Assembly (NCBI RefSeq): GCF_019575955.1
Contig: NZ_CP080575.1
Location: 1,302,001 to 1,366,000, forward strand
Length of the DNA: 64,000 nt
From: Nesterenkonia pannonica
Lineage (GTDB): Bacteria > Actinomycetota > Actinomycetes > Actinomycetales > Micrococcaceae
Direction: 5' to 3'
Shown: positions 1 through 64,000 of the stretch, piece after piece
How positions within the stretch are numbered: the first letter of the stretch is position 1
How the letters are laid out: each line of letters begins with the position of its first letter
The notes under the pieces: generated by a model
Database searches by the model: none
What the model saw: only the letters and a program-made list of their open reading frames with translations
What the model was told of the DNA's origin: nothing
Program-made: the position numbers and the translations under genes

Positions 1-72
1 CGAGGGCGCAATGGCCTCCGGGGATCGCGCCGCGCGTACGGCTTCCAGCCTTCTCGCGGGAGTGCGGAGAGG

Positions 73-1666
73 GTGACCAGCTCCTCCGCGGTCCATCTCG
101 TCCTTCCCCATCAGCTCTTCGAGGAGCAGCTGCAGGCCCCTTCCGGCATGCGCTTCGTGCTGATTGAGCATGACCTGCTCTTCCGGCAGTACGCGTTCCA
201 CTCCCACAAGCTCGTCCTGCACCGCGCCTCCATGGACCGCTTCGCGCGCTTACTCCGGGGCAGGGCGCACGGTTGATGTGCTGCGCAGCGATGCGCACCT
301 CAGCTCCCGCCAACAGCTCGCGGCGCTCCTGGAGCGGCTCTGCCGTCGCGGGTCACGCGGTTCGACGTCGTCGACGACTGGTTGGACCAGGACCTCGACG
401 CCTCTCTTGCTGACGCCGGCATTGCCGCCGCGGAGCAGGAGGTTCTCGAGACCCCTGGGTTCCTCACCGACCGCAGGCAGATCAGCGACTGGCTCAATGA
501 TCATCCGCTGCGCATGCAGGACTTCTACATCTGGCAGCGCCGCCGCCTCAGCATCCTCGTGACCGATGACGGCGAGCCCGTCGGCGGAGCCTGGTCATTC
601 GACGAGGAGAACCGCAAGAAGCTGCCGCGCGGCTACACGCCCGCGCCGGTGCAGCGATTCTCTGACCTGTCCCGAGAGCGCCAGCCTACTCTGGACTTCG
701 AACAGGAGCCGGAGGGTGCCGCAGCAGATCCGCATCAGGACGTCGAGAGAGCCGTGGAGTGGGCGCTGGCAGAGTTCCCGACGCCCCTGGGGACCCGCGG
801 CTGTTCGCCTGGCCCACCTCGGCAGATGAGGCCGCGGAGCATCTGCGGGAATTCGCGACGCAGCGGCTCAACGACTTCGGGCCCTACGAGGACGCGATCT
901 CCGCTGAGTTTCCCTTCATCAACCACGGTCTGCTCACTGCGTCGATGAACATCGGACTCCTGGACCCCGGGATGTGCTGCAGGCCGTGCTGGACGCGGCC
1001 GACAGCTCAACCCCACTGGCTTCGGTGGAAGGCTTCGTGAGACAGGTCATCGGGTGGCGCGAATACATGCGGGCCGCCTACATCACTCATGGACGCTCCT
1101 TCGCACCTCGAACCGCCTGAATCACACGCGGCAGCTCGGCCAGGGATGGTGGACGGCCCGCACCGAGCTCGAGCCCTCGACCTCGTCATCGGCCGGGTCC
1201 TGACCACCGGCTACGCCCACCACATCGAACGGCTGATGATCCTCGGCAGCGCCATGTCCCTTCTGCGTGTGCACCCCGATGCGGTCTACGAGTGGTTCAT
1301 GGAGATGTTCATCGATGCCTACGACTGGGTCATGGTGCCCAACGTGTACGCCATGAGCCAGTTCGCCGCAGGCGAGGGATCACCACAAAGCCCTATGTCT
1401 CGGGCAGCAACTACCTGAAGAAGATGTCTGACCTGCCTGCTGGGGAGTGGGCGCAGGATTGGGATGCGCTCTACTGGGCCTTCGTCCGCGACCACCGCGA
1501 CACCCTGTCGTCGAACCCGCGGGCCCAGATGATGGTTGCGATGCTGGACCGGATGGACTCCGAGAAGCGGGCCTCCCACCATGATCGCGCCGATCGTCTG
1601 CTCGCCGGGCAGTCCAGGACCGGCCTGCTCGCCCGGCCCGAAGCCTCGCACCAGCCCGAGGAATGA
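73..1666 (+). CDS. Cryptochrome/photolyase-related protein (bacterial 6-4 photolyase family), frame interrupted
   Basis: Flavoprotein of the deoxyribodipyrimidine photolyase-related family, whose characterised members repair (6-4) photoproducts with light. The N-terminus LVLPHQLFEE and the C-terminal segments HHIERLMILGS, YDWVMVPNVYAMSQFA, TKPYVSGSNYLKKMSD and DALYWAFVRDHRDTL match this family and the pieces add to about 530 residues, close to family length. The GTG start at 73 follows GAGAGG. Frame changes near 260, 350, 775, 970, 1110 and 1380 split the gene. The region between KKMSD and ALYWAF is short and has no cysteine, whereas classical members carry iron-sulfur ligands there. The family call is firm; activity and substrate are inferred. 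It stands alone, followed by the SigK-type promoter of the next gene. Confidence 0.85.
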
Positions 1667-1714
1667 GCTCCGGCCCGGGTTCTCCGGGGACTGCGAAAAA
1701 AATCTGAATCCGTC

Positions 1715-1741
1715 CCATCCGATCTCTGCGCGGCACCGAAC
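1715..1741 (+). promoter_or_regulatory. SigK-type promoter upstream of fasciclin gene
   Basis: CCATCC at 1715-1720 and CCGAAC at 1736-1741 are separated by 15 bases. This resembles the SigK promoter described in mycobacteria (CCATCC at -35, CCGAAT at -10). A second copy with a 16-base spacer lies at 4140-4167, and a SigK-like sigma gene lies between them. The remaining leader up to the start at 1813 has no other obvious signal. Confidence 0.7.
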
Positions 1742-1812
1742 AGCAGGTACGCAGGCCGCAGACAAGGATGTGAAGGCGGCCTGTCCCCACAGTTCTATAG
1801 GAGATTTCAGCC

Positions 1813-2586
1813 ATGAACACCCACATGCGCACGGCAAGCAAGTTCCTGGGAATCGGCACAATCGCCCTGCTGGGTCTGACGGCCTGCAACGACGGGGCGG
1901 CGAGGATGCGCCCGAGGAGGACCAGGACACCACCCAGACCGATGAGGACATGACCCAGGACGAGCCCATGGATGATGAGGCTTAGCACCGAGGGGGACAT
2001 GGACGACGAGGACATGGATGAGGACGCCGACCAGGACATGGAGGAAGGCGCCGAGGACAGTGCGGACGAGGAGATGGACCCAGCCGCCAACCTCGTCGGC
2101 CCAGGCTGTGAGGCCTACGCCGAAGAGGTCCCCGAGGGTGACGGATCAGTCGACGGCATGGCCCAGGACCCAGTCGCCACCGCAGCCTCGAACAACCCCA
2201 TGCTCACCACTCTCACCAGTGCCGTGTCCGGGGAGCTGAACCCAGACGTGGACCTCGTGGACACCCTCAACGGTGACGAGTTCACCGTTCTCGCCCCAAC
2301 GGATGACGCCTTCGGCGAAGTGCCCGAGGAAGACCTGAACGCGCTCGCCGAGGACGCTGAGGCGCTCAACGATGTGCTCACCTACCACGTGATCCCGGGC
2401 CAGATGGACCCGGATGAGATCGAGGGCGAGCACGAGACCGTCAACGGTGAGATGGTCACCATCACCGGTGAGGGCGACGACCTGATGTTCGACGAAGCCG
2501 GACTCGTCTGCGGCGGAGTCCAGACCGACAATGCCGTGGTCTACATGATCGACGGCGTTCTGATGCCTGCGGCCTCCGAGGAGTAA
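1813..2586 (+). CDS. Acidic fasciclin-domain lipoprotein (MPT70/MPT83-like)
   Basis: Predicted secreted lipoprotein. The start at 1813 gives a basic N-terminus, a hydrophobic stretch [10 protein letters not shown] and the lipobox LTAC. A long Asp/Glu-rich linker follows, then a fasciclin (FAS1) domain with the hallmark blocks [19 protein letters not shown] and [12 protein letters not shown] at the C-terminus. A missing G near 1894 and an extra T near 1983 (GCTTAGC for GCTAGC) break the frame; repairing both gives about 257 residues. The homologous mycobacterial proteins MPT70 and MPT83 are SigK targets, and a SigK-type promoter lies about 70 bases upstream. The acidic linker suits a halotolerant cell surface protein. 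Role in the envelope is unknown. Confidence 0.85.
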
Positions 2587-2645
2587 CTCCTCCCTCTCCC
2601 TCTTCTCGGAAGAGCCGCACCGCGCCGATGCCCCTCGGCGCACCA

Positions 2646-2698
2646 GCGATGGCGGCGCCTCAGACTGTTCCTGCGGACAGGTCAGGCGCCGCCATCGC
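2646..2698 (+). terminator. Strong hairpin, likely terminator of the fasciclin gene
   Basis: A perfect 15-base inverted repeat (2646-2660 with 2684-2698) surrounds a 23-base loop that can itself form a short stem. It lies 60 bases after the fasciclin stop and before the sigma factor gene. There is no long T-run, as is common in GC-rich actinobacteria. Confidence 0.6.
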
Positions 2699-2776
2699 CT
2701 CATTGCAGAGAATTCGGAGCCGACGGCTCGCCCCAATCAGCTCGTGATCAGACCCCTCCCATGGCAAGCTTGAGAA

Positions 2777-3388
2777 ATGTCCCCACCCCACCCGCAGGAC
2801 GAGAGCCTCGGAGCCTCGTCGGCCTCAGAGGCAGAGCAGGATGCCTGCGGCGCACTGCTCGTGCGGATTCAGCGCCAGGACGAGCAGGCCTTCGAAACGC
2901 TGTACCGCGAGCACGGCAGCGTGCTTCTGGCCACTATTCTGCGGCTGGTGCGCAACCGGGCCCTGGCAGAAGAGGTCCTTCAGGATGTGTTCTTCGAAGT
3001 GTGGACCAGGGCGCACTCCTTCCGCGCTGAGGCTTGGCACAGGCCGGGCGTGGCTGACGACGATGTGCCGCCATGAGCGATCGACAGGGTGCGCTCCGTC
3101 CAGGCCCAGCAGAACCGCGACTTCGCCGAAGGCCTCAAGCAGGCCCCTGAGGTGGAGCCGGACATACAGACCGAGGCCCTGAACCACGTGGAGGCCATCC
3201 GTCTCAACACCGCTCTGAAGGGACTGCCCGCCGAGCAGGCGCGAGCGATAGCCATGGCCTACTATCAGGACCTGTCCCACAGCGAGATTGCGGCGGCGCT
3301 CAGCACGCCGCTGGGAACCGTGAAGTCACGAATACGAGACGGAATGAAGCGGCTGCGAGCCCAGCTGGAGGTGAACGATGCACGCTGA
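2777..3388 (+). CDS. sigK: ECF RNA polymerase sigma factor, SigK-like
   Basis: ECF sigma-70 factor. Region 2 is visible in AFETLYREHGSVLLATILRL and AEEVLQDVFFEVWTRA; region 4 in LKGLPAEQARAIAMAYYQDLS and ALSTPLGTVKSRIRDGMKRL, a helix-turn-helix. Two frame changes near 3030 and 3075 interrupt the linker (joined reading RAWLTTMCRH, then AIDRVRSV). Its stop overlaps the start of the anti-sigma gene, so the pair is co-translated. The SigK assignment rests on the RskA-type partner, the fasciclin lipoprotein and molybdopterin oxidoreductase neighbours, and the two CCATCC/CCGAAC promoters. Orthology with mycobacterial SigK is inferred, not tested. Confidence 0.8.
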
Positions 3389-4135
3389 TCACGAATACCT
3401 CGCGGCTTATTGTGCTCGGCGGCCTCACGCCCGAGGAGGACGCAGCGGCACAGTCCTCTACGAGGCAGACACGGACTTCCAGCTCGAGGTCGCCGCATTC
3501 TCCGAGACCATGGCGGCGCTCGCCGAGTCCGACGAGCCCGTGCAGCCCAGCGCCGATCTTGACACGGCCATTCTGGGCATACCGAGCCGGACTGCGGTGG
3601 ACCGCCCCGCACGCACCGACAGCGCATCGGAGGCCGAGGTCAGCCCCGGCCGGCGCGCTCGGGCCTACCCGCATCACTGGCCTCTTCGCTCTGGCTGCGG
3701 CCACGCTTGCGCTGGTCGCCGCAGCCCTGGGCGTGCTGCTGGTGAATCAGATCAACCAGATGCAGCAGGTGGAGGAGTCGCTCACCGCGGAGGAGCAGCG
3801 GCGGGAGCAGATGGAGCTGCTCCTCGGAGCCCCTGATCTCTCGGCTGAGCACGCCGAATCTGCCGTGGGCGGGAGCGTGACGGTCACCTACTCGCTGGAT
3901 GCGCAGATGATCCACATCGTGCCCCACAACCTCCCCGCGCCCTCCGAGGACCAAGCCATGCAGATGTGGCTCATCGGGGAGGAGGGCCCTCAGAGCCTGG
4001 GACTGATGAGCGGCGACGGCTCGGAGATGCTCGCGGCCGTAGAGCTTGACGAAGGCGCGGCATTCGGCGTCACCATCGAACCGTCGGGAGGCTCCTCAGC
4101 CCTCCGACGACCCCATCATTGTGGCTGATCTCTGA
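3378..4135 (+). CDS. rskA: RskA-type membrane anti-sigma factor
   Basis: Anti-sigma factor of the RskA family. The N-terminal cytoplasmic part reads HEYLAAY, then LGGLTPEEDAAAQ after a frame change near 3412. A single membrane helix (FALAAATLALVAAALGVLL, about 3690-3745) is followed by a coiled segment and an extracytoplasmic RskA domain with MIHIVPHNLP and MQMWLIGEEGPQSLG. Further frame changes lie near 3460, 3660 and 4095; the repaired end reads DDPIIVADL with a stop at 4133-4135. It overlaps the sigma gene by 11 bases. By family, it would hold the sigma factor at the membrane until regulated proteolysis releases it. Confidence 0.82.
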
Positions 4136-4139
4136 TCCG

Positions 4140-4167
4140 CCATCCGAGCAGGCCCACGGCTCCGAAC
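4140..4167 (+). promoter_or_regulatory. SigK-type promoter upstream of molybdopterin oxidoreductase
   Basis: CCATCC at 4140-4145, a 16-base spacer, then CCGAAC at 4162-4167, matching the site before the fasciclin gene at 1715. It overlaps the end of the anti-sigma gene only by position, lying just after its stop, and sits immediately upstream of the oxidoreductase, so the transcript leader would be very short. Confidence 0.65.
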
Positions 4168-4174
4168 ACCGGTC

Positions 4175-5736
4175 ATGACCCGAACTGACCCTCACCCGGA
4201 GCATCACCGAGCCTGCCAGCTGCGCGGCGGCCGGAATCGCGGCGGCCGCCGTCTTTCTGGGAATCGCGGACGTCGTCGCCCGGTTCTTCGCGCCTTCCTC
4301 CTCGCCGCTGGTCGCCCTCGGGAACACCATCATCGGGGCATCCCCGCCCGGGCTGCAGGAATTCGCCATCTCGGTGTTCGGGAGCAGCAACAAGCTGGTG
4401 CTGTTCCTCAGCATGGGCCTCGGCGGGCCGCCGCAGCGGCGCTGATCGGCATGCTCGCCCGGCGCAGCCTTGGCCTGGGAGCCGCCGCTTTCGCCGTCGT
4501 CGCCGCCTCACTGGCAGCCGTGGTTCTGACGCGCCCGGACGCAGGACCGGCAGATGCTGTGCCCACACTCACAGGTGCGGCCTTGGGAGTCTCCCTGCTG
4601 GCTGCCCTGATCCTGACGGCGTGGAGCGCAGCGACACGGTCGCAGGCCGATGCGGTAGCGGAAGCTGCGGCCTCGCGGCGAGCGTTCCTCGGACTGGCGG
4701 CGGCTTACACCGCCGCTGCGGGGTCTCGTTCGCCCTGGGACGCTCCGTGCGGACATTCGGCCGCGAAGCTGGGGAGCCGTCGGACGCCTGGTCCTGCCGT
4801 CACCGGCGGTTCGTGCGGCCATCGTTCCGGAGTCCGCATCATCCGGCGCAGCGGGGCTGCGCCCTTCATCACCCCCAACTCGGACTTCTACCGCATCGAC
4901 ACCGCACTGGCCGTCCCGGAGCTGCACTCGGACGAGTGGACGCTGCGCATCCACGGACTGGTGGAGAACGAGGTCATGATCGATATGCATGAGCTGCTCG
5001 AGCTGCCGCTGGAGGAGCACCACATCACCCTGACCTGCGTGTCCAACCCCGTCGGAGGGGATCTGGTGGGCAACGCATCATGGCTGGGATACCCGGTCCG
5101 GCAGCTGCTGGCCGAGGCGGGACCCTGCCGGAGGCCGACATGGTGCTCTCGCAGTCGATCGACGGATTCACCGCATCCACGCCTCTTGAGGCACTGACCG
5201 ACGAGCGCAGCTCACTCCTTGCCGTCGGGATGAACGGTGAGCCCCTGCTTACTGAGCACGGGTACCCGGCGCGCCTGGTCGTGCCCGGCCTCTACGGATA
5301 CGTCTCAGCGACCAAATGGGTGGTTGACCTGGAAGTCACTCGCTTCGACCGCGAGACGGCCTATTGGACCGACCGTGGGTGGGACGAACGGGCTCCCGTC
5401 CTCGTCGCCTCACGCATCGAAGTGCCCAGCCCTCTGGAGACTCTGCCCGCAGGCGACGTGGTGATCGCAGGCAGTGCGTGGGCTCAGCACGTCGGCGTCG
5501 AGCGCGTGGAGGTGCAGATCGACGGCGGTGAGTGGGAGTAAGCAGAGCTGAGCTCTGAGGTGTCGATCGACACCTGGCGTCAGTGGCGACACATGTTCTC
5601 CGATGCTCAGCCCGGACGGCATTGGGTGTCAGTGCGTGCCATCAGCGCCAACGGTGAAGTCCAGACCGGGGACCGCCGGGACCCCATACCGAACGCGGCC
5701 ACGGGCCGCCACCGCATCGACTTCGAGGTGCAGTAG
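4175..5736 (+). CDS. Membrane-anchored molybdopterin-dependent oxidoreductase (sulfite oxidase fold)
   Basis: The N-terminal third encodes several hydrophobic segments (AAGIAAAAVFLGIADVVA, LGLGAAAFAVVAASLAAVV, GVSLLAALILTAWSA). The catalytic part has the molybdopterin-binding fold of the sulfite oxidase/YedY group: PFITPNSDFYRIDTAL, WTLRIHGLV, then ITLTCVSNPVGG, where the Cys is the expected molybdenum ligand. A C-terminal Ig-like dimerisation domain follows (VERVEVQIDGGEWE, RHWVSVRAIS). Frame changes lie near 4190, 4430, 4725, 4800, 5120 and 5538. The start codon ATG at 4175 needs a frame change soon after it. Electron donor and substrate are unknown. The SigK-type promoter places it in the sigma factor's regulon. 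Confidence 0.8.
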
Positions 5737-5758
5737 GGCGGGACTGCTGCCGATGGGC

Positions 5759-6397
5759 TGATCAGGCGTCCTTCGGCGCCGTCTCCATCAGGGCGGCCTT
5801 CCAAGAGCCGAAGAAGCTGCGGAGAGCGGCGCCGGAGGGCAGATCGTCACGCCCCGCGGCCATCTGGTCCTTACGCCACTGCAGGTAGTTCTGGTAGCTG
5901 GACGAGATCCTCTGACGCAGCGTGCTGCTGGAATGTCCGCATGACGGATCTGAACTGTTCCGGGGCGAACTTCGCAGCGCCGAATGCCTCATCGGTGCTC
6001 CGTTCGGCGACGCCGAGCCCAGCATCGCGCAGCGCCTGGCTCCATGACCCGCCCGCGCGTCTGAGAAGCGTCGTGCTGCCCGCCTACCAGACTGCCCTGC
6101 CCTTGGCCTGAGCCAGCCCATGCTCACTGAGGAATTCACGCCGAATACGGTCGTAGTGCTGTGCAGAGATGCTCAGAGCAGCATCGTCGCCAGTGTCGGC
6201 CGCGTGCACCCGCCGCTGACACTGGCGAGCACCTCGTCCGTGGTCTCCGCGCAGCCCTGGCGCCTCAGCTGGTCGGACACCTCCGAGGCCATCTCGTCCT
6301 CCAGTGCGGAGACGGGCCCGGTGAGGCGGTGCTTGCGCGCCACAGCGAACAGGAGGCTTGCGCGGAGGGCGATGTCGGTCATGGGTGCACTGGGCAT
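5759..6397 (-). CDS. Hypothetical protein with HNH-repeat-like helical units
   Basis: I do not recognise a characterised relative. Joined frames give about 210 residues: MTDIALRASLLFAVARKHRL at the start (6397 downward), then YDRIRREFLSEHGLAQAKG, then RAGGSWSQALRDAGLG, and finally YQNYLQWRKDQMAAG followed by LPSGAALRSFFGSWKAAL. The repeated pattern of a conserved Y, an LPS turn and an FGSW-x-AL ending resembles the short helical repeat often found with homing endonucleases (Pfam HNH_repeat), but no nuclease domain is visible. Frame changes lie near 6070 and 5935. It is convergent with the oxidoreductase. Function unknown. Confidence 0.5.
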
Positions 6398-6447
6398 GCC
6401 ATGATCCTACGGAGCTTTGGGGGTCAACGGTGTATGGTGGAGTGTTT

Positions 6448-6462
6448 GGTGCTCAGAGCACC
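6448..6462. promoter_or_regulatory. Short palindrome in the helicase upstream region
   Basis: GGTGCTC-A-GAGCACC forms a perfect 7-base dyad between the start of the minus-strand hypothetical gene (6397) and the helicase. It could be an operator for either gene. No assignment is possible from sequence alone. Confidence 0.3.
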
Positions 6463-6546
6463 TGCGTCGTAGGAACGCTTTCGTCCAGCCGGGAGGCCTC
6501 TTCAGGTCCGTCCCCGCGCTTGAGCATTGACCGTCTCGCGGCGAAC

Positions 6547-6570
6547 CAGACGCGCCGACCGGCGCGTCTG
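6547..6570 (+). promoter_or_regulatory. Perfect 10-base hairpin in helicase leader
   Basis: CAGACGCGCC, loop GACC, GGCGCGTCTG. It lies about 60 bases before the helicase coding region. It may be a leader structure for a cold-induced helicase or a terminator for unseen upstream transcription. The 6398-6633 interval contains no gene that I can support. Confidence 0.4.
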
Positions 6571-6633
6571 TGACCAGCCAGAGGCCCGTCGCACCTTCGC
6601 GGATTGATCTGGCACACGCGGAAAGGCACCACC

Positions 6634-8041
6634 ATCTCCACCCCCACCATCACCGAGTCAGAGCAGTCTGTCTCCGCCGAAACCGAGCAGCAGACATTCG
6701 CCGACCTCGGAGTCCCTGCACCCTGACGCGCAGCCTGGCCGCCGAAGGCAAGTTCATCGCCTTCCCCATTCAGGCTGCCACGCTCCCTGACACCCTCCAG
6801 GGCAGGGACGTCCTCGGACGCGGCAAAACCGGCTCGGGCAAGACCATCGCCTTCGCCCTGCCCCTCGTCGCCCGACTGGGCGAGAGCGGCGCCGAGCGGA
6901 AGCCGCGCAGGCCCAGGGCACTGGTCCTGGCGCCCACCCGTGAGCTTGCAACCCAGATCGACGCCGTCATCGCGCCCCTGGCCGAGACCTACGGCATGAC
7001 GACCGCCACCATCTTCGGCGGCGTGAGCCAGAAGCCGCAGGAGAAGGCCCTGAACAGAGGCGTCGACATCGTCGTGGCCTGCCCAGGCCGTCTGGAGGAC
7101 CTGCTGAAGCAGGGCGTGCTGAACCTCGACAGCGCCGCCGTGACCGTCCTGGACGAAGCAGACCACATGGCCGACCTCGGCTTCCTTCCCGGCGTCACCC
7201 GCATCCTGGGGCAGACCCCGGCGGACGCGCAGCGGCTCTTCTTCTCCGCCACGCTGGACAACGGCGTCGACAAGCTCGTCAAGCGCTTCCTGACCGACCC
7301 CTGCACCACTCCGTGGACGAGGCGACGAGCCACGTCTCCGCCATGACGCACCATGTCTTCGAGGTTCACCCGGACCGCAAGAAGGACCTTGTGCATGAGC
7401 TGGCGTCCGGGCAGGGCCGTCGACTCCTCTTCACCCGCACCAAGCACCAGGCGAAGAACCTCGCGAAGAAGCTCGCAGCGCAGGGCGTCCCCGCCGTCGA
7501 CCTTCACGGCAACCTCTCCCAGGCCAAGCGCGACAAGAACCTGGCGGCCTTCAGCGACGGCTCGGTGCGGGTGCTCGTTGCCACCGACGTGGCCGCACGC
7601 GGAGTCCACGTCGACGAGATCGAGCTCGTCGTCCACGTCGACCCGCCCGCAGAGCACAAGGCCTACCTCCACCGCTCAGGACGCACCGCACGAGCCGGAA
7701 GCGCTTATGACGTCGTCACAGTGATGCTGCCCGAGCAGCGACGCGACACCGAATCGCTCCTGCGCAAGGCCGGCGATCAAGGTCAAGCTTACGGCAGTCT
7801 CCACGGACTCCCCGGAGGTCACCGCCCTGATCGGTGAGCGAGCTGCCTACGTGGAGCCCGCACCGGTGCAGCCCAACGACAGCCGCGGCGGCGGCCAAGG
7901 ATCGCGACGCGGCGGCGGCGGAGGGCGCAGCGGCGGCCGAGGTGCCCGCGCAGCGGCTCCGGAGGCGGCAGCAGCAGAGGCGGACAGTCGAGGAACTCAC
8001 GCGGCGGCCGCGGACGCCGCAGCTCCTCGCCCGGAGCCTGA
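6634..8041 (+). CDS. DEAD-box RNA helicase, frame interrupted
   Basis: ATP-dependent RNA helicase. The core motifs are in order: FPIQAATLP (Q motif), GRGKTGSGKT (Walker A, motif I), APTRELATQ (Ia), LDEADHMADLGF (DEAD, motif II), FFSATL (SAT, III), HGNLSQAKRD and VLVATDVAARGVHV (V), HRSGRTARAG (VI). The C-terminus is a Gly/Arg-rich tail typical of RhlE-like actinobacterial helicases that bind RNA non-specifically. Frame changes lie near 6722, 7303, 7775 and 7970; the repaired tail ends RRSSSPGA with stop at 8041. The start is unclear: a GGAAAGG ribosome site precedes ATC at 6634 where ATG would be expected, so the first codon may be misread. Confidence 0.88.
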
Positions 8042-8069
8042 GCACGCCTGTCTTGTTAGGTTGAGGGCC

Positions 8070-8957
8070 ATGACTGAGCAGCCAGCCCCATCAGCCCATT
8101 GCACGTCCCAGCCCGGCGGGGGTACCGCCGGGCTGGCCTCCGCTGGCCCGGCCGACCGGCTCCGCTCCCGGTACGGCCGCCCCGTGGGCTGGCAGCCGCC
8201 GGAGTGGAACGACACCCTCGACCTGATGCTGCGGCACCGCTCGACCCGTCGCTACCTCGACAAGCACGTGCCGGAGGAGACTCTGCGCACCGTGATTGCC
8301 GCGGCTCAGTCTGCGCCCACCTCGTCGAACCAGCAGATCATCTCCGCTCTGGCCATCAGGGACCAGGCAAAGAAGGACGCGGTCGCCGAGATCGGGGCCC
8401 CTTCCAGAAGCACATCAAGCATGCGCCGGTCCTGGTGATCTGGCTCATCGACTTCAGCAGGGCCAAGCATCTCGCCGACGAGGCCCAGCGCGACCCCGTC
8501 GGACTGGACTATCTCGACATTGCGCTGGTGGGAGCCTGCGACGCTGGTATCCACGCGCAGAACGCACTCGTGGCCGCCCAGTCGCTCGGCCTGGGCGGGG
8601 TCTACCTGGGCTCTGTCCGCAATGACTCGGAGAAGCTGGCCGAGGTGCTCGAACTTCCTCCGACGTCATCCCGTTCGTCGGCATGGAGCTGGGCTACCCG
8701 GACCCGGACGAGGAAGCAGGCATCAAGCCCCGTCTTCCCCAGGAGAGCTTTCTGCATATCGACGCGTACGACGCCGACGCAGTGCCTGAGCAGATCCGCG
8801 TCTATGAGGAGACGCTCGCTGAGTACTACCGCGACTACGACATGGACCCGTCGTGGGGCCGTCGTCTGGTGAGCTTACTGGGGAGAAGGCGACATTCGCC
8901 ACCCAGAGGCACAGACTTGCAGACTTTCTGCGGAGTCGAGGGCTCGGGCTGAAGTGA
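8070..8957 (+). CDS. NAD(P)H-dependent nitroreductase family protein
   Basis: FMN-dependent nitroreductase/flavin reductase of the NfsA group. RHRSTRRYLDKHVPEETL and AQSAPTSSNQQ are the typical N-terminal FMN-binding segments; LIDFSRAKHLA, GIHAQNALVAAQSLGLGGVYLGSVRN and PFVGMELGYP follow. Frame changes near 8398, 8665 and 8868 interrupt it; the repaired end is GELTGEKATFATQRHRLADF with stop at 8955-8957. A perfect 10-base hairpin lies in the first 25 codons, so translation may really begin further downstream, for example at GTG 8183. Substrate is unknown. Confidence 0.82.
8110..8134 (+). terminator. GC hairpin between helicase and nitroreductase core
   Basis: AGCCCGGCGG, loop GGGTA, CCGCCGGGCT is a perfect 10-base stem 70 bases after the helicase stop. 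It would be a natural helicase terminator if the nitroreductase starts downstream of it. Otherwise it is a structured part of the coding sequence. Confidence 0.4.
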
Positions 8958-8962
8958 GCGTC

Positions 8963-9002
8963 TCAGCGGGAGGCGACGGCGGCGCGGTCGCCTGAGCGCT
9001 GA
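8963..9002 (+). terminator. Hairpin after nitroreductase
   Basis: GGCGAC pairs with GTCGCC around a GC-rich loop, and the outer arms TCAGCG and CGCTGA also pair. It lies 6 bases after the nitroreductase stop. It is a likely GC-rich terminator without a T-run. Confidence 0.45.
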
Positions 9003-9140
9003 AGCGCCAGGCAACGCACAGGCAGCGTCTCGCAGAGCTTCAGGGTGTCTTCCTAGCGTGGGGTCGTGGCCCGGATGCCTGCGCACCAGTCTGCGGCTCC
9101 GGCCTCAGACCATGTTGCACCCATTGGTAAGGACCCCGCC

Positions 9141-11339
9141 ATGAAGGACATCCGCATACCCGGCGCACCGCAGGAAGAGCCTGTTCCTGAGAAGCAGCCC
9201 ACGGCACCCGCAGCTCCTCCCGAGGCCAAGCCTGACCAGGAGGGCCCGCAGGAGGTGAGCCCTACGGGTGCGCCCCAGCCCGGAGCTTCACAGGCCCGCC
9301 GCCAGCAGGGGGAGCACCTCACCACCGCACAGGGCGCCCGCGTGCGCAGCACTGACCATTCCCTCCGAGCCGGTGCGCGCGGCCCGACCCTCCTGCAGGA
9401 CCACCACCTGCGGGAGAAGATCATGCACTTCGACCACGAGCGCATCCCTGAGCGCGCGGTCCACGCCAGGGCGCCGCCGCGCACGGCGTGTTCGAGTCCT
9501 ACGGGACCGGCGAAAAGCTCACCCAGGCGGGCTTCCTCGCCGAGAAGACGACGACACTCGTCTTTCTCCGCTTCTCCACCGTGCTGGGCAACCGCGGATC
9601 CGCCGATACGGTGCGCGACACACGCGGCTTCTCGGTGAAGTTCTACACCGATGAGGGAACCTTTGACCTGGTCGCCAACAACATCCCGGTGTTCTTCATC
9701 CAGGACGGCATCAAGTTCCCTGATCTGATCCATGCGGCCAAGCCGCACCCTGACCGCGAGATTCCTCAGGCCCAGTCAGCTCACGACACCTTCTGGGACT
9801 TCGTCTCGCTGCACACCGAGGCCCAGCATCACACCCTGTGGAACATGTCTGACCGCGGCATCCCCGCTCCTACCGCATGATGGAGGGCTTCGGCGTCCAC
9901 ACATTCCGCATGATCAGCGCCGAGGGCGAGACGAGCCTGGTGAAGTTCCACTTCAAGCCCAAGCTCGGCGTGCATTCCCTGACGTGGGAGGAGGCGCTGA
10001 TGACCAACGGAGTGGATCCGACTTCCACCGGCGCGACCTCGCCGATGCGATCGAGAAGGGCGCCTTCCCTGAGTGGGAGTTCGGGGTCCAGGTCTTTCCG
10101 GACACTGAGGACCAGACGTTCGAGGGCATCGACCTGCTGGATCCCACCAAGATCGTGCCCGAGGAGCTTGCTCCTGTGCACCCTCTGGGCAAGCTGACGC
10201 TCAACGCCAACCCGACCAACTACTTCGCGGAGACGGAGCAGGTCGCGTATCACCCGGGCCACCTGCCTCCGGGCATCGACGTGACCGATGATGCGCTGCT
10301 CCAGGCCCGGCTCTTCAGCTACCTGGACACCCAGATCACGCGGCTGGGCGGCCCGAACTTCAGCCAGATTCCCATCAACCGCCCGAAGGCCGTCGTCAAC
10401 GACAACCTTAGGGACGGGTTCCACCAGAGCGCGGTCCACACCGGTGTCGCCCCTACCACCCCAGCGGACTCAACGGCGGCAACCCCACCCGGTCTCCGAC
10501 GCGGACGGAGAGGCGCCTCCTGCCCTCATCGACGTCCCCAGGCGGTTGCGGGAGAGAATGTCCGCAGCAAGCCCGCAAGCTTCGAGGACCACTACAGCCA
10601 GGCCACCCTGTTCTACCGCAGCCTGACCCGCACCGAGCAGCAGCACACCATCCAGGCCTACACCTTCGAGCTCGGCAAGTGCTACGACCTCACCATCCAG
10701 ACGCGGCAGCTGCAGTGCCTGGCCAATATCGACGCTGAGCTGGTCAGTGCAGTCGCCGAAGGGCTCGGACAGCCCGTGCCTGCGCCCACTGAGCCGCCCG
10801 CTGATGATGTCACTGTCTCACCGGCGCTCTCACAGATCGGGCAGAGCTACCCGATCGACGGCCTACCATTGCGGTCGTGGTGGACGAATCCTCGGAGGCC
10901 TCAGACATCCAGAGGATCAGGCAGGACCTCGATGCCCAAGGGCTGGTGCCGCTGGTCGTCGCTCCCACGGGGGCGCCGCTGAGCAACGGGGTACACCCCC
11001 AGCGGACCTACCTGACCGCCCGCTCCATCGAGTTCGATGCCATCATCTTCGCGACGGGCCCCTCGAAGGCTGCGGCGGGCGCCGACCCGGACACGGACCA
11101 GAAGCTCGGGGACCCTGTCGGAGTCTCCAACGTTGACCCGCGGCTGACCCTGATGGCAGGCGAGCCTACCGGCACTCCAAGGCGATGGTCTTCGCCGAGG
11201 GCTCCGCGGTGCTCACCTCAGCCGGGATCCAGGCCGGAACCCCGGGGTGCTGGTGGGCGAGCCGCGCTCTCAGCTTGCGGAGCTCTTCGAGCTGCTGGGC
11301 GCGCACCGCGTCTGGGAGCGATTCTCGCCTACTCTCTGA
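9141..11339 (+). CDS. katE: Large-subunit (clade 2) monofunctional heme catalase
   Basis: Converts hydrogen peroxide to water and oxygen. The active-site region reads ERAVHARG then [10 protein letters not shown] after a frame change near 9475. [43 protein letters not shown] and the heme-tyrosine segment [16 protein letters not shown] follow. The C-terminal extension carries a DJ-1/PfpI-like domain ([43 protein letters not shown]), so this is the HPII-type enzyme of about 730 residues. ATG 9141 follows AAGGA. Frame changes lie near 9475, 9868, 10018, 10455, 10540, 10870, 11175 and 11245. It converges with sdaA, leaving 16 bases between stops. Confidence 0.9.
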
Positions 11340-11355
11340 GGTCAGTGCCGCCTGC

Positions 11356-12761
11356 TCAGCACTCCACGACGCTGACCGCGAGGCCGCCGAGGGCTGTCTC
11401 CTTGTACTTATCGGACATGTCCTTGCCGGTCTCGCGCATCGTCGCGATCACCTCAGAGAGCGATACGCGGTGCTCGCCGTCGCCCATCAGCGCCATGCGG
11501 GCGGCATTCACCGCTTTGCTTACCGCGATCGCGTTGCGTTCGATGCAGGGCACCTGCACCAGCCCTCCGACGGGGTCGCAGGTCAGCCCCAGGCTGTGCT
11601 CCATGGCGATCTCAGCCGCGTTCTCCACCTGCGCAGGAGTGCCGCCGAACACTTCGCACAGGCCTGCTGCTGCCATGGATGAGGCCGACCCCACCTCACC
11701 CTGGCAGCCGACTTCAGCACCGGAGATAGAGGCCTGCTCCTTATAGAGCACTCCCACGGCCGCTGCGGTGAGAAGGTAGGTGGTCACGATGCGCTCGCGG
11801 TCCTCGGTTCGGGCGAAGCTCGATCCCGCTCCGTAGTGCGTGGCGTAGACCCCCACTGCAGGGATGATCCCTGCAGCCCCGTTGGTCGGCGCAGTGACCA
11901 CACGGCCGCCGGAGGCGTTCTCCTCGTTGACGGCCAAGGCCGTGAGGTTCACCCACTCCTGCCAATACGCGTAGCTGCGGGTGGGATCCTCAGCCGAGAG
12001 CCTAGCGTGCCAGTCCGGCGCGCGACGCCGCACCTTCAGCCCTCCTGGAAGCGGGCCGCTTCGAGTCAGAGCGGAGTTCCTGCACTCCTCCATCACTGTC
12101 CATATCTGAAGGATGCCCTCACGGACGTCCTTCTCGGAGCGCAGGGCTGATTCATTGGCGAGCATGATCTCCGACATCGGCATGCCGGTGGCTCGGACGT
12201 GAGCCATCAGCTCCTCGGGTGAGGCGAAGGGATGGGGAACTTCTGGGGTCTGATGGGCGACCGCAGCCTCCTCGGCCGAGGACTCTGCCAGGACGAAGCC
12301 TCCGCCCACCGAGTAGTAGGTGTCCTCGGCCAGCAGTGTGCCCGCTGCGTCGTAGGCCTTCAGCCGCATGGCGTTGGTATGCCGAGGCAGGACTGTCAGC
12401 GGTCGCATGGCGAAGTCCTCGACCCTCAGCGGAACGGGCTGGCCGAAGCCCAGCCGGTCAGCGAACCGGATCGCGCCGGTGGCCTGGATATCGGCAGTCC
12501 GCTCCTCCGCCTGAGCGGGCAGAAGAGTCTCCGGATCCCACCCTCCAGGCCGAGAAGCACGGCGGGGAATGTTCCGTGGCCGTGCCCGGTCGCTGCCAGT
12601 GATCCGAAGAGATCCACGGTCACGGAGGACACATGCTCCACCGTTCCGGCAGGGGCAAGGTGCTCAGTGAGGAAGAGGCGAGCGGCGCGCATGGGGCCCA
12701 CCGTGTGCGAGGACGAGGGGCCGATGCCGACCCGGAAGAGGTCGAAGAGGCTGAGCTGCAT
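11356..12761 (-). CDS. sdaA: L-serine dehydratase, single-chain iron-sulfur type
   Basis: Deaminates L-serine to pyruvate with a [4Fe-4S] cluster. [20 protein letters not shown] opens the beta domain; the alpha domain has [20 protein letters not shown] and the cluster cysteines in [21 protein letters not shown] and VQVPCIERN. One frame change near 12530 interrupts about 465 residues. The start is 21 bases after the stop of the Rieske oxygenase on the same strand, so it is probably in that operon. In this context it would pull serine made from betaine-derived glycine into central metabolism, matching the linkage of serine dehydratase to betaine catabolism in other bacteria. Confidence 0.9.
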
Positions 12762-12782
12762 AGCGGTGCTCGAGCCTTCGGC

Positions 12783-13994
12783 CTAGGACCCGGCCGCTGC
12801 GGCAGGCTCAGGCTGGGCTGCGTCCGCGGGCGATGATGCGCGCGCCATGCCGAGGCTCTCGTACCACCAGGTGTGGAACTCCTCGATGTGGTGCTCGCTG
12901 GGCACCAGGGCACCGCCTACCGCGTAGGCCTGGGAGGACATCGAGGGCTGGGTGAGCTCACAGGCGTTGAAGTCCTGCTCGTTGACGCGGTGGAAGAGCT
13001 CGACGGACGTGGTGAGGTCCAGCTGCCCGGCGTCGGCCCTCTCCACCACCTCAGGCAGGAACAGCCAGTCGCAGACGACGATCGTGCGCGACTCGGAGAC
13101 GGGAACCATCCTTTGATGATCACGTGATCGGGCACCGTGTTGATGAAGACATGCGGCTTCACGGTGATCGCATAGTACTTGCGGTCCTGGGCGGGGGCGA
13201 TCGACGGAAGCTCCTCGAAGCCGGAGGCGGAGCCGTCCACGGTGAAGCCGCCGATGTCCTCCCCAAAGTTCGACCCGTGGACTTCTCCGTTCTTCCGCTG
13301 GGAGGCCAGCCCGTCGGCGAACTCAGGGATCACTTCGGTCAGCTCGGGGTGGATGGTGGCGCAGTGGTAGCACTCCATGAAGTTCTCGATGATGAGCTTC
13401 CAGTTCGCTGCGACGTCGTAGGTTTTGGTCTCGCCGCGGCGGAGGCTCTCAATGCCGTAGTTGTCGATCGATTCGACCTGGCCGAACCGGGTGCGGACTT
13501 CGCCGAGCACCGTGTCGTCGAAGGAGGGAGGCTCCTCGGCGACGCAGATCCATACGTAGCCCAGCCACTCGCGGACATGGACCGGCCGGAGGCCGTAGCG
13601 GCTGCGGTCCACGTCGGGCATGGAGGTCAGGTTCGGCGCAGCCACCAGATCACCCTCGAGGGCGTAGGTCCAGGCGTGGTAGCCGCACTGCAGGGTTCGG
13701 CTCTTGCCCTCACCGGTGGTGCACACACGCATTCCTCGGTGGGCGCAGACGTTGAAATATGCTTTGATGCTTACTGTGCGGGTGCGGGTCACGATGACCT
13801 CTTCGCGGCCGATGGTGACGGTCTTCCAATGGCTTACTGAGGGCAGGTCGTCGGCCCGCAGTGCGCAGTTCCACATCTTTTCGAAGATCTCCGCCTGTTC
13901 GGCCCCGAAGATGCTGGGATCGGTGTAGACGCGGCCGGGGAGTGGGACGCAGGGATGAGCCCGGGAGCGGCTCGTCCACGTGGTCGATGATCAT
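12783..13994 (-). CDS. gbcA: Rieske non-heme iron oxygenase, glycine betaine monooxygenase-like
   Basis: Oxygenase alpha subunit. The Rieske [2Fe-2S] ligands are in FNVCAHRGMRVC (C-x-H) and TLQCGYHAWTY (C-x2-H). The mononuclear iron ligands are in ENFMECYHCATIHPELTEV. C-terminal segments AITVKPHVFINTVPDHVI and VCDWLFLPEVVE match the betaine/choline demethylase subgroup. Frame changes lie near 13940 and 13105. Start ATG at 13994 gives MIIDHVDEPLPG. It lies between its reductase gene (10 bases upstream) and sdaA. Glycine betaine as substrate is inferred from the dimethylglycine and sarcosine oxidases next door; stachydrine or carnitine demethylation is the main alternative. Confidence 0.82.
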
Positions 13995-14004
13995 GACAGG
14001 TCTC

Positions 14005-15241
14005 CTATGCGGCCAAAGCAGGTGCGGTGGTGCGGATGCGGCGGGTTTTGCGCCATCGGGTGACGTCGCGCAGACGGTTGATGCCGAGGACGCCGATCTC
14101 CTCACCGCCGCGGGAGTAGCTGACCAGCAGGTTTCCTTCGCTGGGAGAGCCGTCCAGGACAGTGGTGGTGTCGGCGAGGTGGATGCGTCCGGCGCCCTGA
14201 ATGCGCAGGTCGAACTGGTCGGACCAGAAGTACGGCTCCTGCAGCACGGCGGGCTGGGCACCGGTGAGGGCTGCGGCCACGACGGCTGCCTCTTCCACAG
14301 CCTCCTGCCAGTGCCCGACCGGGCGCAGTCCGGAGGAGTGGGAGGCCCACTGAGCGCAGTCGCTTATGGCGTAGACCCCGGCACCTCCGTGGCTCCTGTG
14401 TCGTCGCAGAGAACTGCGGAGGTGTCCTGGGTGAGGGTCACCCCGGAGCCCAGCAGCCACTCGGTGCGCGGCCGTGCGCCGATCGCGCAGATGACGACCT
14501 GCGCCTCGAGCGATGAGTCGTCGGCGAGCAGCACCTCATGGCCCCTGAGGTGCTGCGCACGGCACGGGCTCGCGTGGGAGGTGCGAAGCGCACGCCGCGT
14601 GCCTCATGGGCTGTGCGGATCGACTGCCCGACCGGGGAGCCGAGTCGCGCGGCTCCTGGGTTCTCCTCACCTGCGACCACCGTGACGGAGGCCGCGCCGC
14701 GCCTCGCTGCAGGTCGCAGCGGCCTCCAGGGCGAGGAACCCGCCCCCAGCACGGCGACGGAGGCTCCGGCGAGCGAGGTGTCTCGCAGCGCGAGCGCGTC
14801 GTCCATGTTGCGGAGCACATAGGGGCGGATCGCCGCACTCCACTCCTGGGGCCCGGCTGCGGGGCTGGCTGCGGGCAGCGTGCAGGCCGATGCGCCCGTG
14901 GTGATGATGACGGCGTCTGCGGGGTGGAGGGCTCCGTCGGCGGTGCGGACGCCCAGCGGCTCTGTGCCGTTGCGGCTTCCGGCGAGGCCGACCACGCCCA
15001 GGCCGCTCACCCAGTCGACCTCGAGGGGATCCTGAGGGTCATCGAGCAGCAGATCCTCCTCAGCGACAGCGCCGGTCAGGTACGCCTTGCTGAGGGCGGG
15101 ACGGTCGTATGCGGGGCGGATCTCCTCCCCGAAGATGGTGATGCGGCCGCGGTGACCGTGGCGCCGGACCCCGTACGCGGCGTGGTATCCGGCCAGTCCG
15201 GCACCGACGATGATGAGGTGGCCGTCTGCTGGGAGGCTCAT
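14005..15241 (-). CDS. FAD-dependent ferredoxin reductase of the oxygenase system
   Basis: NAD(P)H:ferredoxin reductase of the AIF-like flavoprotein family, about 410 residues. The FAD site is HLIIVGAGLAGYHAAYGVR; PAYDRPALSKAYLTG is the hallmark following segment; a second dinucleotide site is ASVAVLGAGSS; GVYAISDCAQW holds the second FAD contact, and a C-terminal reductase domain ends the protein. Frame changes lie near 14735, 14530, 14490 and 14385. Its start overlaps the stop of the Rieske ferredoxin gene (ATGA), showing translational coupling. It likely passes electrons from NAD(P)H to that ferredoxin for the oxygenase. Confidence 0.85.
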
Positions 15242-15600
15242 GCGACCCTCACCCCCGGCGGCAGGTTCGGCTCGGCGCCGGAGAGTTCGACGAAGACTTC
15301 GCCGTCGTGCACCTCCACAGTGTGGGCACGGACTCCACGCTTTGCGGGGCTGGTCGACGTCGCCGGTGACGAGCGAGAACGTGGACTCATGGAGCGGGCA
15401 CTCCACACGGCAGTCCTCGACCCATCCGGCAGCCAGCGAGGCGTCTTGGTGGGTGCACGTGTCGTCCAGGGCGTGCACGGTGCCCTCTTCGGTGAGGAAG
15501 ACCGCGATCGGGGACTGACCGAGGCGATGCGCAGCCCTTCGCCGGGTGTCAGGTCGTTCAGTGAGCATATTCGAGGCTCATGCTTGCCACCACCACACAT
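15238..15600 (-). CDS. Rieske-type [2Fe-2S] ferredoxin
   Basis: Small electron carrier of about 120 residues. The joined frames read RICSLNDLTPGEGLRIASV, then SPIAVFLTEEGTVHALDDTC. The cluster ligands are DDTCTHQDASLA (C-x-H) and VECPLHESTF (C-x2-H). The C-terminus VRAHTVEVHDGEVFVELSG closes the Rieske fold. Frame changes lie near 15510 and 15345. ATG at 15600 is the best start because it keeps the frame of the first segment. It is the first gene of the ferredoxin-reductase-oxygenase-sdaA operon, with the dyad at 15611 immediately upstream, so binding there should control the whole arm. Confidence 0.82.
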   Translation of the reverse strand: MCGGGKHEPRICSLNDLTPGEGLRIASVSPRSRSSSPKRAPCTPWTTRAPTKTPRWLPDGSRTAVWSARSMSPRSRSSPATSTSPAKRGVRAHTVEVHDGEVFVELSGAEPNLPPGVRVA

Positions 15601-15610
15601 TTCGTTTAAC

Positions 15611-15627
15611 GTTGCGGATAATGCAAC
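15611..15627. promoter_or_regulatory. GTTGC-N7-GCAAC operator-like dyad before the oxygenase arm
   Basis: The sequence is GTTGC, 7 bases, GCAAC. The same dyad with the same spacing recurs at 16588-16604 before dimethylglycine oxidase, on the other side of the IclR gene. It sits 10 bases upstream of the ferredoxin start, where a repressor would block transcription. Confidence 0.6.
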
Positions 15628-15749
15628 ACCAGTCGCGATGAGCAACAGCGTTAAGGAAAGTGTTCTCCTCGATGTGGAAACCGTCAAGCATGATGTGACG
15701 GGGTGCAGAAAGTTTTACCGAAAAGAAACACACAGAGAAAGGTGCCCCC

Positions 15750-16512
15750 ATGCCGGACCATGCGGCCGAGCGTGTCAGCCCTGTGCAGTCGGTGGATCGC
15801 GCGGCGCGCATCCTGGAGCTGCTGCGGGCTGAGTCGGGCCTGACGATCAGCGAGATCGCACGGCGCCTGAATGTGCACCGGTCGACGGCCTTCCGGCTTC
15901 TGGCCACGCTGGAGGATCACGATCTGGTGGAGCAGGAGCAGGCGCGGGAGGCTTCCGGCTCGGGTTCGGCCTGCTGCGGATGGCCGGGGCTGTCACGGGG
16001 CGCATCGATCTGGCGCGCGATGCCCAGCAGGGCTGCGATGCGGCGGCTCGTGAGCTCAATGAAACGGTCAATGCGGCCATCCTGGACGCCGGTGCCGCCA
16101 TGACGATCACTCAGACCGAGGGCAAGCGCATGATCGGCGTGGCGCAGCAGTACGTGGGTCAGCGCGGACCTCTCCACGCCACGTCGACGGGCAAGGTGCT
16201 GCTGGCGCACGCGGATCCGGCGGAGCAGCGACGCGCGATCGGCTCTCCGATGACGGCCTTCACGGCCTCAACCCTCGTCGAGCCGCAGGCCCTGGAGGCG
16301 GAGCTGGAGAAGGTGCTGCAGCGCGGCTGGGCCTCGGCTGTCGCTGAGTGGGAGGAGGGGATCAATGCGGTCGCCGTGCCGATCAAGGATGCGATGGGAG
16401 GTGTGGTGGCTGCGCTGTCGGTGACGGCGCTACCTTCCGTCTGCCGGAGTCGCGGTTCGACGAGTGCGTTGAGATTCTGCGCGAGGCAGCGTCCTTTATT
16501 TCTGGGACGTAA
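15750..16512 (+). CDS. IclR-family transcriptional regulator
   Basis: DNA-binding regulator. The N-terminal winged helix is SVDRAARILELLRAESGLTI then ISEIARRLNVHRSTAFRLL. The C-terminal effector domain includes TITQTEGKRMIGVAQQYVG, LHATSTGKVLLAH, RGWASAVAEWEEGINAVAVP and MGGVVAALSVTA. Frame changes near 15950 and 16430 interrupt it; the repaired end is VEILREAASFISGT with stop 16510-16512. It lies between two divergent arms of the betaine cluster, both of which carry the same dyad, so it is the likely regulator. The ligand may be betaine or dimethylglycine; this is inference. Confidence 0.85.
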
Positions 16513-16587
16513 AAATATTCTGTGCGGGGTGTGCCTTCTTGGCTGCACCGGCATCTCGTCCTAGGCTTGTCTCATCATGAGCAATAC

Positions 16588-16604
16588 GTTGCGTATCGTG
16601 CAAC
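16588..16604. promoter_or_regulatory. GTTGC-N7-GCAAC operator-like dyad before dmg oxidase
   Basis: GTTGC, GTATCGT, GCAAC. It matches the dyad at 15611-15627 in arms and spacing. It lies 20 bases before the start codon at 16625, just upstream of the strong ribosome site GGAGGAGGT. Confidence 0.6.
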
Positions 16605-16624
16605 GCTGATGGGAGGAGGTGCCG

Positions 16625-19115
16625 ATGGCACCGCACGTAGCGATCATCGGCCTCGGCGTCGTGGGCTCAGCCCTCGCCGATGAGCTGGTTCTCAGAGGAT
16701 GGAACGACGTGACCGTCGTGGAGCAGGGACCGCTGTATGTGACCGGAGGCTCCAGCTCCCATGCCCCGGGGTTCGTGTTCCAGACCAGCCCCAGCCGCAG
16801 CATGTCGCTGCTGGCTCAGCGCACCCTCGACAAGCTCGACGGCCTCGAGCTCCGGGGCGAATGGCTGATGAAGCGCACAGGCGGGCTCGAGATCGCCTCC
16901 ACTCAGGAGCGGGCGCATGAGCTGAAGCGCCGTCGCGCATTCGCGGACGCAGCGGGAATCCCCTCGCAGCTCATCGGTCCCGAAGAGATCAGCGCACTCT
17001 GGCCGGAGCTGGACACCTCTGGTCTCACCTCCGCGCTGCACACCCCCACCGATGCTGTGGTCAAAGGCGTCAGGGCTGTCGAGTTCCAGGCCAGCCGCGC
17101 CCAGGTTTACGGCGCCCGGATCCTGCCCCACGCCAAGGTGGTCGGCATCCCGACCCGGGAGTCGCGGGTCATCGGGCTCGACGTCCTGCCCGTCGGCGCC
17201 CCTCAGGATGCCGAGCCCGAGCGGATTCCGGCAGACATTGTTGTCTCGGCGGCAGGGCTGTGGGGCCGGGCCTGGCGCGCGAGCTGCTCGGCTTCGAGCT
17301 GCCGATGCTCCCTGTGGAGCACGGGTTCGGATTCAGCACCGTCCTGCCGCAGCTGGCGGACCTGGATGATCGCACCGAGACGCGCAGGCCGATGCTCCGG
17401 CACCAGGATCACGCGATGTACCTCCGGGAATGGGGGCAGCGCATCGCCGTCGGCGCCTATGAGCACCGCCCTCTGCCGGTGGAGCACAGCAGTCTGGCCA
17501 GCGCGGAGGAGTTCCGCCGCACCGGGGTCCATCCGGCCGTGAAGCCGTTCACCGAGGAGGACTTCGCACCGACCTGGCAGGAGGCCCAGCGACTGCTCCC
17601 CGGCCTGATCGGCGCAGACTCCGAGGCCCGCTTGGAGCGTTCGATGTCCTTCAACGGGATCTTCTCGTTCACCCCGGACGGAGGACCTCTCCTGGGCCCG
17701 GTGCCGCAGGTCGAGGGGCTGTGGATGGCCCAGTCGGTGTGGGTGACCCAGTCCGTTTGGCTGTCGGCCAGATCATGGCCGACTGGATCACCGCCGGAGA
17801 GCCCGGCATCGACACCCATGGGCTGGATCTGGCGCGCTTCGACCCTGCTGTGATCTCGAAGCAGTGGGCGCGCGAGCAGGGCGAGGAATCGTACGACGAG
17901 GTGTACGACATCGTTCACCCGAAGGCCACCACGCTGCGGATGCGGGGGCTGCGCACGTCTCCCTTCCACGAGCGGCAGCAGTCTATGGGGGCCGTCTTCG
18001 AATCCGCGAACGGCTGGGAGCGTCCGCTCTGGTATGAGACGAATGCTTCCTCGGCGACCCTGCGCTGGGAAACCGGCCCCTGCCCCCGCGGGACGACTGG
18101 GCGGCGCGGCACTGGAGCCCCATCGTCGCACTCGAGGCGCGCGGAATGAGGAGCAGCGCCGGACTGGTCGACATGTCGTCCCTGCCCCGCCTGAGCGTGA
18201 CGGGGACAGGTGCTGGGGAGTTCCTCGATCAGACGCTGTCCCGACCGATGGGCCGGAAGGACGGCACCGTGGTGTACGCGCTGATGCTCAGCGAGGACGG
18301 AGGAGTGCTCTCGGACATCACCGTGGCACGTCTGGGGAGGATCACTTCCACCTCGGCGTCAACGGCCACCAGGACGCCGCCTGGCTGACTGGGCGGGCGC
18401 GGAGCCTGGGCTTCCGCGATGTCCGAATCAGCGACGCGACGGTTTACTCATGCGGTCTGGGGCTGTGGGGCCCCACGCCCGGACCGTGCTGCAGCAGCTC
18501 ACCGAGGAGGACCTCACCGCCGACGCATTCCGGTTCTACAAAGCCCGGCAGCTCAGCGTGGCAGGCGTTCCGGTGCTCGCCCTCCGACTGAGCTACGTCG
18601 GGGAGCTGGGCTGGGAGCTCTACGCCCCCGCCGAATTCGGCAGGGGGCTGTGGGACGCCATCATGGGCGCGGGCGCTGAGCACGGCATCATCCCCGTCGG
18701 GCGCCGAGCATTCGAATCGATGCGGCTCGAGAAGGGCTTCCGCCTCTGGGGCGCGGATATGAGCCGCGAGCACAGCCCCGCCGAGGCCGGAGTCGCCTTC
18801 GCCGTGCGCGGGGCCGCGGAGAGCCTGTCGAGGGCCGAGCCGCAGCGGACCCTGATGTGCCTGGTCCTCGACGATCCCGCCCGCGTGCTGCTGGGCGGTG
18901 AGCCGATCTATGCCGCAGGAGGCAACGAGGTGATCGGTTATGTGACCAGTGCCGATCAGGGGTACAGCGTCGGCGAGTCCATCGCCTATGCGTGGCTGCC
19001 CGGACCGGCGGAGCCCGGCACTGAGGTGATGATTGACTACTTCGGACTGAGGTGTCCCGCCCGCGTTGCGACGGAGCCTCGCTTCGACCCGGCGGGAGAG
19101 AGGATGCGGAGCTGA
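16625..19115 (+). CDS. Dimethylglycine oxidase/dehydrogenase with GcvT-like domain
   Basis: Two-domain flavoprotein of about 830 residues, like Arthrobacter dimethylglycine oxidase. The FAD domain starts HVAIIGLGVVGSALADELVL; GSSSHAPGFVFQ aligns with the histidine that binds flavin covalently in this family; IFSFTPDGGPLLGPVPQVEG ends it. The C-terminal folate-binding GcvT-like domain shows SLPRLSVTGTGAGEFLDQTL, YVGELGWELYAP and FESMRLEKGFRLWG. It oxidises dimethylglycine to sarcosine and hands the methyl unit to tetrahydrofolate. Frame changes lie near 17265, 17755, 18085, 18335 and 18465. ATG 16625 follows GGAGGAGGT. One base separates its stop from the sarcosine oxidase gene. Confidence 0.85.
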
Positions 19116-19116
19116 C

Positions 19117-20306
19117 ATGGAGACCTTCGACGTCATCGTCATCGGAGTGGGATCAATGGGAGCGGCGGCGGCCAGAGAGCTGGCTTACCGCGGGGCCCGG
19201 GTGCTGGGCCTGAGATCTTCCAACCCGGCCACGACCAGGGATCAGCCCACGGGGCACGCGCATCACCCGGCAGTCCTACTTGGAGGATCCCGCGTACGTG
19301 CCGCTGCTCTTCTCAGCCTACGACGGCTTCCGGGAGCTGGAGAAGGAGACTGGCCGCGACCTCATGCGCCTGTGCGGGGGATATACATCGGCCATCCGGA
19401 GTCCCAGACATTCGTTTACTCGCTCGCCGCCGCGAAGCTCCACGGGCTCGACCATGAGGTGCTGACCGCCTCCCAGATTCGCGAGCGATTCCCCACCATG
19501 GACCCTCACGATGATGCGCTGGGGCTCTTCGAGCAGAACGCTTACTACGTCCGCCCGGAGGAGACGGTGGTGGCGAACGTCGAATCGGCGAGCGCACGGG
19601 GAGCTGACCTGCGGTTCGGCCAGCGGGTCAGGGGCTGGAGCGCCGCCGCCGGGGAGGAGTCGAGGTCACCACCGACGTCGGCACCTATGGTGCCGACCGC
19701 CTGGTGATCGCTCCGGGAGCTTGGGCCCCGGAGCTGCTGGGGACCTGCACCTGCCCCTGAGCATCGAACGCATGGTCTTCCACTGGTTCGCTCCGGACTT
19801 CGACGCGGTGCCCTACGACGCGTGGCGTGAGGAGAACCACCCGGTCTACGTGGAGCAGACCTACGAGAATTATCAGATCTACGGCTTCCCATGACGGACG
19901 GGCCCGGAGGCGGGTTCAAGCTCGGGTTCTTCCGGGTGGGCACCCTGACCACGGCTGACACGATCGACCGGGAGGTCGCGGACTGGGAGAACGAGCGGAT
20001 GCAGGCGCGGGCCCAGGAGCTCTTCCTCACCTGAGCGGGGAGACCGTCATGGCCAAGACCTGTCTCTACTCCGTGACCCCGGATAAGCACTTCGTCATCG
20101 GGCGGCACCCTGAGCACGACCAGGTCTCCATTGCGTGCGGCTTCAGCGGCCACGGGTTCAAGTTCGTGCCGGTCGTCGGCCAGATTCTTGCGGACCTGGC
20201 GCTGGACGGCAGCACGGAGCACCCCATCGGCCTCTTCGACCCCATGAGGCTTACCTGCAGCAGTCCCTGCAGCCTGGGTGATCCTCGGCCCAGCGCCGCG
20301 GACTGA
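19117..20306 (+). CDS. Monomeric sarcosine oxidase-like FAD oxidase (SolA/SoxA family)
   Basis: FAD-dependent amine oxidase. [20 protein letters not shown] is the dinucleotide-binding motif; [19 protein letters not shown] (after frame repair) is the conserved segment of monomeric sarcosine and N-methyltryptophan oxidases. [20 protein letters not shown], then [20 protein letters not shown], includes the C-terminal flavin region. It lacks the covalent-flavin Cys of the classical MSOX position as far as I can see, since [10 protein letters not shown] has Cys before GFSGHG instead. Frame changes near 19215, 19375, 19660, 19740, 19892 and 20030 interrupt it. It probably converts sarcosine to glycine, hydrogen peroxide and formaldehyde; the nearby catalase could remove the peroxide. 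Confidence 0.8.
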
Positions 20307-20353
20307 AGCAGCCGTCACACCGGTGTTGCACGGGCTTCGCTACAGTATGGCGC

Positions 20354-20985
20354 GTGACATCTTCCGAGTCGCGATCCTCGCGGCCGCTCGCCAGCCCTCC
20401 TGCCCTGCAGCACACCGTTCCCGAGGATATTCTCGGGGTGATCGTCGGGACGTTCATCGCCGGTCTGGGGCTGTACATTCTCGAGCACACCGGAGGTGTG
20501 ACAGGGGGCACGGCAGGGGTGGCCCTGCTGCTCACCTACGCGACACCGCTGACGCTGGGTCCCATCTTCGTGCTGGTGAACATCCCCTTCTACCTGCTGG
20601 CCTGGTGGCGCAAAGGGTGGAAGTTCACGCTGAAGACCGTGGCGTCGGTCGGCGCTCTGGCGATCTTCACCGAGGTGAATGCGTGGCTGATCCCCTTGGG
20701 CGACATCGACCCGATCTACGGCACAGTGGGCGGGAACTTTCTGCTGGGCGTGGCGCTGATCGTGATCTTCCGCCACGGATCCTCCTCGGCGGCTTCAACA
20801 TTGTGGCGCTGATCGCCCAGGAGCAGTTCGGCCTGCGTGCCTACTACGTGCAGATGTGTCTGGACCTCATGGTGGTCCTCATGGCGTTCGCCGTTCTCGC
20901 TCCTGCCTTCGTCGCGCTCTCAGCCCTCGGAGCCGTGACGCTGAACACTGTGCTGGCCTTCAATCACAGGCCCGGCCGGTACTAA
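20354..20985 (+). CDS. YitT family membrane protein
   Basis: Predicted integral membrane protein of about 210 residues with five to six hydrophobic helices, for example ILGVIVGTFIAGLGLYIL, ALLLTYATPLTLGPIFVLVN, FLLGVALIVIFR and MVVLMAFAVLAPAFVALSAL. GGVTGGTAGVALLL matches the glycine-rich start of the YitT/DUF161 family. A frame change near 20785 splits it (repaired LGGFNIVALIAQEQFGL). The start is GTG 20354. Its role and substrate are unknown. It lies 48 bases after the sarcosine oxidase gene but may have its own promoter. Confidence 0.8.
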
Positions 20986-21055
20986 GCCTGACCGGACCCT
21001 GAGCCGCACCCCAGGGAGCAGGAATCTGCTGGGCGGGCTCTGTGTTGTCGTGCGT

Positions 21056-21974
21056 ATGCGTGCAATGACCTATTCACAGTATGGAGACCCAGACACTCTC
21101 GAGCTCACCGAGGAGCCCTCGCCCAAAGTGGCGCCGGGCGCGGTCCTGATCCGGGTGGAGCGCGCCTCCGTGAACCCGGTGGACTGGAAGCTCATGTCAG
21201 GCGGCCTCGACGGTCTCCTCGACGTGTTCTTCCCCGTCATTCCAGGCTGGGATGTGGCTGGCGTCGTGGAGGAGGTCGGCCCCGACGTGCCCGAGTTCGC
21301 CCCGGGGATCGGGTGGCCGCCTACGCCCGCAAAGACTTCGTCCACGGCGGCACCTACGCCGAGTACGTATCGCTGCGAGCCTCAGATGTTGCGCGACTGC
21401 CCGAGGGCGTGGAGTTCGACGCCGCGGCCGCGGTGCCCCTGGCCGGGCTGACGGCGATGCGCTCGATCGAAGCCCTGGGCCTCACTGACCAGGACACTCT
21501 CCTCATCCATGCGGCCTCAGGCGGTGTGGGCCACTTCGCCGCTCAGCTCGCTGCGGAGACCGGAGCAACGGTCATCGGAACAGCCTCGGAGAAGAACCAC
21601 GGCAAGCTGCGCGATCTCGGCGTCACGCCGGTGGCCTACGGCGAGGGTCTGGTCGACCGCGTGCGCGAGGCGGCTCCCAGCGGCGTCACCGCCGTGGCCG
21701 ACTTCGCCGGGGAGTGATGGAGCAGACCCTGGAGCTGCTCCCAGACGCCCGGCGCCAGGTGTCCGTGACCGACTTCGATGTGCTGGAGCACGGCGGACGC
21801 ATCATCTGGGTGCGCCCCGACGCGCAGCGGCTCGAAGCCCTGCTCGACCGGGTGACCGAGGGGCGGCTCACAGTGGACATCGACACGGTCTTTCCGCTGG
21901 AGCAGGCCGCCGATGCGATGAAGCACAACGCCGCCGGATCCAACGGAAAAGTGATCATCGACACCACGCGATGA
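21056..21974 (+). CDS. Zinc-independent NADPH:quinone reductase-like MDR protein
   Basis: Medium-chain dehydrogenase/reductase. MRAMTYSQYGDPDTLELTEE and VLIRVERASVNPVDWKLMSG form the catalytic domain start; the cofactor motif is LLIHAASGGVGHFAAQLAAE. FPLEQAADAMKHNAAGSNGK closes the C-terminus. No structural zinc cysteine cluster is visible, so it belongs with quinone-reductase-like members. Frame changes near 21305 (GGGGG reduced to GGGG) and 21712 split about 305 residues. GTG 21050 is an alternative start. Substrate is unknown. Confidence 0.82.
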
Positions 21975-21996
21975 GTATCGAAAGTATTTTCGATAC
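21975..21996. promoter_or_regulatory. Perfect AT-rich palindrome upstream of M50B promoter
   Basis: GTATCGAAA, GTAT, TTTCGATAC is a perfect 9-base dyad starting right after the preceding stop. Its centre TCGAAA-N4-TTTCGA resembles the actinobacterial LexA box TCGAAC-N4-GTTCGA except at one base per arm. A -35-like TTGTGA begins 5 bases beyond it. Confidence 0.5.
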
Positions 21997-22001
21997 GCCT
22001 A

Positions 22002-22030
22002 TTGTGAAGCGGTAGAAAGCGTGTTCTAAT
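22002..22030 (+). promoter_or_regulatory. Candidate sigma-70 promoter for the M50B peptidase gene
   Basis: TTGTGA at 22002-22007, a 17-base spacer and TCTAAT at 22025-22030. The element is flanked by a GCCTATT/AATAGGC inverted repeat (21997-22003 with 22028-22034) and follows the palindrome at 21975. The first gene downstream starts at 22144. Confidence 0.45.
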
Positions 22031-22041
22031 AGGCATGCGCG

Positions 22042-22098
22042 ATGGGAAGCGCGGCCCCCGCGAGAGCTCGTCCTCACGGCTCTCACGGGGCCTCCCAT
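22042..22098 (+). promoter_or_regulatory. Long hairpin in the M50B leader
   Basis: ATGGGA at 22042 pairs with TCCCAT at 22093, and an inner GC-rich stem with GAGAGC/GCTCTC closes an 11-base loop. It may terminate the preceding reductase transcript or structure the leader of the peptidase mRNA. A T-run is absent. Confidence 0.4.
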
Positions 22099-22143
22099 GT
22101 CTCGGGGCCATAAGCCCTCGCCCATAGGGCAGAATCGGCGCCT

Positions 22144-22859
22144 ATGCATCCCGTCCTCGACTTCATCGCGGAACGCTGGAGCAGCCAGGCGGACGCCGAT
22201 CCCGCCGTCGTGCTGGCTGTTGCGGTCGCCGTCCTCATCCTTGCGCTGGTGCCTGTCAGCTGGCGTCTCCTGCGGCAGGCCGCCACGATCATCCACGAGA
22301 TGGGCCACGTCTCCGCGGCTCTCGTCAGCCGACGTCGCATCTCAGGCATCCGCCTACATGCGGACACCTCTGGATCCACCTCACCTGGGGCAAGTCCCAG
22401 GGCCCCGGGCTGCTGCTGACGTTCCTGGTTACTATCCCGCACCCGGTCTCCTCGCCGTGGCCCTGGCATGGCTCGCGCTCGCAGGCCACGCCGGCGCGGC
22501 ACTGACTCTCTACCAGGCCGTCGTGCTGCTCGCACTGCTTCTGTCCCGCAACGCAGTAGGCATCCTCTCCTGCCTGGTCTCGGTGCTCGTCACCGGCGCC
22601 ATCTGGTGGCACAACGAGCCCGAGATCGTGCTCTACACCGTGGTCGCCCTCGCAGTGTTCTACGGGATCGCGGGACTCCGGGCGACCTTGGACCTCTGGG
22701 GAAGCCACCTCTCGCGGCGGCGGACGTCATCGGGCAGCGACGCCGCGCAGGCGGCCAGGGCCTGGCGGGGCTTCCCTGCCGAGCTGGGTCTGGCTGATCG
22801 TCTTTCTGCTGATCAGCACCAGCTGTGCCGTCACGGTGGTCTGGCTGCTGATCCTTTAG
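22144..22859 (+). CDS. M50B family membrane metallopeptidase-like protein
   Basis: Membrane protein of about 235 residues with the zinc motif IIHEMGHVSAAL (HExxH) directly after the first helix AVAVAVLILALVPVSWRLL, and GIRLHADTSGST, the conserved block that follows in the Peptidase_M50B family. Further helices are PGLLAVALAWLALAG, LTLYQAVVLLALLLS, VGILSCLVSVLVTGAIWW and the terminal VFLLISTSCAVTVVWLLIL. Frame changes lie near 22385, 22425 and 22780. The family is often annotated as putative site-2-type proteases, but substrates are unknown. It has its own candidate promoter with a palindrome in front. Confidence 0.78.
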
Positions 22860-22871
22860 CTGTGCCCGCGC

Positions 22872-23837
22872 CTATGCGGCCTCAGCTGCGTCGAAATCCT
22901 CCTGGATCAGCGCAGCATTGACCTGGGCCCCGGCCATGGTTCCGGCGCTGATCGCCATGGGTACGTTGCCCATCGGCATGGTCAGATTCCCGCAGCCCAC
23001 ACCCGAGGGTGACTGGTGCGTAAGGTCTCGTCCACGGCGAGGAAGCTGCCCACGATACTGTCCGCACGCGCCAGAGCCAGCCCCTCGAGGAAGTCATCAT
23101 GGGGGACGAGGGCCCCTGCGGTGAAGATGGCGTCCACGGCTGTCGTGCCGCCGCCCTCCAGGCGCACATCCGTGGTGCTGCCGCCCTCACCCCTGACTTC
23201 GGTGACCCTGCGCGGTTCGATCTTCACCCCGCGGGCGCTCAGCCGCAGACGGGCCGCCTCCTCCAGAGGCTCTGCAGCGGCGGAGAAGAACGTCAGATCA
23301 TCGCTCCACTGCCTCAGCAGCTGCGCCTGGTGCATGGCCATGGGGCCGGTGGCGAGCACGCCCAGGCGCCTACCGCGGACCTCCCATCCGTGGCAGTAGG
23401 GGCAGTGCAGGACGCTCCGGCCCCATCGTTCGGCCAGGCCGGGGATCTCAGGCAGGCGGTCCGCCACCCCGGTCGCGGCGACGATCGCACGGGCGAGGAA
23501 CTGCTGGCCATCCTCGAGGACCAGCCGCATCGAATGCGCGTCGGCCTCGGACACCGTGCTCACCGCGTCCTCAAGGATTTCGACGCCGTAGCCCGTCGCC
23601 TCCGCGCGTCCTCGCGCCTGAAGCTCGGTGGGTGGGAGCCCTCGTGGCCGAGCACCGTATGCATGTGTTCGGCGAACCGGTTGCGGGGTGAGCCCGCATC
23701 GATGATCAGAGTGCGCCGCAGGAGCGTCCCAGCGCCAGTGAGGCGGCGAGTCCGGCGGATCCGCCGCCGATGATGACCGCATCCCAGAGCTCTCCGGCTG
23801 CGGCGGACGGTGTGATGGTGGAAGCAGAAGGTGTCAT
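22872..23837 (-). CDS. Thioredoxin reductase-like FAD/NAD(P) oxidoreductase
   Basis: Flavoprotein of about 320 residues. DAVIIGGGSAGLAASLALGR is the FAD site, AGSPRNRFAEHMHTVLGHEG follows, and the redox pair is SVLHCPYCHGWE (CxxC). GRRLGVLATGPMAMHQAQLL is the NAD(P) site and the C-terminus reads GNVPMAISAGTMAGAQVNAA. This arrangement fits the thioredoxin-reductase-like family found beside regulators in actinobacteria rather than the main TrxB. Frame changes near 23725, 23625 and 22985 split it. It is transcribed divergently from an XRE-cupin regulator 28 bases away, which probably controls it. Confidence 0.82.
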
Positions 23838-23865
23838 GTATCCAGCATGAGGTGAGGCCACCTGT

Positions 23866-24476
23866 GTGAAAGAGCGTTTGCAGAATGTGCAAGATCTGCC
23901 GGAGAATGCATGCGTGGAAGAGCTCAAACAGGTGGGGCTGCGCCTGAAGGCCGCACGCACAGCCAAAGGCTGGACATTGAGCGCCTCGCGCGTGCCGCGG
24001 ACATCTCGCCCAGCACGCTCTCCCGCTTGGAGACGGGCAAGCGGCAGGCGAGCCTCGAGCTGCTTCTGCCGCTCACCAAGAAGCTGGGGATCACCGTCGA
24101 CGACCTGCTCGCGTCTCCTGTGCGGGACCCTCGGTGGAGCGAGACGGGTGGGAGGCCGCCTACAGGCGAGTTCTTCCGCTCTCCAAGGAGAGCTCCCGGT
24201 GCAGACGTACAAGATCGTCCTGCGCCCCGCCGCGGCGGTCCCTGCGCACATGCTGCAGACTCACGACGGCTATGAATGGCTCTATGTTCTGCACGGACGG
24301 GTGCGGATCCAGCTGGGGAGAGGGACATCGTCCTCCATAAGGGTGAGGCCGCTGAGTTCGACACCCTCACCCCGCACGCGATGACCGGCATCGGACCCGA
24401 GGACGCCGAGATCATCAGCATCTTCAATGAGGCTTGCGCCAAATTCCACACTCAGGCCCCGAGTGAGCAGGGTTAG
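23866..24476 (+). CDS. XRE-family regulator with C-terminal cupin domain
   Basis: Helix-turn-helix regulator. GLRLKAARTAKGWTLERLAR and ADISPSTLSRLETGKRQASL form the Xre DNA-binding domain after a frame repair near 23975. The C-terminal cupin barrel shows YEWLYVLHGRVRIQLGERDI and GEAAEFDTLTPHAM, likely a small-molecule or metal-binding sensor. Other frame changes lie near 24140, 24180 and 24315. GTG 23866 is the longest start; an internal GTG at 23911 would also give a full helix-turn-helix. It faces the thioredoxin-reductase-like gene, a frequent pairing in Micrococcales. Confidence 0.82.
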
Positions 24477-24485
24477 AGTTGGGAC

Positions 24486-25004
24486 ATGGCTCACGTACTG
24501 ACTGTCAACGGCAAGACTCCCCAGATCGGCGAGGGCGTGTTCCTCGCCCCCACCGCAGCCATCACCGGCGACGTGGTCATGGAGAAGAACTCATCGGCGT
24601 TCTACGGCGTCTCCGCCAGGGGCGACATCGACCGCATCGTGGTCGGCGAAGGCACCAACCTGCAGGACAACGTCGTGCTGCACACCGAGCAGGGCGACCC
24701 CTGCATCCTCGGCAAGGGCATCTCCGTGGGCCACTCAGCCGTCGTCCACGGTGCCCGGGTCGGCGACCGCACCCTCATCGGCATGGGTGCCACGGTTCTC
24801 AACGGCGCAGTGATCGGCGAAGAGTGCCTCATCGTTTATGGGGCAGTCGTCCTCGAAGGCACCGAGGTGCCCCCGCGCTCGCTGGTCGCCGGAGTGCCCG
24901 GCAAAGTGCGCCGCGAGCTGACGGAGGAGGAGATCGAGCACATCCGCGCCAACGGTGAGCGGTACCTCGGCTACAAGGACCTCCACATCGACGCAGTGTC
25001 GTGA
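24486..25004 (+). CDS. Gamma-class carbonic anhydrase family protein
   Basis: Left-handed beta-helix protein of 172 residues with hexapeptide repeats. Zinc-binding positions of the family are seen in NVVLHTEQGDPC and SVGHSAVVHGARVG. QDNVVLH, IGMGATVLNGAVIGEECLI and SLVAGVPGKVRREL are typical of the YrdA/PaaY-type branch. This is one of the few genes in the window with an unbroken frame. Catalysis of carbon dioxide hydration is possible but many members have no measured activity. It may share a transcript with the XRE-cupin gene 9 bases upstream. Confidence 0.88.
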   Translation: MAHVLTVNGKTPQIGEGVFLAPTAAITGDVVMEKNSSAFYGVSARGDIDRIVVGEGTNLQDNVVLHTEQGDPCILGKGISVGHSAVVHGARVGDRTLIGMGATVLNGAVIGEECLIVYGAVVLEGTEVPPRSLVAGVPGKVRRELTEEEIEHIRANGERYLGYKDLHIDAVS

Positions 25005-25034
25005 GCCGTGCTGGAATCAGCCGCCGCGGAGGCG

Positions 25035-25516
25035 ATGAGCACCGTCATCATCGGGATCGTTCTGGTGGTCGGTGCCGCCGGGATCATCCTTCCCGTCATT
25101 CCCGGAAGCCTCGTCATCATCCTGTCGCTGCTGGCCTGGGCCTTTCTGCTCGGCGGCCCGGCGGCCTGGACCGCTGCCGTGGCAGGCATGGTCATCGCGG
25201 CAGTCGGCTGGTCTGCGTCCACCGTGCTGACCGGCCGTGCCCTTCATCGGGAGAGAATCCCGCGGCGGCCGATCCTCATCGCGGTCGGCTGCGCGCTCGT
25301 CGGGGTCTTTCTGCTGCCTCCTCTGGGACTCTTCATCGGTTTCGCCGCCGGGCTCTTCGGGGCAGAGTTCTTCCGCAGAGATCGTGATTGGCAGGCTGCC
25401 GGGCGCGCCAGCCTCGCGGCTCTGCGCGCCATCGGTCTCGGCATCCTCCTGAGTTCGTGCTGGCGGGCCTGGCCGTCTCGGCTTTCCTCATCGGTGCCCT
25501 CGTCCACTTTCTCTGA
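25035..25516 (+). CDS. DUF456 family membrane protein
   Basis: Small membrane protein of about 160 residues. Helices are IIGIVLVVGAAGIILPVIPG, LVIILSLLAWAFLLGGPAAW, AAVAGMVIAAVGWSAS and ILIAVGCALVGVFLLPPLG; the last block reads GLFIGFAAGLFGAEFFR, characteristic of DUF456. A frame change near 25450 is followed by EFVLAGLAVSAFLIGALVHF and a stop at 25514-25516. The function of the family is unknown. It precedes pheS by about 50 bases. Confidence 0.82.
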
Positions 25517-25567
25517 CCGCATAGACTGTCTGCGATCATCCAGCCCTGACCTCACTACGGGAGCAGA

Positions 25568-26642
<1,075 letters not shown>

Positions 26643-26644
26643 AT

Positions 26645-29181
26645 ATGCGCATCCCGCTCTCATGGATTCGTGAGCACACCCAGTTCCCGGAGTCGGGGAC
26701 TGCCGAGGACCTGATGGCCGAGCTGGTCAGGGTCGGGCTCGAGGAGGAGGACGTCCACACCTCGGAGCTGACTGGCCCGATCGTCGTCGGTGAGGTGCTC
26801 GAGAAGACCCCGAGCCGCAGAAGAACGGCAAGACCATCAACTGGTGCAGGGTGCGTGTGGTCCCTGAGGGCAGTCAGCAGACCCTCACAGGCGACGGCAT
26901 CGATCCCAGTGGAGTTCAGGGAGTCGTCTGCGGCGCCCACAACTTCGAGGTCGGCGACAAAGTCGTCGTGACGATGCCCGGCGCCGTGCTGCCCGGTGAT
27001 TTCCGCATCAGTGCGCGTCAGACCTACGGCCACCTGTCGGCAGGCATGATCGCCTCCGTGAAGGAGCTCGGCATGGGTGAGGACCACCACGGCATCCTCG
27101 TGCTCTCGACGCTCGGCCTCGACCCTGAGCCCGGCACCGACGCGATGCGGCTGCTGGGCCTGGACGACTCCGCAGCGGAGATCAACGTGACCCCGATCGC
27201 GGATACGCCTTCAGCATCCGGGGCGTCGCCCGCGAGTATTCGCACGCCACCGGCACAGCCTTCTCGGACCCTGCCGAACAGGTGCAGCTCGAGCCGCCCC
27301 GAGCTGAGGGGCATAAGGTGGTCATCAACGACCTCGCACCGATCTACGGCACCACCGGGTGCAGCGTCTTCAACGCACGCACGGTCACCGGAATCGACGC
27401 TGACGCCCCGACGCCCAGCTGGATGGCCTCTCGCCTGCGCCTGGCGGGCATGCGTCCGATCAGCATCGTCGTCGACGTGTCGAACTACGTCATGCTCGAG
27501 CTCGGGCAGCCCAACCACTGCTACGACGCCTCGACCCTCGACGGTGCCATCACAGTGCGCCGCGCCTTCCCGGGGAGAAGCTCACCACCCTGGACGAGAA
27601 GGAGCGCGAGCTGCACCCCGAGGATCTCCTCATCACCGACGATTCAGGTCCGATCGGCATCGCAGGCGTCATGGGCGGCGCCCGGACGGAGGTGAGCAGC
27701 GCGACGACGAACGTCATCATCGAGGCAGCGCATTTCGACGCGATCACCGTCAGCCGCTCCAAGCGTCGCCACCGGCTGCCGTCCGAGGCGGCTAAGCGCT
27801 TCGAACGCGGGACGGACCCTCAGCTTCCGGCGCTTGCAGCGAAGCGAACGGCTGACCTGCTCGTCGAACTCGCCGGGGAACTGACGCCATGAGGTCACGC
27901 AGGTCGGTGAGCCCCAGGTGCCGCAGGCCATCCGCCTTGATGGGCAGCTGCTTACCAGGCTCGTGGGCGTGGAGTACAGCCGCGAGCAGATCGTGGCGCT
28001 GCTGCAGCAGATCGGCGCCGAGGTCGTCGCCGACGGCGAGGATCACCTCCTGGTGACGCCTCCGACGTGGAGGCCGGACATCACCATCCCTGAGGCGCTC
28101 GTGGAGGAGGTCGCGCGGCTGGCAGGCTATGACCAGATACCGGCGCGCCTTCCCGAAGCGCCCGCCGGGCGAGGTCTCACCCCGGCTCAGCGCCGCCGCC
28201 GCCGAGTGAGCGCGTCGTTGGCCGCCGCCGGATTCACCGAGGTGCTCAGCTACCCTTCTACTCCGAAGAGGCCAACACCCTCTTCGGCCAGGCTCAGGAG
28301 GGTGAGCGTCCAACGCCGATGATCAGGCTGGCGAATCCGATCGCGAGCCAGTACCCGGTGCTTCGATGCCGCATCCTTCCGGGTCTGCTGGACGCCCTGC
28401 GCCGCAACGCCTCCCGCGGGCTTCGCGACCTCGCACTGTACGAGACGGGCTCAGTGTTCCTCGCCAAGGACGAGTTCGGCACCGCGCAGCTTCCTGCGCT
28501 CGGCCGCCACCCCGGTGACGACGTGATCGCCCAGCTCGACGCAGGAATCCCGGACCAGCCGCAGCATCTGGCGGTCGCACTGGCTTACCGTGAGCCTGCC
28601 GCCCAGCCCGGAGAGCAGGGCAGGGCGAGGGACTGGGCCGATGCGGTGGAGGCTGCCCGCAAGGCTGCGGACCTGCTGCACGTGGAGCTCGGCGTGGTCC
28701 AGGGCTCGCACCAGGCGTTCCATCCCGGCCGCACTGCGGAGCTGAAGCTCGCAGAGAGGACCGTCGGATACGCCGGTGAGCTGCATCCGAAGGTGATTGA
28801 GGAGTGGATCTGCCCGCGCGCACCAGCGTGATGGAGCTGAACCTCAGCGCGCTGCTTGAGTCCGCGCCTGAGAAGGTCCTGGCAGGACCGCTGTCCGGCT
28901 ATCCCGCGACGACGCAGGATGTCGCCCTGGTGGTTGAGGCGTCGCTGCCCAGCGCTGACCTTCAGGCGACGCTCCAGGAGGGCGCCGGGGAGCTCCTGGA
29001 GCACATCGAGCTCTTCGACGTCTACGCAGGCACCGGCATTGAGGACGGGCGGAAGTCCATGGCCTACGCCCTGCGCTTCCGCGCACAGGATCGGACGCTC
29101 ACTGCAGATGAGGCCTCCGAGGCTCGTGCGGCTGCGGTGAGCCTTGCGCAGCAGCGTCACGGGGCCGAGCAGCGCAGCTGA
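26645..29181 (+). CDS. pheT: Phenylalanyl-tRNA synthetase beta subunit
   Basis: Beta subunit of about 848 residues. Domains in order: N-terminal region [21 protein letters not shown] tRNA-binding fold with [21 protein letters not shown]3/B4 editing domain with [20 protein letters not shown] and [11 protein letters not shown]5 domain with [16 protein letters not shown]; catalytic-like core; and C-terminal FDX-ACB anticodon domain ([33 protein letters not shown]). Frame changes near 26812, 27200, 27575, 27885, 28252, 28300 and 28805 split it. It is cotranscribed with pheS. Confidence 0.95.
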
Positions 29182-29186
29182 TCGCG

Positions 29187-29248
29187 ATGTCGGGGCTGCC
29201 CTGCCCTGCGAGCACACGCGTGCGGGGCAGTCCGGCAGCGTGTGCCGG
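29187..29248 (+). terminator. GC hairpin after pheT
   Basis: A CTGCC-rich arm beginning near 29201 pairs with the GGGGCAG...CGGCAG arm ending near 29239. It lies between the convergent pheT and quinone reductase genes and may serve both strands. Pairing is imperfect and there is no T-run. Confidence 0.4.
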
Positions 29249-30207
29249 TCAGGGCTTCAGGAGCAGCTTTCCGGCGGTGCGGCGGCTCTCGAGGTCCTCA
29301 TGGGCCTGGCTTAGCGTCAGCCAGGGTGTAGGCCTGCCCGACGTGCAGCGCGAGAGTCCCTTGGCTGATGTGGTGGAAGAGCTCGGTGTATCGCCACGTG
29401 CGCTCCTCGGAATTCTGCAGGTACCAGTTGATCGCGGGGCGAGTGATGTAGAGCCCGCCGCGCCGGTTGAGGTCCTGGAGATCATAGGGAGGCACCTGAC
29501 CGGACGCTCCCCGTAGAGCACGAGGGTGCCTCGGATGGCCAGGGACTCCAGCGAGCCTTCGAACGTGGAGGCCCCGACGCCGTCGTAGACCACGGGCACG
29601 CCCTCGCCATTGGTGATCTGGCGGACCTTTGCGGGAAAGTCTTCGTAGGGGATGACGTGGTCGGCCCCGGCAGCTTCGGCGATCTGCGCCTTCTCCGGCG
29701 TCGAGGTGGTGGTGATGACCCGAGCTCCGCGTGCTTTGAGGAGCTGCGTGAGGATCTGGCCGATGCCGCTTGGCGCTGGCGTGGGTCAGGACGGTCTGTC
29801 CGGGGAGACCCGGTAGGTGGAGCTGATCAGGTAGTGCGCGGTGATGCCCTGAAGCGGCAGCGCCGCTGCCTGCTCGTCGCTGACTCCTCAGGGACGGAAG
29901 CCGTCTTGTCCGCATCCACCAGGAAGTGGGAGGCGTATGTTCCGGGTGGCCGCTTCGCATGTGGTGACGCGGTGGCCGATGTACGACGTGTCCACGCCCT
30001 CGCCGACGGCCAGGACCTCCCCGGCACCCTCCTTGCCGGGGGTGAAGGGTATTCGACGGGGTACACCCCGCTGCGCTGGTAGGTCTCGATGAAGTTCACT
30101 CCGGCTGCTGCGGTGCGCACCAGCAGCTGTCCCCGAGCAGGCTCGGGAGCAGTGACGTCAGCAACCTCGAATACGTCGGGGCCACCGGCCTCACGGGCCC
30201 GGACCAC
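29249..30207 (-). CDS. NADPH:quinone oxidoreductase (MDR family)
   Basis: Quinone reductase of the Qor type. REAGGPDVFEVADV, LVRTAAAGVNFIETYQRSGV and GTYASHFLVDADKTASVPEE form the N-terminal half; GQTVLTHAGAGGIGQILTQL (repaired) is the NADPH site. VVYDGVGASTFEGSLESLAI and the C-terminal ESRRTAGKLLLKP complete it. Frame changes lie near 30050, 29960, 29880, 29775, 29510 and 29313; the last is an extra T giving GCTTAGC on the plus strand. GTG 30207 is used as start; an ATG at 30254 in another frame is possible. It is inserted between pheT and argC on the opposite strand. Confidence 0.82.
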
Positions 30208-30310
30208 AGTGGCGTAGTCAGGGAGGTCCTCGGGGTAGACGGTAGGCCTCGATCATGGGTTCAGAGTACCGAAGACAGGTGACAGGGCGAAGAACAGTCC
30301 CGCTGACGCG

Positions 30311-30348
30311 TATGCATAAATATTGAGTCGGTTGCATATTCGTGCAAC
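30311..30348. promoter_or_regulatory. Tandem ARG-box-like sites upstream of argC
   Basis: TATGCATAAATATTGAGT at 30311-30328 and TTGCATATTCGTGCAA at 30332-30347 are AT-rich imperfect palindromes, unusual in this GC-rich DNA and placed directly before argC. The first matches, in reverse orientation, ACTGAATATTTATG before argG. These resemble ArgR operators, and argR is encoded at the end of this gene group. Confidence 0.65.
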
Positions 30349-30358
30349 GATGGTGCCC

Positions 30359-31384
30359 ATGTTTACAGCTGCTGTCTCCGGCGCCTCCGGCTACGTTTAT
30401 GGTGAGGTGCTCCGCCTGCTCGCCGGGCACCCTGAGGTTGAGGTCGCCACGGTCACTGCCCACTCCAATGCCGGTGAGCGCCTCGGCGCCGTCCAGCCTC
30501 ACCTGCTCACACTGGCCGACAAGATTCTGACTGAGACCACGGCGGAGAGTCTGGCCGGGCACGACGTGGTCTTTCTGGCACTGCCGCACGGCGCATCGGG
30601 TGAGATCGCCGCGCAGCTCGGACCGGACACGGTCGTGATCGATGCGGCTGCCGACCACCGGCTGGAGTCGGCTCAGGCGTGGGAGACGTTCTACGGCTCA
30701 GAGCATCAGGGAACGTGGCCCTACGGCCTGCCCGAGCTGCCCGGCCAGCGTGCCGAGCTGCGGGCGCCAGCCGGATCGCCGTCCCCGGCTGCTACCCCAC
30801 CACAGCCCTGCTCGGCCTGGTGCTTACTTCGCCGATGGCCTGGTGGAGCCGCGCGACGTGGTGATCGTCGCTGCCACAGGCACGTCGGGAGCCGGAAGGT
30901 CGCTGAAGCCGCACCTTCTGGGCTCTGAGGTGATGGGAGGCATGAGCCCCTACGGCGTCGGAGGGGGACACCGCCACACCCCTGAGCTGGAGCAGGGGCT
31001 GAGCTGGGCGGTTTACGAGGCGGTTCAGGTCTCCTTCACTCCCACCCTGGCCCCCATGCCTCGGGGATCCTCGCGACCTCCACCGCGCGGGTCCGGCCGG
31101 GCACCACGGAGCAGTCTCTGCGCGAGGCCTACCGCGCCCACTACGCCGAGGAGCCGTTCGTCCACCTGCTGCCCGAGGGCCAGTGGCCCGCCACCAAGCA
31201 GGTGGTCGGATCCAACCACGTGACCATCCAAGTGGCTCTCGACGAGCACGCAGGCCGAGCGATCATATGCTCGGCCTCGGACAACTTGGTGAAAGGAACG
31301 GTAAGCGGCGCCGTCCAATCGATGAACCTCGCCCTGGGGATCGAAGAGACCCTCGGCCTCAACCTGCTGGGAGTGGCACCGTGA
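30359..31384 (+). CDS. argC: N-acetyl-gamma-glutamyl-phosphate reductase
   Basis: Third step of arginine synthesis, NADPH-dependent. [18 protein letters not shown] is the cofactor motif; [13 protein letters not shown] contains the catalytic cysteine; [39 protein letters not shown] and [20 protein letters not shown] are conserved later blocks. Frame changes lie near 30768, 30825 and 31010-31060. ATG 30359 is preferred over ATG 30350 because the ARG box reaches 30348. The stop overlaps the argJ start (GTGA), so argCJBDF are translationally linked. Confidence 0.93.
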
Positions 31385-32579
31385 ACCACCACGCATCGTC
31401 CGGGATCACCGCTCCCGCTGGGTTTCTGGCCGCAGGAGCGGCGGCAGGCCTGAAGTCCGCCTACCGTGATGTGGCCCTGGTCGTCAACAACGGCCCTGAA
31501 CGACACGCTGCGGCGGTCTTCACCACAAACCGCGTCGCAGCGGCACCGGTGCTCTGGTCCCAGCAGGTCATCGCCGACGGCAGAGCCGACGCTGTGATCC
31601 TCAATTCGGGAGGGGCGAACGCGTGCACCGGGGCGCCCGGATTCCAGGACACCCACGCCACCGCAGAGGCTGTGGCGCGTGCGCTGACGGCGGCCGACCG
31701 CGACGTCTCCGCCGGAGATGTGCTGGTCTGCTCCACGGGCCTCATCGGCCAGCGCCTGGACATGCCCGCCCTGCTGAGCGGGGTGGAGCAGACCGCCGCT
31801 GCGCTCTCGGACGATGTCGGCGCCGCAGAGGCGGCCGCAGACGCTATCAGGACGACCGACACCGTCTCCAAGACCGAGGTGCGGACCGGCACCGGCTTCA
31901 CCATCGGAGGGATGGCGAAAGGCGCGGGCATGCTGGCTCCCGGCATGGCGACGATGCTCTCGGTCATCACGACCGATGCGGTCATCAGTGCAGCCGACCT
32001 GGATGCGGCGCTGCGCGAATCGGTGCGCGTCTCCTTCAACCGAGCTGACTCGGACGGCTGCATGTCCACCAACGACACGGTGATCGCCATGGCCTCCGGC
32101 GCCCACCCCGAGGCGGACCCCAGCGGAGCCGATCTGGGCGAGTTCCAGGCCGCGCTCACCGAGGTGTGCCAGTCCCTGGCCGCACAGCTGATCGCTGATG
32201 CCGAGGGCGCCCACCACGAGATCGCCATTCGCACCGTCAACGCGGTCGATGAGGAGCAGGCCGAGACGGCGGGCCGCTCAGTGGCCCGCTCCAACCTCTT
32301 CAAGGCTGCGATCTTCGGCCAAGATCCCAACTGGGGCCGCGTGCTCTCGGCGGTGGGCACCACCGACGCCGAGTTCGACCCGGCGACGATCGACGTTGCC
32401 GTCAACGGAGTGTGGGTCTGCCGCGCCGCGGCATCGGTGAGGACAGAGACCTGGTGGACCTGAGCGGGCGCAGCGTCGATGTCGTCATCGATCTGAAGGC
32501 CGGCGCTGCTGAAGCCACCATCCTGACCAACGACCTCACGCACGACTACGTGCATGAGAACAGCGCCTATTCCAGCTGA
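31381..32579 (+). CDS. argJ: Bifunctional glutamate N-acetyltransferase/ornithine acetyltransferase
   Basis: Recycles the acetyl group between acetylornithine and glutamate. [19 protein letters not shown] opens the protein; [20 protein letters not shown] holds the Ala-Thr autoprocessing site, with Thr the nucleophile; [20 protein letters not shown] and [14 protein letters not shown] are conserved. One frame change near 32432 leads to [19 protein letters not shown] and ends at ENSAYSS. It starts at GTG 31381, overlapping argC by four bases. Its presence shows the cyclic acetyl route, so no separate argE-type deacetylase is needed here. Confidence 0.94.
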
Positions 32580-32607
32580 TCACCTCCTGAGCAACCGATG
32601 GAGCACT

Positions 32608-33557
32608 ATGCCTGAGCAGTCGACCGAATCCCTCACCATGCTGCCGCGCGAGGCGGGGAGCCTCGCCTCCGCCGCGGACAAGGCCGCCGTGCTCGTCGAA
32701 GCGCTGCCCTGGGTGCAGAAGTTCGCCGGTCAGACCATTGTCATCAAGTACGGCGGCAACGCGATGGTCGATGATGAGCTCCGCCGGGCCTTCGCCCAGG
32801 ACGTCGTCTTCCTCAAGCACGTCGGCGTGAATCCGGTCGTCGTCCACGGAGGCGGGCCCCAGATCAGCACCATGCTCGACGCCGTCGGCATTGAGTCCGA
32901 GTTCCGCGCCGGATACCGGGTCACCACCCCGGAGGCCATGGACGTGGTCCGCATGGTGCTCACCGGGCAGGTGGGCCGGGAGCTGATCGGTCTGATCAAT
33001 TCCCACGGCCCCTACGCGGTCGGCCTCTCAGGAGAGGACGCGGCCCTGCTCCGGGCCGAGCGGAAGGCGGCCGAGGTGGACGGAGAGACGGTGGACCTCG
33101 GGCTGGTGGGCGAGGTCACGGGAGTCAACCCGCTGCCATCCAGGACCTGATCGCGGCGGGCAGGATCCCGGTGATCTCTACCATCGCTCCGGAGTTCGCA
33201 GACGGAGATCCCACCGGAGAGGTTCTGAACGTCAATGCAGACACCGCAGCGGGGCTCTGGCCGCAGCCTTGAGGCGGCCAAGCTGGTGATGCTCACCGAC
33301 GTCGAAGGTCTCTACGCCGCCTGGCCGGACCCCTCCTCCCTGATCTCGTCCTCACCGCATCCGACCTCCGGGCGATGCTGCCCAGCCTCCAGTCGGGCAT
33401 GATCCCGAAGATGAGTGCGGCCCTGGCCGCCGTCGATGCCGGGGTCCCGCGGGCGCACATCGTGGACGGCCGTCGTCCTCACTCGATGCTCCTGGAGATC
33501 GTCACCTCCGAAGGGGTGGGCACTCAGGTGGTGCCGGATGCGGAGGTGCAGGCATGA
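32608..33557 (+). CDS. argB: N-acetylglutamate kinase
   Basis: Second step of arginine synthesis and the usual feedback point. [20 protein letters not shown] is the ATP-binding start; [19 protein letters not shown] and [17 protein letters not shown] are substrate segments; NVNADTAAG precedes [40 protein letters not shown] and [15 protein letters not shown] end it. Frame changes lie near 33135, 33257 and 33325. ATG 32608 gives an N-terminal extension before the kinase fold, common in arginine-sensitive forms. It overlaps argD by four bases. Confidence 0.94.
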
Positions 33558-34829
33558 CGAGCTACCCAGATGCCATGAGCACCGCCTCGCTCGACGCGTC
33601 GAGCACGTGGCAGCAGCGGTACGGACAGTCTCTGATGGGCGTCTTCGGCACGCCTCAGGATCTGCTGGTCCAAGGCCGAGGCTGCTGGGTCACCGACGCT
33701 GATGGCCGTGAGCTGCTGGACATGCTCGGCGGCATCGCTGTCAACGCCCTGGGGCACAGCCACCCGGCGCTGAGCCGTGCACTGGGCGAGCAGCTGCAGC
33801 GTATGGGGCACATATCCAATCTCTTCGCCTCCGTGCCCCAGATGCGGCTGGCCGAGATGCTCCTCAGCGCGGCCGAGGCGCCTACTTACTTCCAGCGTCT
33901 TCTTCGCCAACTCCGGGTCCGAGGCGAACGAGGCTGCCCTCAAGGCAGTGCTGCGCCACCGGCATGAGACCGGAAAGTCCCGCATCCTCGCTCTCGAGGG
34001 CGGCTTCCACGGGCGGACGATCGGCGCGCTCTCGCTCACCCACAAGCCCGCCTTCCGGGAGCCCTTCGGAGACCTGATCGATGGCATCGAGTTCCTCCCC
34101 TTCAACGACGCAGACGCGTTGGAGCACAGGTTCGACGACGATGTCGCCGGGATCGTCCTCGAACCCATCCAGGGGGAGGCGTCAAGCCGCTCGCGCCGGA
34201 GTACCTGCTGCGCGCACGCGAGCTCGCCGACCAGCACGAGGCGCTCATGGTGCTCGACGAGGTCCAGACCGGGATCGGCCGCACCGGGGAATGGTTCCGC
34301 TTCCAAGGGGTGAACCGGACACTCTCCGCCTTGGGCAGCCCGGGGATCGCACCCGATCTGATGACGCTGGCCAAAGGGCTCGGCTCCGGCATTCCCATCG
34401 GAGCCCTCGTCGCCTTCGGCAGCACCAGCAGCACGCTTCTGGGCGCCGGTCAGCACGGGTCCACCTTCGGAGGCAACCCGCTGGCGGCGCTCGCCGGGCA
34501 GGTCACGCTGGAGACGATCCAGGCGGAGGGGCTGCTGGACAGCGTCAGCGCCGTGGGAGCCCGGCTCGCCGAGGAGCTGCGGGCCCTGCCTCAGACCGCG
34601 GAGGTCCGCCAGTTCGGCCTGCACATCGGTGCCGACCTGGTGCTGCCCGATTCGATCAGCGCGCGACGTCGTCGCCTGCGCGCGAGAGCACCACGGTCTG
34701 ATCATCAACGCCACGGGGCACGCCACCCTGCGACTCGCGCCGCCTCTGACCCTCTCGCATGAGGAGGCCGACGAGGCCGTCGCCCGGCTCGCAGCCGCCC
34801 TGACACGTCTGACGAAGGAGTCCGCATGA
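33554..34829 (+). CDS. argD: Acetylornithine aminotransferase
   Basis: PLP-dependent class III transaminase. [20 protein letters not shown] and [13 protein letters not shown] are N-terminal blocks; [56 protein letters not shown] and [20 protein letters not shown] follow, the last holding the PLP lysine. [15 protein letters not shown] is also conserved. Frame changes near 33895, 34185 and 34667 split it; argD and argF overlap at ATGA 34826-34829. Confidence 0.94.
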
Positions 34830-35807
34830 CCACTCGCCACTTTCTGAGCGACTTGGACCTCAGCCCCGAAGAGCTCACCCGCGTCCTCAACCTCGCCGAC
34901 TGGATGAAGGCCAACCCCTACGCCATCGCGCCGCTGCAGGGCCCGCAGACCGCAGCAGTATTCTTCGACAAGACCTCGACGCGCACGCGGATCAGCTTCG
35001 CTGCGGGGATCGCGGCGCTGGGAGGCAGTCCGCTCATCATCAGCCCGGGGAGTCCCAGCTGGGCCACAAGGAGTCCATCGCGGACACTGCAAGGGTCCTG
35101 GATCGCCAGGTGAGCCTGATCGTCTGGCGGACCTATGAGCAGGCCGGTCTTGAGGAGATGGCCCAGTTCAGCAGCGTCCCCGTCATCAATGCGCTGTCGG
35201 ACGATTACCACCCGTGTCAGCTGCTCGCCGATCTCCAGGCCGTCCGGGAGAAGCTCGGCACACTGGCGGGTAGGTCCTTGGCATACCTGGGCGATGCGGC
35301 GAACAACATGGCGAACTCCTACCTGCTGGTGGCGCGAATGCCGGCATGGATGTTCGCATCGCGGGACCGCAGGGCCACCTGCCCTCCCCAGAGGTGGTGC
35401 GGGCCGCCGAGGAGCGAGCGGCGCAGACCGGCGGTCGCGTGACCATCACGACCGACCCGGCTGAGGCGCTTCAGGGCGCAGACGCCGTCGCCACGGACAC
35501 GTGGGTCTCGATGGGGCAGGAGGACGAGAAGGCTCAGCGGATGCGGCTCTTCGGCGACTACCAGATCAGCGCGGGGGCCATGGCGCTGGCCGCCCGTCAT
35601 GCGGTGGTGCTCCACTGCCTGCCTGCCTACCGCGGAGCGGAGATCACCGCAGAGGTGCTGGACGGTGAGCAGTCGATCATCTGGGATGAGGCGGAGAACC
35701 GTCTGCACGCCCAGAAGGCGCTGATGGCCTGGCTGCTGGTGGAGTCGGGCCAGGCAGATCAGACGACGGAGCGTCTGGTGCGCGAGGCGGAGGCCGCGGG
35801 CCTATGA
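34826..35807 (+). CDS. argF: Ornithine carbamoyltransferase
   Basis: Makes citrulline from ornithine and carbamoyl phosphate. [20 protein letters not shown] carries the carbamoyl-phosphate STRTR motif; [56 protein letters not shown] and the ornithine loop [14 protein letters not shown] follow. Frame changes near 35050 (GGGGG reduced to GGGG) and 35335 interrupt about 328 residues. It overlaps both argD and argR by four bases, so argCJBDFR forms one transcript apart from small gaps. Confidence 0.95.
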
Positions 35808-36315
35808 GCCGGAGCCTGCCCGATCGCGCACCGCGCCTGCGACCAAAGCTGCTCGCCACGCCAAGGTTCGCGACCTGATCACCCGCGGAGCATCCGGTCG
35901 CAGGCCGAGCTGGCCGACAGGCTCTCCGAGGCTGGGGTGCGGGTCACCCAGGGGACCCTCTCGCGCGACCTGGTGGAGATCGGGGCAGCACGCGTCCGCG
36001 GAGGCGACGGCGCACTGGTCTACGCGGTGCCTGCCGAAGGCCCTGCCGGTGAGCTCCAGTCCGATCAGACGGAGGCCGCCACGACGGCGCGCCTGGCCTC
36101 GCTGTGCAGGGACCTGCTGGTCTCGGCGGAGGCCAGCGCGAACCTGGTGGTGCTGCGCACTCCGCCGGGAGCGGCGCAGTTCCTGGCCAGTGCGGTGGAC
36201 CACGCGGGCCTGCACGAGGTGCTGGGGACCATCGCCACGACGACACCATCATGCTCATCAGTCGTGACCCTCGGGAGAGGCCCTGGTGGCGCGCTTCGAC
36301 GCCATGGTGGGCTGA
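35804..36315 (+). CDS. argR: Arginine repressor
   Basis: Arginine-dependent DNA-binding repressor. After a frame repair near 35830, KVRDLITRG and [20 protein letters not shown] form the winged helix, with [16 protein letters not shown] the recognition segment. The C-terminal arginine-binding and hexamerisation domain shows [36 protein letters not shown] and the end VARFDAMVG. Other frame changes lie near 35890, 36240 and 36270. It is the likely protein for the ARG-box-like sites at 30311 and 38373, closing a feedback loop. Confidence 0.92.
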
Positions 36316-36317
36316 GC

Positions 36318-36987
36318 TCAGCCCGTGGCCGCCCTGTCCAGGCCCATCTGCCAGAACGCCGCCTCAGCTCGTGAGGCAGTGGCAAAGATCTCGGCAATCT
36401 CCTGAAACCGCGCTTCCGAGCCTCCCCGGGCTGCCAACGCCTCGATGTGCTCGACGGCAGACCGCGCCGTCTCCTGGTACCACTCCGAGGAGTACTCTGC
36501 GATCCATTCGGCGTAGGGGTGGTTCGGGTCCGCGTCTGCGGCAGGCTTGAGGCGCTTACCAATCTCGGCGTAGCCGATGACGCAGGGGAGAGGGCCACGT
36601 GGAGGTCCAGGAGATCTCCGGTGGCTCCCGCGTCGAGCACGTACCGCGTGTAGGCGATGTTCGCGGGGTCCTCCGGGGTGCTCTCGATGTCCTCGGGCGT
36701 CAGGCCGTAGAGCTCGCCCAGGCGCTTTACGTGCTGCTGCGTCTCGTGCAGGATGTTGCCGATGCCTTCCTGGGCGTAGCGCAGGTCCTCGAGGGATCGG
36801 GCTTTGTAGCCGATGAGGGCATAGGCCCGGGCGAACTGGACCAGGAAGTGATAATCCTGGATGAGGTACTCCCGGAAGGCGACGGGGGCAGTGTTCCGTC
36901 CTCCATCTGCTGGATGAAGGGGTGGTCGGTATAGGCCTGCCACTCGGCTGGGGAGGCTTCCTTCAGCCGTTCGAAAAGGGTGCTCAT
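36318..36987 (-). CDS. tenA: TenA family thiaminase II, cysteine type
   Basis: Aminopyrimidine aminohydrolase of thiamin salvage, about 222 residues. [10 protein letters not shown] and [20 protein letters not shown] form the N-terminal helices; [16 protein letters not shown] holds the catalytic cysteine after restoring a C in a run near 36572; [18 protein letters not shown] closes the fold. Frame changes lie near 36890 and 36572. Its start overlaps the stop of a second TenA gene upstream on the minus strand. The pair is preceded by a TPP riboswitch, which supports the role in thiamin metabolism. Confidence 0.88.
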
Positions 36988-37639
36988 GAGTGATCTCCGT
37001 TCTGGTAGACGGCGTTGAAGAAGTCCAGCTCCAGCGTCACGGACCGTGAGAAGAAGTCCTGGGCCGTCGGCGCATCCTGGGGCCGACCCGGTCGAGCTCG
37101 GATCGGAGGAACTCCACCCACTCGTAGAACGCCGGGCTGCTGTGCAGATCGATCCACTCCGCGTGGACGAAGTGCTCGGGTCTGCTGGTGCCTGCGCGGC
37201 GGGCCCAGTCGCCGTAGAGCCACTCGGCGACGGTCAGCACCGCGAGGACAGCCGCATAGTTCTGTGTGCGGGAAGCCTCGCGCATGATGGCTTGGAAGCT
37301 TAAGCGCAGGGGGCGGTATCAGGGGTTTCGATGCGCTGCTCCTCGCTGACTCCGAGCGCCTCGAAGGAGCGCAGGAAGTAGCTGTTCTCGTCGTCGGAGA
37401 TCATTCCGGCGAATCGTCCGAACCGCAGGCGCGCCTCCATCGTGTCGGCGGAGGCCATGGCCGCGCCGAGCAGGGTGAGGAACGCATCGAGGAACCGGTG
37501 ATCCTGAATGAGGTAGGCAGCCATGTGGTGGTCGCTGACAGTGCCTGCGAGGAGCTCATCGACGAAGCGGTGGTCGACTGCATCGTCCCAGGCTAGGCTG
37601 GTTCTGCTCCTTGAGCTCAGTGCTGAATCTCTCGGCCAT
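36984..37639 (-). CDS. TenA family protein lacking the catalytic cysteine (TenA_E-like)
   Basis: Second TenA paralog. VDELLAGTVSDHHMAAYLIQ and DHRFLDAFLTLLGAAMASAD are TenA helices; QNYAAVLAVLTVAEWLYGDW occupies the place where the cysteine segment of classical TenA lies, with Glu in place of Cys. The C-terminus is FFSRSVTLELDFFNAVYQNG. Frame changes near 37590, 37310 and 37085 split it. TenA proteins without this cysteine form a recognised subgroup proposed to act on related pyrimidine breakdown products. ATG 37639 is used. It is the first gene of the riboswitch-controlled operon. Confidence 0.78.
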
Positions 37640-37724
37640 CTCTCTCCTTCTGCTGGGGTCGATCCGGGACCGACGAGAAGGGAGAGGGTGCGCTGCCGCG
37701 AGGAGGCCGCGGGCAGCTCGCCGG

Positions 37725-37828
37725 TCCCTTCGCCGGTATCAGCCGGATCAGGTTCAAAGGGTCGACGCACCGTCCGCGCTGCGGCTCAGCGTCATCTCAG
37801 TCCCTTTGGCGGGACGCCCCTCGGGTGT
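37725..37828 (-). ncRNA. TPP riboswitch (THI element)
   Basis: On the minus strand the element reads GAGGGGCG near its 5' end (37822), ACTGAGATGACG, and then GAACCTGATCCGGCTGATAC followed by CGGCGAAGGGA (37754 to 37725). These are the conserved P2/P4 and loop sequences of the thiamin pyrophosphate aptamer. It sits about 85 bases before the first tenA gene in the same orientation, so it should repress both tenA genes when TPP is plentiful. Confidence 0.93.
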
Positions 37829-37841
37829 GACTCAGGCTACA

Positions 37842-38266
37842 TCATGAGGAGGTGTACTCGTCGAGGAGGGATCGCATGCCCTCTATCCCGAAGACCTCGA
37901 TCACCGCATAGGGATTCTGCCGCCCCCTGTGCACGTCGGCGCCTGCTTCGAGCAGCAGCCGAGTGATCTCTTCGTTCTGGCGGAAGACGGCGCACCCCAC
38001 GGCGGTCTGGCCGCGGTCGTTCTCGCGGTCCGTCTCCGCGCCGCGCTCCAGCAGTCCCCGGACCAGCTCAGCCTGGTCGTGGTACGCGGCAAGGATGAGG
38101 AGGGTGTCGCCGGAGGAGTTGGTGAGATTGGGGGAATACCCTGGTCCACCAGGCTCAGCAGCTCCTCTGTCTTGCTTACCCGGGCGAGGTCGAACATGGA
38201 GGCCAGAAATTCCAGCTGCTCCTCGGTGAGGTCCGCCGGTGATCCTGGGGTCTGCTGGTCTGCCAT
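37842..38266 (-). CDS. Ankyrin repeat protein
   Basis: Small cytoplasmic protein of about 140 residues. After a helical N-terminus (LEFLASMFDLARVSKTEELL) come ankyrin units: GDTLLILAAYHDQAELVRGL then LERGAETDRENDRGQTAVGC, and FRQNEEITRLLLEAGADVHR, ending SLLDEYTSS. Frame changes lie near 38140 and 38055. ATG 38266 is used; ATG 38288 would add seven residues. Partner unknown. It is encoded between the TPP riboswitch and argG, facing away from argG. Confidence 0.78.
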
Positions 38267-38372
38267 GGGCACCAGCTTAGCGAGCATGTCCATTCTTCGA
38301 CCCGCTGTGCGACGCCGTGCGTCATCTCCGGGGCCCGCATAGAGTGGGGGAGCCGGATCGCGCAATCGATAA

Positions 38373-38402
38373 GTATGCATCGTACTGAATATTTATGTAG
38401 AA
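38373..38402. promoter_or_regulatory. ARG-box-like sites upstream of argG
   Basis: GTATGCATCGTAC followed directly by TGAATATTTATGTAGAA gives two overlapping AT-rich imperfect palindromes about 40 bases before the argG start. The second matches the inverted argC site (ACTCAATATTTATGCATA). They are probable ArgR operators. Confidence 0.65.
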
Positions 38403-38442
38403 TGCGGTTCATCAACCCTGCACACCCCATGAGGAGACTTCT

Positions 38443-41972
<3,530 letters not shown>

Positions 41973-41980
<8 letters not shown>

Positions 41981-42668
41981 TCGGATGACTGTGGCAGGCA
42001 TGAGCGCCGACGCGCTGAGCGAGCTCTTCGATGCCCATGCCGTCGATGTGGCTCCCCGGCTCCTGGGCTGCCGTCTGACGGTGAGCACTCCCGAGGAGGA
42101 CGTCACCGTGCGGCTCACAGAGGTGGAGGCGTACGGAGGCGAAGGTGAGGACCCTGGGTCCCATGCCTACCGGGGCATGACGCCGCGCAGTGCCTCGCTC
42201 TTCGGCCCGCCCCGCCACGTGTATGTGTATCGCAGCTACGGCATCCACTTCTGCATGAACCTCGTGTCCCATGCCGCGGGAGCCGCGGGGTGCTGCTGAG
42301 GGCCGCGGAGGTGCTCGAGGGTCGGGGTGCCGCGGTCAGCCGTCGCGGAGGCAGAGACACCGGGGTCAAGCTGCTGTCCGGTCCAGGGCGCCTGGGACAG
42401 GGCCTGGGGCGGATACCACCCTCGACGGCGCCGCCGTGGAGATTGTTCAGGACCCGCCTCAGCCTCGGGTCGGGCCCCAGGAGGGCCTTCGCGTCGTCCT
42501 GGCTCCGCCGGAGCAGGGGCATCGCCCGGAGCCGGTGAGCGCGGGCCCTCGGGTGGGCGTATCGGGCGAGGGCGGTTCGGAGGCGTACCCGTGGCGCTTC
42601 TGGCTCGCCGAGAGGCGGTCCGTCTCCCCTACCGAGCATCGACCCGACGACGCAGAGCCGCTCCCTGA
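41973..42668 (+). CDS. mpg: 3-methyladenine DNA glycosylase (AAG/MPG family)
   Basis: Base excision repair enzyme for alkylated purines. APRLLGCRLTVS, VRLTEVEAYGGEGEDPGSHA, YRGMTPRSASLFGPPRHVYV and YRSYGIHFCMNLVSH are family blocks, with the catalytic Glu in TEVEAY and the intercalating Tyr region following. Frame changes near 42290, 42410 and 42612 split it; the repaired end is PYRASTRRRRAAP with stop at 42666-42668. ATG 41973 overlaps the transglycosylase stop, so it is translationally coupled to it. Confidence 0.88.
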
Positions 42669-42748
42669 GGTCCGCGTCACTTTGCGTTAACCATGGACGC
42701 TGTAATATTGACTGATCTTTTCCGTCTCCGAAGAAAGCAGCACGCTTG

Positions 42749-45013
42749 ATGACTGAGACCGCCGATCTGGTCACTGTTCCGCCCCTGGAGGGCGGGGTCG
42801 ATCAGGAGCGCCTGTACGTGGCTGCCCTCTACCGCCGCTTGGATGCGCTGCGTCGGGAGAAGGAGGCGCAGCTGGCCAAGGTTCGCTCCACCGGTGCCGT
42901 GGGCACCATGCAGAACATCTCGGAGCGAGACGCCTTCGCGACCATGTACGAGGACCGGTTGGCGCAGCTGAATGCCGTCGATGACCGGCTCGTCTTCGGC
43001 CTAAGCTGGACCTGGACACCGGCGAAACGCGCTACATCGGTCGGATCGGGCTGACTTCAGAGGCACGTCAGCGTCTGATGCTGGATTGGCGCGCTCCCGA
43101 GGCGGGGGTCTTCTACCAGGCAACGGCGTTCGCGCGGCAGGGTGTGCGCAGGCGCGGCACCTGATGCTCAAGCACCGTCAGGTGCAGGGGCTCGAAGATG
43201 AGGTGCTGGATGCCAGCGTTCTCGAGGAGGATGTCGAGAACCATGGAGACGGTGCCCTGCTGGCCGCGCTGAAGGCACGCCGCACGGGCCAGATGGGCGA
43301 TATCGTCGCGACCATCCAGGCGGAGCAGGACCGCATCATTCGCGCGGACCGCTCCGGTGTGCTCGTCGTCCAGGGCGGCCCCGGCACAGGGAAGACGGCG
43401 GTGGCGCTGCACCGCGCGGCCTACCTGCTCTACGCGCACCGTGAGCGTCTGAAGAGCGCCGGTGTGCTCCTGGTGGGGCCGAGCTCGGCATTCATGTCCT
43501 ACATAGAACGAGTCCTGCCCTCCCTGGGCGAGACCGGTGTGGTCATGTCGTCCCTGGCCGACCTCTACCCAGGGGTCAGGGGGTGGAGGAGCCTGACGCG
43601 CGCGTCGCCGAGATCAAGGGACGCGTGGACTGGGTTGAGATCCTCGACGCGGCGGTGGAGCACCGCCAGAGGAGCATTCCCGAACCTCGGGAGGTGACGG
43701 TCGAAGGCACGGCCGTGACGGTGACGTCCAAGATGATTCGTCGCGGAATCGAGCGGGCCAGGGCCACAGGCAAGCCGTACAACGAGGCTCGCGCCACCTT
43801 CGTGAAGGTCATGGTCAGGAGATCGCAGAGAAGCTCGAACGGATCATCGAGAAGCGATCCCAGGGCAATGACGCAGACCGCGCCTACCTTGCGGAGGATG
43901 TCCGCACCTCACGCGACGTGCGTGTGCTGCTGAACCTGTGCTGGCTGCCGCGCACCCCGCAGAGCCTCTTGGAGGACCTCTTCTCGAAGCCCCAGTATCT
44001 GACCGATGCGGCCCCGCAGCTCAGCGATGCCGAGCGTGAGCTGCTGCAGCGTCGTCCCGGCAGTCCGTTCACCTCCTCGGACGTTCCCCTCCTGGATGAG
44101 GCCGCTGAGCTGCTGGGCGATCTCGATGAGACTGCCGGGCGTGAGGAGGCGCGGCAGAAGATCTCTCGCCAGAAGGACCTCGAGAACGCGCAGAAGGCCG
44201 TGGAGAATGCAGTGCCTCAGCTCGAGGAGATGGGCATCGAGGGCTTCCTGGATGCGGAGGCTGTCGCGTCGATGAACGCGGAGTCGGGCCCCACCCTGAG
44301 CGCGGCGGAGCGGGCCACTCTTGACCGTTCGTGGACCTACGGCCACATCGTGGTCGATGAGGCCCAGGAGCTCTCGGCCATGCAGTGGCACGTGCTCTTC
44401 CGTCGCTGCCCCTGAAGTCGGTGACGGCTGTGGGGATACCGCGCAGGGGTCCTCCCCGTCTGCCTCGTCGAACTGGGGCGAGGCCTTCGAGCCGTTCGTC
44501 GATGAGGACCGGCTGCGGATCGAGGAGCTCACCGTGAACTACCGCACTCCGGGGCGCATCGTGGAGCTGGCCGAGCGGGTGGCTGATGCGAACGGTTTGC
44601 AGACCACCTCCCTGCGCACCGTCCGGGAGGGCGATCATGCGCCTGAGATCACCCCAGTCCAGGAGAGCGAGATCCTGGGTGCGGTGGTGCAGGCGGTGGA
44701 GGACGAGCACCGTCGCCTGGGGAGGGCCTGGTGGCCGCCATCGTTCCCGATCGTCTGATCGGGGCGGTCCGGGAGCAGCTCGCCGAGAGATTCGGCACCC
44801 GACTCGGGCGCGGCGCGGGCTCGCTCACCCAGGATGTGGTGGCGCTGACCGCGGACGAGGCGAAGGGTCTGGAGTTCGACGGGGTGGTTGTTGCGGAGCT
44901 ACCGAGCTGGTCGATCAGGCCGGCGGAAAAGTGGGCCCCTGTATGTGGCGCTGACACGCTCGACGCGATCGCTGCAGGTCGTCTCCTCACAGCCGCTCCC
45001 GGCCGGATTCTGA
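42749..45013 (+). CDS. HelD/HelR-type RNA polymerase-associated helicase-like ATPase
   Basis: UvrD/Rep-like superfamily 1 ATPase of about 755 residues. An N-terminal coiled coil (YVAALYRRLDALRREKEAQL) is followed by VVQGGPGTGKTAVALHRAAY (Walker A), YGHIVVDEAQELSAMQWHVL (DExQ box), KSVTAVGDTAQ, LTVNYRTPGRIVELAERVAD and ALTADEAKGLEFDGVVVAEL. Length, coiled coil and insertions fit HelD-class factors that clear stalled RNA polymerase. Frame changes near 43005, 43110, 43145, 43575, 43818, 44412, 44722, 44905 and 44940 split it. A CACTTTGCG-TAATAT element lies before it. No inverted rifamycin-type element is visible. It lies directly before tyrS. Confidence 0.85.
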
Positions 45014-45019
45014 GATACG

Positions 45020-46349
45020 GTGAACGCCGTGACGAATGCGAAGAACCCAGTGCTCGAGACTCAGCGCAACGACCCCAGCTTTGCGAACGCGTATCAGGAG
45101 CTGAAGTGGCGCGGCCTCGTCCAGAACTCCACTGACGAGGAGTCCATCGAGACGGCCTTAGCAGGCTCGCCGATCACGTTCTATGCCGGCTTCGACCCCA
45201 CCGCGGCCTCCCTTCACCTGGGGCATCTGGTTCAGCTGCTGACGATGCGTCGCCTGCAGCTGGCCGGGCACAAGCCCCTGGCGCTGGTCGGCGGCTCGAC
45301 CGGGCTCATCGGTGACCCCGGCCCACCAGCGAGAGAACGCTGAACACTCCGGAGGTTGTGGCGGGGTGGGTCGACAGTCTGAGCAGGCAGATCCGCCACT
45401 ACGTCGATATGGACGGCGCTGAGGGTGCGCAGATGGTGAACAACCTCGACTGGACTGAGGGCATCAGCGCGATCGAGTTCCTCCGGGACATCGGAAAGCA
45501 CTTCCGCATCGGCACCATGATCAAGAAGGACATTGTTGCCAAGCGGCTGAACTCAGACGATGGAATCTCCTACACCGAGTTCAGCTATCAGATCCTTCAG
45601 GGCTACGACTTCCTGCAGCTCTACCGGCAGTACGGATGCACGCTTCAGTTCGGAGGATCGGACCAGTGGGGAACCTCACGTCGGGCACTGACCTTGTGCG
45701 CAAGGCTGAGGGGGCAGCGGTGCACGCTCTCTCGACGCCGCTGATCGCCAACTCTGACGGGACGAAGTTCGGGAAGTCAGAGGGCAACGCAGTGTGGCTC
45801 GACTCTGAGCTCACTTCTCCCTACACCTTCTACCAGTTCTGGCTGAACCAGGCGGATGCAGATGTGATCAACCGGCTCAAGGTGTTCACCTTCCGGAGCC
45901 GGGAGGAGATCGATCAGCTCGAGCGAGCTGTGGAGTCGGAGCCCTTCAGGCGTGAGGCCCAGCGAACGTTGGCCTGGGACGTGACGTGCCTGGTGCACGG
46001 CGAGGAGGCTGCTCAGCGAGCTATCGCTGCGGCGGAGGCGCTCTTCGGCAAGGGCGACATCGCAGATGTCGACGAGCGGACCCTCGCGGCCATCGCGGCC
46101 GAGTTGCCCACGGCAGACCTGCTTATGGATGAGGCAACACCCGTGCGCATCCTTCACGACACGGGTCTGGTCAAGGGACGCGGCGAAGCGCGCCGAGCGG
46201 TGCAGCAGGGCGGGGCCTACATCAACAATCGACAGGTTGAGGATGCGGAGACTGCAGTGGGCCATGACGAATGGCTTCACGGCCAGTACCTCCTCGTGCG
46301 TCGGGGAAAGAAGAGCCTCGCACTGGTCAGGCGCGCCCCATCCGCATGA
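45020..46349 (+). CDS. tyrS: Tyrosyl-tRNA synthetase
   Basis: Class I synthetase of about 443 residues. [20 protein letters not shown] contains the HIGH-type motif [24 protein letters not shown] and [11 protein letters not shown] bind tyrosine; [15 protein letters not shown] holds the KMSKS-equivalent KFGKS. The C-terminal S4 RNA-binding domain shows [20 protein letters not shown]. Frame changes near 45320 (C run) and 45672 split it. Start GTG 45020 lies seven bases after the helicase stop; GTG 45029 is an alternative. Its stop lies just before the rRNA promoters. Confidence 0.95.
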
Positions 46350-46371
46350 TTCCGGGGTTCTTAGCCGGGGT

Positions 46372-46400
46372 TTGCACGTGCTCAGGAACGTGTGTAGAGT
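46372..46400 (+). promoter_or_regulatory. rRNA operon promoter P1
   Basis: TTGCAC at 46372-46377, 17 bases, TAGAGT at 46395-46400. It lies 22 bases after the tyrS stop and about 410 bases before 16S. Confidence 0.6.
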
Positions 46401-46522
46401 TAACGATCGCGCCGGGGCCACAGCGAAAGCTGAAAGCCGCAGGCGCCGCGGAGAGTCTCTCCGATCACCTATCGAAGTTAAAGCTTCGTTTGGTGTGCTC
46501 GGAAACCCAGGTAAACACGGAG

Positions 46523-46551
46523 TTGACGGGAACGAAACGAAGCGGTAACAT
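46523..46551 (+). promoter_or_regulatory. rRNA operon promoter P2
   Basis: TTGACG at 46523-46528, 17 bases, TAACAT at 46546-46551, a near-consensus housekeeping promoter. Tandem promoters are usual for actinobacterial rRNA operons. The rest of the 46350-46808 interval is leader without any gene. Confidence 0.7.
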
Positions 46552-46612
46552 AGAGAAGTTGCTTCAGAGCGATCCGGGAGAAAATCCTGGTGGTGCTGAC
46601 AGCGATTGCTGC

Positions 46613-46632
46613 TTGAGAACTCAATAGTGTGC
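46613..46632 (+). promoter_or_regulatory. rRNA leader antitermination-like element (boxA region)
   Basis: TTGAGAACTCAATAGTGTGC is a conserved actinobacterial pre-16S leader sequence similar to the spacer element before 23S (TGTTTGGGAACTGCATAGTG near 48648). Such boxA regions recruit Nus factors for antitermination. Confidence 0.55.
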
Positions 46633-46808
46633 CAAATTTGTTGATACCAATTTATTTATTGGTAGTCACAGCGCTTGCACCCCCGTGTGAGCAGCTGTGA
46701 CATGCCTGGATTGATCAGCAGCTGGCGAGCATGAATATCCGTGAGGCCCCGTTTTCCGGCGGGGTGGAGATCATGTTCGTTACGTTGTTTAGTTCTCTAT
46801 TTAGTTAT

Positions 46809-51868
<5,060 letters not shown>

Positions 51869-52109
51869 CACCACCACAACGTTTCACCCAACATGTGTGA
51901 ACACTGTGTGCTACGCGTCCACTCTGCGGTCCCTGACCAACAAACCCCACCCGCCTGACCCCCAGTTCTTTGGGGGTGGCTGGTGGTGAGCACGACCCCC
52001 ACTGATGGTGGGGGTGATAGTTGAATGGTTACAGTTGAATAGTGTCACGTGTTGTGACCCTTTATAGGTTTCCAAACCCCCGGTATGGTGGGGGTGGTTT
52101 GGTCTAGGG
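51869..52109 (+). other. 23S-5S spacer with three hairpins
   Basis: The spacer contains ACCCCCA-6-TGGGGGT (51958-51977), ACCCCCAC-5-GTGGGGGT (51995-52015) and an imperfect CCAAACCCCC/GGGGGTGGTTTGG stem (52072-52102). They share the ACCCCCA arm and may be processing or structural stems. No gene is present. Confidence 0.6.
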
Positions 52110-52226
52110 TTACGGCGGTCATAGCGTGGGGGAAACGCCCGGTCCCATCCCGAACCCGGAAGCTAAGACCCACAGCGCCGATGGTACTGCACTGGTAACG
52201 GTGTGGGAGAGTAGGTCACCGCCGGA
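52110..52226 (+). rRNA. rrf: 5S ribosomal RNA
   Basis: About 117 bases beginning TTACGGCGGTCATAGCGTGG and including the conserved CCCGGTCCCATCCCGAACCC and GGAAGCTAAG blocks; it ends with GTAGGTCACCGCCGGAC, which pairs with the 5' end. It completes the operon. Confidence 0.96.
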
Positions 52227-52238
52227 CATCTCTTCAAG

Positions 52239-52284
52239 AAAAGCCGGATGGGCAGTCAGAGACGACTGCTCCATCCGGCTTTTC
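52239..52284 (+). terminator. rRNA operon intrinsic terminator
   Basis: AAAAGCCGGATGG...GCAGTC pairs with GACTGC...CCATCCGGCTTTT around a short AGAGAC loop, with A and T tails on both sides. It can stop both the rRNA transcript and the convergent RpiR gene. Confidence 0.9.
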
Positions 52285-52320
52285 TATGTCCAGAAGCAAA
52301 GCACATCACGAAGCTGAGAA

Positions 52321-53137
52321 CTAGACCACCAGATTCTCAGTGACCACATCAAGAACTTGGTCCCTCTGCGCCTTACGAACCAACCGCGCGCGCACCCCAC
52401 GGGCAAGTACCTCCGCGGAAAGCGCAAAATGAAGCCGAGACACAAACTCCAATTCATTCTGAAACATATTCAACGGCGGCACAATATTCAGTACGTCGTC
52501 AGCCAGTTTTGCTGCCGGAGAATCAGTGTTGGATGTCATCACCACCAGTGTTCCTTCTGACCTCGCCGCAGCTTCAGCAACACGCACCGACAGCTCATTC
52601 AGACCGCTCGGAGTGATCAGAAAGCACACACCTCCAGGCCCCAGCTGGCGCGCCGCAATCTGCTGACCGAACACATCCTGCAGAGTGATCGCCCGCAGGC
52701 CCTCCGACATCAGACGAAATGCGAAGTCCAACGCCGTCGGCGCCGACTGACCATTCCCCGCGACGAGCACGCTGTCCGCACCGCACAGCAGATCCAAGAC
52801 CCGCTCCACCTGGTCCTCAGGGACGGCATCCATCGCCCGCTCCACACCCGAGGTGAGTCGGCGCGCCTCAGCCGAGCATGCGCTCATGCTCTCGCCCTCA
52901 TGCTCGGAGTCCAGACCCGTTCGCGGCTCTGCCGGGGTCTCCTGGCCAGGGCCACGCGAAACTGCGGATACCCTCGTAGCCCAGCTTTCGGCACGTGCGC
53001 ACCACCGTCGAACGGGCGACGCCCACGCGGTCGGCAAGCTGCTGAGCGGTAGAGTCCACTGCGGCAGAAGCATCATCGAGGACCTCCCTCACCACCTTCG
53101 CCTCACTGGGCAGCAGCGTCGCCAGGGCCGAAGACAT
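52321..53137 (-). CDS. MurR/RpiR-family transcriptional regulator
   Basis: Regulator of about 272 residues. LATLLPSEAKVVREVLDDAS, then QQLADRVGVARSTVVRTCRK with LGYEGYPQFRVALA (repaired), is the RpiR helix-turn-helix. The C-terminal SIS sugar-phosphate domain shows GADSVLVAGNGQSAPTALDF, DVFGQQIAARQLGPGGVCFL, ITPSGLNELSVRVAEAAARS and VMTSNTDSPAAKLADDVLNI. Frame changes lie near 52955 and 52870. ATG 53137 is used as start. Effector is unknown; the isolated position gives no target pathway. Confidence 0.82.
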
Positions 53138-53215
53138 CCGCGTCGTGGCTTAAGCAGATGATCCCCGAGTGCTTCATGGCCCCATGGTAGCCACGATGGC
53201 CGGTATCCTGTATCG

Positions 53216-54054
53216 GTGGCAGACCGAGCAGCACCAGCAGACAACCGCGACCGACCATCCCGCGCACCCCAGGATCACCGGCGCTCCAACAGGGAGGACC
53301 GCGCCAGGTCACCCGAAATCGACGAGGACGTCACCGGCAAGGAGCTCGACCGCGAAGCGGCCAGGCAGCTCGGGACCCTCAACGACATCAACCGTGGCTG
53401 GGTGTCCAAGCACCTCGTGATGGCAGGTCGTCTCATCGACATCGACCCCGAGCTGGCCCTCGAGCATGCCCTGGCCGCCTCGCGCCGGGCCTACCGACTG
53501 GCCGTGGTGCGCGAAGCAGTGGGCCTGGCAGCATACGCGGCGGGGAGTACGACGAGGCGCTGCGCGAGCTGCGCACCTACCGCCGCATCAGCGGCGACCA
53601 CACACACATCCCCGTCATCGCGGACTGCCTCCGCGCCCTCGGCCGCTCCGCCAAGGCTCTGGAATTCGCACAGGACGAAGGTGCACAGCAGCTATCGGGA
53701 GCGCCGCGGGCGGAGCTTGCCATGGTTCTTGCTTACGCGCACCAGGACTCCGGGGATGAGGAGGCGGCACTCCTGGCTCTGCAGATTCCCGAACTGGACC
53801 TCAACCGTGCCTTCAGCTTCTCGCCTCGCCTGTTCGCCGCCTACGCGGACGTCCTCGAGTCAGTGGGCCGCTACGACGATGCGCGCCGATGGCGGAACCA
53901 AGTGCCTGTGGCCGAGCGCGCGCTGGGAGCAGGCCACTACGAAGAGCCCGACATCCTCGACTTCGACGACGACGAGGACGAAGACGGCTCCTCCGTCCCA
54001 CGCATCAGCGACCTGCTCGGCGACGCCGAGGCGAAGGAGAAGCGCGCCCAGTGA
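53216..54054 (+). CDS. TPR-like helical repeat protein with acidic tail
   Basis: Protein of about 280 residues. A charged N-terminus is followed by helical repeats: RLIDIDPELALEHALAASRR, VREAVGLAAYAAGEYDEALR (repaired near 53546), PVIADCLRALGRSAKALEFA, AELAMVLAYAHQDSGDEEAA and AAYADVLESVGRYDDARRWR. The tail DILDFDDDEDEDG is strongly acidic. Frame changes lie near 53546 and 53682. GTG 53216 is used. Close relatives sit before the HAD phosphatase and tlyA in other Micrococcales; function unknown. Its stop overlaps the HAD gene start. Confidence 0.8.
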
Positions 54055-54887
54055 GCACCACACCTCTCGCCGACCAGCACGACGGTGTCCTGTTCGACCT
54101 TGACGGCGTGCTCTACCGCGGGCCGGACGCAGTGCCGGGAGCCCAGGAGGCTCTCTCACGCCTGAAGTCTCAGGGCCTGCGCTGCGCCTTCGTCACCAAC
54201 AACGCGTCCCGCTCTGCGGAGCACATCGCAGGCCACCTCCGCGAGCTGGGCATCCCAGCCGAAGCCGAGGAGGTGTACGGCTCAGCCCCGGCCGGAGTCC
54301 GGCTTCTCGCCGAACACCTCCCAGCTCCGGCCAAAGTGCTTGTGGTGGGCTCCGACTCCCTGAGGTCCCTCGTCGACGCGGCCGGATACGAAACGGTCCG
54401 ATCAGCCGATGACGAGCCTGAAGCCGTCCTGCAAGGCTTCGACCCGACTCTCTGCTGGGCCGACCTGGCCGAAGCCTCCTATGCGATCAACGCCGGTGCC
54501 CAGTGGTTCGCCACCAACCTTGACCGCAGCGTGCCCCGAGAGCGCGGCATCGCACCCGCCAACGGCGCCATGATCGAAGCGGTCAGCTTCGGCACCGACC
54601 GTCACCCGAAGGCCGCCGGCAAGCCGGAGCCAGTCATGTTCACCCAGGCAGCAGAGACGCTCGGCCTCTCCAGTCCGCTGGTGATCGGCGACCGTCTGGA
54701 CACCGACGTGCTGGGCGGCAACCGAGCCGGGTACGCCACGGCACTCGTCCTCACCGGCGCGACCACGCAGCAGCAGGCGGACGCGTCCCAGGATCAGCAG
54801 CGCCCCGACTGGATCATCGACTCGCTCGAGGATCTGTTCACCGGCGTCCACCGCGCACCGGCTGGGAGCACCAATGGCCGCGCATGA
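54051..54887 (+). CDS. HAD-IIA family phosphatase (NagD-like)
   Basis: Haloacid dehalogenase-type hydrolase of 278 residues, unbroken. Motif I is VLFDLDGVLYRG with the nucleophile Asp; motif II is CAFVTNNASRS; the cap insert includes YAINAGAQWFATNLDRSVP; the lysine and motif IV are in HPKAAGKPEPVMF and VIGDRLDTDVLGGNRAGY. Family members dephosphorylate small sugar phosphates or glycerol phosphate, but the substrate here is unknown. GTG 54051 overlaps the preceding stop by four bases, and its own stop overlaps the next small gene. Confidence 0.88.
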   Translation: MSTTPLADQHDGVLFDLDGVLYRGPDAVPGAQEALSRLKSQGLRCAFVTNNASRSAEHIAGHLRELGIPAEAEEVYGSAPAGVRLLAEHLPAPAKVLVVGSDSLRSLVDAAGYETVRSADDEPEAVLQGFDPTLCWADLAEASYAINAGAQWFATNLDRSVPRERGIAPANGAMIEAVSFGTDRHPKAAGKPEPVMFTQAAETLGLSSPLVIGDRLDTDVLGGNRAGYATALVLTGATTQQQADASQDQQRPDWIIDSLEDLFTGVHRAPAGSTNGRA

Positions 54888-55053
54888 GGCAGCTAAGCGC
54901 TCCCACCGGCACTGAGACCGCCCATGACCCTCGGAGCAGCAGCGAAGAGGCGGTGGCAGCCTCACGCCGGACACGCTTCAGGAGCAGGTGGCCCACGCTG
55001 AGCGCAAGCACCGTGAGCTCTCCGAGAGGCTCGAGTCCATCGGCCGCAGCTGA
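54884..55053 (+). CDS. Small hypothetical protein between HAD phosphatase and tlyA
   Basis: About 57 residues. ATG 54884 overlaps the HAD stop (ATGA). The joined frames read SEEAVAA, then LTPDTLQEQVAHAERKHREL and SERLESIGRS, a likely single amphipathic helix. One frame change lies near 54962; restoring a base gives a stop at 55051-55053, five bases before tlyA. I know no function. The tight spacing on both sides supports that it is real. Confidence 0.6.
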
Positions 55054-55058
55054 GCACG

Positions 55059-55855
55059 ATGGCCCGCCTCGATAAGGAAGTGGTGGCACGCGGCCTCGCA
55101 CCCAGCCGCACCCGCGCGGCGCAGCTCGTCGCCGAGGGTGCGGTGCTGGTCGACGGCAAGCCTGCCCAGAAGCCGTCAGCGGCCGTCTCACCGAACAGCC
55201 GCATCGACGTGGAGCCGCGTGAGGCGTGGGTCAGCCGCGCCGCGCACAAGCTCCTCGGCGCCCTGGCATCCTTCCCTGGGGTGACCCCGTCCGGTCGTCG
55301 GTGCCTGGACGCGGGGCGTCCACCGGAGGCTTCACACAGGTCATGCTTGAGCACGGGGCCCAGCACGTCGTCGCGGTCGATGTCGGGCACGATCAGCTGG
55401 ATGCCTCGCTGAGAGACGCCCCTCGCGTCACCAGCATCGAGGGGACAAACCTCAGGTACGCCCGCGCCGGAGATTTCGGTGCGCCCTTCGGGCTCATCGT
55501 CGCCGACCTCTCATTCATCTCCCTGCGTCTGGTGCTGCCCGCACTGGCCGAGCAGGCCGCCCCGCAGTCGGATCTGCTGCTGATGGTCAAGCCCCAGTTC
55601 GAAGTGGGACGGGACCGTCTCGGCCGCACCGGCGTCGTCACCAGCGGCGCCCAGCGCCGCGAAGCCGTGGAGGCAGTCGTGGCCGCCGCAGCAGCGGAGG
55701 GCCTTCACCTGGGCGGGATCGCGGTCTCGGCCCTCGCCGGGCAGGACGGCAACCGAGAGTTCTTCCTGCACCTCCGGCGACCCTCTGGGGACGCCGCCCA
55801 GGAACTGACCAGCCCAGCCGATAGGCTGGGCGAGATCGACTACGAAGATCCGTGA
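55059..55855 (+). CDS. tlyA: TlyA family rRNA (cytidine-2'-O)-methyltransferase
   Basis: Methylates 16S and 23S rRNA; in mycobacteria this gives capreomycin sensitivity. An N-terminal S4 domain (RLDKEVVARGLAPSRTRAAQ, LVAEGAVLVDGKPAQKPS) is followed by an FtsJ-like fold with CLDAGASTGGFTQVMLEHGA for SAM binding. VADLSFISLRLVLPALAEQA and LLMVKPQFEVGRDRLGRTGV contain the catalytic Asp and Lys. Frame changes near 55280 and 55318 split it. The stop lies 27 bases before nadK. Confidence 0.92.
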
Positions 55856-55881
55856 ACATGATGTGGGCAGAAGGAGGCCGG

Positions 55882-56831
55882 ATGGTTGCAGCGAAGCAGC
55901 GGGCCGTGCTCGTGCTTGCTCACACGGGCCGGATGGAGGCTGTCGAGGCGGGGATCGAAGTCGCTGAGCAGCTGCATGCGGCCGGACTGACCCCGTCATG
56001 CTGGCCAAGGACGTGCAGGCAGTCTCCTCTCAGATGGGAGAGCGGCTGGCGGCGATACCGCTGGCCGTCGCCGAGGAGGACATCGCGCTGAGCGAGTGCG
56101 AGATCGGTATGGTCCTGGGCGGCGACGGCTCCATCCTGCGCGCAGCGGACCTGGTGCGTGAGGCCGACCTGCCCCTGATGGGCGTCAACCTCGGGCATGT
56201 GGGCTTCCTCGCGGAGTCGGAGCGCACACAGCTCGACGATTCCGTCCGATGGGTCGCCGAGCAGAATTATGTCGTCGAACGTCGCATGGCCCTCGACGTC
56301 CAGGTGTGGCACGGCAGCACCCACGTCACGTCGTCGTGGGCCCTGAACGAGGCCAGCATCGAAAAGGCCTCCCGCCAGCGGATGATCGAGCTGGTCGTGG
56401 AGATCGACGGTGCTCCGGTCTCGACCTTCGGGTGCGACGGCATCGTCATGGCCACCCCCACCGGCTCGACCGCCTACGCGTTCTCGGTAAGCGGTCCCGT
56501 GGTGTGGCCTGAGGTTCAGGCGCTGGTTCTGGCGCCCATCTCAGCCCATGCGCTCTTTGCGCGCCCGCTGGTGGTGGATCCCGATTCCACGATGGCCGTC
56601 GAGGTGCTGCAGCGTGAGGGCGAGGAGGGCGTGCTGTGGTGCGACGGGCGGCGGGCAATGCCCCTGCCCGGAGGAGCCAGGGTCGAAGTCACCCGCTCCG
56701 ACAGGCCGGTGCTGCTGGCACGGGTGCACCAGACGCCCTTCTCCCAGAGGCTCGTCGAGAAGTTCAACCTGCCCATCACCGGCTGGCGCGGTCCGACCGT
56801 GAACCCGGGACAGGAGAAGAAGCAGGGATGA
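55882..56831 (+). CDS. nadK: NAD kinase
   Basis: Phosphorylates NAD to NADP. IGMVLGGDGSILRAADLVRE carries the GGDG motif; LMGVNLGHVGFLAE, WALNEASIEKASRQRMIELV, GCDGIVMATPTGSTAYAFSV and PVVWPEVQALVLAPISAHAL are family blocks. One frame change near 55998, a C5 run read as C4, restores TPVMLAKDVQAVS. ATG 55882 follows AAGGAGG and is preferred to the upstream ATG at 55858. The stop overlaps recN by four bases. Confidence 0.93.
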
Positions 56832-58602
56832 TCGAGCACCTGAGCATCAGCTCACTGGGAGTCATCGATCGCGCCGAGCTGGAGCTGACCCCAGGATTCA
56901 ACGTCGTCACCGGCGAGACCGGCGCGGGCAAGACGATGGTGGTCACCGCCTTCGGCCTGCTCCTGGGCCACCGAGGCTCGCCCGCGGCGGTCCGAAGGGG
57001 CGCAGAGCGAGCCAGCGTCGACGCTGAGCTGGAGGTGCCGGCGGGACACCCCGCCCGAGTCCGGGCAGCGGAGGCCGGGGTGCTCGACGAGGCGGACGCA
57101 GAGTCTGCCGCGGAGCCGTTCCTGATGGGACGCTCCGTCAGCGCCAAAGGTCGCAGCCGGGCCACGGCCGCCGGGCGCGGAGTGCCCGTGAGCACCCTGG
57201 GGAGATCGGTGAGCAGCTCGTCACGGTCCACGGCCAGGCGGACCAGCTGCGGCTGAAGTCCGCCTCTGCCCAGCGCGCCGCCCTTGATGCCTATGCGGGT
57301 CCCGAGTTCGCTGCGGCCCTCCGGGCCTACCAGGACGATTTCGCCCGCTTCCGGGAGCTCGCCGCCGAGCTGGAGGAGATCACCACGAACGAGCTGGAGC
57401 GGCGGCGCGAGGCTGAGCACCTGCAGCAGGCGCTCGAGCAGATAGACGAGGCCGATCCGCAGCCGGGGAGGACGCGCAGCTTCGGGCCGAGTCGATGCGC
57501 CTGGAGAACCTGGAGTCGCTGAGGGACGCAGCCCGCACCGCCCAGGCGGCGGTCGCCGGTGCCGACGCGGCGCTCGCGGACGACGCCCCCAGTGCGGTGG
57601 CGCTGGTGGAGGACGCTTCGCAGGCGCTGGTCCCCGTGACGGATCAGGACCCTGAGCTGGAGGAGATCGGGCGGCAGCTCTCCGAGGTGTCCACGCTCCT
57701 CACCGACGCGGGCAACCAGCTCGGCGTCTACGCGGCCGGACTGGACGAGTCGGGCCCGGAGAGGCTCGCCGAGGTCCACGCGCGTCGCGCGGAGCTGGAC
57801 CGGCTGATGCGCCTCTACGGCACAGAGATCACAGATGTTCTGCAGTGGGCCGAGGAGTCGCGTGCCCGGCTGGACTCCTGCAGGGCGACGCCGGACGCAT
57901 CGAAGAGCTCTCGGAGCAGGTGAAGGAGATGGAGGCCTCGCTGTGGTCCCAGGTAGGCGCGCTGCGCGAGAAGCGGCAGGAGGCAGGCGATGCCCTTGCC
58001 GCCGCAGTGGGGAGGAGCTGGCCGCCCTGGCCATGCCGAACGCACGCCTTCTTGCCGACGTGACCCCGCTTGAGAGCCTCACCCGTCACGGCGCCGATCA
58101 GGCGGCTCTTCTGCTGGCTCCCCACGCAGGCGCGGATCCGGCGCCTCTGGGCCGCGGCGCATCAGGCGGTGAGCTCTCACGGGTGATGCTGGCCCTCGAG
58201 GTGGTGCTCTCTGAGCACGCACCCGCCTCCACCTTCATCTTCGACGAAGTCGATGCGGGAGTGGGCGGAAAGGCAGCGGTGCAGATCGGTCGGCGTCTGG
58301 CGAAGCTCGCTCAGCACGCACAGGTCATCTGTGTGACGCACCTGCCTCAGGTCGCCGCATATGCCGACAATCACATTCGGGTCTTCAAGGACCCGGAGGC
58401 ATCAGGACAGTCCGACGGCGTGACGGCATCAGATGTGCGTTCCCTCACTGACGATGAGCGGGTGGGGAGCTGGCGCGCATGCTGGCAGGCCACGAGGACT
58501 CCGTTTCGGCGCGCGCTCACGCCGATGAGCTGCTGAGGCAGGCCGCTGAGGAGCACCCGGCCTCCGCGCAGAGCTCCGCAACCCCATCCCCGAACGCTGA
58601 TA
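56828..58602 (+). CDS. recN: DNA repair protein RecN
   Basis: SMC-like ATPase acting in double-strand break repair. The head starts IEHLSISSLGVIDRAELELT and FNVVTGETGAGKTMVVTAFG (Walker A). A long coiled-coil region follows (about 57240-57950). The C-terminal head has GRGASGGELSRVMLALEVVL (signature), STFIFDEVDAGVGGKAAVQI (Walker B) and CVTHLPQVAAYADNHIRV. Frame changes near 57200, 57465, 57885, 58010 and 58465 mostly fall at GGGG runs that should be GGGGG. The true stop is uncertain; one lies at 58600-58602 in a plausible frame, just before pyrG. Confidence 0.9.
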
Positions 58603-58608
58603 GGCTAG

Positions 58609-60290
<1,682 letters not shown>

Positions 60291-60296
60291 GCGGCC

Positions 60297-61304
60297 GTGG
60301 GCCTGTCAGAGGCGGTGCAGGAGTATCTGAGCCACCTGCGCATCGAGCGCGGCGTCTCGGAGAACACCTTCGCCTCCTACCGGCGTGATCTGCGCCGCTA
60401 CACGGCTTACCTGGACAGTCGGGGACCTCCTCGCCCGATGCGGTGGACGAGGGGCACGTCTCGGACTTCGTGCAGGCTCTGATGACGGGCGGCGACGGGG
60501 AAGTGCTCTCTCCTCGCGCTCGGCCGCGCGGGCCCTGGCCTCAGTGCGCGGTGCCCACCGGCACTGGGCCCTCGAGGGGCTGACCGCTCACGACCCGGCG
60601 AGGGAGGTCGCTGCCCCGAAGCAGGCAGAGACCCTTCCGAAGGCCCTGACCGTGGACCAGGTCACTGCATTGCTGGACGCCCCTCGGCGGCCGACCCGCT
60701 CGGGCTCCGGGACAGGGCGCTCCTGGAGTTCCTCTATGCCACGGGCGCACGGATCAGCGAAGCGGTGTCATTGGACGTCGATGACGTGCATGTGGTCCAG
60801 GCTTACCAGGAGAGTCCGCCCGCCGACCCTGCCGCCTCGCCCCCGGATGCCGAGGAGGATGGCGACCGGCTCGTTCTGGTCCGAGTGACGGGCAAGGGAA
60901 CAGGCAGCGCCTCGTGCCCCTCGGGCAGTACGCCCAGCGGGCGGTGGGCGACTACCTGACGGTTACCGCCCCGCGCTCCTCGAGACTGCCTCAGCCGCAG
61001 GGCGCTCCGGGCGGTCCCGAGGAGCGCTGCACTCTTCCTCAACCGCCTCGGAGGCCGCCTGTCGCGGCAGTCGGCGTGGTCTGCGCTCGTCAAAGCGGCC
61101 CGCGCAGCGGATATCGGCGCGGAGGTGTCGCCGCACACCCTGCGCCACAGCTGCGCCACCCACCTGCTCGAGGGCGGCGCGGACGTGCGCACCGTCCAAG
61201 AGCTTCTGGGGCACGCCTCAGTCACCACCACCCAGATCTACACCAAGGTGACCGCCGACTCGCTTCGGGAGACGTATATATCTGCCCATCCGCGAGCCTT
61301 GTAG
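60297..61304 (+). CDS. xerD: Site-specific tyrosine recombinase XerD
   Basis: Resolves chromosome dimers at dif with XerC. The SAM-like core-binding domain shows [20 protein letters not shown]. The catalytic domain contains [20 protein letters not shown] (first Arg), [20 protein letters not shown] (HxxR), and [16 protein letters not shown] (His and the nucleophile Tyr). Frame changes lie near 60425, 60500, 60690, 60900 and 60970-61020. GTG 60297 lies six bases after pyrG. The end is ISAHPRAL at 61302-61304. The neighbours parA-scpA-scpB make XerD more likely than XerC. Confidence 0.9.
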
Positions 61305-61315
61305 GGTAAGGAGTC

Positions 61316-62201
61316 ATGACGGACCAGGAACCCACCGAGCTTGTGACCATTCACGGGGACGCCATCATCGGTCCCACTGGACGGCCCAAGCACGAGTTCC
61401 CCATCCCGGACGCCCTTGACTCCCACGGCCCTGCCCGGACGATCGCGGTGGTCAACCAGAAGGGCGGCGTGGGGAAGACGACCTCGGCCATCAACCTGGG
61501 CGCCGCTCTGGCTGAGTACGGCCGTCGGGTGCTGATGGTCGACTTCGACCCGCAGGGAGCTCTCAGCGCGGGCCTGGGAGCCTCACCCCACGATCTGGAC
61601 GTGACGATCTACAACGTGATGATGGAGAAGGACGTCCGCACCCGGGACGCGCTGCTCTCAACACACATTCGTGGGATCGACCTGCTCCCTGCCAACATCG
61701 ACCTCTCCGCAGCCGAAGTTCAGCTGGTCACGGAGGTCGGGCGCGAACAGGTGCTGCAGCGAGCACTGCGCGAGGTCCGCGACGACTATGACGTCATCAT
61801 CATCGACTGTCAGCCCTCATTGGGGCTTCTGACCGTCAACGCCCTCACGGCAGCCCACGGAGTGATCATTCCCCTGGTGGCCGAGTTCTTCGCCCTGCGG
61901 GCGGTGGCGCTGCTGAAGGAGACCATCGAGAAGGTCCAGGACCGCATCAACCCGGACCTTGAAGTCGACGGCGTGCTGGTGACCATGGTCGATCTGCGCA
62001 CCACCCACGCCAAGGAAGTCATTCAGCGCATCGTCGAAGCCTTCGGCGACCGGGTCTTCGAGACCGTCATCAAACGATCCGTGAAGTTCCCAGATGCCAC
62101 GGTGGCGGCAGAGCCGATCACCTCCTACGCCCAGAAGCACGACGGAGCCAAGGCATACCGTCAGCTGGCGCGCGAGCTCATCGGCCGCGGCGCAGCCCGT
62201 G
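61316..62201 (+). CDS. ParA family ATPase
   Basis: Soj/ParA-type P-loop ATPase. The motif is VVNQKGGVGKTTSAINLGAA (deviant Walker A), followed by VLMVDFDPQGALSAGLGASP, VIIIDCQPSLGLLTVNALTA and GVLVTMVDLRTTHAKEVIQR. An N-terminal extension of about 40 residues precedes it. As printed, the frame runs on into scpA with no stop. Restoring one base near 62190 would give a normal ending at TGA 62199-62201. This branch lies next to scpAB in many actinobacteria and is distinct from the oriC-linked ParA. Its partner is not known to me. Confidence 0.88.
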
Positions 62202-62209
62202 ATCCTCGC

Positions 62210-63009
62210 ATGAGCTCGGAGCTGCTGGACGCTGAGACGGAGGCACCAGGCTTCCGGCTCAGCCTGGAGAACTTCGACGGCCCCTTCGACCTGCTGCTGG
62301 GCCTGATCGCCAAGCGCAGGATGGATGTCACCGCTGTCGCCCTGGGAGAGGTCACCGACGAATTCCTCTCCTACGTGCGGACGCTGGATGCCCGCCGTGC
62401 ACTCGACGAGTCGTCCAACTTCGTCTTCGTCGCCGCGACGCTGCTGGATCTGAAGATCGTTCAGCTCCTCCCGGATCCGAGCCCGATTCGGAGGAGGACC
62501 TCGCCGCCCTCGAGGCTCGAGACCTGCTGTTCGCCCGCCTGCTGCAGTACCGGGCCTTCAAGGAGATAGCACGCCATCTCGGGGATGCCGTGGGCGCCAA
62601 CGAGCGACGCGTCGCCCGCCAGCCGGGCACCGACCCCGCGCTCGCCGGGGTGCTGCCCGAGCTGATATTCAACGCAACCCCTGAGGACCTGCGTGCGCTG
62701 GCGGAGAAGGCCTTCGGGCGACGCGCGGCCGAGCCCGACGAGGTTCGCCTCGAGCACCTCCACACATCAGTCGACTCCGCGGCGGAGAGGCAGCAGGTGC
62801 TGCGGATGCTGCGCGAGGCGGGACGGGTCACCTTCCAGCAGCTCGTGGCCGACGCCGATGCGCAGGCTGTGGTGGTAGTGCGCTTCATGGTGCTGCTGGA
62901 GCTCTTCCGCGACCGCGTCGTCTCACTCGATCAGCCGGTTCCATTGGGCGAGCTGACGGTGACCTGGGCTGACGGCGAATCGCAGGCGGAGGAGATCGAG
63001 GACCGATGA
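62210..63009 (+). CDS. scpA: Segregation and condensation protein A
   Basis: Kleisin subunit of the SMC condensin. FRLSLENFDGPFDLLLGLIA, KRRMDVTAVALGEVTDEFLS and SSNFVFVAATLLDLKIVQLL form the SMC-neck binding N-terminus; ARDLLFARLLQYRAFKEIAR and the C-terminal winged helix (GRVTFQQLVADADAQAVVVV, RFMVLLELFRDRVVSLDQPV) follow. One frame change near 62475 splits it. ATG 62210 is used; the open frame is continuous with parA upstream, probably through a lost base. The stop overlaps scpB by four bases. Confidence 0.92.
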
Positions 63010-63624
63010 CGCAGCGTCCGGAGCCCGAGTCGGACCAGGGGCAGCCTCTGACCTCGCACGAGGATCGGCTGGGTGCGCTCGAGGCAGTGCTGATGGTCGC
63101 CGAGCAGCCCGTGCCCGCAGCGGATCTGGCGGCCGCTGTGGGACTGCCCTCCACCACGTTCAGCCCCTGCTCGACGAGCTCAGGGCCGAAGCTGACGGCA
63201 GCTCCGGGCGGCAGAGAGGCTTCGAGCTGCGTGAGGTGGCCGGGGGCTGGCGCTACTACTCGCGGGAGCGCTTCTCCGAACCGGTCTCTGCCTTCATGCT
63301 CGGCGGTCAGACGGCGAAGCTGTCCCAGGCTGCGCTGGAGACCCTCGCCGTGATCGCGTACCGGCAGCCGGTCTCACGCTCAGCGGTGGCTGCGATTCGC
63401 GGTGTGAGCGTCGACGGGGTGGTGCGCACACTGGTCACTCGAGGCCTGCTGGACATCGCGGGCACTGACCCGGCCACAGGGGCCACGCTCTACATGACGA
63501 CCACCGAATTCCTCGAACGTCTGGGGCTCGACTCACTGGATGATCTTCCGCAGCTCAGCCCGCACCTGCCGGGCGTGGGGACCTCGTCGAAGCAGACTTC
63601 AGCGAGCAGGAGCCGGGCCTCTGA
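63006..63624 (+). CDS. scpB: Segregation and condensation protein B
   Basis: Kite-type partner of ScpA with two winged helices. HEDRLGALEAVLMVAEQPVP, AADLAAAVGLP, GFELREVAGGWRYYSRERFS, KLSQAALETLAVIAYRQPVS and AAIRGVSVDGVVRTLVTRGL match the family. TLYMTTTEFLERLGLDSLDD ends the second domain. Frame changes near 63155 and 63577 split it; the repaired C-terminus EADFSEQEPGL stops at 63622-63624. Four-base overlap with scpA shows coupling. Confidence 0.92.
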
Positions 63625-63668
63625 GTAAGCGCACTGCGGTGCGCCCTGTGGCCGGTAGACTGGCGGCC

Positions 63669-64000
63669 ATGTCTTCGAGGGGTCCGGGCGGCCGTGCGCC
63701 CAGAGCGTCCCGTGCCGCACGCACCCCAAGCCGGGCACATCCGGAGGTCCCTTCGCGAATCAGGCGAAGCACCGTCTGATCTCCTCCGAGCCCAAGCGTG
63801 TGAAGCTGCGCGCCGATGAGGCCGAGGAGAACTTCCGGGCCGTGCATGACCCGGAGGGCACCCGCCTGCAGAAGGTTCTGGCCTCCGCCGGTGTGGCTTC
63901 CCGCCGGGTCAGCGAGAATCTCATTGCGGAGGGGCGCGTCATGATCGACGGCCGCACCGTGATCGAGCCCGGAGTTCGGGTGGTCCCTGAGCAGGTCACG
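63669..64000 (+). CDS. Pseudouridine synthase (RluB/RsuA family), N-terminal part
   Basis: Only the first part lies in the window. ATG 63669 gives a basic, Gly/Arg/Pro-rich extension, then FANQAKHRLISSEPKRVKLR after a frame change near 63725. The S4 domain reads RLQKVLASAGVASRRVSENL and IAEGRVMIDGRTVIEPGVRV. The catalytic domain is beyond the edge. The scpB-rluB order is common in actinobacteria, so a 23S rRNA pseudouridine synthase is expected. Confidence 0.82.

Follow-up and report, generated by a model that had tools for sequence, protein, structure and literature searches.

Near its start, the window (the 64-kb stretch of the Nesterenkonia pannonica assembly GCF_019575955.1 that was analysed) carries genes for a SigK-like ECF sigma factor and an RskA-type anti-sigma factor between those for a FAS1 lipoprotein (fas) and a membrane molybdopterin oxidoreductase (MO). 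This arrangement, proposed by an earlier sequence-only reading, was supported by the domains listed in Table 1, and the matching CCATCC-N15/16-CCGAAC sites described before both flanking genes were recovered as exact matches. The gap between rskA and MO is 39 nt, and the MO ATG lies 7 nt past the -10 hexamer. The suggestion of an MPT70-like target was borne out through the N. haasae ortholog of fas, to which the window copy is 76% identical and which matched MPT70 (1nyo) at E 2e-53. The locus thereby has the composition of an mpt83-sigK-rskA cassette, with an MPT70/83-like FAS1 lipoprotein gene beside sigK-rskA and a SigK site upstream, and the RskA with an RskA_C domain by which SigK is recognised is adjacent to the sigma factor.

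Table 1. Genes and promoter sites of the locus (positions in the window).
Feature	Position	Strand	Details
SigK-type promoter of fas	1715..1741	+	-35 CCATCC 1715-1720, N15, -10 CCGAAC 1736-1741; exact match
FAS1 (MPT70/83-like) lipoprotein gene fas	1813..2586	+	signal with lipobox LGLTAC; PF02469
SigK-like ECF sigma factor gene sigK	2777..3388	+	sigma-70 regions 2 and 4; best NCBIfam model NF007228
RskA-type anti-sigma factor gene rskA	3378..4135	+	PF10099 RskA_C E 2.7e-22; start overlaps sigK stop
SigK-type promoter of MO	4140..4167	+	CCATCC-N16-CCGAAC; exact match; begins 5 nt past rskA stop
Membrane molybdopterin oxidoreductase (MO) gene	4175..5736	+	four TM helices, twin-arginine SRRAFLG, TM5, PF00174 domain (in two ORFs)

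All four genes change frame in this assembly, an observation absent from the sequence-only reading. The frame of fas breaks at about 1890-1975, sigK contains two compensating breaks at about 3035-3078, rskA is read in three frames, and MO, compared with its N. haasae ortholog, in at least three; all four genes are intact in N. haasae. The assembly is a single contig with a completeness rating of 62%, and an unrelated DEAD-box helicase in the window is likewise split. The broken frames are most likely an assembly error.

The best NCBIfam model for the broken window sigma was NF007228 (SigK) with 136.8 bits, below the cut-off of 226. The intact N. haasae sigma, whose best PDB match was SigK (4nqw), reached 178.9 bits and four more Nesterenkonia sigmas 179-187.5, all again below 226. 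In the sigma tree, Nesterenkonia and Brevibacterium were grouped at 100/99 and joined with Actinomyces at 94/84; the link from that group to the clade containing mycobacterial-type SigK had a support of 94/88, which falls short of the star threshold. Cys133 and Cys183 are present in 94% of ECF18 and 56% of ECF19, the ECF groups of SigK, according to an excerpt of PMC7509140. When these positions were placed by alignment to 4nqw, they held A and Q, H, S or D in 28 of 29 Nesterenkonia rows (same-genome repeats included), the remaining row being gapped; both cysteines were kept only in the Mycobacterium-like rows (7/7) of the alignment, and many other SigK rows had S and C. A redox-cysteine model of SigK was rejected for the Nesterenkonia lineage because both cysteines are absent. 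The earlier assignment to SigK stood in part: SigK is the best family and RskA is adjacent, but the sigma scores below the cut-off, lacks both cysteines and, judged by sequence, represents a lineage sister to classical SigK and not a clear ortholog.

MO fits the plan of Sco3746-type membrane MoCo proteins, with a TM bundle, an RR motif before the last TM and a MoCo domain. For these proteins, an excerpt of PMC5449189 describes five TM segments, a twin-arginine before TM5, a C-terminal molybdenum-cofactor domain and dual Sec/Tat insertion. The twin-arginine and the cofactor cysteine, which lies in CVSNPVGG of the PF00174 domain, were invariant in 15/15 orthologs. In contrast to the description of Sco3746, which places TM histidines for two haems b in TM2-4, a simple hydropathy scan found no histidine inside the predicted N-terminal TMs of six Nesterenkonia MO orthologs; they thus lack the residues that Sco3746 is predicted to use as haem b ligands, and an electron relay via haem b in the membrane part was unsupported. 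MO shares the PF00174 domain and cofactor cysteine with MsrP (YedY), SoxC, SorA and SorT but differs from them in being membrane anchored, and the intact N. haasae protein reached none of their curated NCBIfam cut-offs (SoxC, the best match, 89.1 of 420; SorA 86.1 of 600; SorT 69.1 of 570; MsrP 62.8 of 207 bits), so that its activity is putative. A structure prediction for MO, with a mean pLDDT of 59.5 and a pTM of 0.36, was too poor for a fold search. The MO tree placed Nesterenkonia and Brevibacterium in one supported group (SH-aLRT 100), with Brevibacterium paralogs inside.

A sigma ortholog was found in 19 of 30 Nesterenkonia genomes. Among these 19, fas and MO were each present in 18, compared with one each among the 11 genomes without the sigma, and co-occurrence with the sigma gave a Fisher p of 4e-6 for either gene, with phylogeny ignored. 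Both sites were within one mismatch in 18/18 Nesterenkonia genomes that have both genes, and both were exact in 14 of them. Because the MO start codon lies 7-8 nt past the -10 in Nesterenkonia genomes, a leaderless MO mRNA is predicted. At 17/17 Nesterenkonia MO loci besides the window, the motif (<=2 mismatches) was followed by an in-frame start at this distance, and the spacer sequence diverged while the hexamers and the distance to the ATG were fixed. The leaderless geometry and its spread to unlinked MO genes had been missed by the sequence-only reading. The motif was absent within 300 nt upstream of all 17 other Nesterenkonia ECF genes, for which the loci hold just 171-350 nt of upstream sequence.

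When the window was shuffled, sites of a wider N13-18 form occurred 0.12 times on average, and two were reached in 1 of 100 shuffles. Genome-wide, we identified five exact sites with N15-17 spacers (two in the reverse-read control) and four with N15-16 (one in the control); two of the five lie at the locus and the other three within or against open coding-like frames, in agreement with the expectation of few sites elsewhere. The description of the regulon as self-contained holds for exact sites in the N. pannonica genome, but other Nesterenkonia carry the motif before secreted proteins off the locus, and it is therefore species-specific. Because 39 exact sites were present in the 11 sigma-less Nesterenkonia genomes, a motif scan alone is too unspecific and was rejected as a regulon detector. 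Of about 94 exact off-locus sites in the genus, 64 were examined, of which 38 fell within called genes, 17 preceded a gene and nine did neither; nine off-locus sites examined in sigma-less genomes were distributed as five inside a gene, three before a lipoprotein or secreted protein and one in neither position.

To compare genera, we counted MO genes in which the motif (up to two mismatches) is followed, 7-8 nt past the -10, by an in-frame start codon; the groups were our own compilation and were restricted to loci where the MO start is complete. This geometry was found in 68 of 139 genes, compared with a mean of 0.23 and a maximum of 2 for 26 permuted motifs. One permuted control, the motif shifted by one base, had its peak (25 genes) at a different distance, as a change of register predicts. 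The geometry was present at 24/25 Brevibacterium MO loci, at 6/6 MO genes in a sister genus, g2, where they are unlinked (six of the seven genomes seen), and at 17 of 28 MO loci from 22 genomes of a Streptomyces-like genus (f5g9); it was absent from 30/30 MO genes (of 35 matches) in a Mycobacterium-like genus (f6g10), from 8/8 linked loci of f84/g244, from 6/6 Brevibacterium MO paralogs and from 12/13 other unlinked MO genes. The labels Mycobacterium-like and Streptomyces-like are inferred, with SigK type among their bases. A separate promoter set (17 Nesterenkonia and 20 Brevibacterium) had been preselected for the motif, and the 139-gene count is the fairer one. Synteny across the Micrococcales, as anticipated, was supported in other members such as Brevibacterium, where MO is located upstream of fas and has the same promoter geometry; sites of the exact type were found ahead of fas at just 10 of 29 Brevibacterium loci. 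The motif occurred within 300 nt upstream at 14/30 Micrococcaceae SigK loci, and an exact copy lay in the 1.5 kb upstream of just 7/30 classical SigK loci across the phylum. These distributions suggest that the same SigK-MO wiring recurs in several actinobacterial lineages, and we did not observe it in the mycobacteria-like genomes covered here.

SigK is familiar as a stress switch of tuberculosis bacteria. In Actinomyces, dipZ, a membrane redox protein gene, lies beside sigK behind the same motif (exact in L042, one mismatch in L068); dipZ is a mycobacterial SigK target, and its chemistry is of the thioredoxin/DsbD type whereas that of MO is based on molybdenum. The mpt83-sigK-rskA cassette has been described in Mycobacterium and even in Yersinia (PMC7509140, in excerpt, citing Veyrier 2008). 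Of the compact locus that the sequence-only reading presented as a departure from mycobacteria, the fas-sigK-rskA part, which unites the genes of a FAS1 lipoprotein, a sigma and RskA and has a SigK site before the FAS1 gene, is thus already published, and the MO arm appears to be new. The locus differs from the published cassette in its additional MO target with its own leaderless-type promoter, which the Mycobacterium-like MO genes examined lack, and in its sigma lineage. Among the matches listed in the open-licence literature, a SigK-MO link was absent from titles and abstract openings, and an earlier description is possible.

Based on the genes, motifs, spacing, conservation and co-occurrence read from these genomes, we consider it likely that the locus is a SigK-type cassette whose two local outputs, fas and MO, are raised together by one switch. 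The membrane anti-sigma RskA would hold the sigma until an envelope signal arrives, and the freed sigma would direct RNA polymerase to both sites. From the first, fas would be transcribed, probably with sigK-rskA behind it, giving positive feedback; from the second, in the gap after rskA, MO would be transcribed as a leaderless mRNA with the A of its ATG as the predicted 5′ end. MO would be a membrane-anchored, putatively Tat-exported, outward-facing member of the sulfite oxidase/MsrP superfamily. A FAS1 surface lipoprotein and an extracytoplasmic molybdoenzyme would thus be raised jointly, probably so that oxidised sulfur compounds of the envelope can be repaired or detoxified.

The sites could instead be real promoters read by another ECF sigma. 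In favour of this, two other Nesterenkonia genomes (L133, L134) encode an additional sigma that resembles classical SigK and has the same motif, and the unlinked g2 MO genes keep the site where no relative of the locus sigma was found at E 1e-35. We consider this quite unlikely, given that the next ECF match in the N. pannonica genome is just 35% identical, that sigma, fas and MO co-occur, and that in six of the seven g2 genomes examined a classical SigK scores over the cut-off. Less probable still is a fortuitous second site, with MO transcribed just as the final member of a fas-sigK-rskA-MO operon: MO does follow rskA without a site of its own in the f84/g244 relatives (0/8), but the fixed hexamers and ATG distance amid diverging spacers in Nesterenkonia and the promoter-bearing MO upstream of fas in Brevibacterium argue against this.

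It is also improbable, though somewhat less so than either of these, that the module is decaying in this strain, with genuine frame breaks that make its genes pseudogenes. Such decay would account for frame changes in all four genes at once and would accord with the absence of the sigma from 11 of 30 Nesterenkonia genomes and with Nesterenkonia G027, which retains sigK-rskA without fas and MO; the 62% rating of a one-contig assembly, the split helicase, the 44-77% identity that the main alignment segments of each gene retain with its intact ortholog and the two exact promoters speak against it.

Under the preferred reading of one switch with two outputs, the fixed -10-to-start distance would be a cross-genus example of a promoter that dictates leaderless translation of one regulon member, unlike the other member, fas, whose leader would span about 70-100 nt. 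The proposal of an ancestral redox module is plausible, being compatible with the distribution. More tentatively, a main, perhaps original, job of SigK-type sigmas across Actinobacteria may be to use a hard-wired leaderless promoter for the co-expression of an MPT83-type FAS1 lipoprotein and a Tat-exported molybdoenzyme; mycobacteria would have lost the molybdoenzyme arm, and the SigK signal would be the envelope oxidant or oxidised-sulfur stress that the enzyme relieves. The start signal of the SigK cascade is described as still unknown in an excerpt of PMC7509140. A conserved enzymatic partner, with a promoter link not found in the Mycobacterium-like genus, provides a clue to this signal that is testable in harmless genera, and the substrate of MO, once found, would probably reveal the stress.

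The locus under study has the order fas-sigK-rskA-MO, in which fas encodes a FAS1 (MPT70/83-like) lipoprotein, sigK a SigK-like ECF sigma factor, rskA an RskA-type anti-sigma factor and MO a membrane molybdopterin oxidoreductase. The two matching promoters that the sequence-only reading had proposed for the flanking genes are both present as exact sites. In the window assembly (G000; 2.70 Mb, one contig, completeness rating 62%), the frames of all four genes are broken. Unrelated genes are also split, at 6570-7837 of the window and elsewhere; one example, identified by eye, is a DEAD-box helicase. Such splits agree with indel errors of the assembly. Because this unrelated helicase is split and N. 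haasae (L006) carries all four genes intact, we read the breaks in the locus as assembly error rather than decay.

Coordinates of the locus features and of DipZ-like genes in Actinomyces loci (L042, L068)
Feature	Position	Context
CCATCC-N15-CCGAAC, exact	1715-1741	upstream of fas
CCATCC-N16-CCGAAC, exact	4140-4167	upstream of MO
fas, FAS1 lipoprotein gene	1813-2586	within locus 1715-5736
SigK-like ECF sigma gene	2777-3388	within locus 1715-5736
RskA-type anti-sigma gene	3378-4135	within locus 1715-5736
MO, membrane molybdopterin oxidoreductase gene	4175-5736	within locus 1715-5736
DipZ-like gene behind SigK-type site, adjoining sigK	L042:4339-6096	Actinomyces; site exact
DipZ-like gene behind SigK-type site, adjoining sigK	L068	Actinomyces; site with one mismatch

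The comparator for the motif is what we take to be the mycobacterial SigK consensus, a string not found in the literature searched. Five exact sites (N15-17) occur in the G000 genome, two at the locus and three inside or directly against open coding-like frames; the reverse-read control gave two. Across 30 genomes of the genus (N15-16) there were 128 exact sites versus 5 in the control. Because the 11 genomes without the sigma gene still hold 39 exact sites, the motif by itself is no proof, and the weight of the evidence is on site position and conservation. A sigma ortholog (at least 57% identity) was found in 19 of the 30 genomes, accompanied by fas in 18 and by MO in 18; among the 11 others, fas (near a contig end) and an MO relative (52% identity) each occurred once. 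Where both fas and MO are present, both promoters are exact in 14/18 genomes and within one mismatch in 18/18, and the spacers between the hexamers vary widely. The motif lies within 1.5 kb upstream of 7/30 classical SigK loci of the phylum and 14/30 SigK loci in Micrococcaceae (reverse-read control, 0 in both). Within 300 nt, the numbers were 3 (n = 30), 14 (n = 30) and, for other Nesterenkonia ECF genes, whose loci contain just 171-350 nt of upstream sequence, 0/17.

In the window and in all 17 other Nesterenkonia genomes with both sigma and MO, translation of MO is set to start 7 or 8 nt past the −10 hexamer. Because bacterial transcripts begin about 7-8 nt past the −10, the sequence predicts that the MO mRNA should begin at its ATG. 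For fas, the eighth base past the −10 is A in 23 of the 25 exact-site loci of Nesterenkonia and Brevibacterium, and the gene starts ~70-100 nt beyond it. We scored this geometry (≤2 mismatches, in-frame ATG/GTG at 7-8 nt) in 139 MO genes, window excluded, in groups that we compiled. It was present in 68: 17/17 in Nesterenkonia, 24/25 in Brevibacterium, 6/6 in the sister genus g2 (same family), 17/28 in a Streptomyces-like genus (f5g9), 3/6 other linked loci and 1/13 other unlinked MO genes. It was absent from Brevibacterium MO paralogs (0/6), f84/g244 relatives (0/8) and a Mycobacterium-like genus (0/30). Zero mismatches were seen in 16/17, 18/25, 0/6 and 3/28 genes of Nesterenkonia, Brevibacterium, g2 and f5g9, respectively; no match to fas, sigK or rskA was found in the stretches retrieved around the g2 genes. 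The distance was 7 nt in 54 genes and 8 nt in 14, every other distance from 0 to 40 nt occurred in at most 5 genes each, and 26 permuted motifs at 7-8 nt gave a mean of 0.23 genes (maximum 2). In f84/g244, MO is placed behind rskA and may be transcribed from the fas promoter, which is found at 0-1 mismatch in 5/8 loci.

The best NCBIfam match of the sigma factor is the SigK model, at 136.8 bits; the intact N. haasae ortholog, whose best solved-structure match is SigK 4nqw, scores 178.9 bits, also below the cut-off of 226. A tree built from 81 ECF sequences, where the closest sequence (87% identity) is from the same genus, unites Nesterenkonia and Brevibacterium in one group (support 100/99) that adjoins Actinomyces (94/84), and this assemblage joins the clade with mycobacterial-type SigK (94/88, under the support threshold). 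From these sequence comparisons, we call the sigma factor SigK-like, a sister lineage. PMC7509140 reports that SigK requires Cys133 and Cys183 for activation; both are substituted in 28/29 Nesterenkonia alignment rows (one row is gapped). Because only Mycobacterium-like rows of our alignment retain both, their absence is common outside that genus. By analogy with a natural cysteine-free SigK (Nocardia) described there as active without RskA activation, RskA may here be a plain inhibitor.

The SigK-MO neighbourhood recurs in Brevibacterium (order MO-fas-sigK-rskA), in other Micrococcales families, and in Dietzia and Segniliparus. The site precedes MO in most Brevibacterium loci, and an exact-type site precedes fas in 10/29. 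In f5g9, a fas, sigK or rskA match lies within ~1.5 kb of MO in 20/28 loci. In the sigma tree the linked state is scattered across the two main branches, and in the MO tree the groups run along lineages; an ancestral link followed by losses would fit this pattern, and so would repeated joining. Four Gordonia loci (L051, L055, L056, L059) carry an exact site ~4-5 kb upstream of sigK, with no fas or MO match within the locus.

Other Nesterenkonia genes also lie behind the motif. A form ending GCT-CCGAAC precedes a secreted ~270-aa protein that has a hydrophobic stretch at the C terminus and matched nothing in Pfam (2 members tested) in genomes L135, L137, L140, L141, L142, L144 and L146-L150; the protein occurs in 12/30 genomes (11 with a SigK-like sigma, plus G028, which has fas) and was not found in G000. 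A large acidic lipoprotein (full copies ~460-485 aa; no Pfam match above cut-off, 2 members tested) follows the motif in L133, L134, L152 (cut by the contig end) and L154, adjoining a second, classical-SigK-like sigma in L133 and L134. Members of a family of small hydrophobic proteins (81 aa, C-terminal QIGQFQQ) lie downstream of the motif in L136 and L143, with a related sequence in L139, and an NRPS-like gene (named by eye) is next in line in L136 and L151.

In MO, helices at the N terminus are followed by a PF00174 domain that carries the cofactor cysteine (CVSNPVGG), and a twin-arginine motif precedes the last helix; this layout agrees with the Sco3746-type dual Sec/Tat membrane proteins of PMC5449189. 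Transmembrane histidines predicted there to bind haem b were not found in six Nesterenkonia MO orthologs. Most relatives of known structure are sulfite oxidases or sulfite dehydrogenases; the intact N. haasae ortholog matched SoxC (89.1 bits), MsrP (62.8 bits), SorA and SorT, far under all four cut-offs.

The fas-sigK-rskA part corresponds to the mpt83-sigK-rskA cassette with a conserved SigK site already published, Yersinia included (PMC7509140). No SigK-molybdoenzyme link was found in the titles and abstract beginnings of the literature searched. Actinomyces has a DipZ-like gene (DsbD_TM, Redoxin, Thioredoxin_10) ahead of sigK and behind a SigK-type site, and dipZ is a mycobacterial SigK target. 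Because MO neighbourhoods occur in several lineages and DipZ-like genes in Actinomyces, membrane redox enzymes are recurrent SigK neighbours. The observation is thus confirmed, and sequence comparison gives good support to the regulatory reading; with the cassette itself known, what is new is its second output, MO, and the hard-wired start of that gene.
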